Positions 1 to 51,156 of a stretch of DNA of 51,156 bases are shown one piece after another. The stretch's first letter is position 1. Every line of letters starts with the position of its first letter. The notes below the pieces were generated by a model, which saw nothing but the letters and a program-made list of their open reading frames with translations, made no database searches and had not been told where the DNA came from. Source of the stretch: Gemmatimonadota bacterium (GTDB lineage Bacteria; Gemmatimonadota; Gemmatimonadetes; Gemmatimonadales; Gemmatimonadaceae). Where the stretch lies: NCBI GenBank assembly GCA_947462095.1, contig CANHNQ010000010.1, positions 1 through 51,156 of the forward strand. Direction: 5' to 3'. A program made the translations under genes and the position numbers.

Positions 1-21
1 CGCCAACGGAACCGTCTGAAC

Positions 22-912
22 ATGGAACCGACTGACGTCAGCCGCGCGGGGCTCTCGCGCCGTGAACTGCTGCATCGACTCGCCGTCGGCGTTGCCACCG
101 GGGTCGGGGCTGGCGCCCTGATGCCTTCGCTGGTTCGCGCGGCGTCGGGTGACATCGTGGCGCGTGGCCGCATTGACCGTATCGGGCTGCAATTGTACAC
201 GGTCCGTCGTGCCCTGGCGACGGACATCGAGGGCACGATCGCGGCGGTTGCGGCGGCCGGCATCACCGAGCTCGAATTCGCCGGCTACTACGGCAAGACG
301 CCGGCATGGTGGTCGGCGCTCATGAAGCAGCACGGTCTCACCGCGCCGGCGACACACGAAGCGCTACCCCTGACTGATGACGGCTGGTCCGTGATCTTCG
401 ATCGCGCGAAGGGGATGGGGCACGAGATCGTGATCGTGCCGTTCGTGGGCAACAATTACCGTGGTACGCGTGAGAACTGGCTGAAGTTGTCAGAGCGGCT
501 CAACACCGGCGCGCAGAAAGCAAAGGCCGCCGGGCTGCAGTTCGCGTATCACAATCACGACTTCGAGTTCGCGCCGGTGGGTGACACGACCGGCTACGAT
601 TTGCTGACGGCGAACACCGACGCATCACTCGTGAAGCTCGAGCTCGACATATACTGGGCCGTCAAGGCGGGACACGATCCGCTGGCGATCATGACCGCGC
701 ACCCGGGGCGCGTGATCTGCTGCCATGTGAAGGACGCCAGTGCCGCCCCCGAGCGGAACATGCTCGATGTCGGCGCCGGCACTATCGACTTTAAAACGCT
801 GCTGGCCAAGGGCCGTGCGCTCGGTCTCACCCACTGGTTCATCGAACACGATGAGCCGGCCGACCCGCTCGCGTCGATCCGCGCCAGCGCGGCGGCAATG
901 AGGAGCTACTAG
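22..912 (+). CDS. Sugar phosphate isomerase/epimerase (TIM-barrel) with Tat-like signal
   Basis: 296 aa; N-terminal SRRELL plus hydrophobic stretch; RIGLQLYTVR, YHNHDFEF and HVKD motifs typical of xylose isomerase-like TIM barrels. Confidence 0.88.
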   Translation: MEPTDVSRAGLSRRELLHRLAVGVATGVGAGALMPSLVRAASGDIVARGRIDRIGLQLYTVRRALATDIEGTIAAVAAAGITELEFAGYYGKTPAWWSALMKQHGLTAPATHEALPLTDDGWSVIFDRAKGMGHEIVIVPFVGNNYRGTRENWLKLSERLNTGAQKAKAAGLQFAYHNHDFEFAPVGDTTGYDLLTANTDASLVKLELDIYWAVKAGHDPLAIMTAHPGRVICCHVKDASAAPERNMLDVGAGTIDFKTLLAKGRALGLTHWFIEHDEPADPLASIRASAAAMRSY

Positions 913-915
913 GAC

Positions 916-2346
916 ATGAATCCGATGATGACGCGATGGGCTGCTGCCGTTCTCGTTGCAGCCGCCTCGCCACTGATGGCGCAGCGGGCGCCGGTCGGGC
1001 CGGCGACACGGTCGTACGTGACGGTCGATACGAATGTGCTGGCGCTCACGAACGTGCGCGTCATCGACGGCACCGGCGCGGCCGCGCGTGAGGGACAGAC
1101 GATTGTCGTGCGCGACGGCCGGATCACCGCGGTCGGTGCCGCGGGCAGCGTCGTGGTGCCGGCCGGTGCGCAGGTCATGGATCTCGCGGGCAAGAGCGTG
1201 ATCCCCGGCCTCGTGATGGTGCATGAGCACCTGTATTACCCGGTGGGCGCCGGGACCTACGGCAATCTCACCGAGAGTTTTTCCCGACTGTATCTGGCCG
1301 GTGGTGTAACCAGTATGCGCACGGGCGGCAATATGAACGGCTTCGCCGAGCTGCTGATTGCGAAGGCCATCGCGCGCGGCGAGAAGCCGGGGCCGTGGAT
1401 TGATGCCACGGCGCCCTATCTGGAAGGTCCGGGCATGGGCTTCAATCAGGTCACCATCCTGCGTGACTCGAGCGATGCACGGAAGCTGGTGGACTACTGG
1501 GCCGATCAGGGGGCGACGTCGTTCAAGGCGTACATGAACATCACGCGCGACGAGCTCAAGGCCGCGGCCGATGCGGCGCACAAGCGCGGTTTCAAGATTA
1601 CCGGCCACCTCTGCTCCGTGACCTACCGTGAAGCGGCAGACGCCGGGATCGATGATCTCGAGCACGGCTTCTTCGCCATGAACGACTTCGTGCCCGGGAA
1701 GAAGCTCGACACGTGCAGTGGTCGCGGCGGCGCCGCGCAGAGCATGCTGGCGCAGGCTGATCCGGAAAGCGCCGAGGTGCAGGCGCTGTTCCGGTATCTC
1801 ATCGACAAGAAGATCGCGGTGACCAGCACGCTCACGATCTTCGAAACGTTCACGCCGGGGCGGCCGATGCCTCCCGGCACCGACGTGCTCATCGAACCGT
1901 TGCGCGAGCAGTTCGCGCAACGCTACGCCAGCACGCAGCGCAACACCCAGTCGGTGTACGCCAAGGCGTTCCCCAAGGGGATGGCCATGGAGCGCGCGTT
2001 CGCCAAGGCGGGTGGGACCCTGATCGTGGGTACCGACCCCACCGGCGGCGGTGGGGTGATTGCCGGCTATTCGAATCAGCGTGCGCTCGAGTTGCTGGTC
2101 GAAGCCGGTTTCTCGCCGCTGGAGGCCATTCGTATCGGTACGCTCAACGGTGCCACGTACCTCGGCCGTGGATCACTCACCGGCTCGATCGCCGCGGGCA
2201 AGCTGGCCGATCTCGTCATCATCGATGGCAATCCGGCGGCCAATATCGGTGACATCCGGAAGGTCCAGCTCGTGCTCCGCCAGGGGGTCGGATACGACCC
2301 GGCGCGGCTCGTCGAATCGGTGAAAGGGAAGGTTGGCTTGTGGTAG
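916..2346 (+). CDS. Amidohydrolase family protein (imidazolonepropionase-like), secreted
   Basis: 476 aa; signal peptide; LTNVRVIDGTG, VIPGLVMVHEHLY and C-terminal GKLADLVIIDGNP motifs. Confidence 0.9.
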   Translation: MNPMMTRWAAAVLVAAASPLMAQRAPVGPATRSYVTVDTNVLALTNVRVIDGTGAAAREGQTIVVRDGRITAVGAAGSVVVPAGAQVMDLAGKSVIPGLVMVHEHLYYPVGAGTYGNLTESFSRLYLAGGVTSMRTGGNMNGFAELLIAKAIARGEKPGPWIDATAPYLEGPGMGFNQVTILRDSSDARKLVDYWADQGATSFKAYMNITRDELKAAADAAHKRGFKITGHLCSVTYREAADAGIDDLEHGFFAMNDFVPGKKLDTCSGRGGAAQSMLAQADPESAEVQALFRYLIDKKIAVTSTLTIFETFTPGRPMPPGTDVLIEPLREQFAQRYASTQRNTQSVYAKAFPKGMAMERAFAKAGGTLIVGTDPTGGGGVIAGYSNQRALELLVEAGFSPLEAIRIGTLNGATYLGRGSLTGSIAAGKLADLVIIDGNPAANIGDIRKVQLVLRQGVGYDPARLVESVKGKVGLW

Positions 2347-2406
2347 TCGCCTGACGCTGTAGCTTCGCCACACGCCTCTCCGTCCTCCCGCCCGCCGGAG
2401 CCCTTT

Positions 2407-3996
2407 ATGAGTGAAGCCAACATCCTTCGCAGTCCGCATCCGGACGTCGAGATTCCAGACACGCCGCTCGTGCCCTTCGTGCTCGGGCGCGTGTCGGAGT
2501 TCCCCGATCACCCCGCGATCATCTGCGGCGTCACGGGGAAGAGCTATACCTATGCGCAGCTCGACGATGCCGTCCGGCACGTGGCGGCCGGATTACATGC
2601 GCATGGCATCCGGAAGGGAGACGTCGTCGGGATCGTAAGCCCCAACCTCCCCGACTTCCCCGTCGTGTTTTATGCGGCGGCGTTGATCGGTGCGATCGCT
2701 TCGACCGTCAATCCGATCGCCACGGCGGAAGAGATCGGCGCGCAGTTCGCCGACAGCGAAGCGCTGCTGATCGTCACCATCCCTGAACTGTTCGAGAAAT
2801 GCTCGGCCGCCGCGCGACTCGCCAGCACGGTGCGCGAAATCGTCGTGTTCGGCGAGGCCGACGGCGCCACGCCGTACCGTGAACTGTTCGCGCATGGCAA
2901 CACGCCGCCTGTCGTCGAGATCGATCCTGCCACGGATGTGGCCGCGCTGCCGTACTCCAGCGGCACATCGGGCATCCCGAAGGGCGTGATGCTCACGCAT
3001 CGCAATCTGGTGGCCAATCTCCAGCAGATGCAGGCCGTCACCGAGGTGATCGACAGCAGCAGCCGGGTCCTTGGCGTGTTGCCGTTCTTTCACATCTACG
3101 GCATGGTCGTGGTGATGGGCGGCGCGCTGCGTCAGGGCGCGTGCATCGTGTCCTTGCCGCGCTTCGACCTCGAGCAGGTCCTCCAGGTGCTCCAGGACCA
3201 CAAGATTCGTATGGCGAACATCGTGCCGCCCATTCTGGTGGCGCTGGCGAAGCATCCCATCGTCGCGAAGTACGACTTGTCCCAGCTCAAGTATCTGTTC
3301 AGCGGCGCGGCACCGCTCGGCACCGAGCTCGCGGCCGCCTGCCAGGAACGACTCGGGTTGACCGTACGCCAGGGATACGGCCTCACCGAGACCAGTCCCG
3401 TCACGCACTTCCATCCCATGGACAACCGCCGCGTCGTGCTTGACTCGGTGGGACCGGCGGCGCCGAACACCGAATGCCGGCTGGTCGATCCCGCCACGGG
3501 CGAGGACTGCGCGCCGGGTGAGCGCGGCGAGCTGTGGCTGCGCGGTCCGCAGGTGATGAAAGGCTACTTCAACAAGCCTGAAGCCACGGCCGCCTGCATG
3601 ACCGACGACGGCTGGTTCAAGACCGGTGATGTGGCCGTCGTCGATGAACTCGGCTGGTACAAGATCGTCGATCGCGTGAAGGAGTTGATCAAGTACAAGG
3701 GGATGCAGGTCGCGCCGGCCGAACTCGAAGCGTTGCTGCTCGGCCATCCTGCCGTGGCCGACGTGGCCGTGATTCCCGTGCCCGATCCGGAGGCTGGGGA
3801 GATCCCGAAGGCGTTCGTCGTGGTGCGGGCGCCCCTCACCGCCGACGAGGTCATGGCCTTTGTGGCGGAACGCGTGTCGTCGTACAAGAAAGTGCGTCAG
3901 GTCGAGTTCGTGGACGCGATTCCAAAGTCGCCATCGGGTAAGATTCTCCGCCGACTGCTCGTCGAGCAGGAACGGCGGCGCGCGCTCCCCTCCTAA
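2407..3996 (+). CDS. AMP-dependent synthetase/ligase (4-coumarate-CoA ligase-like)
   Basis: 529 aa; YSSGTSGIPKGVMLTHRN AMP-binding motif, GYGLTETSP, C-terminal PKSPSGKILRR. Confidence 0.92.
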   Translation: MSEANILRSPHPDVEIPDTPLVPFVLGRVSEFPDHPAIICGVTGKSYTYAQLDDAVRHVAAGLHAHGIRKGDVVGIVSPNLPDFPVVFYAAALIGAIASTVNPIATAEEIGAQFADSEALLIVTIPELFEKCSAAARLASTVREIVVFGEADGATPYRELFAHGNTPPVVEIDPATDVAALPYSSGTSGIPKGVMLTHRNLVANLQQMQAVTEVIDSSSRVLGVLPFFHIYGMVVVMGGALRQGACIVSLPRFDLEQVLQVLQDHKIRMANIVPPILVALAKHPIVAKYDLSQLKYLFSGAAPLGTELAAACQERLGLTVRQGYGLTETSPVTHFHPMDNRRVVLDSVGPAAPNTECRLVDPATGEDCAPGERGELWLRGPQVMKGYFNKPEATAACMTDDGWFKTGDVAVVDELGWYKIVDRVKELIKYKGMQVAPAELEALLLGHPAVADVAVIPVPDPEAGEIPKAFVVVRAPLTADEVMAFVAERVSSYKKVRQVEFVDAIPKSPSGKILRRLLVEQERRRALPS

Positions 3997-4020
3997 CTTT
4001 CTCATTCCTCGCTCACCGTC

Positions 4021-5259
4021 ATGTCTTCTCCACGTCTCGGTATCGGTTTCATCGGATCCGGATTCAACGCGCGTTTTCACATGCAGGGCTTTCGGCAGGT
4101 GCGTGATGCCGACGTACTCGGAGTGTGGAGCCCCAATGCGAAGAACGCCGCCGCGGCCGCGAAGTATGCGCGCGAACTCGATGTCGGAAACTGCAAGGCC
4201 TACAAGTCGATCACGGAGATGGTGTGCGATCCCAACATCGACGCGATCTGGTTGAATGGCCCCAATCACGCGCGCATCGAGAATGTCGAAGAGGTGTGCG
4301 CCGCCGTTACGTCGGGCAAGGCCACGCTCAAGGGGATCGCCTGCGAGAAGCCGCTCGGCCGCACCGTTGCCGAAGCGAAGCACATTCTCAAGCTCGTGGA
4401 GAAGGCCGGTATCATGCACGGCTATCTCGAGAACCAGTACTTCTCGCCACAGGTGAGCGTCGGGCACAACCTCATCTGGAAGCGCGGCGCCGCGAACACC
4501 GGCCGCCCGTATCTCGCGCGCGCCGCCGAAGAGCACAGTGGCCCGCATATGCCGTGGTTCTGGAACGGCGAGCAGCAGGGCGGTGGGGTGCTGAACGACA
4601 TGATGTGCCATTCGGTACTCGTGGTGCGGCAGCTGCTCACGCCGCCGGGCGAGTCGCTCACCACGCTCGTGCCCAAGCGCGTGACGGGCCATATCGCGTC
4701 GCTCAAGTGGTCGCGCAAGGAGTACGCCGCGCAGCTGAAGAAGTCGATGGGGGTCGACTATCTCAAGAAGCCCTCCGAGGACTTTGCCAGCGTCACCATC
4801 GAGTTCGAAACGCCCAACGGCGGCATGGCGATCGGTGAAGCCACCACCAGCTGGAGCTTCGTCGGCCCCGGCCTGCGCCTCAGCGCCGAGTTGCTGGGCC
4901 CCGAGTACTCGATGAAGTGGAACTCGCTCGAGTCCGGGCTCGACCTGTTCTTCTCGCGTGCTGTGAAGGGCAAGGCGGGCGAAGATATCGTGGAGAAGCA
5001 GATGGCCGAAACGGGGCAGATGCCCGTGGTGGTGAACGAAGCCATCGCCTACGGCTACGAGGCGGAAGACCGCCATTTCGTGCGCGCGTTCCTCGGCAAG
5101 GAGAAGCCGGCGCTCACCTGGCACGACGGACTCGATGTCGTGAAGCTGCTCATGACCGCGTACATGAGCGCCGAGCAGGGCAAGACCATCGAATTCCCGC
5201 CCCGCAACATCGACAAGTTCGTGCCGCAGGTGGCGCAGGGGACGTGGAAACCGCGATGA
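4021..5259 (+). CDS. Gfo/Idh/MocA family oxidoreductase
   Basis: 412 aa; N-terminal Rossmann GIGFIGSGF, CEKPLGRTVAEAK motif. Confidence 0.92.
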   Translation: MSSPRLGIGFIGSGFNARFHMQGFRQVRDADVLGVWSPNAKNAAAAAKYARELDVGNCKAYKSITEMVCDPNIDAIWLNGPNHARIENVEEVCAAVTSGKATLKGIACEKPLGRTVAEAKHILKLVEKAGIMHGYLENQYFSPQVSVGHNLIWKRGAANTGRPYLARAAEEHSGPHMPWFWNGEQQGGGVLNDMMCHSVLVVRQLLTPPGESLTTLVPKRVTGHIASLKWSRKEYAAQLKKSMGVDYLKKPSEDFASVTIEFETPNGGMAIGEATTSWSFVGPGLRLSAELLGPEYSMKWNSLESGLDLFFSRAVKGKAGEDIVEKQMAETGQMPVVVNEAIAYGYEAEDRHFVRAFLGKEKPALTWHDGLDVVKLLMTAYMSAEQGKTIEFPPRNIDKFVPQVAQGTWKPR

Positions 5260-5285
5260 TGACGGCGAAGTAGGGAGTAAGAAGT

Positions 5286-5318
5286 ACGGGGTATGGAGTA
5301 CGCCCTACCCCGTACTCC
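5286..5318. repeat. Inverted repeat between convergent Gfo/Idh and GH20 genes
   Basis: AGTACGGGGTA-N-TACCCCGTACT hairpin; part of a GTACGGGG/CCCCGTAC repeat also echoed near 27.2 kb. Confidence 0.6.
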
Positions 5319-5325
5319 CGACCCC

Positions 5326-6951
5326 TTACTGCTTTCGATAGTTGACATCCAGCGCATCCAGCCGCGCGAGATGGGCCGGTAAGCGCGTCGAGAAGTCCGC
5401 ATAATCCCGCCGCGCCTTCGCGCTCCACAGCACTTCCGACAACGCGACCATGCGCGGATACGCCATGTACTCCACGTGCTTGGCGTTCGGGATGTACTCG
5501 GTCCACAGCTGCGCCTGTGCACCCAGCACGTGCTTCGCTTCGGTGGCGGTGAGCTGCGGCGGCACCGGCTCGAAGGCGTACACGCTGTCGATCGGCGTGA
5601 AGCCACCGATGGCCAGCGGCTCCTTCGACTTGTCGAGCGACTGATAGTGGTCGAAGTACGTATGACTGCCCGGCGCCATCACGACATCGTGGTTGGCCTT
5701 GGCGGCCGCGATACCGCCGTCCATGCCGCGCCATGACATCACCGTCGCGTTCTCGGCGAGACCGCCCTCGAGGATCTCATCCCAGCCGATCATGCGTCGG
5801 CCGCGCGCGGTCAGGAACGTGTCCATCTGCCGGATGAACCAGCTCTGCATCTCGTGCTCGTCCTTGAGGCCGAGTGCCGTGATGCGCGCCTGAATCTGCG
5901 GGTTCGCCTTCCACTGCGCCTTGCCGGCTTCGTCGCCGCCGATGTGGATGTACGGACCGGGGAAGAGCGCCAGCACTTCGGTGAGTACGTCCTGCATGAA
6001 CGCCACCGTACTGTCGGTGGGGTTGAGAATGAAATCGCTCACACCCCACACCTGCAGCACGCCGGGGCTCGAGTCGGGGCGGCTGGAGAGGCGCGGGTAG
6101 GCGTGAATCGCCGCCTGCGCATGCCCCGGCATCTCGATCTCCGGCACCACCGTGATCATGCGCTCGGCGGCGTACGCGACAACTTCCCGCACGTCGTCCT
6201 GCGTGTAGAAGCCACAATGCCGCTTGCTATCGAAGTTGCTCGGCTTGGGATTCGTGATGTAGGGACCAACCAGCGTCTGCTCTCGGCAGGAGCCGATCTC
6301 CGTCAGCAGCGGATACTTCTTGATCTCGATGCGCCATCCCTGGTCTTCCGTGAGGTGCCAGTGAAAGCGATTCATCTTGTGACGCGCGAGCAGGTTGATG
6401 TACTTCTTGACGAATTCCTTCGACTCGAAGTGGCGCGCGACATCGAGATGCGACCCGCGCCACGCGAAGCGCGGCGCATCTTCCACGTGGACGGCCGCGG
6501 CCCGCCACGTGGTGTTGCCCAGGGGCGCGTCGCGGTAGATGGACGCCGGCAGCAGCTGCTTGAGCGTTTCGAGCCCGTAGAACGCGCCGGCCGGACCGCT
6601 GGCCGTGATCACCACGCGCGTGGGCGATACGTCGAGCGTGTACGCCTCGGGGCCAAGCGCCGCCCTGTGCACCAACACGATGCCACCACCGGCAGCAGTT
6701 CCCGCGGTGGCGCGACGCACCACCGTGAGGTCGAACCCCGTGGGATTGGCCACGTCGCGCACGAAACGGCGCGCAACACCCGCGAAGGCCGGATCGGCGT
6801 GCACCACCGTGCGCGCCGTCAGCGTGAAGGCGCCGGCGCGGGGCACCAGGACGACAGGACGCGGCACGATCGCGTACGCGCTGCTGTCAGCCGGCATCGC
6901 GGGGGCGGGGGCAGGCAGCGTCAGCAGCGCGGCCACGATCAGATGACGCAT
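5326..6951 (-). CDS. Beta-N-acetylhexosaminidase, glycoside hydrolase family 20
   Basis: HWHLTEDQGWRIEIKKYP, HIGGDEAGKAQW catalytic D-E; start placed at MRHLIVAALL signal peptide (ATG at 6951) rather than the longer ORF. Confidence 0.93.
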   Translation of the reverse strand: MRHLIVAALLTLPAPAPAMPADSSAYAIVPRPVVLVPRAGAFTLTARTVVHADPAFAGVARRFVRDVANPTGFDLTVVRRATAGTAAGGGIVLVHRAALGPEAYTLDVSPTRVVITASGPAGAFYGLETLKQLLPASIYRDAPLGNTTWRAAAVHVEDAPRFAWRGSHLDVARHFESKEFVKKYINLLARHKMNRFHWHLTEDQGWRIEIKKYPLLTEIGSCREQTLVGPYITNPKPSNFDSKRHCGFYTQDDVREVVAYAAERMITVVPEIEMPGHAQAAIHAYPRLSSRPDSSPGVLQVWGVSDFILNPTDSTVAFMQDVLTEVLALFPGPYIHIGGDEAGKAQWKANPQIQARITALGLKDEHEMQSWFIRQMDTFLTARGRRMIGWDEILEGGLAENATVMSWRGMDGGIAAAKANHDVVMAPGSHTYFDHYQSLDKSKEPLAIGGFTPIDSVYAFEPVPPQLTATEAKHVLGAQAQLWTEYIPNAKHVEYMAYPRMVALSEVLWSAKARRDYADFSTRLPAHLARLDALDVNYRKQ

Positions 6952-6964
6952 GTCGGTCCTTCGG

Positions 6965-7624
6965 CTAGCGGGTGGCCAACGCCTGTATGACGTCGCGGAC
7001 AATCGTGGGATCCGTGGCGCGTGCGTGCACTTCACGCACGTGGCTCTGGTCGATGATGCGCTGCACGTTCTCCGCGCGGACGTTCCCCCCCGCCAGCACG
7101 ACCAGCTGATTGCCGGCGCGCGCCTGCAGCGCCTGCAACATCGAGGCACCGTCCAGCGCGGTGTGGCCGTGTCCCGACGTGAGGATGTAGTCGACGTCGA
7201 GGAGCAACAGCTGCTCCAGCGCCTCCAGCGCATCCGGGGTCCGATCGAACGCCCGGTGAAACGTCACTTTCATCGGGCGCGCCAGTGCCACGAACTCGGC
7301 GAGCTGACGCATGTCGACCGTGAAGTCGCTGTGCAGTGGACCGAGCACGACACCATCCACGCCCAGCGTCTTCGCGGTGACGATGTCGTTGCACATCACG
7401 TCCATGTCGTCTTCGTCGTACAGAAAGCTGTTCGTGTGCGGACGGATCATCACATGCAACGGGATCGTGAGTTCATCCCGGCAGCGCACGATCAGGCCGA
7501 GCGACGGCGTGGTGCCCCCAGGGCCCGGTCCGCACAGTTCCACGCGTCCGGCGCCGAACTGCTCGGCTGCGCGTGCGGTCTGCACGGAATCACAGCATGC
7601 TTCCACCAACGTGGCAGCAGACAT
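6965..7624 (-). CDS. cutC: CutC family protein (copper homeostasis annotation)
   Basis: 219 aa; LVEACCDSVQTARAAEQFGAGRVELCG, LTSGHGHTALDG typical of CutC. Confidence 0.9.
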   Translation of the reverse strand: MSAATLVEACCDSVQTARAAEQFGAGRVELCGPGPGGTTPSLGLIVRCRDELTIPLHVMIRPHTNSFLYDEDDMDVMCNDIVTAKTLGVDGVVLGPLHSDFTVDMRQLAEFVALARPMKVTFHRAFDRTPDALEALEQLLLLDVDYILTSGHGHTALDGASMLQALQARAGNQLVVLAGGNVRAENVQRIIDQSHVREVHARATDPTIVRDVIQALATR

Positions 7625-7633
7625 ACGCCCGTC

Positions 7634-8857
7634 TCAGTGTGCGGCCGCCGCCGCGTGATCGACGCGGGCGGACGGACGGAAGAGGAACAGAAACACGGCA
7701 AACACCGCGACGGCGCCGATGGCCGCTACCTGCCACACCTGCAGCCAATCGTGCGCGGCGACGCCGGCAGTGCTGCTGGCGTAGCGGTTCACCACGCTCC
7801 CCGAGACCGACGCGCCAACGAAGTACCCGACGCCGTTGGTCACCAGATTCAGGAAGCCCTGGGCGGCCGCGCGCACCTTGGGGCCGGCCACTTCGTCGGT
7901 GTAGATCTGTCCGGCCACGAAGAAGAAGTCGTAGCAGATGCCGTGCAGGAGGATGCCGGCGTAGATCAGCCACATGCCGCCCCCCGCGTCCCCGCGGCTG
8001 AAGGCGAAGTAACGCAGCCCCCACGCCAACATGCCGACCAGCATGATCCACTTGATCCCGAGCTTCCGCAGCGCGAACGGGAGCAGCAGCATGAAGCCCA
8101 CTTCCGATGCCTGACCGAAGGACATGATCCCGGCCGCATTCGGTACGCCGATCTCGTTCATGAACGGATTGGCAAAGGCGTAGTAGAACTGCAGTGGGAT
8201 GCAGAGCAGGAACGAGCCGAGCACGAAGATCACGAAGTCAGGGCGCTTCAGCAGCTGGAGCGCATCCAGGCCGATGGCATCGCGGACGCTGAACGGCGCC
8301 CCGGCGGCGCGCGGCGGCGTGTGCGGCAACAGCAGGGCGAAGAGCCCGAGGGCGATCGAGCCGGCGGCCGAGATCTGCATCGGGACGGCGAGTTTGTCGG
8401 CGTGCAACACGAAGCCGACCAGAATGCCCGACGACACGATCCACCCGATGGTGCCGAATACGCGAATGATCGGGAAGTCGCGCGTGGAGTCCTTCACGTT
8501 GTGCAGCGAAATCGAATTGGTGAGCGACAGCGTGGGCATGTAGCAGAACGCATACGCCAGCAGCAGCGGGTAGAAGCCGCTCCACTCGGTTTGCTGCGAC
8601 ATCAGGTACATCAACACCGCGCCGATGAGATGCAGCACCGCCAGCAGCTTCTCACTCGCGAAGAACCGGTCGGCCACGATACCCATGAAGAACGGCGAGA
8701 CGATGGCGGCGATGGCCGTCGCCCCATAGGCCGCGCCGATCTGGGTATCCGTGAAGTGCAGCGTCTGGCCGAGGTAGGTGCCCATGGTGACGAACCATGA
8801 TCCCCAGACGAAGTACTGGAGAAACATCATGATTGACAGGCGTCCCTTCGTTCCCAT
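7634..8857 (-). CDS. MFS transporter, nucleoside:H+ symporter-like
   Basis: 407 aa, about 12 hydrophobic segments; [19 protein letters not shown] and [16 protein letters not shown] as in the NupG-like MFS branch. Confidence 0.88.
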
Positions 8858-8950
8858 TATGGCAGCTCCCGGAGGCGGGTGTGACGGGGTACAACGCAGT
8901 GGCCGTGATCGTCAGGGCTGGAAAGCCCCGACTGGCGCGCCCAAAAGTGT

Positions 8951-9382
8951 ATGACCGGTGCTGGATATGCGGAAGGCATGAGGCCACCTTCAGGTATGGA
9001 CCATTCCCCCGGATTTCTCGCCCACGTCGAGGGCCGTCGCCCGAACGTGCATGAAGTGTCGATCCCCGAGACGCTCGCTGCCCTGCAGGCCGACCCCGCC
9101 GCCGTCCTGATGGACGTGCGTGAAGATCGCGAATGGCACGCGGGACATGCGACGCACGCCATCCATGTCGCGCGCGGCGTGATCGAGCGCGATATCGAAA
9201 AGCTCGTGCCTGATCCGTCCACGCCGCTGTACCTGTACTGCGGCGGTGGCTTCCGCTCCATTCTGTCGGCCGACTCGCTTCAACAGATGGGGTACACCAA
9301 CGTGCACTCGGTGATCGGTGGCTGGCGCGGATGGCAGGACCAGCGTGCGCCCATCACCATGCCGGGGCGCGACACGCCGTAG
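8951..9382 (+). CDS. Rhodanese-like domain protein
   Basis: MDVREDREWHAGH...YCGGGFRS catalytic loop; the true start may be an internal ATG (near 8979 or 8998). Confidence 0.85.
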   Translation: MTGAGYAEGMRPPSGMDHSPGFLAHVEGRRPNVHEVSIPETLAALQADPAAVLMDVREDREWHAGHATHAIHVARGVIERDIEKLVPDPSTPLYLYCGGGFRSILSADSLQQMGYTNVHSVIGGWRGWQDQRAPITMPGRDTP

Positions 9383-9393
9383 GCACCGCCGTG

Positions 9394-9421
9394 CCGTGGA
9401 TAGCGTGTCCGTGATCCACGG
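9394..9421. other. Hairpin CCGTGGAT-N12-ATCCACGG between rhodanese and DinB genes
   Basis: Perfect 8-bp inverted repeat read directly; no U-tract. Confidence 0.45.
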
Positions 9422-9471
9422 TCTCCGCCGTATCCGTGCGTCCCTTTCCGCTTTCCCTTGGGAGTCTGTCC

Positions 9472-10014
9472 ATGTCCGGCACGCCTGACGTCACGAGCGA
9501 CGCGCAACGCTATCCGATCGGCCGCTTTCAGCGACAGGCGGAATTCTCCAGCGAACAGCGCGCCGGCCACATCGCGCGCCTGGCCGCGCAGCCCGCCGAC
9601 CTGGCAGCGGCCATGAGCGGTCTCGACACGGCCGACTATGCCGCGCCCTATCGCGACGGCGGCTGGACCGTGCGCCAGCTCGTGCATCATATGGCAGACA
9701 GTCACGCCAACGCCTACATCCGCGTGAAGCTGGCGCTGACCGAGCACGAGCCGATGATCAAACCGTACGATCAGGATGCATGGGTCGCGCTGGCCGACAG
9801 CGAGCTCGTGTCGCCGCTCGTGTCGCTCACGATGTTCACGGCCGTGCACGAACGGCTGGTCGCGGTGCTGCAGTCGCTCACCCCGCAACAGTTCGCGCGC
9901 CGGCTCGTGCATCCGGAGAATGGTCCGATGACCATCGATCAGCTCGTGGGTCTGTATGCATGGCACGGCGATCACCACGTGCGGCACATCCAGCGGTATC
10001 GCGAAACACGCTGA
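9472..10014 (+). CDS. DinB/YfiT-like putative metal-dependent hydrolase (bacillithiol transferase-like fold)
   Basis: YPIGRFQ, WTVRQLVHHMADSHANAYIR, WHGDHHVRHI; start at MSGTPDV. Confidence 0.87.
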   Translation: MSGTPDVTSDAQRYPIGRFQRQAEFSSEQRAGHIARLAAQPADLAAAMSGLDTADYAAPYRDGGWTVRQLVHHMADSHANAYIRVKLALTEHEPMIKPYDQDAWVALADSELVSPLVSLTMFTAVHERLVAVLQSLTPQQFARRLVHPENGPMTIDQLVGLYAWHGDHHVRHIQRYRETR

Positions 10015-10027
10015 GCGTACGGGACGC

Positions 10028-12079
10028 CTACGGCTGTCCTTCCACGATGCGCGCGCCTTCACCGACGAGCGCGACGCCGGCGGTGTTGGGAATGCCGAAC
10101 ATGGCGTAGATGTAGCCGCGTGCCGGGGTGGTCAGCGTCTGCCACCCGGTGCCGGTGAAGCGCAGCACCGTCCCGCTGTCGCCCGCGGCGTACACTTCGG
10201 TGGGGCCACGGCCCCAGAGCGTGCGCAGGTCGCGCGTGGTCGGCGCCGCGAATTTCTCCCAGGCCACGCCGTCGTACCGCAGCGCCGTCCCGGAATCGCC
10301 CACGACGAACACGTCGCTCGCGCCCGTGCCCCACACCGCGCGAAGCCGGCTCGTGGACGGCACCGTCAAGGATTGCCACCGGCCACCGTCGAAACGGAGC
10401 ACCGTGCCGCCGTCGCCCACGGCATACACGTTGGCCGGATCGGTCCCCCAGACCCCGCGTAGGAACTGCTGGGTGCCACTTGGTTGCGGCGACCAACCGG
10501 TGCCGTTGGAGCGGAGAATCGTGCCGCGCTCACCCACGATCACATGCTGTCCCCCGCCGCTCCAGATCGCGCGCAGCAGTAACGACGTCGGCGCCGTCTC
10601 GCGTGACCACGCGCTGCCGTTGTACCGCAGCACCGAACCGGTATCGCCGACGGCCACAATATCCGTCGGCCCGTTGCCGCTGATGCCGTACAGATCGTTC
10701 ACCGAAGGTACCGGCTCCTGCAGCCACGAGGTGCCGGCCCGGCGATACACCGCGCCGCCGAAGCCGACGGCGAACATGGCCCCACCACTCGCCCCGTACG
10801 CCGACAGCAGGGCGGGGTCGGACAGCTCCGTGCTGGCCGTGGCCGCAGCACCGGCGCCACGCAGCGTGATCACCGTCCCCCACCAGCCGGCCAGGCGCAG
10901 CGTGCCGTCGCCGCGCGCGGCGATCGCCCGCAGGTTTTGTCCGGAGCCGATCGACAGGGCGCGCCACGTGGTGCCGTCGAAGTGATACGTGGCCCCGCCA
11001 TTCCCCACGGCGTACAGGTCGTTGAATGCCCGGCCGCGCATCGCGAACAGATTGGCGCGCCCGGGGGCCGTCATCGCGCTCCACTGCGCGCCGTCGAAGC
11101 GGAGAATGGTGCCGGAGATGCCGACGGCAAACACGTTGCCCACGCTCGTGCCCCACACGTCGAAGAGCGGATTGGCATTGGGCGTGGTCATGCGCTGCCA
11201 CGTCGCGCCGTTCCAACGCAGGATCACGCCGTTGTTGCCGACCACGAACACGTTCGTGCCGTTCGCGCCCCAGATCCCCCACAGGTCCTCGGTCACGGGT
11301 GTCGGCTGCGGGCTCCAGGTGGTGCCATCAAAATGCAGAACCGTGCCCCGGTCGCCGGCAATGAACACATCGTCCGCGGCGAGTCCCCATACTTCGAGTA
11401 GCGTCGCGGTGGTCCCACTCGACATCCGCGTGAAGCTGACACCGTCGCCATGGAACAGCACACCGCCGGCCCCGACGATCCAGAGATCGGTCGGCGAGGA
11501 GCCCCAGACGCCGGTCAGTGTTTCGGTGGTCCCGAGGGGGACCACGTCCCACGGACCATTCGCGCGCGACCGCAGCATGATGCCGTTCTGCCCCACGGCA
11601 TAGCTGCTCCCCGCGCCGTCGTCCCAGAGTCCAAGGATGGTGACGTCCGACAAGCCGGCGCGCGCCATCCGCCATTGCGCAATGCCCGGCGCCGCGCCGC
11701 TCACGCCGACCTGCACGAGCGCGCTGACAGCCCCCGATGTGGCGGTGATCCGTGCGGCTCCCGGCGCGATGGCGCGGATCATCCCCGACGCATCAACCGA
11801 GGCCGTGGTGGGCGCATCGCTCCGCCACGTGACCGACGGGGTGCTGATCAGCTGCCCCGTGCCGTCTCGCGCTTCGACCGTGATGCCGCGCTGCTGGCCG
11901 GGTTGCAGGTTCACCGACGCCGGCAAGGCGATCAGACTGCTGATCACCGGTCCGACGGTCGGGGGCACCACGTCGGTCGGTCCGCTGTCACGGCACGCGC
12001 CCAGCGCCGGGAGCAGCGCGCCAAGCGTGAGCCGCAGCACCGAACCGAAGAATCGCGAGGGGGGCAGGAGACGCCGCAT
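10028..12079 (-). CDS. Lipoprotein with BIG2-like Ig domain followed by 14 beta-propeller repeats
   Basis: Lipobox LLPALGACRDS; PASVNLQPGQQRGITVEARDGTG...TWRSDAPTTASVDASG; repeats of VWGTSxxxVFAVGxxGTILRFDGxxW, about 40 aa each. Confidence 0.85.
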   Translation of the reverse strand: MRRLLPPSRFFGSVLRLTLGALLPALGACRDSGPTDVVPPTVGPVISSLIALPASVNLQPGQQRGITVEARDGTGQLISTPSVTWRSDAPTTASVDASGMIRAIAPGAARITATSGAVSALVQVGVSGAAPGIAQWRMARAGLSDVTILGLWDDGAGSSYAVGQNGIMLRSRANGPWDVVPLGTTETLTGVWGSSPTDLWIVGAGGVLFHGDGVSFTRMSSGTTATLLEVWGLAADDVFIAGDRGTVLHFDGTTWSPQPTPVTEDLWGIWGANGTNVFVVGNNGVILRWNGATWQRMTTPNANPLFDVWGTSVGNVFAVGISGTILRFDGAQWSAMTAPGRANLFAMRGRAFNDLYAVGNGGATYHFDGTTWRALSIGSGQNLRAIAARGDGTLRLAGWWGTVITLRGAGAAATASTELSDPALLSAYGASGGAMFAVGFGGAVYRRAGTSWLQEPVPSVNDLYGISGNGPTDIVAVGDTGSVLRYNGSAWSRETAPTSLLLRAIWSGGGQHVIVGERGTILRSNGTGWSPQPSGTQQFLRGVWGTDPANVYAVGDGGTVLRFDGGRWQSLTVPSTSRLRAVWGTGASDVFVVGDSGTALRYDGVAWEKFAAPTTRDLRTLWGRGPTEVYAAGDSGTVLRFTGTGWQTLTTPARGYIYAMFGIPNTAGVALVGEGARIVEGQP

Positions 12080-12162
12080 AGTATGGTGGAGGCTAGCCGC
12101 TCCCGCCCTGCGGACGCAACGGCTGGTCCGTAGCTTTCGGGCATCGCTCCGCCATCGGTGAT

Positions 12163-14166
12163 GTGTGCACTCTTTTCCGGTTGCTCCGTATGCCTGCTGT
12201 GACGCCGTTCCGTCGTTGGTCGCTCGTGCCGATGCTGCTGTTCGGCGTCGTCGCCGCCGCGCCATCACGTCTGCTCGCCCAGGTGACCCCGGCTGCCCGC
12301 GCGGCGGTGCCTGATCCCGATGTGTATCTGGTGCCCCTCACGGGTCGTGGCGACGCACTCAAGATTGGCGTGCCGGCCAACGTCTCACGCCGCGCGGGCT
12401 ACGATAATCAGCCCGCATTCCAGAAAGACTCGCGCGCCCTCTACTTCACCTCCAACCGCGGCGACGGACAAAGCGACATCTACCGCCACGACTTCAGCAC
12501 GGGGCTGACCACCCCGCTGCGGGCCACCAAGCCGGAGAGTGAGTACTCGGCCATGCCCACGCTCGACGGCACGGCGGTCACCGTGATCCGCGTGGAGGCC
12601 GACTCCACGCAACGGCTGGCGCAGTTCCCCCTCACTGGCGGTGTTGCCGGAAGCGCACCGACGGTGCTCTTTCCCGCCATCAAGCCGGTCGGCTACTTCG
12701 CGCAAGCCGACGACAGCACGTGGGCCCTCTTCGTGCTGGGCTCGCCCGCCACGTTGCAGCTGGCGCGCACGGGTGTCGGGCGCGAGCACACCACCGGCAA
12801 CGTCATCGCCGCGAATGTGGGACGGTCGCTGCACCGGATCCCCGGCACCGCGCACGTGAGCTACGTGCAGAAGGGCGGCCGCGTTTCGTACGTCATGCGA
12901 CTCGATCCCGTCTCCCGGCGTGCCGATACACTGATCGCGTTGCCCGCGGGCAGTGAGGACGTGGCGTGGGTGGACAGCACGACGCTGCTCGTGGGGCGTG
13001 GCAGCCAGCTGCTGCAGTGGCGTCGGGGGGCGACGGAGTGGAAAGCCCTCGGCGATCTCGCCTTCGCGCATCTCGCCAACATCACGCGGTTGGCGGTGAG
13101 TCCGAACGGCCAATGGCTGGCGCTCGTGGCCGAGCCGCAGCCGCGGACCGCCATGCCTGCGGCGGCGACGCTGCCCCTCGATCGCATCGACGCCGCGTCG
13201 GTGCGGCGGAATATCGGGATTCTCGCCGCCGACTCGATGGAAGGACGCCTGACCGGATCGCGCGGCCAGGAGCGCGCCGCGGTCTGGCTCGAGCAGCAGT
13301 ATCGGGCGGCCGGTCTCATTCCGGCGGGCGACTCCGGTACCTTCCGGCAGCACATCCCGTTGCGGGTTGCGCAGGGGCCGGCGAATGCACCGGGACGTAC
13401 GCGTCCCGCGCCCGTTGCCTCATGGGCGGCCTGGGATTCGCTCCCCGCCGATCAGCGACTGCGGACGTCAAATGTGGCGGCGATGATCCGCGGCAGTGAC
13501 CCCGTGCTACGCGACGAGGTCGTGCTGGTGACCGCGCACTACGATCACATCGGCATCCGCGAGCCGGTGGATGGGGACTCGATCAACAACGGGGCCGACG
13601 ACGATGCCTCGGGCAACGTGGCGCTCATCGAAATGGCGAAGGCGCTCATGAACGGACCGCGCCCCAAGCGGACGATCCTGTTCATGTCGATCACCGGCGA
13701 AGAGGTCGGCGGCTTCGGCACCAGCTGGTACATCCGTCACCCGTTGCTCCCCCTCGAGCAGACGGTGGTCGATCTCAACGTGGAGATGATCGCGCACGTG
13801 GACTCGCTGGCCGGTGGGTTCGGCAACGCGTGGCTGACCGGCTACGAACGGTCCTCGCTGGGCGACATGCTCGCGGACAACGGCATTCCGCTGGTCCCCG
13901 ATCCCCGGCCGGGGCAGAACTTCTTTTCGCGCAGCGACAACGTCGCGTTCGCGCGCATCGGCATTCCGGCACATTCACTGTCGTCGTACAATCTGGCGAC
14001 GCCGTACCACTCGCCCAAGGACGAGGCGTCGATTGTGAACATCGACCACATGACACGCGTGATCGCGGCGACCGCGAAAGCGGTGCGCCTGCTGTCGGAT
14101 GGCCCAAAGCCGACGTGGCATCCCGGCGGTCGCCCGGACGCTCCGACGCCGCGCGTCCCGCGGTGA
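12163..14166 (+). CDS. M28 family metallopeptidase with N-terminal TolB/PD40-like region
   Basis: PAFQKDSRALYFTSNRGDGQSDIY; VLVTAHYDHIG, NNGADDDASGNVALIEMA, ITGEEVGGFGTSWY; start may be 12190. Confidence 0.9.
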   Translation: MCTLFRLLRMPAVTPFRRWSLVPMLLFGVVAAAPSRLLAQVTPAARAAVPDPDVYLVPLTGRGDALKIGVPANVSRRAGYDNQPAFQKDSRALYFTSNRGDGQSDIYRHDFSTGLTTPLRATKPESEYSAMPTLDGTAVTVIRVEADSTQRLAQFPLTGGVAGSAPTVLFPAIKPVGYFAQADDSTWALFVLGSPATLQLARTGVGREHTTGNVIAANVGRSLHRIPGTAHVSYVQKGGRVSYVMRLDPVSRRADTLIALPAGSEDVAWVDSTTLLVGRGSQLLQWRRGATEWKALGDLAFAHLANITRLAVSPNGQWLALVAEPQPRTAMPAAATLPLDRIDAASVRRNIGILAADSMEGRLTGSRGQERAAVWLEQQYRAAGLIPAGDSGTFRQHIPLRVAQGPANAPGRTRPAPVASWAAWDSLPADQRLRTSNVAAMIRGSDPVLRDEVVLVTAHYDHIGIREPVDGDSINNGADDDASGNVALIEMAKALMNGPRPKRTILFMSITGEEVGGFGTSWYIRHPLLPLEQTVVDLNVEMIAHVDSLAGGFGNAWLTGYERSSLGDMLADNGIPLVPDPRPGQNFFSRSDNVAFARIGIPAHSLSSYNLATPYHSPKDEASIVNIDHMTRVIAATAKAVRLLSDGPKPTWHPGGRPDAPTPRVPR

Positions 14167-14176
14167 CCCGCCGCGA

Positions 14177-14208
14177 TGCGGTGACGGCATGCCGATGCCG
14201 TCACCGCA
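14177..14208. terminator. Strong hairpin between convergent M28 and DUF1501 genes
   Basis: TGCGGTGACGGCAT-GCCG-ATGCCGTCACCGCA, perfect 14-bp stem with 4-nt loop in the 51-nt convergent gap; no clear U-tract. Confidence 0.65.
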
Positions 14209-14217
14209 CCCGCGGCG

Positions 14218-15528
14218 CTACACCTTGGTGACGTTGCGGAAGCGCGGGGTAAAGTCGGGGAACACCACCGACAGGTTGCTGTTGCCCAGGCGGTTCTGCA
14301 CGATCTCCGCGAGAATGTCACGGTGATCGAGCGTGACGCGGAGATCCTGACCTGACTCGAGATTCTCGCGCGCCAGTCCCGGCCAGCCGTTCGTGAGCAC
14401 ACGGCCGCCATTGATCTTCTTGCCCATCGCGAACGCCACGTTGCCGCGGCCGTGGTCGGTGCCGCGATTTCCGTTCTCGCGCGCGTTCCGCCCGAACTCG
14501 GAGATCACGACCACCGTGACGCCGTACGACGTGGTCCCCTGAATCACGTCGGCGTGGAACGCCGCCAGCGCGCTGGCCAGATCGAGCATCTTGCCGTGCA
14601 TGTAGCCGCCGTCGAGCGTGGCCACCGGCCCCTGCGTGGCATGCGTGTCCCAGCCGCCGTTGAAGGCGTGAATGGCTTCCACGCCCACGTCCGCCTTGAT
14701 TAGCGCCGCGGTGGAGCGCAGCGCCTGTCCGAAGCCGCTGTTGGGGTACGACGCGCCGTTGGCGGCCGCATACCCGGTGAAGTTGATTCGCTGCAGCAGC
14801 GCGATCGTGTTCGTCGCGTCCAGCGCGTTCGACGACACCGGATTGATCGTGCTCGCATGATTGGCGGACAGCCACTGCGCGCGTGACGCGGCGGTCGTGG
14901 CGCTGCCGCCGATCGCGAAGGTGGCTGGGCTCGGAATCGGCAGCGACTTCGGGCCGCCGGCCAGTGTCTGCGGCAGGCCGCCCGTGAAGCTCATCCCCCG
15001 CAACGACGCATCGGCGCGCATGGGCGTGCTGGTGGCGAGGTGCCGCCCCAGCCAGCCGCCGGCGATGCGCGCGTCGCGCGGCTTGCCGACTTCGATGTAG
15101 CGCTGCGCATCGAAATGCGAGCGCGACGAGTCCACCGAGCCGGTGGCGTGCGCCACGAGCAGATCGCCGTTGCTGTAGGCACCCATGAGCGGCGCCATGC
15201 CCGGGGAGAATCCGAAGAAGTTGTCGAGGGCCACCGCCTTCGGCCCGGCCCCGGCGGCGTCGGGGCGCGCAATCGCGATGTTTGGTCGGCCTGTGTAGTA
15301 GTCGGGATCGCCGAACGGCACCACGAGCGAGAGACCATCGGTGCCGCCGCTCAGGAACACCGACACGATGATGTCACGCGTACCGCTCGAGCTCTGCGCC
15401 ATCACCACCTTGGGCAGCCAGGTCGGGAGCAAGGCGCTCACGCCGATGCCACCGGCCAGCGTCAGGAAATCCCGGCGCGCGAGCTCGTGATATTCGTGGC
15501 ACCCGGCTTCGGTCGATTCTTCACTCAT
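14218..15528 (-). CDS. DUF1501 domain-containing protein, Tat signal
   Basis: ARRDFLTLAGGIGVSALLPTWLPKVVMAQ; FLSGGTDGLSLVVPFGDPDYY; SEFGRNARENGNRGTDHGRGNVAFAMG. Confidence 0.92.
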   Translation of the reverse strand: MSEESTEAGCHEYHELARRDFLTLAGGIGVSALLPTWLPKVVMAQSSSGTRDIIVSVFLSGGTDGLSLVVPFGDPDYYTGRPNIAIARPDAAGAGPKAVALDNFFGFSPGMAPLMGAYSNGDLLVAHATGSVDSSRSHFDAQRYIEVGKPRDARIAGGWLGRHLATSTPMRADASLRGMSFTGGLPQTLAGGPKSLPIPSPATFAIGGSATTAASRAQWLSANHASTINPVSSNALDATNTIALLQRINFTGYAAANGASYPNSGFGQALRSTAALIKADVGVEAIHAFNGGWDTHATQGPVATLDGGYMHGKMLDLASALAAFHADVIQGTTSYGVTVVVISEFGRNARENGNRGTDHGRGNVAFAMGKKINGGRVLTNGWPGLARENLESGQDLRVTLDHRDILAEIVQNRLGNSNLSVVFPDFTPRFRNVTKV

Positions 15529-15559
15529 GCGGCGACTCGGCTAACGTGGAAGGGGCGCA

Positions 15560-17131
15560 TCAGAACCACTGGAACTCCTGCGCGCTGCCGGCCAGCGCCA
15601 GCGTTTCGCGCACGCGCGCGTCGTTGTACGTGCCGCCGCGCAGATACGCGAGCAGCTGTGTGCGGAGCGTGGCGGTCATCTCCCCGCCGTACAGGCGGGT
15701 ACCGATCTGGGCCACGACGCCATCGGCGGTGTCCGGTGTCCGGAACGGCATCGAATCGATCTGCGCCGTCGTGGTGCTGGTCAGTGTGGACAAGTACTGC
15801 ATGTACGCCCAGCGCGTGAGCACGAGGCCGCTCCACCAGTCCACGCGGTCGGGGTACCCGTTGGGCTGCTCCCACATGAACACCGGCATCCCCATGCGGT
15901 CTGCGTTCTGGCGCACGGTGCGGACGTTCACCACCGAGGCCCCCATACTGCGCATCGCGGAGATGGCGAGATGGAACGGCCGCTTGTACTTCGCCGGCGC
16001 CGCCATGAGGTTCTTTCCGGACAGGATCGTGCGGATCATTGCCGGGATGTCACCGCCCGTCGACAGATACGTCGCGGCGGTCGCACTGACCACGGCCTGG
16101 GGCGGCTCGTACGACAGCAACCAGCGCGCCATCTTCAGCGAGATATAGGCGGCGGTGCTCGGATGCTCGATCAGCATCTGAATCGCGGCGTCGCCCTCAC
16201 CCATCATCTGGGCATCGGTGGCCGTCGTCGGCATCGCCGGAAACACGCGCCCCAGAAACGTCTTCGCGTTCCGGTCGTGAAAGGTGCGATTGAAGGCGAA
16301 CGTTCCCGGACCCGTGATGCTCCAACCGGTGAGAATACGCGAGAGCTCCGCCACGTCCGTCTGCGAGTAGCCGCCGTCCACCCCAAGGGTGTGCAGCTCC
16401 ATGATCTCGCGCGCGTAGTTCTGGTTCGGGGTCGGCGTCCGGCTCGTGTTCTGGTCGAGATACATGAGCATCGCACCACTGCGCGCGGTGGCGCGCAGCA
16501 GTTCCGGGAACGTGCGCATGGCGAACGGCCGGATCACGTCGCGGTCGTCCACGAGCTTGCGGTAGCCCACCTTGTTCAGACTGATCGTGAAGTGATCGGT
16601 CCAGAATTCCACCATACGTTCGCGCAACTGCGCCTTCGAAAAGGCCGCGCGATACCATGTGGCGTCGGAGAGCTGATTGGCGACTTCGTTGCTATCCTGC
16701 GTCGCGAGCATCGCCGGCGACATCTGCGTCATCGGCAGGCGGGCCGCAACGAGCGATTCCACCGCGCTGTCGTCGATGTCGGCAACACGGAGCTGATGGT
16801 CGAGATACCCGGCGTACCCGAGCCGGCGCGCCAAGGCGACTTCGTCAGGGTTCATCCCCATCGTCACACGCCGCACCAGACGCAGCACCGGATCGTTCCA
16901 CGTCGTGGACGGATCGGGCGCGCTGCCTGCCGGCTGGCTGGTCGGGAACGGGCTCGTGCCGCGGCTCTTCGGGCGTTGGGCCTCGAGCGTGTGCGCAGCA
17001 GCCAGACCGGCCGCCGCCGATGCGCCCAGCGCGAAGAAGCGGCGACGGCTTGGACGGCGGTCGTCGATGGTCGCGGCTTCGGTCACAACTTCCGGTTGAT
17101 CAGCGTCGTGCGTCGACATGTCGGTCGGCAA
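15560..17131 (-). CDS. DUF1800 domain-containing protein, Tat-like signal
   Basis: SRRRFFALGASAAAGLAA; NYAREIMELHTLGVDGGYSQTDVAELSRILTGW. Confidence 0.92.
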   Translation of the reverse strand: MPTDMSTHDADQPEVVTEAATIDDRRPSRRRFFALGASAAAGLAAAHTLEAQRPKSRGTSPFPTSQPAGSAPDPSTTWNDPVLRLVRRVTMGMNPDEVALARRLGYAGYLDHQLRVADIDDSAVESLVAARLPMTQMSPAMLATQDSNEVANQLSDATWYRAAFSKAQLRERMVEFWTDHFTISLNKVGYRKLVDDRDVIRPFAMRTFPELLRATARSGAMLMYLDQNTSRTPTPNQNYAREIMELHTLGVDGGYSQTDVAELSRILTGWSITGPGTFAFNRTFHDRNAKTFLGRVFPAMPTTATDAQMMGEGDAAIQMLIEHPSTAAYISLKMARWLLSYEPPQAVVSATAATYLSTGGDIPAMIRTILSGKNLMAAPAKYKRPFHLAISAMRSMGASVVNVRTVRQNADRMGMPVFMWEQPNGYPDRVDWWSGLVLTRWAYMQYLSTLTSTTTAQIDSMPFRTPDTADGVVAQIGTRLYGGEMTATLRTQLLAYLRGGTYNDARVRETLALAGSAQEFQWF

Positions 17132-17184
17132 GAGGGCGACTGGGAGGGATGGTACTGAGGCGCCGTGTACAGCGAACCCCTGAA

Positions 17185-17213
17185 ATGTTCTGGCTTTCTG
17201 GCTCGCCTGTCAA
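17185..17213 (-). promoter_or_regulatory. Candidate sigma70-like promoter for the DUF1800-DUF1501 operon
   Basis: Minus strand TTGACA (17213-17208), 17-nt spacer, GAACAT (17190-17185); -35 perfect, -10 weak. Confidence 0.3.
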
Positions 17214-17290
17214 TCAACAAATCGCCTGAAACGGCGTCTGGAACGTATCGAATTTGACGGGAGTGCGACCCAGGGCCCGGACCGTGACGG

Positions 17291-18565
17291 TCAGAAGCTG
17301 CTGGCGTTGATCCCATAGATCGCCTGCAGCAGGGCCAGCGCCACAAAACCGACCACCCCGCCGAACCCCAGGATCATGACCGGCTCAATCAGGGCGACGG
17401 CATTGGTGATCGCCCGCTGCACCTGATCGGTGGCCGCTGCCGCCGCCCGACGGGACAATGGTGCCAGCGCGCCTCCCTGTTCGCCGGCCTCGAGGAGTCG
17501 CGTGGACAGCGCGGGGAGTGAGCCGGCGAGCGCCTGTGATACCGCACCGCCGTCGCGCACCTCGACTTCCGCACGGAGGAGGCGCTCCACCAGGTCGGTG
17601 TTCCCAACGGTGCCGCGCGCCAGTGACATCGCGCCCAGGAGCGGCACCCCCGACTCGAGGGCCACGGCCAGCGTGCTCAGGTATGCCGAGGCTGCCTGCT
17701 CGCGTTCAAACCGCCCGATCAACGGCAGTCGCAGGCGCGCCGCGTGCCAGCGACGGCGCCGCGGCGCGTCCTGCAGCGACTGGCGCAGGGCGGTCCCCGC
17801 CAGCATGAGGGCGATCGCCAGCAGCCACCCGAAGCGCGAGAGCAGGGTGCTCAGGCCGGTGAGCAGCTGCGTGCTGGCCGGCACGGTCCCGCCCGCGCCC
17901 GCAATCAGTTCGGCAAAGCGCGGAACCACCACCACGAGAATGACCAACGTGCCGACGGTCGATGCGGCCGCCAGCAGGGTGGGATACACCAGCGCCGCGC
18001 GCACCCGGGACCGGAGCTGACTCCGGTGCTCGAGATCGTCGGCCAGCCGGGCAAACGTGTCCGCCATGCTCCCTGACGCCTCCGCGGCGGCCAGCAGCGG
18101 GGCGTAGGCGCGCGGCAGCGACTCGACGCGCCCCGCCGCCTGCGAGAGCGACTCGCCGCTTGTCACGGCCCGCTGCAACCCAAGAAAGACCCCCTGCCAG
18201 CGCGGGTCGGTCTCGCCAGACGCCGCAAAGGCGAGCGCGCGCTCCAGCGGCACCCCCGACGCCAGCAGTGTGGCAATCGATCGGGTCAGAATCGCCAGCG
18301 ATTCGTGGCCGTCGGTGGTGCGGCGCGCAATTCGGTCCAGCAGATGGCCCGACGACGTCGACACGGGTGGCACTGCCGCCGTCGGCACCGCCGAGGTCGT
18401 GGTCGGCTCCAGATCGATCACCCACAGCGCGCGCCGGCGCAGCAGATCCACCGCGGCCTCGGCCGACGCCGCGTCGATCTCGCCACGCGTCATCGTGCCC
18501 TGCGCATCGGCGGCCTGATAGCGATAGCGCGTCGTGCCCGCCGACGCCGTAGAGCGGGTGCTCAC
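17291..18565 (-). CDS. gspF: Type II secretion system inner-membrane platform protein GspF
   Basis: RYRYQAADAQGTMTRGEIDAASAEAAVDLLRRR and three TM segments; GTG start at 18565 overlapping the gspE stop by 4 nt (the longer ORF is over-extended). Confidence 0.88.
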   Translation of the reverse strand: MSTRSTASAGTTRYRYQAADAQGTMTRGEIDAASAEAAVDLLRRRALWVIDLEPTTTSAVPTAAVPPVSTSSGHLLDRIARRTTDGHESLAILTRSIATLLASGVPLERALAFAASGETDPRWQGVFLGLQRAVTSGESLSQAAGRVESLPRAYAPLLAAAEASGSMADTFARLADDLEHRSQLRSRVRAALVYPTLLAAASTVGTLVILVVVVPRFAELIAGAGGTVPASTQLLTGLSTLLSRFGWLLAIALMLAGTALRQSLQDAPRRRRWHAARLRLPLIGRFEREQAASAYLSTLAVALESGVPLLGAMSLARGTVGNTDLVERLLRAEVEVRDGGAVSQALAGSLPALSTRLLEAGEQGGALAPLSRRAAAAATDQVQRAITNAVALIEPVMILGFGGVVGFVALALLQAIYGINASSF

Positions 18566-20079
18566 GCGCCGTCGTCCTCGCTTACCATGCGCTCCACTTC
18601 GTCGATCGTCGTCTCGCCCGCCACCACACAGCGCCAGCCGTCGTCGCGTAACGAGCGCACGCCGCGCGCACGGACCATCGCGCGCAATTCCACCAGCGAG
18701 GCCCCTTGGGTGAACGCGCCGCGCAACGCATCGTCGAGTACGAGCAGCTCGGCGATGGCCACCCGACCGCGGAACCCGGTGCCGGCGCACTGCGCGCAGC
18801 CGCCCCCCTCGTGCAACTGCGTGATCGCGACCTGCGCGGCCGCCGCGCGAGCCCGCTCGTGCGGCGTGAGCGCGCGCCAGTTGCCGCACTCCCTGCACAC
18901 CCGGCGGACCAGCCGCTGTGCCAGCACCCCCTGCAGCGTCGCGCTGAGCAGGTACGGCGGCACACCCATCTCCTGCAAGCGCGCGAGCGCCGCGGTGGCG
19001 TCGGTGGTGTGGACGGTGCTCAGCACCAGATGGCCGGTCAGCGCCGCCTGCACGGCGATGTCGGCCGTCTCGGTGTCGCGCATCTCCCCGACCAGGATCA
19101 CGTCCGGATCGTGCCGGAGAATCGCCCGCAGCGCATTCGCGAAGCCGAAGCCGGCGCGCGCATTCACCGGCAGCTGCACGATGCCGTCGAGCCGGTATTC
19201 CACCGGGTCCTCCACCGTCACCACCTTTACGCCGGAGGTGCTGCGCTCGCGGAGCGCGGCGTACAACGTCGTGGTCTTCCCCGATCCGGTCGGCCCGCTC
19301 ACCAGCAGCAGCCCCGAGGCGCGCTGCAACAGCCCGCGCCACTGCACGAGTACGTCGGCGCCAAGCCCCAACGCTTCGAGCGACGACGGCTGCTCCGCGT
19401 CGCCGCCGTCGAGCAAACGGAGCACCACGCTCTCGCCATGCAGCGCGGGCAACGTGGAGACGCGGACGTCGAGCTCGCGCTCGCCGACCCGCACGCGCGC
19501 CCGGCCGTCCTGCGGCAGGCGGCGTTCGGCGATGTCGAGACCGGCCAGGACCTTGAGCCGCGAGATGACCGCCGAGCGGAACTCGGCCCCCAGCTGCTGC
19601 GCGTCGCGTAAGACGCCGTCGAGCCGCATACGCACGCGCAGGCCATCGGGGCGTGACTCCACATGCACATCGCTGGCACCGGCACGCGACGCTTCCGCCA
19701 GCATCGCGTTGACCACTTGAATGACCGGCTCACGCGAGGCGAGCGCGCGCAAGTCGTCGAGCGACTCGGTGAGCTCCCCGCGCAGCAGGTCCCCGCCCCC
19801 AACGCTCACCGTCGTCGCAGGCCGCTCAGCCCGCGGCACCGACAGCACGGCCGCGCGAATGTCGCCGGCACCGTACGTCACGACGCGCACGTCGGCGTCG
19901 AAGGTGCGCTCGAGCGCATCCTGCACCGCCGCCGGGATGGCGCCGTCGGCCGCCACCACGAGTGTGCCCCCCTCCAGCTCGAGCGGCAACACGGCGTGCT
20001 CCTCCAGCCACCGCGCCGGTAGTCGATCCGCCAGCGCACCGGCCGCTGCCGCCCGCAGGTCACGGGCATCGCCGCTCAT
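18562..20079 (-). CDS. gspE: Type II secretion ATPase GspE
   Basis: 505 aa; SGPTGSGKTTTLYAAL Walker A, DPDVILVGEMRDTETADIAVQAALTGHLVLSTVHTTDA, CxxC...CxxC zinc motif. Confidence 0.95.
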   Translation of the reverse strand: MSGDARDLRAAAAGALADRLPARWLEEHAVLPLELEGGTLVVAADGAIPAAVQDALERTFDADVRVVTYGAGDIRAAVLSVPRAERPATTVSVGGGDLLRGELTESLDDLRALASREPVIQVVNAMLAEASRAGASDVHVESRPDGLRVRMRLDGVLRDAQQLGAEFRSAVISRLKVLAGLDIAERRLPQDGRARVRVGERELDVRVSTLPALHGESVVLRLLDGGDAEQPSSLEALGLGADVLVQWRGLLQRASGLLLVSGPTGSGKTTTLYAALRERSTSGVKVVTVEDPVEYRLDGIVQLPVNARAGFGFANALRAILRHDPDVILVGEMRDTETADIAVQAALTGHLVLSTVHTTDATAALARLQEMGVPPYLLSATLQGVLAQRLVRRVCRECGNWRALTPHERARAAAAQVAITQLHEGGGCAQCAGTGFRGRVAIAELLVLDDALRGAFTQGASLVELRAMVRARGVRSLRDDGWRCVVAGETTIDEVERMVSEDDGA

Positions 20080-21881
20080 TCGGGTGGCTTCCGGGTCAGT
20101 GGCGTGCCGTCGAGCACGCCCGGCGAACGATCCTCCAAGCGCTTCTTTACGCGCTCGCGGATCGCATCCGCCTCGGCGTCGGAGCGCACGAGATACGGCG
20201 TCACGAAGATGGCGAGTTCGGTGCGTTGGCGGGTCGTGGATTGCCGCTTGAACAGCGCCCCGACGAACGGAATGTCTTTCAGCAGCGGAATCCCTTGATC
20301 CCGCCGTTCCGTCGTCTCGCCGATCAACCCCGCGATGACCACGGTCTGGCCATCGCGCAGAATCGCCCGCGTGGACGCTTCGCGCGTGGAAATGACCGGC
20401 GCACTCTGGGCCGCGGCCACCGTTTGGGAGGTGAGCGAACTCACTTCCTGCAGCAGCTGCACCGAGATGTAGCCGTCGTCGTTGATGGTGGGAATGATCG
20501 ACAGCTTCGTGCCGACATCCTGATACTGCACCGCACGATCGATCGATACGTCGTTGCCGAGCCGCGTCGAGGCGACAAACGGCACCTTGCTCCCCACCAG
20601 GATCGACGCCTCGCGATTGTTGGCGGCGATGATCTCCGGCGTCGACAGGACGCGCACATCGCTGGTGGATCCGATCATGCGCAGCATGGTGCGCACGCCG
20701 GTGCCATCCAGCCGCACCATCCGCAACAGCGCTGACGTGGACCCGGTGTCGGGAATCTCCGGGTAGCCGAACTGTCCCTGCACATCACCGCCCCGATTCA
20801 CGGCCGACCAGTCGACGCCGAATTCTGTGCCGCGCCCCAGCGCGATCTCGGCGACGGTGACTTCGAACAGGACCTGCGACGGACGGGTGTCGAGGGCGTC
20901 GATCGTTTCCCGTAACAACGGAAAGTTCGGGGGCGCCGTGCGGATCACCAGCGCATTCGTGGGCGTGTTGGCCACGATCGTGGTCCGGCCGACCAGCAGC
21001 CCCGACGCGGAGTCGCGCGGGGTACCCGCCGCGGGGGCACCGCCCTGCTGGCCTCCGGTCGTCGCGCCGCTCATCCCGCCCGAGTTCCGCGACTGGAACG
21101 TCTCCGTTTCACGTGCCCGGAACGAGTCCAGCGCGCGCGACAGTGAGCGATCGGCCAGCGAGCCGCCGCCGGCGTTGGCGACTTGCGCGCCGTACAGCTG
21201 CCCGAGGGCGCCGGCAAGATCGTCGGCCGCGGCATACTTGAGATTCACGACATACGTGCGCAGCCCCGACTCGCCGGCCGGCGCGGCGTCGAGCGTGCGC
21301 AGCAGCTCGAGATAGCGCGCCACGTTCGCGCCGCGATCGGTGATCAGCAACGCGTTCGAGCGTGTAACCGTCTCGATGCGCGCGCCTTTCCCCATCAGCG
21401 CGCGCAGGGCATCGGCACCTTCGTCGGCGCGGATGGACTGCAGCGGGACGAGCTGCGTGACCAACCCCAGCGGCGGTGGATCGGGAAACGCAAAGCCGGT
21501 GCGCAGGGCACCGGTGGCCGGCGCCTTCGCGGTGGGAAGCACCTGCGCCACCGTGCCGCTTGGCACCAGCATCAGGTCGTGCGATTCCAGCAGCGACTCG
21601 AGAATACGCTCGAGCTCCGCGGTGGTCAGCGGTGCCGGTGTCGCGAACGTCACCCGCACATCGGGAATGTCGCTCATCAACACGGTGCGCCCCAGCATAG
21701 TGGCCAGCGTTCGAATCACGTCAGCCAGCTTCGCGTTGGCGAAATCGAGCGTGTTCGTGCGCGACGCGGACGTGGCGGTCTGGGCGTGCAGCGTGTGGCT
21801 GCCGACCGACAGCGCCGCAGGAGCGAGCAGGGCGCCCAGCGCCGCCAGGCGCCAGACACGTGGAAGCGGGAGAACGATCAC
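20076..21881 (-). CDS. gspD: Type II secretion secretin GspD
   Basis: 601 aa; signal peptide; N-domain repeats; VLSTPEIIAANNREASILVGSKVPF and VVIAGLIGETTERRDQGIPLLKDIPFVGALF. Confidence 0.94.
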   Translation of the reverse strand: MIVLPLPRVWRLAALGALLAPAALSVGSHTLHAQTATSASRTNTLDFANAKLADVIRTLATMLGRTVLMSDIPDVRVTFATPAPLTTAELERILESLLESHDLMLVPSGTVAQVLPTAKAPATGALRTGFAFPDPPPLGLVTQLVPLQSIRADEGADALRALMGKGARIETVTRSNALLITDRGANVARYLELLRTLDAAPAGESGLRTYVVNLKYAAADDLAGALGQLYGAQVANAGGGSLADRSLSRALDSFRARETETFQSRNSGGMSGATTGGQQGGAPAAGTPRDSASGLLVGRTTIVANTPTNALVIRTAPPNFPLLRETIDALDTRPSQVLFEVTVAEIALGRGTEFGVDWSAVNRGGDVQGQFGYPEIPDTGSTSALLRMVRLDGTGVRTMLRMIGSTSDVRVLSTPEIIAANNREASILVGSKVPFVASTRLGNDVSIDRAVQYQDVGTKLSIIPTINDDGYISVQLLQEVSSLTSQTVAAAQSAPVISTREASTRAILRDGQTVVIAGLIGETTERRDQGIPLLKDIPFVGALFKRQSTTRQRTELAIFVTPYLVRSDAEADAIRERVKKRLEDRSPGVLDGTPLTRKPPE

Positions 21882-22450
21882 GGCACTTTCTCGCTGGAAT
21901 CCGGCGCGGCGCGGGACAAACGCAGAGTGCGCGTCCCGCTGGAACCTGAAATCACCACGCGATCACCGGCGATGCGCACCACGCGCACGCCGCCGAACGC
22001 GTCTCCAACACCGAGCAGCCGGGGCGGCTCGCTCGAAGAATGCAGCTGCAGCAAGGCGCGTGGGGTGCCGCCGACGGACACGATTCCGAACAGCTGCGGT
22101 CCGGCGTCACTGTCCGATATCGCACCCGTTGCACCGCCCGCATCGAACACGGCTCCCCCCGTGACGGCGGGGAGTGGTTCGGCGCCCGGTGCCACAAAGC
22201 GCGCGGTCGGCTCCGTGCGGCTGGCACTGAACGCATTGGTGCGTACGATCGCGCGCGCGAGCGAATCGATCGCGGTGGCCGGACCGCCCGCGGCCCGCCA
22301 CGACGTATCCGTCGCCGTCGCCACGCGCAGGTCGTCCGGCGCCACGGTCGTCGATACCGGCCACGCGAGGAGCACGAGCGTGAGGACGCCGCACACCGCG
22401 GCCAGCGCGTCCACCGCGCGATGCCCGCGCCATCCGTTGATCGGGCTCAT
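21878..22450 (-). CDS. gspC: GspC-like type II secretion protein
   Basis: 190 aa; single N-terminal TM; LFGIVSVGGTPRALLQLHSSSEPPRLLGVGDAFGGVRVVRIAGDRVVI HR-like domain; operon position. Confidence 0.72.
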   Translation of the reverse strand: MSPINGWRGHRAVDALAAVCGVLTLVLLAWPVSTTVAPDDLRVATATDTSWRAAGGPATAIDSLARAIVRTNAFSASRTEPTARFVAPGAEPLPAVTGGAVFDAGGATGAISDSDAGPQLFGIVSVGGTPRALLQLHSSSEPPRLLGVGDAFGGVRVVRIAGDRVVISGSSGTRTLRLSRAAPDSSEKVP

Positions 22451-23007
22451 TCCATCACCATTGGCGCGCGCACGCCGAGCGTCATGCGCAGCACGTCGGG
22501 CGCACCACGCAACGCGGGATTGATCTGCACCGTCAGACGCTCCACCGCGGTGATGCGCGGCGCATTGGCCAGTTGCGCGAGCAGCGCGGCCAGGCCGTGA
22601 ATGTCCCCATACGCCGACAGCGTGGCGGTCAGGTCACCGGCGCTCGTGCGCTCCGTGCCGACATCCACGCGCTCGACGACCAGCCCACTCGCATCGGCCG
22701 CTCCCTGCAGCAGCGCCTGCAACGCGCTCGCCCCCAGCGCGCTGGAGCGTGCGTGAATCACGCGGCGCGGCGCGCCGGCCAGCCGGGTTTCCCCCGCGGA
22801 GGCGGCCGCGTCGAGCGCGCTCGCCTGCTGCTGCAGGCCTTTGAGATGCGCCACCTGCGCCCGCACGCGGTCGAGTTGGACCGCACGCGCGCGCCAGCGG
22901 GTGACGGCGGGCAGCACGCCGTACGTGGACAGCAGCGACAGGGCCATCACGAGGATGCCACCGAACACCACGCGACGTTCCCGCGACGGTCCAGCAATCG
23001 CCGTCAT
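22447..23007 (-). CDS. GspM-like (GspMb/PilO-like) type II secretion protein
   Basis: 186 aa; N-terminal TM then coiled coil; position between gspL and gspC-like genes. Confidence 0.65.
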   Translation of the reverse strand: MTAIAGPSRERRVVFGGILVMALSLLSTYGVLPAVTRWRARAVQLDRVRAQVAHLKGLQQQASALDAAASAGETRLAGAPRRVIHARSSALGASALQALLQGAADASGLVVERVDVGTERTSAGDLTATLSAYGDIHGLAALLAQLANAPRITAVERLTVQINPALRGAPDVLRMTLGVRAPMVME

Positions 23008-24140
23008 TGGCCACCTCGCGTCACCGGGCGCTCGTCACTCGTCTGGAACACGATCGCGAAGGAGCTGCGCGATCGGCCATTCTCGACGTAGCGCATACTC
23101 GGGGCGGCCGCGCGCACATTCACGAACAGATCATCGGCATCGAGCAGCGGTACCAACGCCGCGGCGTCGGCGGCGCTGCCGTCAATCCGCCACTCGGTGC
23201 CGTTCCATTCGAGCCGCTGCATGAAGGCATCGCGGGGCAGCACCGCGCCCAGCCGCGCCAGCACCGCTGGCGGTGCGTCGGCCAGCGCCGCGCGACGAGC
23301 CGCGCCGGCGATGGCCGTCTGTTCGCCCTCCGTGCGCCGCATGCGCTCCAGCGCCGCGCGCGCGCCGGCGGTCGATTGCTCCAGCGTCTGCGCCTCGCGC
23401 TGCAGCGCCACCAGTTCCCGCTCGCGCCGGCTGTCCAGGCTCCACGCCAACAACATCAGGGAGGCCGCTGCGAACGCCATCGATTGCCACCCGCGTCGTG
23501 ACCGCTGCCGCTGCACGCGCTCCCGCATCGCGGCGTCGAGCAGTTGCCGATCGAGCGTGCCGGCCGATGCCCGCCACGCACCGTCTGCCAACTCCGCGAT
23601 GCGCAAGGTGCGATCGGCGTCCGCGCGACGCCCCCGCGTGCGGCGGGCGCTCTGCACGCGGTGGTCGCGAATCGTCAGCTGTCCGGCCGAGCCCGGGCCG
23701 GCGTCCACCGCCCACTGTCCGTCGTGCCCGCCCAGCGCGGCCGCTTCGGCCACCGTCACCACCGCGCGCACCGGACTCCATGTCGCGAGCGCATCCACCC
23801 ACGAGGTCAGCAGCGCACTCGGCATCGCGAAGGCAATGGTGCCGTCGGTGGCCACGGCCGCCGCGTCGCGCAGCGCGAAGTAGCGGTCGCTGTCACGTTG
23901 CAGCATGCGCACGCGCGCGTCGTTCGGCACGGGAGGGAGCTGCGGTTCGGCGATTTCGAGAAACGCGAGACCCACGATCACCGTCAGCGCCGTCGGCGCG
24001 CCGAACTGCGTGCGCAGGGCGTCCACCATCGGCGCCGGCGCCGATGGGTCCCACGCCACGCGGACGGCGTCACCGGCACCGCCGCGGGGCAGGGCGTGCA
24101 CGACATCCGCTTCGAGCAGCAGGCAGACCGGGCGACTCAT
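23004..24140 (-). CDS. GspL-like (PilM/PilN-like) type II secretion protein
   Basis: 378 aa; cytoplasmic domain, mid TM, coiled coil, periplasmic domain with LPRDAFMQRLEWNGTEWRIDGSA; operon position. Confidence 0.68.
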   Translation of the reverse strand: MSRPVCLLLEADVVHALPRGGAGDAVRVAWDPSAPAPMVDALRTQFGAPTALTVIVGLAFLEIAEPQLPPVPNDARVRMLQRDSDRYFALRDAAAVATDGTIAFAMPSALLTSWVDALATWSPVRAVVTVAEAAALGGHDGQWAVDAGPGSAGQLTIRDHRVQSARRTRGRRADADRTLRIAELADGAWRASAGTLDRQLLDAAMRERVQRQRSRRGWQSMAFAAASLMLLAWSLDSRRERELVALQREAQTLEQSTAGARAALERMRRTEGEQTAIAGAARRAALADAPPAVLARLGAVLPRDAFMQRLEWNGTEWRIDGSAADAAALVPLLDADDLFVNVRAAAPSMRYVENGRSRSSFAIVFQTSDERPVTRGGQ

Positions 24141-24994
24141 CGATCCTGTTCCCGCCAGCGCACCAGGCGCAGCTCCGTACCGTTCACATCGAACACCGCT
24201 TGAATCTCCCGGGTCAGCACGTGGTCACGGCGCCAGCCGCGTGAGATCAACAGCAGGCGCGACGGACGATCCACCAGCGCGCCCGTGGCTGCGGCAAGCA
24301 CCCGCCGCGATGCGCCGCGGCGATTGACCCGGCCATCGCCGTCAACCGTGAGATCCGCCGCAATCGCGTCGAGCCATGCCGCCTGCATCCCGGGTACAGT
24401 AAGCAGCTCATCAAGCGACGTGAACGGTTGCATGGCGCGCGAGGTCGGCTCGCGTCCGAGCAGGGTCGCCGCCACCGAGTCGCGCATCCGACGCTGCTGT
24501 CTCGCCGGGTCGCCGATGGACGGCCCCCCGGACCCGTCGCCACGCACGTGCGCCTCGATCGCCTCCGCCACCCGTCGCGCCTCTTGTGGCGGCGCGACGA
24601 CGGCGAGCAGCTGCTGCAGGCCATCGGCACCGGCGCTGTTCACGTCGAGGCGCGCGCTCACATCCACGACGGCCGTGGAAAACACCCCGTCGCCGACGGT
24701 GTCCTGCACGACGGGCCCAGTCCCCGAGGTGAGCGCGTCGAATACACGGTCGACCTGGGTGGTATCCATCCCGGCGTCGCGGAGACTCGACTCGATGCGC
24801 GCCCGCGCCGCCACCACCCCGCTCTCGGCCATCGCCCGGGCCGTCGCCTGTGAACGCCGATTGTCGACCACTGCCGCGCCGCGCCGCGCCCGGCTACTCG
24901 CAATCGCCGTGACGCTCGCCAACACCGAGATGGTGACCAACGCGACCACCAGCGCCGCGCCGCGGCGGGGCCGCCGGGACGATGTCATGCTCAT
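24137..24994 (-). CDS. gspK: GspK-like minor pseudopilin
   Basis: RRGAALVVALVTISVLASVTAIASSRARRGA; SADGLQQLLAVVAPPQEARRVAEAI; start ATG at 24994 overlapping the gspJ stop. Confidence 0.8.
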   Translation of the reverse strand: MSMTSSRRPRRGAALVVALVTISVLASVTAIASSRARRGAAVVDNRRSQATARAMAESGVVAARARIESSLRDAGMDTTQVDRVFDALTSGTGPVVQDTVGDGVFSTAVVDVSARLDVNSAGADGLQQLLAVVAPPQEARRVAEAIEAHVRGDGSGGPSIGDPARQQRRMRDSVAATLLGREPTSRAMQPFTSLDELLTVPGMQAAWLDAIAADLTVDGDGRVNRRGASRRVLAAATGALVDRPSRLLLISRGWRRDHVLTREIQAVFDVNGTELRLVRWREQDR

Positions 24995-25587
24995 GAGCGC
25001 GGCCGCTCCAAGGGGGCCAGCACCACGCGCAGGGGGAGCGACGCCGCATTCGCCGACGGCGCCCACGAGAGCTCGATCGCGCGGGGACGGTCTTGTGCCA
25101 CGGGCCAGTCGGTGCGCCACGTCGATGCGTCCAACGCCGTGCCGTACTCCAGCACGCGCACATCGAACTGGCGTACCGGCATCAGCGTCGCGGTGAGGGG
25201 GGCTGCCCCCAGGTCACGACCCGTGGGCGTCGCGCGGACCATCAGCACGGAATCCTGCAGCGCAACCTCCACCACCCACGCCCCGCCGGTGCCGTACGGT
25301 TCGCGCACGCCCGTGGACAGGAAGCGGAGCACCGGCGACCCTCCCGCGCGGTCCACCACCAGCAACGGCTCATCGACCTGCTCGGCCTGCGGTGCATGAC
25401 GCAACATGTCCGTCAGCAGGGCGCGCACGCGACTGTCGGCTGCCGTGCGTGCTTCGTGGGTCTGAATCCGCGCGGCGGTACCACGCGCCGCCGACAGCGC
25501 CATGCCGGCGGCGGTCAGCGAGAGGCCGGTCACCGTGATCGCAACCATGACCTCGAGTAGCGTGAACCCCCGACGCCCCGCGCTCAC
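24991..25587 (-). CDS. gspJ: GspJ-like minor pseudopilin
   Basis: RRGFTLLEVMVAITVTGLSLTAAGMAL prepilin motif; GTG start at 25587. Confidence 0.78.
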   Translation of the reverse strand: MSAGRRGFTLLEVMVAITVTGLSLTAAGMALSAARGTAARIQTHEARTAADSRVRALLTDMLRHAPQAEQVDEPLLVVDRAGGSPVLRFLSTGVREPYGTGGAWVVEVALQDSVLMVRATPTGRDLGAAPLTATLMPVRQFDVRVLEYGTALDASTWRTDWPVAQDRPRAIELSWAPSANAASLPLRVVLAPLERPRS

Positions 25588-25877
25588 GGCGTGCGCTCCA
25601 CCAGCCGCGTGAGTTGGAAGCGCGCGCCCCCCGCCATCGGGACGTCGACCTCGATCAGCTCCAGGCCATCGCGCCATGCACGGCGTGATACGCGCGTCGT
25701 GCGCAGTGCGAGGCCCCCGCTGCTCACCGTGGCCAGCTCCGATTCGGCCTGCGCCACGGCCTGTGTCCAAGCGGTGCTCTTCTGCTGCAAAACGGCGGCG
25801 CCGCGGGTCGCATCGAGGCACACGACGGCGGTCACGGCCAGCAGGAGGCTGGCGATGATGGACTCGAGCAGCGTCAC
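25584..25877 (-). CDS. gspI: GspI-like minor pseudopilin
   Basis: GAVTLLESIIASLLLAVTAVVCLDATRG prepilin-like N-terminus; GTG start at 25877. Confidence 0.72.
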   Translation of the reverse strand: MTLLESIIASLLLAVTAVVCLDATRGAAVLQQKSTAWTQAVAQAESELATVSSGGLALRTTRVSRRAWRDGLELIEVDVPMAGGARFQLTRLVERTP

Positions 25878-26323
25878 GGCACCACGCCGGCGGTCGCCGC
25901 GAGCGTGGGGAGGTAGCGGCAGCCGAGCATGTCGAACGACGCGGTGGCGCCGGTCACCGCGGCCGCGGCCAGATCGGCCATCGGTGGCGCGCTCCCGGGC
26001 TGGCAGGTGCCGAGCGCATCGAGCCGCAGCGAGACCGCAGCGGCGGGTGGGACAATTCGCCCCGTCTCGAGTACGTCGCTGCCGTCGCGGGCCGCCAGCA
26101 CCCACGCGCCATCGGTGTCGACACGCAGCCGTAAGCCCTCGCCGCGACGGATGGCTTCACGCCGCGCGCGCTGCGTCAGGACGTCGAGGGCGTTGCCATC
26201 GTCGGCGCGCGATGGCCGCCACGCCAACGGCACGACCGCGGCGGCGATCGTGAGAATCACGAGCACCACCAGCAGTTCGAGCAATGTCAGCCCCGCTCGG
26301 GGATGGGACAGGAGGGCACGCAC
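25874..26323 (-). CDS. gspH: GspH-like pseudopilin
   Basis: RAGLTLLELLVVLVILTIAAAVVPLAW prepilin motif; 149 aa; GTG start. Confidence 0.75.
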   Translation of the reverse strand: MRALLSHPRAGLTLLELLVVLVILTIAAAVVPLAWRPSRADDGNALDVLTQRARREAIRRGEGLRLRVDTDGAWVLAARDGSDVLETGRIVPPAAAVSLRLDALGTCQPGSAPPMADLAAAAVTGATASFDMLGCRYLPTLAATAGVVP

Positions 26324-26388
26324 AGAGGTTCAATCTCGGAGGCGATCGGGGGAAGTCAATAAAGCACCCCTCCCCCGGGCGTGCTGCG

Positions 26389-27144
26389 TCACTTCTTGAT
26401 CAACGGCTTCACGGCATCGGGGATCTCGAACGCTGTCGCCGGCGCCCCGTTGATCACCACGTTGGTGATCGTCATGATCAACTTGTTCGCCCCCATGTTC
26501 ACCTCGGTCTTCATCGGAAACTTCACCCCGCCGAACTCCTTGTAGTCGGAGAGCAGCGACGAGACCTGCACGGTCCCCATCTGTGACTCCTGCATCGTCT
26601 CCGCGCCCACGATCAGCCCTGTGGTCACCGAGAAGTACTGCGTGGTCATGCGCCCCGAATCCTTGCGCACGAGCTTGACCTTGTAGCTCTTCTCGCCGTT
26701 GAAATCCACGACGCCCAGATTCTCCATCGTCGCGTAGCGGTCCACCGGGTAGAGCATGTTGCCGTAGAAATCGGCGCCCTCGAGCGTCTGCGCGAGCTCC
26801 TTGTCGCTCAGGAGACGCGGCCCCTGCATCGGATTCGCATCCCACGCGACCACGCCATTCGTGCCCTGAAGCATTTCGCCGACACCCGGGATCGTGCTCT
26901 TGCTGGCCATTTTGTTCGGCGCGGCCTGATAGGCCTCCACATCGGCGGTCAGCCCAACGGCCGGCACCTGCATTGTCGACGTCTGCTTGATCGACGTGAT
27001 CTTCATGATCGCGTCCTTGCCGCCGATCGCGGCCACGTACTTCGCGAGGACGTCAGCCGCCGACGGGGCCGCCTGGGCCGCGAGCGGAGCCGATGACAAC
27101 ACCAGGGCCGCCGCAGCGACCGCAAACGAGCGTAAAGCCTTCAT
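26389..27144 (-). CDS. Secreted LolA-like/outer-membrane lipoprotein-sorting-like protein
   Basis: Signal peptide MKALRSFAVAAAALVLSSAPLAAQ; ADVLAKYVAAIGGKDAIMKITSIKQTSTM; start at ATG 27144. Confidence 0.65.
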   Translation of the reverse strand: MKALRSFAVAAAALVLSSAPLAAQAAPSAADVLAKYVAAIGGKDAIMKITSIKQTSTMQVPAVGLTADVEAYQAAPNKMASKSTIPGVGEMLQGTNGVVAWDANPMQGPRLLSDKELAQTLEGADFYGNMLYPVDRYATMENLGVVDFNGEKSYKVKLVRKDSGRMTTQYFSVTTGLIVGAETMQESQMGTVQVSSLLSDYKEFGGVKFPMKTEVNMGANKLIMTITNVVINGAPATAFEIPDAVKPLIKK

Positions 27145-27224
27145 GTGACGCAGCTCCCAACGAGGAGGTGATTGAAACCTGAGTGAGTTGTTCGCCCTGC
27201 TCCCTTCTCCCGTACTCCGGACCC

Positions 27225-28751
27225 CTACTTCGCCGTGATCGGCCCGATCGCCCACGCGATCGCCGCGTCGAGCGCCGGATCACGCCTGGCCAACAACGCC
27301 GCCCGCGTCAGCGGTACGACGCGGTCGGGCGTGACGCCCGCCCCTTCCAGTGGCTTCCCCACCGGGTTGAGGAAGTCGGCGATCGCGTGGTACAGGATAT
27401 CGCCATTCGGCAGCCGCTCGGGCACCGAGGGCAGGGCCTGGCCTGACGTTTGTACCCCGAACACCTGCGCTCGGCCAAGCGCTTGCATGCCGCCCGCGAA
27501 AATCTCGGTCGTGCTGATCGACAGTTCGTCCACCACGATCGCCAGCGGACCCGCGAACGGCGTTACCCCCCGCGAGCGCGTGTCCACCCGGCGCGGGTTG
27601 GCCACGAACTTGAGCGTGGCGCCTCGCTGGATCATCGTGCCGATCGTGCGCGTGCTGTCGAGGAAATGGCCCGCGATCCCCATCGACATGCCGCCCACCC
27701 CGCCGAAGTTGCCGCGGATGTCCAGAACGATCGCGTCGGCATCGCGCAGGGAATCGACCGCCGCATCGAACTGCGGCGAGAGAATCGGCATCCAGATGTT
27801 GAACCGGATGATGCCCACCGTCTTGCCGGCCGTCTTCACCCGCTCGAACGTGAGCTGCGCGTTCATGGCCGGCAGGTTGCCGAACTTCGCCACCACCCCG
27901 GGCTCCGGCGCGCGTACGATCCGCACCGTCCGGTCGGTACCGCGCTCGTCGGCAAACACCACGGTGGCCGTGTCGCCCACGGCACCGGCGAGGGCCTGCG
28001 TCGCGATCGCGTACGCGTTGAGGGCCTCGCGGCGCGCGTCGGGCTCGCTGGGCATCCGGGCCAGCCGGGCGGACATCGGGCACCCATTCACCGATTGCAC
28101 CCGCCAGCCGGTGCGGACGCCGGCCCGGGCGGCGGGACCCTCCCGATCGATCTGCGCGATCACGATCGTGCCGTCGAGATAACGCACCTCCGCGCCGATC
28201 GACCCGCTCCGGTCGGGAGCGGGTGCGCTTCCCGAACTGCCCCCCGTCGCATCGGCGATTTCGCGCGGGATGATCGAGAAGTGCGACTGCTTCAAGCGCC
28301 CCACCATGTCCGACAGCACCGCCCGCAACGCGCCGGTCGTCGTGGCCGCGGCGGCCCTGGGGCGCAATTCGTCCCGCAGGGCCGACCAGTTCACGCCGTT
28401 GTATGTCGTGTCCCAGTGCGTACGCCCGATGATGCTCCACGCGCTGTCGAAGGTCACCAACGGCTCCGTGACCGGCGACGACGCCAATGAGGTCGACACC
28501 GCCCCCGCCGCCGGGCCGCCGGCGGCCGGCATCGGTGGGTCGATGGACCGGCTTGGTGCTCGGTCGGGCGTCGCCGGGGACACCCGGCCCCGGCACGCGC
28601 CCAACAGCGAGGCCGCCAACAGCGAGGCCGCCAGCAACAGGGGCGCCGTGCGCCGGTCGATCGGGATCACGCGTTGGAAGGAGGAAAGGGGCACAGATGG
28701 GGGAACAAGGTGGGCACGCACTCTGGACGAATACGACCGGCGGTGAGCCAC
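27225..28751 (-). CDS. S41 family peptidase, lipoprotein
   Basis: PDZ-like RTGWRVQSVNG; AIVLDIRGNFGGVGGMSMGIAGHFLD; LAIVVDELSISTTEIFAGGMQALGRAQVFG; lipobox LLAASLLGAC. Confidence 0.88.
   Translation of the reverse strand: MAHRRSYSSRVRAHLVPPSVPLSSFQRVIPIDRRTAPLLLAASLLAASLLGACRGRVSPATPDRAPSRSIDPPMPAAGGPAAGAVSTSLASSPVTEPLVTFDSAWSIIGRTHWDTTYNGVNWSALRDELRPRAAAATTTGALRAVLSDMVGRLKQSHFSIIPREIADATGGSSGSAPAPDRSGSIGAEVRYLDGTIVIAQIDREGPAARAGVRTGWRVQSVNGCPMSARLARMPSEPDARREALNAYAIATQALAGAVGDTATVVFADERGTDRTVRIVRAPEPGVVAKFGNLPAMNAQLTFERVKTAGKTVGIIRFNIWMPILSPQFDAAVDSLRDADAIVLDIRGNFGGVGGMSMGIAGHFLDSTRTIGTMIQRGATLKFVANPRRVDTRSRGVTPFAGPLAIVVDELSISTTEIFAGGMQALGRAQVFGVQTSGQALPSVPERLPNGDILYHAIADFLNPVGKPLEGAGVTPDRVVPLTRAALLARRDPALDAAIAWAIGPITAK
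28603..28632. repeat. Exact 15-bp tandem duplication (2 copies) inside the S41 signal peptide
   Basis: AACAGCGAGGCCGCC twice in a row; encodes AASLLAASLL. Confidence 0.8.
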
Positions 28752-28912
28752 GTTTCACAAAGGTCGGTTTTCCAGTAAATGGAATGCACGTGAACGGCAC
28801 CGAATCGGCCACACGCCAACATCCGTCACCCCTCGGCCTCGCCCGGGGGCGGTGTAGCACGTTACCATGAAAGGTTGTGCGGTCACTCTACGTTCGCGCC
28901 CTATCCAACACC

Positions 28913-30059
28913 ATGTCTACTCGCCTCCACGCTCTGCACGCGGCCGGACAGTCGCTCTGGCTTGACTATATCGATCGGGCCATGCTCTCCAACGGCGATC
29001 TGTCGCGACGGATCCGCGAGGACGCGCTCACCGGGCAGACGTCCAACCCCACGATCTTCGAGAAAGCCCTCGCGGAGGGCGCCGCGTACGACGAGCAGCT
29101 CGCCACGCTCGATGGCGCCCGGTCCGATCGCGACGCGTTCGAGCTGGTGGCCACGACCGACGTCCGGAACGCCTGCGACGCCTTTCGTACCGTGTACGAC
29201 AGCACCGACACGATCGACGGCTATGTCTCCCTCGAAGTCTCGCCGGATCTGGCGCGTGACACGGCCGGCACGGTCGCCGAGGCCCGGCGCCTCTGGAGCA
29301 TCGTCGATCGCCCGAATCTGATGATCAAGGTGCCCGGTACCCCCGAAGGCGCCGAGGCCATCCGCCAGCTCATCGCCGACGGCATCAACGTCAACGTCAC
29401 GCTGCTCTTCTCGATCGACGCGCACGCCCGCGTGATCGAAGCGTTTATCGCCGGCCTCGAAGATCGCGCCGCCGCCGGCCAGCCGATCGCGCGCATTGCG
29501 TCGGTCGCCAGCTTCTTCATCAGCCGCGTCGACTCCGCCATCGACAAGCAGCTCAGCGCCATGGCCGCCACGAATCCGGCCGCGGCCGATACCCTCACGG
29601 CGCTGCAGGGGCGTGCGGCGATCGCCAACGCGAAGCTCGCCTACCGGCTCTTCACCGCCAGCTTCTCCGGCGCCCGGTGGGCGGCACTCGCGGCGCAGGG
29701 CGCCCAGGTGCAGCGGCCGCTGTGGGCCAGCACGAGCACCAAGAACCCGGCCTATCGCGACGTGATCTATGTCGAGGAATTGATCGGGACCAACACCGTC
29801 AACACGCTCCCCCCGGCCACGCTCGAAGCCTTCCGCGATCATGGGGAAGTGCGGGCATCGGTCACCGAACAGGTCGCCGAGGCGGAACGGGTCCTGTCGG
29901 CGCTCGAATCACAGGGCGTGTCGCTGCAAACGGTGACCGACACACTGCTGGCCGAAGGGCTGGCGTCGTTCGAGCAGTCGTTCGTCACGCTGCTGGCCGG
30001 CCTGAATCGCAAGCGCGCCGCGCTCGCGAGTACTGCCTCTTCCACCGGAGCTCCCGCTA

Positions 30060-30073
<14 letters not shown>
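28913..30073 (+). CDS. tal: Transaldolase
   Basis: LHAAGQSLWLDYIDRAML, DALTGQTSNPTIFEKAL, NLMIKVPGTPEGAEAIRQLIADGINVNVTLLFS; ATG at 28913. Confidence 0.94.
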
Positions 30074-31565
<1,492 letters not shown>

Positions 31566-31611
31566 TCCGGCCCGCCGGAGTCGGTCGCGGTTGCGGTTGC
31601 GCATTCCATCC

Positions 31612-32403
31612 GTGAACCCATCCGTGCGCCTCACCTTTCTGGGAACCGGCACGAGCTTCGGCGTGCCGCAGATCGGGTGTGGCTGTCCCGTCTGCCACTC
31701 CGCCGATCCGCGCGATAAGCGCACCCGGTGCGGTGCCGTCATCGAAACCGGGGGCGGCACCCGCCTGCTCATCGATACGCCGCCCGAGCTGCGCTTGCAG
31801 CTCGTGGCGGCCGGGATCGCCCATATCGATGCCGTGTTGTACACGCACGAGCATGCCGATCACATTCATGGCATCGACGACCTGCGTGCCTTCACGGTCC
31901 GTCGCACCACGTCGCTGCCGTTGTACGGCGAAGCGGCCACGCTCGACACGCTGCGTGCACGGTTCCCGTACATCACGGACGAGCAGTTCCGCCCGTTACC
32001 CGGCACCACGCGCCCCGAAGGCACCTTGATGCCGATACAGGCCGGCGTCCCGTTTACCGTGCAGGACACCGAGGTCCTGCCAATCGCTGTGCCCCACGGT
32101 CGCGCCTCGGTCGTCGGCTATCGCGTCGGCGACATCGCCTACATCACCGATGCGAAGCTGCTCCCCGACACGGCGCGCGCGGCCCTCGCCGGTGTTCGCG
32201 TCCTCGTGATCAACGCGCTGCTACGCCACCCGCATCCGACGCACCTGTCGATCGACGAGGCCGTCGCCGTGGCACAGCAGATCGGGGCCGAGCGTACGTT
32301 CCTGACGCATCTCACGCACGAGAATGCGCATGCCGCGCTGGCCGCCGAGTTACCCGCGGGGATTGCGCCGGCGTACGACGGGCTCGTCGTGAGCCTTCCG
32401 TAG
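31612..32403 (+). CDS. MBL-fold metallohydrolase (PhnP-like)
   Basis: LTFLGTGTSFGVPQIGCGCPVC; YTHEHADHIHGIDDLR; the ORF also permits a TTG at 31591. Confidence 0.9.
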   Translation: MNPSVRLTFLGTGTSFGVPQIGCGCPVCHSADPRDKRTRCGAVIETGGGTRLLIDTPPELRLQLVAAGIAHIDAVLYTHEHADHIHGIDDLRAFTVRRTTSLPLYGEAATLDTLRARFPYITDEQFRPLPGTTRPEGTLMPIQAGVPFTVQDTEVLPIAVPHGRASVVGYRVGDIAYITDAKLLPDTARAALAGVRVLVINALLRHPHPTHLSIDEAVAVAQQIGAERTFLTHLTHENAHAALAAELPAGIAPAYDGLVVSLP

Positions 32404-32452
32404 CCCTGTTTCTGTCGTTTTCGATCTCACGCGTTGTCGGGAGTGTGTTGTC

Positions 32453-33841
32453 ATGACGTTGTCGCTCGATTTCACCAACATGATGGGCGCGGCGCTGCCG
32501 CACGGCGCCGGCATCACCGCCGCGCAGCTCACGGAGGCGGCCGGGGCATTCGCCACGGCGCATGCCCGCGTGCATGCCATGCAGCAGGAGCTCGGCTTCC
32601 TGACCTTGCCCGTGAACGACGCGCTGCGTGACGCTACGCTGGCCGTCGCGGAGCAGGCGCGTGGCCGTTTCGACGACGTGTTGCTCCTTGGTATCGGCGG
32701 CTCCGCCCTCGGTCCGATCGCACTGCGCACCGCGTTGCGTCCGCCAGCCTGGAACGCGCTCGGCGCCGAGGCCCGCGGCGGCGCGCCGCGGTTGCATGTC
32801 CTCGATAACGTCGATCCGGCGACCATCGCCGCCACGCTTGCCCGCCTCGAGCTGCCCCGCACCCTCGTGCTGGTCATCTCGAAGTCCGGCGGCACGGTGG
32901 AAACCATGGCGCAGTATCTCATCGTGCGCGACGCTCTGGCGCGCACGGTGGGGGAAGACGCCGCGCGCCGGCATCTGATCTTCATCACCGATCCCGAAGT
33001 CGGCGCCCTGCGCAAGATCGCGCGCGCCGAGGGGATCACCACACTCGACGTGCCACCCAATGTCGGCGGCCGGTTCTCGGTGCTCTCACCGGTCGGCATG
33101 CTCCCTGCCGCCCTCATCGGCATCGATGTGAAGGCGTTGCTGGCCGGCGCGGCCGATGTCATGACCCGGGCCGCGAGTCCCGACCTCGCCATCAACCTCC
33201 CCGGCACCTTCGCCGTGCTGCAGCACCTTGCCGATACCCATCACGGCCGTTCGGTGCAGGTGCTCATGCCCTATGCCGATCCGCTGCGCGACCTTGCCCT
33301 CTGGTTCGTGCAGCTCTGGGCCGAGTCCCTCGGCAAGCTGCGCCGCGATGGCACGCCGGTGGGGCCAACCCCGCTGCCCGCCGTGGGGGCCACCGATCAG
33401 CACTCGCAGGTGCAGCTGTTCATGGAGGGGCCGCTCGACAAGACGGTCACCTTCATCACCGTGAAGGGGCGGGAGCAGGACGGCCCGATTCCCGCGCGTC
33501 ACGCCGACATTCCGGAGCTCAGCTATCTCGCGGGACATACGCTGGGTGAGCTCATCGATATCGAACAGCGCGCCACGGCCGGCGCGCTGGCGGCGCGCGG
33601 GCGGTTCAACGCCACGCTCTCCATCGACACGGTGGACGCCTTTCACCTGGGGGCGCTCATGCAAACCTTCGCCCTCGCCACGGCCTACGCCGGCGTGCTC
33701 TACGACGTCAACGCCTTCAACCAGCCCGGCGTCGAGCTGGGCAAGAACTTTGCGTACGCCATGCTTGGACGGGCTGGCAGCGAGCAGGCGCGGGCGGAAT
33801 GGGACGCCCTGCCCAAGCCAGATCCGCGCTTCACCGTCTGA
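32453..33841 (+). CDS. pgi: Glucose-6-phosphate isomerase
   Basis: LLGIGGSALGPIAL, LVISKSGGTVETMAQYL, C-terminal NQPGVELGKNFAYAML. Confidence 0.92.
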   Translation: MTLSLDFTNMMGAALPHGAGITAAQLTEAAGAFATAHARVHAMQQELGFLTLPVNDALRDATLAVAEQARGRFDDVLLLGIGGSALGPIALRTALRPPAWNALGAEARGGAPRLHVLDNVDPATIAATLARLELPRTLVLVISKSGGTVETMAQYLIVRDALARTVGEDAARRHLIFITDPEVGALRKIARAEGITTLDVPPNVGGRFSVLSPVGMLPAALIGIDVKALLAGAADVMTRAASPDLAINLPGTFAVLQHLADTHHGRSVQVLMPYADPLRDLALWFVQLWAESLGKLRRDGTPVGPTPLPAVGATDQHSQVQLFMEGPLDKTVTFITVKGREQDGPIPARHADIPELSYLAGHTLGELIDIEQRATAGALAARGRFNATLSIDTVDAFHLGALMQTFALATAYAGVLYDVNAFNQPGVELGKNFAYAMLGRAGSEQARAEWDALPKPDPRFTV

Positions 33842-33944
33842 TCGGCCGACGGGGCGCGCGGCGGACGTCCCCCCGACCAAACGGCCGGGGAACGCCGGAC
33901 TTGCCGCAGCTGTCCCTGCAGTGGGAACTTTCACCAGCAGACGC

Positions 33945-33971
33945 GGCGGACTCCGGTGCTCCGGAGCCGCC
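33945..33971. other. Hairpin in pgi-aldolase intergenic region
   Basis: GGCGG-A-CTCCGG-TGCT-CCGGAG-CCGCC, 11-bp stem with one bulge. Confidence 0.5.
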
Positions 33972-34025
33972 ACTCGATTCACCCCGACCCGCTCCGGCTC
34001 GCGCCGGGCAGGACTCACCACGCGA

Positions 34026-35444
34026 ATGTCCGATACGACGAATCCCACGACGTCCTTGTTTGGCGGTGCCGTTACGGTGGAAGGAGGACGCGTGCAGCTG
34101 CATGACGCGGCCGTCCTGACCTCCGCGCACATGGATGCGCTGGTTCATCAGGCTGTCTTCGGGAACGAAGGCGAGCGCACCTTTGCCCGCTGGCTCGTGT
34201 GGGAACTGGGTCAGACCGTCGGCGTGCGGGCCGCGTCGATCCATGAACTCTACGTCGCGCGTGGTGATGGCAAGTGCAGCGGCTTCACCGTGCCCGCGAT
34301 GAACATCCGCGCGCTCACGTACGACACCACCCGCGCCGTATTCCGGACCGCCAATGCGCTGCAGGCCGGTGCGTTCATCCTCGAAATCGCGCGCTCCGAG
34401 ATTGCCTACACCGATCAGCGCCCCGACGAATACGTGTCGGTGATTCTCGCCGCCGCGCTGCGCGAAGGCTACCGTGGCCCGGTGTTTATCCAGGGCGACC
34501 ATTTTCAGGTCAACCACAAGAAGTTCGCGGTCGATCCGGCCACCGAAGTGAACGCGGTAAAGGCGCTCGTCACGGAAGCGGTGGCCGCCGGCTTCTACAA
34601 CATCGACGTCGACACGTCGACGCTGGTTGATCTTGCGAAGGAGACGCTCGCCGAACAGCAGCGCCTCAACTACGAAGTGTGCGTGGATATCACCCGCTTC
34701 GTGCGCGCGGCCGAGCCGGCCGGCGTGACGATTTCCATCGGCGGTGAAATCGGTGAAGTCGGCACCGAGAACAGCACGCCGGAGGAGCTCGAAGCGTTCA
34801 TGGACGGATTCAACGCCACGCTCGAAGCACAGGCTCCCGGGACCGCCGGGCTGTCCAAGATCTCGGTCCAGTCGGGCACGTCGCACGGCGGCATTGTGCT
34901 CCCCGACGGATCCATCGCCGACGTGGCGCTCGACTTCGACACGCTCGAGAAGCTCTCGAAGATCGGTCGCGATCGCTATCGCATGGCCGGTGCCGTCCAG
35001 CATGGCGCGTCCACGTTGCCCGATGCGGCGTTCAGCAACTTTCCACGCCTCGAAACGGCGGAGATTCATCTCGCGACGAACTTCCAGACCATGATGTTCG
35101 ATCACATCCCGGCCGCGCTGCGCGCCGAGATGTATGCGTGGCTGGATGCCAACGCCAAGGATGAGCGGAAGCCGACCGACACCGATGAGCAGTTCTACTA
35201 CAAGGCCCGCAAGAAGGCGATCGGACCGTTCAAGAAACAGTTGTGGTCGCTTCCCGCCGACGTGCGTGGCACGCTCGGTGCGGCATACGACAAGAAGTTC
35301 ACGTTCCTGTTCGAACAGCTGGGCATCGCTCGGACCCGCGCGATCGTCGAGCAGTTCGTCACGATCCCTGAACAGCATCGCCCGTTTCCCACGGGAGCCA
35401 GCACGATCGTGGCCGCCCCGGACGACGCGGATCTTTCGGACTGA
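34026..35444 (+). CDS. Class II fructose-bisphosphate aldolase-like protein, C-terminally extended
   Basis: VFIQGDHFQVNHKKF, ISIGGEIGEVGTEN, QSGTSHGGIVLPDG, AVQHGASTLPD resemble class II aldolase metal-ligand blocks; start ATG 34026. Confidence 0.78.
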   Translation: MSDTTNPTTSLFGGAVTVEGGRVQLHDAAVLTSAHMDALVHQAVFGNEGERTFARWLVWELGQTVGVRAASIHELYVARGDGKCSGFTVPAMNIRALTYDTTRAVFRTANALQAGAFILEIARSEIAYTDQRPDEYVSVILAAALREGYRGPVFIQGDHFQVNHKKFAVDPATEVNAVKALVTEAVAAGFYNIDVDTSTLVDLAKETLAEQQRLNYEVCVDITRFVRAAEPAGVTISIGGEIGEVGTENSTPEELEAFMDGFNATLEAQAPGTAGLSKISVQSGTSHGGIVLPDGSIADVALDFDTLEKLSKIGRDRYRMAGAVQHGASTLPDAAFSNFPRLETAEIHLATNFQTMMFDHIPAALRAEMYAWLDANAKDERKPTDTDEQFYYKARKKAIGPFKKQLWSLPADVRGTLGAAYDKKFTFLFEQLGIARTRAIVEQFVTIPEQHRPFPTGASTIVAAPDDADLSD

Positions 35445-35463
35445 GTTGTCAGTATGGTGTCGT

Positions 35464-35498
35464 GAGTGGCTCGCGCCGGACCGGCGTGCTCGCCACTC
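35464..35498. terminator. Imperfect hairpin downstream of aldolase-like gene
   Basis: GAGTGG ... CCACTC outer stem with GC-rich inner pairing; no strong U-tract. Confidence 0.4.
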
Positions 35499-35534
35499 GC
35501 GGCACGCAACTCATCACTGCTTGTGAGGTGTGAT

Positions 35535-36056
35535 ATGGCCCGGTACGACGAGTACGACGATGACCGTGTAGTCGTGATCGAACGGGGGAATGGCACCAAT
35601 GGCATGGGCACCTTTCTGCTCGGGCTGGCCATCGGGGCAGGGGCCGCGCTGCTGTTCGCACCGGCCAGTGGCGCCGAAACGCGCAAGCGTCTGCAGGATG
35701 AAGCGCGACGCGCCGGACGCAAGATGAAGGACATGACCGACGAGCTCGGTGAGAAGGTGGCCGATTCGGTCGAGAAAACGCGTTTCCAGTTCGACGAGCA
35801 GGTTGGACGCGCGCGTGATGCGGTGAATTCACGCGTGCAGGCCGTTGGTGATGCCGTCTCGGCCGGTCGCGATGCGGCCGCTCAGGCGCGTGTCGAACTC
35901 GAGCGGGCGGTCGCCGACAGCAAGCGTGCCTACGCCGATAGCCGACGCGCGTATCGCGACCACGGTCGGCGCCACGGTCCCGATGACACGGGTACACCGG
36001 ACGATATGGTCTCCACCTCTGCGGAGGAGTCCGCTGGCGCTCCGGGCGAAGGCTGA
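35535..36056 (+). CDS. YtxH domain-containing protein
   Basis: FLLGLAIGAGAALLFAPASGAETRKRLQDEARRAG. Confidence 0.87.
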   Translation: MARYDEYDDDRVVVIERGNGTNGMGTFLLGLAIGAGAALLFAPASGAETRKRLQDEARRAGRKMKDMTDELGEKVADSVEKTRFQFDEQVGRARDAVNSRVQAVGDAVSAGRDAAAQARVELERAVADSKRAYADSRRAYRDHGRRHGPDDTGTPDDMVSTSAEESAGAPGEG

Positions 36057-36999
36057 CAGCTGGTGGGACATTGTCCGACGCGTCTGGATTCAGGGCGCCG
36101 AGGACAATGTGCTGTTCCTGGCGGGCGGGCTGGCCTTCAATGTCCTGCTCGCCCTTCTGCCGTTCGTGCTCCTCCTCATCTCCGGGCTCTCGTTCCTGTT
36201 GGGAAGTGAGACCAATACCGCGGCGAATACGGTCATCGCCCTCGTTGATCGGCTGCTGCCCAGCGGCGCCGACGCCGCCGGTGAGTTGCTGCGGGGGATT
36301 GTCGCCGACGTCCTCAACACGCGCGGTGCCGTGACGGCGTATTCCGCCGTCGGCTTCGCCTGGTTCTCCACGCGACTCTTCGGCTCACTGCGCAGCGTCC
36401 TTGCGCTGATCTTCGATGGCACCGATCGCGGCATTGTGGCCGGCAAAGTCTTCGACGTCTTCGCCACCATCGTCGCCACCGTGGCCATCGTGGTCTACGT
36501 CGCGATCTCCACCTACGTCGATCTCGCCACCACGCGCGGCCTTGCGCTGCTGCAGGAAACGGGGCTGCGCACCGATGCGATGGGGGGCGTGGGCTACCTG
36601 CTCGGCCAGCTGATGGCGCTCAGCGTCGTGTTCGTGCTCTTTTACGCGCTCTACCGGGCGCTGCCGCGTCGTCGCCCCACCATGCGCACGGCGGCCGTCG
36701 GTGCCTTCACCGCGTCGATCTTATTCGAACTCGCGCGGCACCTGTTCGTGATCTTCCTGGCGCGGTTCGATCCGAGTTCGCTGTACACGGGCACGATTGC
36801 CGCCATCGTCGCTATCGTGTTCTGGACATATTACGGCGCACTGCTGTTCCTTATCGGCGGTGAAGTGGCGCAGGCCTTCGATCTCCGACGGAGCGAGTTG
36901 GCCGCCCTGCAACGGGCAGAGGAGGCGATTCGCGCCACCGCTGCCACCACGCCGACACGCGCCAGACCTCCCAAACGTCCTCCGACCAAACGTCCGTGA
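35983..36999 (+). CDS. YihY/BrkB family membrane protein
   Basis: DNVLFLAGGLAFNVLLALLPFVLLLISGLSF, FWTYYGALLFLIGGEVAQAF; start uncertain, overlaps YtxH. Confidence 0.85.
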   Translation: MTRVHRTIWSPPLRRSPLALRAKADSWWDIVRRVWIQGAEDNVLFLAGGLAFNVLLALLPFVLLLISGLSFLLGSETNTAANTVIALVDRLLPSGADAAGELLRGIVADVLNTRGAVTAYSAVGFAWFSTRLFGSLRSVLALIFDGTDRGIVAGKVFDVFATIVATVAIVVYVAISTYVDLATTRGLALLQETGLRTDAMGGVGYLLGQLMALSVVFVLFYALYRALPRRRPTMRTAAVGAFTASILFELARHLFVIFLARFDPSSLYTGTIAAIVAIVFWTYYGALLFLIGGEVAQAFDLRRSELAALQRAEEAIRATAATTPTRARPPKRPPTKRP

Positions 37000-38042
37000 C
37001 CGAATTCGCCGCTCCCTTGCTCGATGTGCGCAGTGACACGGTAACCAGGCCAACCGCCGCCATGCGTCGCGCGATGGCCGATGCCGAAGTCGGTGACGAT
37101 GTACTCGACGGCGACCCCACCACACGGCGCCTCGAAGCCGTCGTGGCCGAGCGGCTGGGCAAAGAGCGCGCGCTGTTCTTCCCGAGCGGCTCGATGGCCA
37201 ATCAGGCCGCCATCTGGGTGCAGAGCACGCCCGGGACCGAGATTCTGCTCGACGCCGACGCGCACATCGTGCACTGGGAGATCGCCGCGACCGCGGCGCT
37301 TTGCGGAGTACAGGTGCGCCCGATCCGCGGCGCCACCTCCGTGTTCCGTGCCCCCGATCTGGCCGCCGGCATCCGCGCGCCCTCGATCCATGCCATCGAG
37401 CCGTCCATGGTGTGCATCGAGAATACCCACAACGGGGCCGGTGGCGCCGTGACGCCGCTCCACGAACTGCGCGCGCTCACCCAGGTCGCGCGCAGTGTGA
37501 ACCTGCCGGTGCACCTCGATGGGGCGCGCCTCTGGAACGCGGCCGCGGCCACCGGGACGTCACTCGCCGATTTTGCCGCCTGTGCCGACACCGTCATGGT
37601 CTCCTTTTCCAAGGGACTCGGCGCCCCCGTGGGCGCCTGCCTCGTCGGCCCCAGCGATGTCATCACGCGGGCGCATCGCGCGCGGAAGCGCTTCGGTGGT
37701 GGCATGCGGCAGACCGGCATCCTTGCCGCCGGTGCGCTCTATGGCGTGGAACACCATCTCGATCGGCTCGCCGACGATCACGAAGCCGCGACCTATCTCG
37801 CCCGCCTCGTCGACGGCGTCGGTGGGGCCACGGTGGTCATGCCCGACACCAACATCGTCATGATCGACTTGCCCCGTCCGTGCGCCGATGACGTCGTCGC
37901 GCGCGCCGCCGCGCTCGGCGTGCGGATCTCCAAATGGCACAACAGCCGGGTGCGCGCGGTGGCGCACCTCGATGCGCCGATCGCGCGCATCGCCGAACAT
38001 GGTCCCAAAATCGCGCAGGCGCTCGCCGACGCCCTCGCTTAG
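36996..38042 (+). CDS. Low-specificity threonine aldolase family, PLP-dependent
   Basis: DVRSDTVTRPTAAMRRAMADAEVGDDVLDGDPT; VSFSKGLGAPVGACLVG Lys motif. Confidence 0.92.
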   Translation: MTEFAAPLLDVRSDTVTRPTAAMRRAMADAEVGDDVLDGDPTTRRLEAVVAERLGKERALFFPSGSMANQAAIWVQSTPGTEILLDADAHIVHWEIAATAALCGVQVRPIRGATSVFRAPDLAAGIRAPSIHAIEPSMVCIENTHNGAGGAVTPLHELRALTQVARSVNLPVHLDGARLWNAAAATGTSLADFAACADTVMVSFSKGLGAPVGACLVGPSDVITRAHRARKRFGGGMRQTGILAAGALYGVEHHLDRLADDHEAATYLARLVDGVGGATVVMPDTNIVMIDLPRPCADDVVARAAALGVRISKWHNSRVRAVAHLDAPIARIAEHGPKIAQALADALA

Positions 38043-38059
38043 CGCCGCTGCCGGGCACG

Positions 38060-38107
38060 AAAAAGCGCACGGGAGGTCCGCTCTGTCGAGCGAATCCTCC
38101 CGTGCGC
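38060..38107 (-). terminator. Intrinsic terminator of SRP RNA
   Basis: Minus strand GCGCACGGGAGG-N19-CCTCCCGTGCGC then TTTTTC; 12-bp perfect stem plus T-tract. Confidence 0.88.
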
Positions 38108-38212
38108 AGTGCTCCGGGCCTGACGAAGCGACGCCAGACTCCACGTGCCGCTGCTACCTTCGGGGTCCTGACGGATTTGGCGGGCTGTCGCCCTCCGGGA
38201 CCCGGAGCACTG
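38107..38212 (-). ncRNA. ffs: Signal recognition particle RNA, small bacterial (4.5S-like) type
   Basis: Minus strand CCGTCAGGACCCCGAAGGTAGCAGCGGC matches the conserved SRP domain IV motif (GTCAGG-CCG-AAGG-AGCAGC); 12-bp terminal helix CAGTGCTCCGGG/CCCGGAGCACTG; followed by intrinsic terminator. Confidence 0.9.
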
Positions 38213-38336
38213 TGAAGGTAACCCGCGACGGCGTGAAGTGGTACCGACCCTCGCGAGACGCCGGCCGGGAGCCCCGCCAACCACGCCGCTCCTGCGCCCG
38301 TCGTCCGCCCGCGTCTCGGCCGTGTAGATTGCACGT

Positions 38337-40175
38337 ATGTCGCTTGCTCTCGCCCGTAAATACCGCCCTCGGACCTTCGCGACCGTGGCGGTGCAATCGC
38401 ATGTCGCCAACACCCTCAAGGGTGCCATCGCCAGTGGACGCGTCGCGCACGGTTACCTGCTGTGCGGCCCGCGCGGCACCGGCAAGACCACGCTGGCCCG
38501 CGTGCTGGCCATGGCGCTCAACTGTGAGGAACTCGCCGACGCCCGACGCGTGAGCGGCACCGCCTCCGCCACCGAGTTCAGCGAGGCCATGGCCGCCGCC
38601 GGTGAACCGTGCGGGCGGTGCGCCAGCTGCCAGCGCATCTGGAGCGGCAGTGCCTCGCTCGACGTCGTCGAGATCGATGCCGCGTCGAATGGCGGCGTGG
38701 CCGATGCCCGCGAGCTGCGTGAACGGGCCATGTATGCCCCGTCTGGCGACGATCGCTACAAGGTGTACATCGTCGACGAAGCGCACATGCTCTCGCGCGA
38801 TGCGTGGAATGCGCTGCTCAAGGTGCTCGAGGAGCCGCCGCCTCGTGTGGTGTTCGTCTTCGCCACCACCGAAGCGCAGAAAGTGCTCCCCACGGTGATC
38901 TCGCGCCTCCAACGGTTCGACCTCAAGCGTATCGGACCGGCGGAAATCCGTGAACGACTCGCCGCCGTGCTCACCGAAGAGGGCGTGCGGTTCGAGCCCG
39001 ACGCGCTGGGGATGATCGCCGGCGCCGCCGACGGTGGCCTGCGCGACGCGCTCTCGCTCACCGACCAGGTGCTGTCCCTCGGAGAAACGGCCGAGGTCAC
39101 GGCGGAACGCGTACGCACCGCGTTGGGGCTCGTTCCCGAAGACGAGTATCTGCTGCTCCTCGACATCATTGCGCAGCGTCGCGCCGTCGATGTCTTCGAC
39201 GCGGTCCAGCGTCAGGCCGACGGTGGGGTCGATCTGATGCTGCTGCTGGCCGGTATCGGTCGCATCCTGCGCGCACAGCTCACGATCGCCCTGGGCGGCG
39301 TTCCCCCCGAGCTGTCGGAGCGCATGCGCGCGGCGCTCACCGAGCGGAAGGGACAGCTCTCCGCCGGCGACTTGCTGCGCATGCTGCATGCCCTGCTCGA
39401 ACTCGAGCCGATGTATCGCCGCAGCGGGCAGCCGCAGCTGTTGCTCGAGACACTTCTCGTGCGCTTTGCGTTGCTCGATCGGACGGTGGAGCTCGAAGAG
39501 GTCATCAAGGGATTCGGCACCGGTAGTCACGACGATCCACCCCCTCGTCGCGTGGCGCACGAGCCGCGCGTGGCGTCGGCGCACGCGATGCCGCCGTCAC
39601 CACCGCCGGCTGTCGCGCCCGCGATCGCGCAACACGCACCGGTGGTGATGGCGCCGCCCCGTTCGGCCACGCAGCAGGTGGCGGAAGCGGCAGCTGCCGC
39701 CCAGATGGCCGAGCAGCGCCCCGCGTCGCGGGCCGCCGCGACCGCCCCGCGCGTGGGACCGCCGCCTTCCGTCGAGCAGCTCACGGCGCGCTGGGTGAGC
39801 GTGAGCGATGCCATCAAGACGGCCGGCCGTGGCATGCTGGCCCAGGCCGTCGCGCGGATGGTGCCGGTGTCGGTGTCGGCGCACGGGAGTGTCGCGCTGA
39901 GCTACGATCCCGCCGACGACACCTTTGCCCGCGCGGCCGACGGCGCACGCCCCGACGTGCTCGCCGCGCTACAAGCGTGCTTCGATGGTATCACCGGCGT
40001 CACCGTGGTGTCTTCGGTGAATGCCAATGCGCAGGCGCAGGCCCACGCGCCCCGCGATACCACCAAGCGCCTCACCGCGCACGACGTGCAGCAGCAGCGC
40101 ACCCAGCAGCTGTCCTCGAAGGACCCGCTGCTCGACGCCGCCGTCCGTGCGCTCGACCTCGAATTACTCGACTAA
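38337..40175 (+). CDS. dnaX: DNA polymerase III subunit gamma/tau
   Basis: ALARKYRPRTF, LLCGPRGTGKTTLARVLA, VYIVDEAHMLSRDAWNALLKVLEEPPP. Confidence 0.95.
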   Translation: MSLALARKYRPRTFATVAVQSHVANTLKGAIASGRVAHGYLLCGPRGTGKTTLARVLAMALNCEELADARRVSGTASATEFSEAMAAAGEPCGRCASCQRIWSGSASLDVVEIDAASNGGVADARELRERAMYAPSGDDRYKVYIVDEAHMLSRDAWNALLKVLEEPPPRVVFVFATTEAQKVLPTVISRLQRFDLKRIGPAEIRERLAAVLTEEGVRFEPDALGMIAGAADGGLRDALSLTDQVLSLGETAEVTAERVRTALGLVPEDEYLLLLDIIAQRRAVDVFDAVQRQADGGVDLMLLLAGIGRILRAQLTIALGGVPPELSERMRAALTERKGQLSAGDLLRMLHALLELEPMYRRSGQPQLLLETLLVRFALLDRTVELEEVIKGFGTGSHDDPPPRRVAHEPRVASAHAMPPSPPPAVAPAIAQHAPVVMAPPRSATQQVAEAAAAAQMAEQRPASRAAATAPRVGPPPSVEQLTARWVSVSDAIKTAGRGMLAQAVARMVPVSVSAHGSVALSYDPADDTFARAADGARPDVLAALQACFDGITGVTVVSSVNANAQAQAHAPRDTTKRLTAHDVQQQRTQQLSSKDPLLDAAVRALDLELLD

Positions 40176-40191
40176 CGCCTCAGGGACAGTC

Positions 40192-40506
40192 ATGGATTTG
40201 TTCAAGATGATGGGCCAGTTCAAGGACATGCAGTCGCGCATGCAGACCATGCAGGACGAGATGTCACAGCGCACCTTCTCGGCGCTGGCCGGCGGCGGCA
40301 TGGTCGCGGCCGATGTCGACGGCAAGATGCAGCTCAAGCGCATCAAGCTCGATCCGGCCGTCGTGAACGGCCAAGACATCGAGATGCTCGAGGACCTCAT
40401 CGTGGTCGCCGTGGCCGAAGCGCAGAAGAAGGCGGCCGAGGCGATGCAGATGGAACTCGGCAAAGTCACCGGCGGCATCGACCTGCCGTTCAAACTTCCG
40501 TTCTGA
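40192..40506 (+). CDS. ybaB: YbaB/EbfC family nucleoid-associated protein
   Basis: 104 aa, MQTMQDEMSQRTF...VVNGQDIEMLEDLIVVAVAEAQKKAAE; between dnaX and recR. Confidence 0.93.
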   Translation: MDLFKMMGQFKDMQSRMQTMQDEMSQRTFSALAGGGMVAADVDGKMQLKRIKLDPAVVNGQDIEMLEDLIVVAVAEAQKKAAEAMQMELGKVTGGIDLPFKLPF

Positions 40507-40516
40507 TCGGATCCCG

Positions 40517-41107
40517 TTGAGCGTCATCGACGAACTCACGAGCGAGTTGGCGCGGCTCCCCGGCATCGGCCGGAAGACCGCGCTGCGGCTCACGTACCAC
40601 CTGCTGCGCCAGCCGCACGCGCAAAGCCGCCGGCTGGCCGAGGCGCTCGTGCTGCTCACCGAGCGCGTACGGGCCTGTGACCGGTGCCACAACCTCACCG
40701 AGTCGCCGCTCTGCGCGCTCTGCGTCGATCCGCGGCGTGACCCGACCATCCTCTGCGCGGTCGAGGAAGCCTCCGACATCGCGTCCATCGAGCGGGCGGG
40801 GGAGTTCCGCGGGCTCTACCACGTGCTGGGAGGGCGGTTGTCTCCCCTCGATGGCGTCGGCCCCGACGACCTGTCCATCGGCGCCCTCGTGGCCCGGATC
40901 GAACCGGAAGGGGTCAAGGAGGTCATTCTGGCCACCAATCCGTCGCTCGAAGGGGAGGCGACCGCCCTCTATGTGCAGCGGCAACTGCTGCCGCTCGGGG
41001 TCCGCATTACCCGGATCGCCCGTGGTCTGCCCGTGGGTGGTGACCTGGAATATGCCGATGGCGTGACGATCGCTCAGGCGCTTTCGGCCCGCCGTGAGAT
41101 GCGCTGA
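40517..41107 (+). CDS. recR: Recombination mediator protein RecR
   Basis: LPGIGRKTALRLTYHLL helix-hairpin-helix, CDRCHNLTESPLCALC zinc finger, Toprim; TTG start. Confidence 0.95.
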   Translation: MSVIDELTSELARLPGIGRKTALRLTYHLLRQPHAQSRRLAEALVLLTERVRACDRCHNLTESPLCALCVDPRRDPTILCAVEEASDIASIERAGEFRGLYHVLGGRLSPLDGVGPDDLSIGALVARIEPEGVKEVILATNPSLEGEATALYVQRQLLPLGVRITRIARGLPVGGDLEYADGVTIAQALSARREMR

Positions 41108-41217
41108 GATGGAGAATGCGCGGTTTGGCGTTACCTTCGGGCACGTCCGTGCGTTGATTCTGTGCGGCTCCGTGACACCCGGCTGCTGATCCCGATCCCT
41201 TCTTCGACCCCCTGTTC

Positions 41218-41706
41218 ATGCCCGTCGGCGCCGCCACCTGGTCGTTCACCGAGGACGACTTCGGGGCCATCACCGTTACCCTGCAGCGGTTTCTCTACGA
41301 CGCCAAGGCGCGGTGCGCCCTGCTCGTGGACCGGAGTGGACAGCTCGTCGCCACGGTGGGTGAGCCACCCAACTTCGACGCGACCGCCTTCGCCACGCTC
41401 ACGGCGGCGGATTTCAGCGCCAACGATCAGCTGGCCCGGCTCATCGGCGAGAGTGACTTCAACGTCCTGTTCCATCAGGGCGAGAGGGAGTCGATGTATC
41501 TCGCCGATATCGCCCGCCGCGTCATCCTGGTGGTGCTGTTCGACAATCGCACCACGCTCGGACTCGTCCGGCTGCGCATGAAGGCGGCCGTCGACGAGCT
41601 CACGAAGACGTTCGAAGGGGTCTTTTCCCGCGGTGGGTCCGCGTCCACGCCGCCGCCAGGGTTCTTGGCTGGCGCCGAGGACGAGATCGATCGGCTCTTT
41701 CAGTAA
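41218..41706 (+). CDS. mglB: Roadblock/LC7 domain protein, MglB-like
   Basis: [46 protein letters not shown]...[31 protein letters not shown]; adjacent to mglA. Confidence 0.88.
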
Positions 41707-41719
41707 GGGGCCGCCATCG

Positions 41720-42397
41720 ATGTCGATGATCAACTATGCGTCCCGCGAGATCAACTGCAAGATCGTGTTCTACGGCCCGGGACTCGGTGGCAAGACCACC
41801 AATCTTGAGTACGTGTACGGCAAGGTGTCCCCGACCACCCGCGGCAAGTTGATCTCGCTGGCCACCGAGACCGAGCGCACGCTGTTTTTCGATTTCCTGC
41901 CGGTCGATCTGGGCACGATTCGCGGATTCCGCACCCGATTTCATCTGTACACCGTGCCCGGTCAGGTCTACTACAATGCCAGCCGCAAGCTCATCTTAAA
42001 GGGCGTGGATGGTGTGGTGTTCGTGGCCGACTCCCAGGTGGAACGGGCCGAGGCCAACGTCGAGTCCATGCAGAACCTGTATGACAACATGGCGGCGTAC
42101 GGGTACGATCTCACGCGCATGCCGTTCGTCATCCAGTACAACAAGCGCGATCTGCCCAATGCAGCGCCGCTCGCGGAACTGCAGGCCATGCTCAATCCGG
42201 GATGGGAAGTGACCGACCCGGCGCGGATGCGCGCAGTGGCGGATCCGTTCAAGCAGGGCGAGCTTCTGGTAAGCCAGCTGCCAACCGGCGAGTGGGTGGA
42301 GCGCGTTCCGACGTTCGAAGCTGTAGCCGTGACCGGCGAGGGCGTGTTCGACACGCTGAAAGCCGTTTCCAAGCTGGTGCTCAAGACGCTCGCCTAG
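41720..42397 (+). CDS. mglA: MglA-type small Ras-like GTPase
   Basis: [60 protein letters not shown] 41720. Confidence 0.93.
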
Positions 42398-42444
42398 CGG
42401 AGGGCGCGGCGGGCATCCGACCTCCCCCGCCACTCGATACTCCT

Positions 42445-43119
42445 GTGAACCTTCCGAACGCAATCACGCTGGGCCGGATCGCCCTGACGCCGCTGATTGC
42501 GTGGTTGCCGTTCACCACGTCGTGGACCGCGCGCCTCCTCGCGTTTCTGTTGTTCACGGTCGCCGCCGCGACCGACTACTGGGATGGCCATCTCGCCCGG
42601 TCGCGCAATCTGGTCACCGATCTCGGGCGCTTGCTCGACCCGCTGGCCGACAAGCTGCTGCTCGTGGCCACGCTCATCCCCATGTACTGGCTGCAGCGGC
42701 ATTACACGTTCGTCGTGCCGGACGGCACCGTGCCGCACCCCACGCCGTTGCTGTTTCAGACGCCGTTCGGGGGCGTCTCGCTGCCGCTTTGGATCGTGCT
42801 GGTCGTACTTGGCCGTGAGGCCTTCATGACCGTGTTCCGCCAGATCGCCGCGCGGCGCGGCCTCGTGATCTCGGCCATCGGTCCGGCCAAGTGGAAGACC
42901 ACGTTTCAGAGCGTGTGGCAGGGCGCCGCGTATTGCTGGTTCTTCGCGGCCACGCTGGCCGCCCGTGAGGGATGGGAGAGCGACGGCGCGTGGAAGGCGT
43001 TCGCGTACTTCAACGGCGTCGTGGGCGTGATCAGCATGGTCGCCGCCGTCCTACTGACGCTCTGGAGTCTGTGGCTGTACCTGCGCCGATACGGACGGCA
43101 GGTCGCGCAGATGGTCTGA
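42445..43119 (+). CDS. pgsA: CDP-diacylglycerol--glycerol-3-phosphate 3-phosphatidyltransferase
   Basis: NLPNAITLGRIALTPLIAW; DYWDGHLARSRNLVTDLGRLLDPLADKLL CDP-alcohol motif; GTG start. Confidence 0.92.
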   Translation: MNLPNAITLGRIALTPLIAWLPFTTSWTARLLAFLLFTVAAATDYWDGHLARSRNLVTDLGRLLDPLADKLLLVATLIPMYWLQRHYTFVVPDGTVPHPTPLLFQTPFGGVSLPLWIVLVVLGREAFMTVFRQIAARRGLVISAIGPAKWKTTFQSVWQGAAYCWFFAATLAAREGWESDGAWKAFAYFNGVVGVISMVAAVLLTLWSLWLYLRRYGRQVAQMV

Positions 43120-43173
43120 GCGACCTCGAGCGTCGCGCACCGGTGCCGTTGCCGTTCATGGTACTTTTCCTCC

Positions 43174-44454
43174 ATGAACATCGAAATCGTCACGATCGGC
43201 GACGAGCTCCTCCTCGGCTTCACGATCGACACGAACGCCGCGCATCTCGCGCGTGAATTGGCCGCCCTTGGCGTGCGCATCGTGCGCCGCGCCACCTGCG
43301 GCGATGACGCCACCGCCATTGCCACCGCCGTGCGGGAAGCGCTCGAGCGCACCGGCGCCGTGATCACCACCGGCGGCCTCGGGCCCACCGCCGACGACAT
43401 GACCAAGCCCGCCATCGCGTCGATTTTCAGACGCGGCATGGTGCTCGACCCCGAGATCCTCGCCGCCCTCGAAGCGCGGTGGCTCAAGCGCTTCGGCCAC
43501 GAGCTCCCGGCCAGTAATCGCCAGCAGGCCATGGTGCCCGAGGCATGCACCATTCTGGCCAATCGCCACGGCTCCGCGCCGGGCATCTGGCTGGAAGACG
43601 CGCAGCAGCGGTGGGTCGCCATGCTCCCCGGTGTTCCCCGTGAAATGCGCGGCATGCTCGCCGACACCGTGATTCCGCACCTGCGCGAACGGCTCCCCGT
43701 AGATGGTCCCGTCATCCGCGCGCGCACGCTGCGTACGGCCAACATTGCCGAGTCGGCGCTGGCTGATAAGCTCGGTGATCTGGCCCGCGGTGTGCACGGG
43801 CTCTCGCTGGCGTACCTCCCCGGCAACGACGGTGTCGACCTGCGGCTCACGTCGTACACCCTGCCGGCCCGCGAAACCGAGGCCACGCTGACCGAGGCGG
43901 CGCTGCTGGTGCGTGAGAAGGTGGGGCGGTTCATCTACGGCGAAGGGGACGACGATCTCGCCGCCCTCATGCTGGCGGAGTGCGCGGTGCGCGGCGCCAC
44001 GCTGGCCGTGGCCGAAAGCTGCACCGGCGGCATGCTCGGCATGCGCCTCACCGCCGTGCCGGGCTCCAGTCGGGTCGTACAGGGCGGAACGATCGCCTAT
44101 GCGAATCCGGTCAAGGTCCGCGAGCTCGGGGTCTCACAGGGCGATCTGGACACCCACGGTGCCGTGAGTGAACCGGTGGCGCGCGCCATGGCCACCGGGG
44201 CGCGTCTTCGGTTCGGCACCAATATCGGCATCGGCATCACGGGGATCGCCGGCCCTGACGGCGGCACTCCCGAGAAGCCGGTGGGTACCGTGTGGGTAGC
44301 CGTCGATCTCGATGGGGAGGTCCACGCCGTGCGTGCCATCCTGCCGGGTGACCGTTCGGAAATCCGGTATCGGGCAGCCCAGTTGGCACTCGATCGCCTA
44401 CGTCGGGCGTTCGAGCGCGATCCGGAGGCCATCGGATGGACCGCCCGGGGCTGA
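43174..44454 (+). CDS. cinA: CinA family competence/damage-inducible protein, nicotinamide-nucleotide amidase domain
   Basis: IVTIGDELLLGFTIDTNAAHLARELAALG; C-terminal LAVAESCTGGMLGMRLTAVPGSS...GIAGPDGGTPEKPVGTVW. Confidence 0.94.
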   Translation: MNIEIVTIGDELLLGFTIDTNAAHLARELAALGVRIVRRATCGDDATAIATAVREALERTGAVITTGGLGPTADDMTKPAIASIFRRGMVLDPEILAALEARWLKRFGHELPASNRQQAMVPEACTILANRHGSAPGIWLEDAQQRWVAMLPGVPREMRGMLADTVIPHLRERLPVDGPVIRARTLRTANIAESALADKLGDLARGVHGLSLAYLPGNDGVDLRLTSYTLPARETEATLTEAALLVREKVGRFIYGEGDDDLAALMLAECAVRGATLAVAESCTGGMLGMRLTAVPGSSRVVQGGTIAYANPVKVRELGVSQGDLDTHGAVSEPVARAMATGARLRFGTNIGIGITGIAGPDGGTPEKPVGTVWVAVDLDGEVHAVRAILPGDRSEIRYRAAQLALDRLRRAFERDPEAIGWTARG

Positions 44455-44540
44455 CGCCCGCGCCCTTCGGTCCTTTTCTTTGAAGCACGTAGGTGAAGCA
44501 GAGTACGCAAACTTTCGTCGATGACTCTCGTACGCATATC

Positions 44541-45095
44541 ATGACCGACCCAATGTCTGACGCTCCGGTGGACAACATGGATCCGATGGAAACGCAGGAA
44601 ACCTCCGCGGTGCAGTCGCCGATCGAATCCGGCGATGAGCTGCCGCAGGCGCAGCGCGAGCTCGAGGCGCAGAAGGACAAGTATCTGCGACTCGCCGCCG
44701 AATACGACAACTTCCGTCGTCGCGCCGTGAAGGAGCGGCAGGAAGCGGGGTGGCGCGCACAGGGCGAACTCGTGCGCGGCCTGCTCGATGGCCTCGACGA
44801 CATCACACGGTTCGCCGCCGTCGACCCGAATACCGTCGATGCGAAGGCGGTCATCGACGGCATGCAGCTCGTGGAAAAGAAGCTCTTCAAGTCGCTGGCC
44901 GGGCACGGCTTCGAAGTCATCGATCCGACCGGTCACCCCTTCGATCCCGCCAGTCACGAAGCGGTCAGTACCGCACCGGCGTCGCAGCCCGAAGAAGACG
45001 GCGTGGTCGCGATCTGCTTTCAGGTGGGCTACGTCATCAATGGCCACGTACTCCGTCCGGCGCGCGTGGTGGTAAAGCAGTGGACCGGCGCCTGA
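44541..45095 (+). CDS. grpE: Nucleotide exchange factor GrpE
   Basis: LRLAAEYDNFRRRAVKERQEA; GHGFEVIDPTGHPFDPASHEAV; ORF permits an upstream start at 44493. Confidence 0.92.
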   Translation: MTDPMSDAPVDNMDPMETQETSAVQSPIESGDELPQAQRELEAQKDKYLRLAAEYDNFRRRAVKERQEAGWRAQGELVRGLLDGLDDITRFAAVDPNTVDAKAVIDGMQLVEKKLFKSLAGHGFEVIDPTGHPFDPASHEAVSTAPASQPEEDGVVAICFQVGYVINGHVLRPARVVVKQWTGA

Positions 45096-45108
45096 GGGCG
45101 CGTTGAGC

Positions 45109-46251
45109 ATGGCCAACGGCAAGGACTACTACCAGGTGCTCGGGGTCTCGTCCACGGCAACCGCCGACGAGATCAAGAAGCAGTACCGGCGACTGGCAAA
45201 GCAGCATCATCCCGACGCGAATCAGAACGATCCCAAGGCCGCCGAACGCTTCAAGGAGATCTCCGAGGCACACAACGTCCTCGGCGATCCGGACAAGCGG
45301 AAGGAATACGACGACATGCGTCGTATGGGGGCCTTCGGCGGGATGAGCGGCTTCGGCGGCACGCGCGCGTCCTCGCGTCCCGGAAGTTCAGGATCCGCGC
45401 GACCTGGTCAGCCGGGGGCGGGCACGTTCAATGACTTCGACGTCGGCGGCATCGGTGGACTCGGCGATCTGTTCTCGTCGATGTTCGGCGGCGCCGCTGG
45501 GGCTGGGCGCCAGCGCGCGCGCGGTCCGGAGCGCGGTCAGTCCATCGAGCAGACGGTGGAGGTGCCGTTCCGCGTGGCGGCGGTCGGCGGCAAGGTGCCC
45601 GTCGACATCGAGGTGAACGAGGAATGTGTGACCTGCCGAGGCAACGGTGCCGCTCCCGGCGCTCAGTTGCGCCCGTGCGGGGAATGCAGTGGCCGCGGTG
45701 TCATCTCGTTCGGGCAGGGGAGCTTTGCGGTGAATCGTCCATGCCCGGTGTGTGCCGGACGTGGTAGCGTTCCCACGGAACGTTGTCCCACCTGCCGTGG
45801 TACCGGAGACACGCGCGTGTCGCGCAAGGTCCTCATTACGGTACCATCCGGTGCGGAAACGGGCGCCAAGGTTCGGCTGAAAGGCCAGGGTGGCAAAGGC
45901 GCCGCAGGTGGTCAGGCGGGCGATCTCGTGATCACCTTCACCGTGACTCCAGATCGCTTCTACAAACGCGATGGACTCGACGTAGTCGCCACGGTGCCCA
46001 TCAATATCGCGCAGGCCACGCTCGGCTCGCGGATCAGCGTGAAGACGCTCGACGACAAGAAGGTCGCCATTCGCATTCCAGCCGGCACCTCGGCGGGCAA
46101 GCGCTTCAAGATCACCGGTCAGGGGATCGAAAAGGACGGGAAGAAGGGGGACTTGCTGGTCGAAGTCACCATCACCGTCCCCGAGACGCTCACCGAAGCA
46201 CAGGAGAAGGCCATGCGGGAGTTTGCGGAAGCCGGCGGGATGAAGTTCTGA
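45109..46251 (+). CDS. dnaJ: Molecular chaperone DnaJ
   Basis: J domain DYYQVLGVSSTATADEIKKQYRRLAKQHHPD; four CxxCxGxG motifs (CVTCRGNG, CGECSGRG, CPVCAGRG, CPTCRGTG). Confidence 0.95.
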   Translation: MANGKDYYQVLGVSSTATADEIKKQYRRLAKQHHPDANQNDPKAAERFKEISEAHNVLGDPDKRKEYDDMRRMGAFGGMSGFGGTRASSRPGSSGSARPGQPGAGTFNDFDVGGIGGLGDLFSSMFGGAAGAGRQRARGPERGQSIEQTVEVPFRVAAVGGKVPVDIEVNEECVTCRGNGAAPGAQLRPCGECSGRGVISFGQGSFAVNRPCPVCAGRGSVPTERCPTCRGTGDTRVSRKVLITVPSGAETGAKVRLKGQGGKGAAGGQAGDLVITFTVTPDRFYKRDGLDVVATVPINIAQATLGSRISVKTLDDKKVAIRIPAGTSAGKRFKITGQGIEKDGKKGDLLVEVTITVPETLTEAQEKAMREFAEAGGMKF

Positions 46252-46799
46252 TGCGGCGCTCGCGCTCGATCGCTTCAGCGATGGCGTTCGCAGGGTGTGT
46301 CGGCGTGTCGGTCCTTGGGACGCCGGCTGTGCAGGCGCAGGTCACGCCCGCCCCGGTCGGTGCGACGGCCCCAGCGACGCCCAGCACGCCGGACATGCGT
46401 TGGCGCGTTGGGCAGTGTATGGGCGGCATCACCTACGGGGCGCCGTTCAAGTGGGCGCTGTCGTACGGCGGGGGCATGGTCTACGAAGGCGACCGAATCG
46501 ATCTCTGTGCGCTCGCGGTCGCGAAGGTCGGTCTTGGTGGCGCGGGGGCGTCGATCGGACTCGCCAAGTCCTATGGATCGTTGGGCACCGGCAGCGCCAT
46601 CACCGGTGGCATCATCCGCACCTTCGGTGATCCCCTCAATGCGACCGCGCGTCGCACCTATGTGGGAGGGGCCGTGCATCTCTGGCCGTTGCTCGCGCTC
46701 GGTGGCGAGATCGGCTACTACGTGCGCCTCGGTGACGACGCCGGTGCCTCGTCGCATGGCAAGAAGGTGGTCACCTGGTCGGCCGGCTTCGGCTTCTAA
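46251..46799 (+). CDS. Hypothetical secreted/outer-membrane-like protein
   Basis: Signal peptide MRRSRSIASAMAFAGCVGVSVLGTPAVQAQ; glycine/aromatic-rich, ends WSAGFGF; ATG overlaps dnaJ stop. Confidence 0.65.
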   Translation: MRRSRSIASAMAFAGCVGVSVLGTPAVQAQVTPAPVGATAPATPSTPDMRWRVGQCMGGITYGAPFKWALSYGGGMVYEGDRIDLCALAVAKVGLGGAGASIGLAKSYGSLGTGSAITGGIIRTFGDPLNATARRTYVGGAVHLWPLLALGGEIGYYVRLGDDAGASSHGKKVVTWSAGFGF

Positions 46800-46846
46800 C
46801 GGTGCCCCGCTCGCGCAGTCGTGCGCGCTGAAGTAGGTTCGCGCGC

Positions 46847-48139
46847 ATGGCCACCGCTCCAGATTCAGCCAGCACGTCCCGCCGCCATCCGCTGAGATCG
46901 CAGGCCGTTCAGGTCACGCTTGGTCTCCTGCTCGGCCTCGCGCTGGGTATGTGGCTCTCGCAGGACGGGGCGCCCTCCGCGTTCACGCGCGGGCTGATCG
47001 GCGTGCTGGACATCGTCGGCACGGCCTGGATCAATGCCGTGCGCATGACCGTCATCCCGCTGGTCGTGCCGCTGCTGATCGTTGGCGTTGCGGGCGGCGG
47101 CGACACCAGCATGACCGGCCGCGTGGGCGCGAAGGCCTTCGCGTGGATGCTGGGGCTGGCGATCGCCTGCGCCATCTTCTCCGCGGTCGTGTCGCCGCCG
47201 TGGTTTGATACGCTGGTGCTCGACCCCGAGGCCACGGCGCGGTTGCGCGCCACCGCCGCGATCGACATCCCCCCTGCCGACGCCCTGTCGCTGCGTACGT
47301 GGATTCTGGGGCTCATTCCCCTCAATCCCATCAAGGCCGCCGCCGACGGCACGTTGCTCCCCGTGGTGTTGTTCACGTTGCTCTACGCGTTTGCGCTCGG
47401 GCAGGTGGCCCCCGGCCCGCGCGCGGCCCAACTCGCGTTTTTTCGCGGGATGGCCGACACGATGCTGGTTGTGGTGCGCTGGATGCTGGCCATCGCCCCG
47501 GTCGGTATTCTGGCGCTCGCCACCGTGCTCGGGCAAAAGCTCGGCACCTCGGCGCTCAGCGCGATCGGCTTCTACATCATGGTGCTGATTGTGCTCCACT
47601 TGGTCGCCACGGCGGCGCTCTACGGGGTCATGGGCGTCACGCGCCGCGTCCCGCTGCGCGACTTCGCGCGCGCGCTGATCCCATCGCAGGTGGTCGGCAT
47701 GGGCACGCGCAGTTCGCTGGCCTCGCTGCCGGCGATGGTGAAAGGCGCGACCGATGTGCTGCACCTGCCCGCGACGGCCACCGGCTTTGTGTTGCCGCTG
47801 TGCGCGTCGGTGTTCAAGCTCACGAGCGCGATCTACTGGGTGGTGGGCGCGCTGTTCGTGGCCAAGCTGTATGGCATCGAGCTGCCCTTCTCGAGTATCG
47901 CGCTGGTGGCCGCGAGCAGCGTGGTGCTCAACTTCAGCACCCCCGGCATCCCCAGCGGCGGCATGCTGTTGCAAGTGCCGCTCTACACCAGCATTGGCCT
48001 CCCGGTGGAGGGGATCGGCATCATGATCGCGCTCGACACGCTCCCCGACATGTTCAAGACGCTGCTGAACGTCACTGCCGACATGCTGGTGGCCGTGATG
48101 ACGGTGCCGGCGGGGGAGCTTGCGGCGAGGGTGGAGTGA
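46847..48139 (+). CDS. Dicarboxylate/amino acid:cation symporter (DAACS family)
   Basis: 430 aa; multiple TMs; RMTVIPLVVPLLIVGV, GMGTRSSLASLPAMV, GIPSGGMLLQVPLY. Confidence 0.92.
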   Translation: MATAPDSASTSRRHPLRSQAVQVTLGLLLGLALGMWLSQDGAPSAFTRGLIGVLDIVGTAWINAVRMTVIPLVVPLLIVGVAGGGDTSMTGRVGAKAFAWMLGLAIACAIFSAVVSPPWFDTLVLDPEATARLRATAAIDIPPADALSLRTWILGLIPLNPIKAAADGTLLPVVLFTLLYAFALGQVAPGPRAAQLAFFRGMADTMLVVVRWMLAIAPVGILALATVLGQKLGTSALSAIGFYIMVLIVLHLVATAALYGVMGVTRRVPLRDFARALIPSQVVGMGTRSSLASLPAMVKGATDVLHLPATATGFVLPLCASVFKLTSAIYWVVGALFVAKLYGIELPFSSIALVAASSVVLNFSTPGIPSGGMLLQVPLYTSIGLPVEGIGIMIALDTLPDMFKTLLNVTADMLVAVMTVPAGELAARVE

Positions 48140-48152
48140 GACGCGAGTTCGT

Positions 48153-48251
48153 GAACTGATCACACAGAGACAAAGAGCAAAAGAGAAAAGGAGACGTGGA
48201 GGCAACGGGCCTCTTTGTCTCCTTTTCTCTTTGACTCTGTGTGATCAGTTC
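48153..48251. repeat. Long inverted repeat / palindromic element in convergent intergenic region
   Basis: Left arm GAACTGATCACACAGAGACAAAGAG[CAAAAGAG]AAAAGGAGAC; right arm (reverse complement) GAACTGATCACACAGAGTCAAAGAGAAAAGGAGAC; inner GAGGC-AACGG-GCCTC hairpin. Confidence 0.93.
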
Positions 48252-48282
48252 AACGATCCAGCCGAAGCACGAGCAACTGACG

Positions 48283-49443
48283 CTACGCCGCCAAGATCGG
48301 CAGTCGCCGGCTCGGTGCCGTCCGCATGCCGCGCTCAATCACACCACCACCGAGCACGATGTCGCCGTCGTAGATCACCAGCGACTGCCCAGGCGAAATC
48401 GCGTGCACCGGTTCGTCGAGCGCGAGTTCAATCGCGTCACCCGACAGCCGCACGATCGTAGCCGGCGCCGCGGCGGCGCGATTACGCACCTGCACCTGCA
48501 CCTGCGCCCCGAGCACCGGCGGCTCCACCAGCCAATTGAGTTCACGCGCTTCGAGCCCGCGCCCCAGCAGCGCCTCACGCGGGCCGATCACCACGGCGCG
48601 TTCGCCCGGCACGATCTCCACCACGAACATCGGTTCCGCGAATCCACCCGGCAGCCCCTTTCGCTGGCCGATGGTATAGCGCGCAAACCCCTGATGCTCG
48701 CCGATCACTTCGCCGCTGACCAAGCGCAGCGGACCGGCCGACAGGGCAGGGGCGTCGGCGCCCAGCTGCTCCTCGAGCACGCGCACGTGATTGCCGTCGG
48801 GTACGAAGCAGATGTCCTGACTCTCCGGCTTCTCCGCCGTGCGCAGGCCGAAGCGACGCGCAATGTCGCGCGTCTCCGCCTTGGTCTGATTCCCGACCGG
48901 CAGCACGAGGCGTGAGAGCACGGGGCGCTCAATGCCCCACAGGAAGTAGCTCTGATCCTTGGCGGGATCGAGACCACGCAACATCACGCGTGCATCGCCG
49001 CCGTTCGCCACGGTCCCCATGCGCGCGTAGTGTCCGGTGGCCAGCCACGGCGCGTCGATGTCGTCGGCCGTCTGCAGCAAGTCGCGGAACTTCGTGAACG
49101 TATTGCAGCGCACGCAGGGAATCGGCGTGCGGCCGCGGGCGTACTCCTGCACGAAGTCGTCGAGCACATCATGGCCGAACCGATCCACCAGATTTGTCAC
49201 GTAATGCGGGATGCCAAGCTTCTCGCACACGCGTCGTGCATCGCTGGTGCTGTCCAGCGAACAGCAGGGACGGTCGGGGATGTCCTTTCCGTCTTCGTGC
49301 AGCTTCATCGTCACGCCGACCACGTCGCAGCCGGCGTCTACGAGCACCGCCGCCGCGACCGACGAATCCACGCCGCCGCTCATCGCCACCAGCACGCGCG
49401 CTCCCTTCTGCGGCAACAGGCCGTGCACCGACGCGTTCGACAT
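48283..49443 (-). CDS. mnmA: tRNA-specific 2-thiouridylase MnmA
   Basis: VLVAMSGGVDSSVAAAVL, PCVRCNTFTKFRDLL, GHYAR, SQDICFVPDG; start ATG 49443. Confidence 0.95.
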   Translation of the reverse strand: MSNASVHGLLPQKGARVLVAMSGGVDSSVAAAVLVDAGCDVVGVTMKLHEDGKDIPDRPCCSLDSTSDARRVCEKLGIPHYVTNLVDRFGHDVLDDFVQEYARGRTPIPCVRCNTFTKFRDLLQTADDIDAPWLATGHYARMGTVANGGDARVMLRGLDPAKDQSYFLWGIERPVLSRLVLPVGNQTKAETRDIARRFGLRTAEKPESQDICFVPDGNHVRVLEEQLGADAPALSAGPLRLVSGEVIGEHQGFARYTIGQRKGLPGGFAEPMFVVEIVPGERAVVIGPREALLGRGLEARELNWLVEPPVLGAQVQVQVRNRAAAAPATIVRLSGDAIELALDEPVHAISPGQSLVIYDGDIVLGGGVIERGMRTAPSRRLPILAA

Positions 49444-49451
49444 CACGCTGC

Positions 49452-50642
49452 TCAGAAGTCGACGGGCTCGAACGCGCACGACGCGCTCGCCGCCTTGCCC
49501 ACGCGCGACTTCTCAGCCAGCGTGGTCAATACGTCGAGCGTGCGCTGCACGTCGGCATCCGTGCTCAGGCAACCCAGCGACAAGCGCAGCGCGGCATTGG
49601 CGATGTCGGGTGACACCCCCATGGCGCTCAGCACATGCGACGCCGATACGCTACCGCTCTGACACGCCGAGCCGGCACTGCAGGCGATGCCGCGCAGGTC
49701 GAGGGCCATGAGCATCGACTCGCTGCTGGTGCCCGGAATCGAGATGTTCGTGATGTGCGGGGCACGCGGTGCGCCCGCCGCGTGGATGATCACGTCGGGA
49801 ATCCGCTCGCGGAGCCCCTGCTCGAGCATCGCGCGCATGGTCGACAACCGCGCGTGCTCGGCCTCGTGCTCGGCCAGCAACAGCTCAGCCGCCGTGGCGA
49901 GGCCAACGGCGAAGGCCACGTTCTCCGTGCCCGGGCGACGGCCACGATCCTGTGAGCCGCCGTGAAACATCGGCTCGAGCGGCGTGTCCCGGCGAATGAA
50001 CAGGGCACCGATGCCCTTCGGCGCGCCGAACTTGTGTCCCGAAATGGTGAGCAGGTCGAACGGTGTCGTTCTGGCGTCGATCGAGACCTTGCCGAACGCC
50101 TGCACGGCATCGGTGTGAAACACCGCCCCCGCGCCCTTGGCCTGTGCCGCCAACGTGGGCACATCCTGCATCACCCCGACTTCGTTGTTCACCCACATCG
50201 CACTGGCCACGGCCACACGACCGTCGAGCAGTTCGGCGAAGTGCGCTATATCCACGAGGCCGTCATGCGACACGCGCACGATGCGTTCGTCACCGCCCTC
50301 GTGCGCCACCTGATGTACCGCAGCGAGCACCGCCTTGTGCTCGATGGGCGTGGTGATCGCGGCATCGCGCCCCTGCCCGCGCAGCGTCCGAAAGACGCCC
50401 AGAATGGCGAAGTTGTCGCCCTCTGTCCCGCCCGACGTAAAGCACACTTCGTCGGCATGCGCGCCGAGACACGCCGCCAGTCGCTCACGCGCCTCGTCGA
50501 GCGCCACGCGCGCTTCCCGGCCCCAGCGGTGCACGCTGGAGGGATTACCGAACCGCGCGCCGAAGAACGGCGCCATGGCGGCCATGACCTCGTCGCGCAC
50601 CGGAGTGGTGGCGGCGTGATCCAGGTACACGGGCTGAGTCAT
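49452..50642 (-). CDS. Cysteine desulfurase (NifS/IscS family)
   Basis: VYLDHAATTPVRDEV, LLTISGHKFGAPKGIGALF PLP-Lys, GIACSAGSACQSG; start ATG 50642. Confidence 0.94.
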   Translation of the reverse strand: MTQPVYLDHAATTPVRDEVMAAMAPFFGARFGNPSSVHRWGREARVALDEARERLAACLGAHADEVCFTSGGTEGDNFAILGVFRTLRGQGRDAAITTPIEHKAVLAAVHQVAHEGGDERIVRVSHDGLVDIAHFAELLDGRVAVASAMWVNNEVGVMQDVPTLAAQAKGAGAVFHTDAVQAFGKVSIDARTTPFDLLTISGHKFGAPKGIGALFIRRDTPLEPMFHGGSQDRGRRPGTENVAFAVGLATAAELLLAEHEAEHARLSTMRAMLEQGLRERIPDVIIHAAGAPRAPHITNISIPGTSSESMLMALDLRGIACSAGSACQSGSVSASHVLSAMGVSPDIANAALRLSLGCLSTDADVQRTLDVLTTLAEKSRVGKAASASCAFEPVDF

Positions 50643-50683
50643 CGTGGAAAAATAAGGGAAGTCGGGACGGAGGGCACCCGTCT

Positions 50684-51156
50684 CTACTGCTCCTTTTCCC
50701 GGATCGCGCGCAGCAGCGCCCGTACCGGTGCCGCATCGGCGCCGTGCACCGCCAACGGCTGCGCCAACAGTTCGTAGCGCCCCACCGGCACGAGGTCGAG
50801 TGCAAGATTCTCCAGCACGAACGCGCCGCCGCCGAAGATCGCGTTGTGCACCGGCAAATCGGTGCTCGTGCGACGATCCACACTGGGGGCATCCACGCCC
50901 CACAGCGTGAGTCCGTGCTGCACCAGCCACTGCGCTGCGTCCTCGCGCAGCGCCGGCCAATCCGCCGGGAATGTACCGCCAGCCACCGAGTGCCCCGTGC
51001 GCACGATCACGCGTGTGGGCACATGCGCGCCGAGCAATGTCTGCAGGATCGGAATCGTGATGTCCTGCGACGCCTCATGATCGGCTGGCAGCGCAATGAA
51101 CTGCACCTCGCCCACGAATACCGACGCTGGCAAGGACTCCGACGCCGGCCACGACG
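50684..51156 (-). CDS. Cyclase family protein (kynurenine formamidase-like), 5' end outside window
   Basis: LWGVDAPSVDRRTSTDLPVHNAIFGGGAFVLENLALDLVPVGRYELLAQPLAVHGADAAPVRALLR; open frame runs off the window edge (listed ORF start is an internal TTG). Confidence 0.78.
   Translation of the reverse strand, partial: SWPASESLPASVFVGEVQFIALPADHEASQDITIPILQTLLGAHVPTRVIVRTGHSVAGGTFPADWPALREDAAQWLVQHGLTLWGVDAPSVDRRTSTDLPVHNAIFGGGAFVLENLALDLVPVGRYELLAQPLAVHGADAAPVRALLRAIREKEQ

Follow-up and report, generated by a model that had tools for sequence, protein, structure and literature searches.

A palindrome between convergent DAACS and mnmA genes belongs to a genus-wide class of very long hairpins behind Gemmatimonas stop codons

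Introduction

Among the described systems, the closest to the palindrome reported here are the GTAG- and CGTC-tagged REP/BIME sequences, which are likewise multi-copy palindromes of convergent and unidirectional gaps, often lie about 20 bp or less from the 3' end of a gene, in some cases contributing its stop codon, and consist of paired half-elements in varied inverted orders for which a role at the RNA level has been proposed (PMC3733652). In REPINs, which are extragenic and dispersed as well, two inverted half-elements flank a variable insert (PMC3116915). Stable hairpins near gene 3' ends are also known from E. coli, where structures lacking a strong U-tract arise through Rho termination followed by exonuclease trimming (PMC13289151). 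RNA hairpins made or maintained by template switching (PMC8794818) and the quasipalindrome mutations of E. coli (PMC7202029) show several bases of one arm changed together so that it exactly complements its counterpart, a pattern found below in the Gemmatimonas genome G029. Finally, the TAACTGA heptamer repeats of Beggiatoaceae form intergenic arrays of about 7-nt units (PMC4679880), with letters near those of the AACTGA units of another Gemmatimonas genome, G028.

In the literature searched, no paper joining Gemmatimonas with palindromic intergenic repeats or transcription terminators was found, and a full-text search for CACAGAGACAC together with palindromic repeats returned no paper either. 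The formation of mRNA 3' ends outside the model bacterial groups is poorly known, and long hairpins are a concrete, testable candidate for it.

Results and Discussion

Structure of the palindrome

The window, i.e. the whole stretch of 51,156 nt that was analysed, had been given a sequence-only reading in which an AT-richer palindrome was placed at 48145-48256, between convergent DAACS and mnmA genes. Both genes are as named (Table 1) and the palindrome is confirmed, its exact limits being slightly tighter: the hairpin spans 48152-48252 (101 nt) and lies 12 nt behind the DAACS stop codon and 30 nt behind that of mnmA. The predicted RNA fold amounts to -73.2 kcal/mol on the plus strand and -71.3 kcal/mol on the minus strand (z -10.6 for each), and none of 200 shuffles folds as stably. 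The reported shift in composition holds as well, with 45.5% GC in the hairpin against 67.5% in its flanks, an AT content unmatched by any sampled 101-nt window. No other inverted repeat of such quality is present within the window, over which the mirror-repeat control detected none.

The ungapped finder delimits arms of 42 nt each (48152-48193 and 48211-48252) that are 88% complementary, and gapped pairing sets 52 nt of left arm against 44 nt of right arm. The ends read TGAACTGATCAC.../...GTGATCAGTTCA, the outermost base being already paired, and carry no unpaired GTAG or CGTC tag. One mismatch, one 8-nt insertion and the cap GAGGC-AACGG-GCCTC had been described correctly, and a 3-nt mismatch near the tip must be added. 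Since each arm is an array of 8-nt units, with five on the left (from 48163, each ending in GAG+N) and four on the right, the insertion is one extra unit. It had seemed to be a slippage duplication, an idea that fits, since the extra 8 nt equal a unit of the arrays; but a fresh event in the window's own genome (G000) is ruled out, because the 97%-identical ortholog of G014 has the same unit. When 43 long arms from four genomes were pooled, self-identity peaked at lag 7 (0.41, against 0.30 in shuffles, sd 0.012), and single arms most often did best at lag 7 (18 arms), followed by lags 9 (8 arms) and 8 (4 arms).

Table 1. Coordinates of the hairpins and neighbouring genes in the window.
Feature	Position	Strand	Remark
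SDF/DAACS symporter gene, PF00375 (E 1e-70)	46847..48139	+	stop TGA 48137-48139
mnmA, PF03054, PF20258, PF20259	48283..49443	-	convergent with DAACS
Hairpin element, 101 nt	48152..48252	.	hairpin read on both strands
Left outer end TGAACTGATCACACAGAG, dispersed tip	48152..48169	+	multi-copy matches
Left array, five 8-nt units: CACAGAGA CAAAGAGC AAAAGAGA AAAGGAGA CGTGGAGG	48163..48202	+	sequence; class periodicity
Extra 8 nt, unpaired, one unit of left arm	48172..48179	+	same in G014 ortholog
Apex GAGGC-AACGG-GCCTC	48199..48213	.	sequence, fold
Right array, four 8-nt units, read on minus strand: CACAGAGT CAAAGAGA AAAGGAGA CAAAGAGG	48210..48241	-	sequence
Right outer end, exact inverted copy of left end	48235..48252	-	sequence comparison
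Second long hairpin, GGAGTA-type units, sequence unrelated to 48152-48252	5266..5329	.	other convergent gap

Dispersed copies and the search for a transposase

In G000 (3.64 Mb in 215 contigs, 82% complete), BLAST revealed three full copies besides the window element, and a search with the 17-nt end GAACTGATCACRCAGAG gave 73 matches when up to three mismatches were allowed, compared with 5 for the reversed control; tens of such ends are found in G000 and its closest relatives. Paired end matches disclosed fourteen more tip-out hairpins in G000, with both neighbours readable for 12, and at a few loci the ends stand in inside-out order. A single-copy curiosity is thereby ruled out, and the suggestion of a dispersed palindrome family stands, the element being multi-copy in the genome and its relatives. 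All 30 genomes of the genus carry at least one match to the end at up to two mismatches (1 to 46 each, several low), and in a sample of 395 genomes of the phylum, those that lie outside the genus have at most a single match each when one mismatch is allowed. The element is not a known RNA family: the Rfam search gave nothing above the gathering score, only sub-threshold matches, chiefly to microRNA hairpin models. Including the window copy, this tip family in G000 occupies 10 convergent and 3 co-directional gaps and 2 contig ends behind the upstream gene, and no divergent gap.

The spread of REPINs is tied to a RAYT. A check for a REP-type (TnpA_REP/Y1) transposase, which the sequence-only reading had proposed, was negative: PF01797 (Y1_Tnp) has no match in G000 (82% complete) or in the closed genome of the relative G029 (99% complete, 38 tips). 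The domain is present in 8 of the 30 genomes of the genus, and no CAGAG tip was found near the Y1 genes at five such loci of relatives, so that a REP/RAYT partner was rejected. Three of these five loci have a different palindrome, TTCAAGGGGTCAGAGTCGTTGAA, about 300 nt away (L129:2077-2156, L130:1112-1162, L131:2148-2198). Within it lies GGGGTCAG, a match to the GGGGWSAS motif reported for TIRYT ends (PMC3733652), and further copies of the palindrome occur in G029, a genome with no Y1 match. As to the idea of a miniature mobile element, neither a target-site duplication free of ambiguity nor a clean empty site was seen for the window element's family at the loci examined.

Long hairpins at gene ends in four genomes

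Genes and long ungapped inverted repeats were called in 2.45 Mb of four Gemmatimonas genomes (1.2 Mb of G029, 0.4 Mb each of G028 and G020 and 0.45 Mb of G000) with a home-made gene caller that uses no trained ribosome-site model. The survey yielded 80 long hairpins against 3 in the mirror-repeat controls, all counts being lower bounds, as the ungapped finder passes over hairpins whose arms pair with gaps (G023 and G015 have examples). Convergent gaps hold 39 hairpins (177 gaps), co-directional gaps 36 (666 gaps) and divergent gaps one (251 gaps), the remaining 4 lying within genes; the difference in frequency between convergent and divergent gaps is pronounced (Fisher p 2e-15). Of the 36 co-directional hairpins, 30 are closer to the upstream stop codon (p 7e-5), at a median distance of 22.5 nt from it. 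The 80 hairpins comprise unrelated sequence families (CAGAG; AACTGCCAAATGCTTAGGAGGCAGG; ACTC; AACTGA; CACAGAGGGCACGGAG). Of 75 gene-end hairpins, 60 have a purine-rich 5' arm (sign test p 2e-7, a test that ignores relatedness inside families). The palindrome at 48152-48252 belongs to this class of very long hairpins, which is found across the genus behind Gemmatimonas stop codons, most often in convergent gaps.

Taken alone, such placement could also result from a tolerance of insertions at these sites. The palindromes might be dispersed non-coding repeats, REP/MITE-like or born of slippage, that have no function of their own, can spread or arise anywhere and persist only in harmless places, which a compact genome offers mainly behind stop codons; the multi-copy ends common to different loci are what would be expected of them. 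However, the divergent gaps of G029 add up to 31 kb, compared with 19 kb of convergent ones, and yet are free of hairpins, and the co-directional hairpins hug the upstream stop codon. Taken together with the evidence from orthologous gaps given below, we regard a functionless repeat as unlikely, though deserving of serious attention.

Orthologous gaps

The region behind mnmA was compared in 27 genomes, in 22 of which DAACS was found convergent downstream. Where the gap exceeds about 140 nt, a long hairpin is present in the predicted fold in all 16 genomes (judged partly by eye), and none of the six gaps of up to about 120 nt (G011, G003, G013, G021, G012, G025) has one; under the strict ungapped criterion the hairpin is scored in 9 of the 22. 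Its sequence is CAAAGAG-type in G000 and G014, GCAGAG-type in the near relatives G029, G023, G027, G019 and G024, and unrelated in G017, G009, G015, G005, G028, G001, G004, G007 and G022. The hairpin behind mnmA in G026 is also GCAGAG-type, with DAACS outside the stretch compared. In G023 (L136:4277-4920), the terminal 67 nt of the DAACS gene stand three times in tandem with a GATCAACGACTCTGACCCCTTGA copy in between, a local duplication at the 3' end of this gene. Unrelated hairpins were also found at the orthologous gaps of C17 and C103. The occupation of one spot by unrelated hairpins suggests that possession of a hairpin counts more than its exact sequence, and it speaks against a repeat devoid of function.

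The second long hairpin of the window (Table 1) fills the gap 5259/5326 between convergent genes for a GFO/IDH/MocA oxidoreductase and a GH20 protein and touches both stop codons. At this locus G000, G024 and G011 have the GGAGTA-type hairpin; G029 and G026 lack it, the two stop codons of G029 almost adjoining each other. Since convergent genes with no hairpin at all exist there, the hairpin is not essential. Such presence or absence among close relatives is in line with a functionless repeat.

The outer motif GAACTGATCA is conserved and, with its palindromic TGATCA, common to different hairpin families of the genus. This motif, along with the gyrase binding known for REPs (discussed in PMC3733652), would suit a site acting at the DNA level, be it a cruciform, a gyrase or nucleoid protein site or a recombination site, for which transcription is irrelevant. 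Since the placement tracks transcript ends at a short fixed distance from the stop codon and the array sequence is freely replaced, we consider such a site highly improbable.

Upkeep and decay of the stems

In four near relatives, the right-arm units read TACGCAGAG-GGGCAGAG-GTCGCAGAG or close variants, and in G029 they read ATGCAGAG-TGCGCAGAG-GTCGCAGAG, matching the left arm of the same hairpin at 36 of 36 nt. Several simultaneous changes that all match the opposite arm are the mark of template switching (PMC8794818, PMC7202029), and in this one clear case the arm looks as if it had been rewritten to fit its partner in that way. At C59, C5 and C38, six stem pairs are altered on both sides with pairing kept; over six ortholog pairs, however, the changed stem pairs comprise 25 that no longer pair and 6 that are compensated, so that ordinary compensatory covariation in the stems is weak and is not relied on here, and the excess of broken pairs sits well with a functionless repeat.

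The same can be said of decayed copies, namely C9 and C50/G027. At G000:C9:36675-36702 (L014) the element has collapsed to GAACTGATCAGTTC alone where G026 carries a full hairpin; a deletion between two TGATCA copies is the simpler reading, the alternative being an insertion with TGATCA duplication. G028 has 17 copies of GAACTGATCAGTTC, a perfect palindrome of 14 nt, and G021 has 10, against at most one in the nearest relatives of the window; it forms the centre of at least one G028 hairpin (49051). In the copy at G000:C50:858-996 (L008), the palindrome encloses a stem that resembles a classic terminator and has a T-run (GGCACGCCTTTGTGTTTTTC).

Proposed function

The position just behind stop codons, the near absence from divergent gaps and the bidirectional design argue for a role at RNA 3' ends, and a 3'-end hairpin is the reading of the element towards which we lean, judging from its position and structure. 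The element would be transcribed from both sides and act as a bidirectional 3'-end hairpin, either an RNA end-stabiliser or a terminator devoid of a U-tract. The RNA of either strand would run from the stop codon through about 10-30 nt into a purine-rich 5' arm, a loop and a pyrimidine-rich 3' arm; the long stem could mark and protect the mRNA 3' end on each side of the convergent pair and limit read-through into the neighbouring gene. It may block 3' exonucleases once Rho-type termination has taken place downstream, a model that is possible because Rho-type proteins are encoded, or act as a pausing/termination hairpin in its own right. The stems would presumably be kept up by unit slippage and arm-to-arm copying through template switching.

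The bidirectional terminator suggested earlier is consistent with the placement as far as a 3'-end role in both directions is concerned, but no canonical U-tract terminator was found at the window copy in the consensus scan of 47900-48500. An ordinary intrinsic terminator, i.e. a GAGGC/GCCTC core followed by a U-rich stretch, might nevertheless have been lengthened by repeat expansion and work factor-independently both ways; the 3' arm is U-rich past the apex (TTTGTCTCCTTTTCTCTTT), T-runs lie at the foot of the GCAGAG-type orthologs on the mnmA strand, and at least 5 T in 8 are found for 16 of 38 hairpin directions in the convergent gaps of G029. Apart from the empty scan, this explanation is made improbable by the stems, which far exceed the length that intrinsic terminators need, and by the U-tract at the foot, which is missing from most hairpins of the class and present at only some other long hairpins. 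At the convergent gene ends surveyed, canonical U-tract terminators are the exception: they were scored at 7-18% of the ends with no long hairpin and 20-37% of those with one (controls 0-2%). The idea that long hairpins substitute for missing canonical terminators is unsupported: the two kinds occur together, in part owing to long hairpins that are themselves scored as canonical.

A wider proposal, which we put forward tentatively and hold with some doubt, is that the 3'-end hairpins are selected throughout the genus for hairpin length and not for sequence, with degenerate 7-9-nt arrays being rewritten by slippage and template switching, so that species swap hairpins while the function persists with no dedicated transposase. 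Orthologous gaps with different, partly corrected palindromes are a natural series for asking whether template switching keeps RNA stems intact.

Comparison with known systems

The surveyed hairpins are placed as REPs are: extragenic, in convergent or unidirectional gaps and close to gene 3' ends. A REP, however, is a single palindrome of 20-40 bp, whereas the arms here consist of about 40-55 nt of 7-9-nt quasi-repeats; moreover, there is no GTAG/CGTC tag and no Y1/RAYT in the genome, and unrelated families interchange at one site. From REPINs the element differs not only in this lack of a RAYT, but also in that its variable part is the stem itself, in which complementarity is kept. The element may work like a REP dimer or a 3' hairpin, by analogy rather than by demonstrated membership in either class. 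The U-tract-less hairpins of E. coli are not known as dispersed array palindromes. The heptamers of Beggiatoaceae have been described as direct repeats and not as long palindromes behind stop codons. In comparison with the known template-switch hairpins, the process is here suggested for a dispersed set of 3'-end hairpins, accompanied by the gain and loss of 8-nt units.
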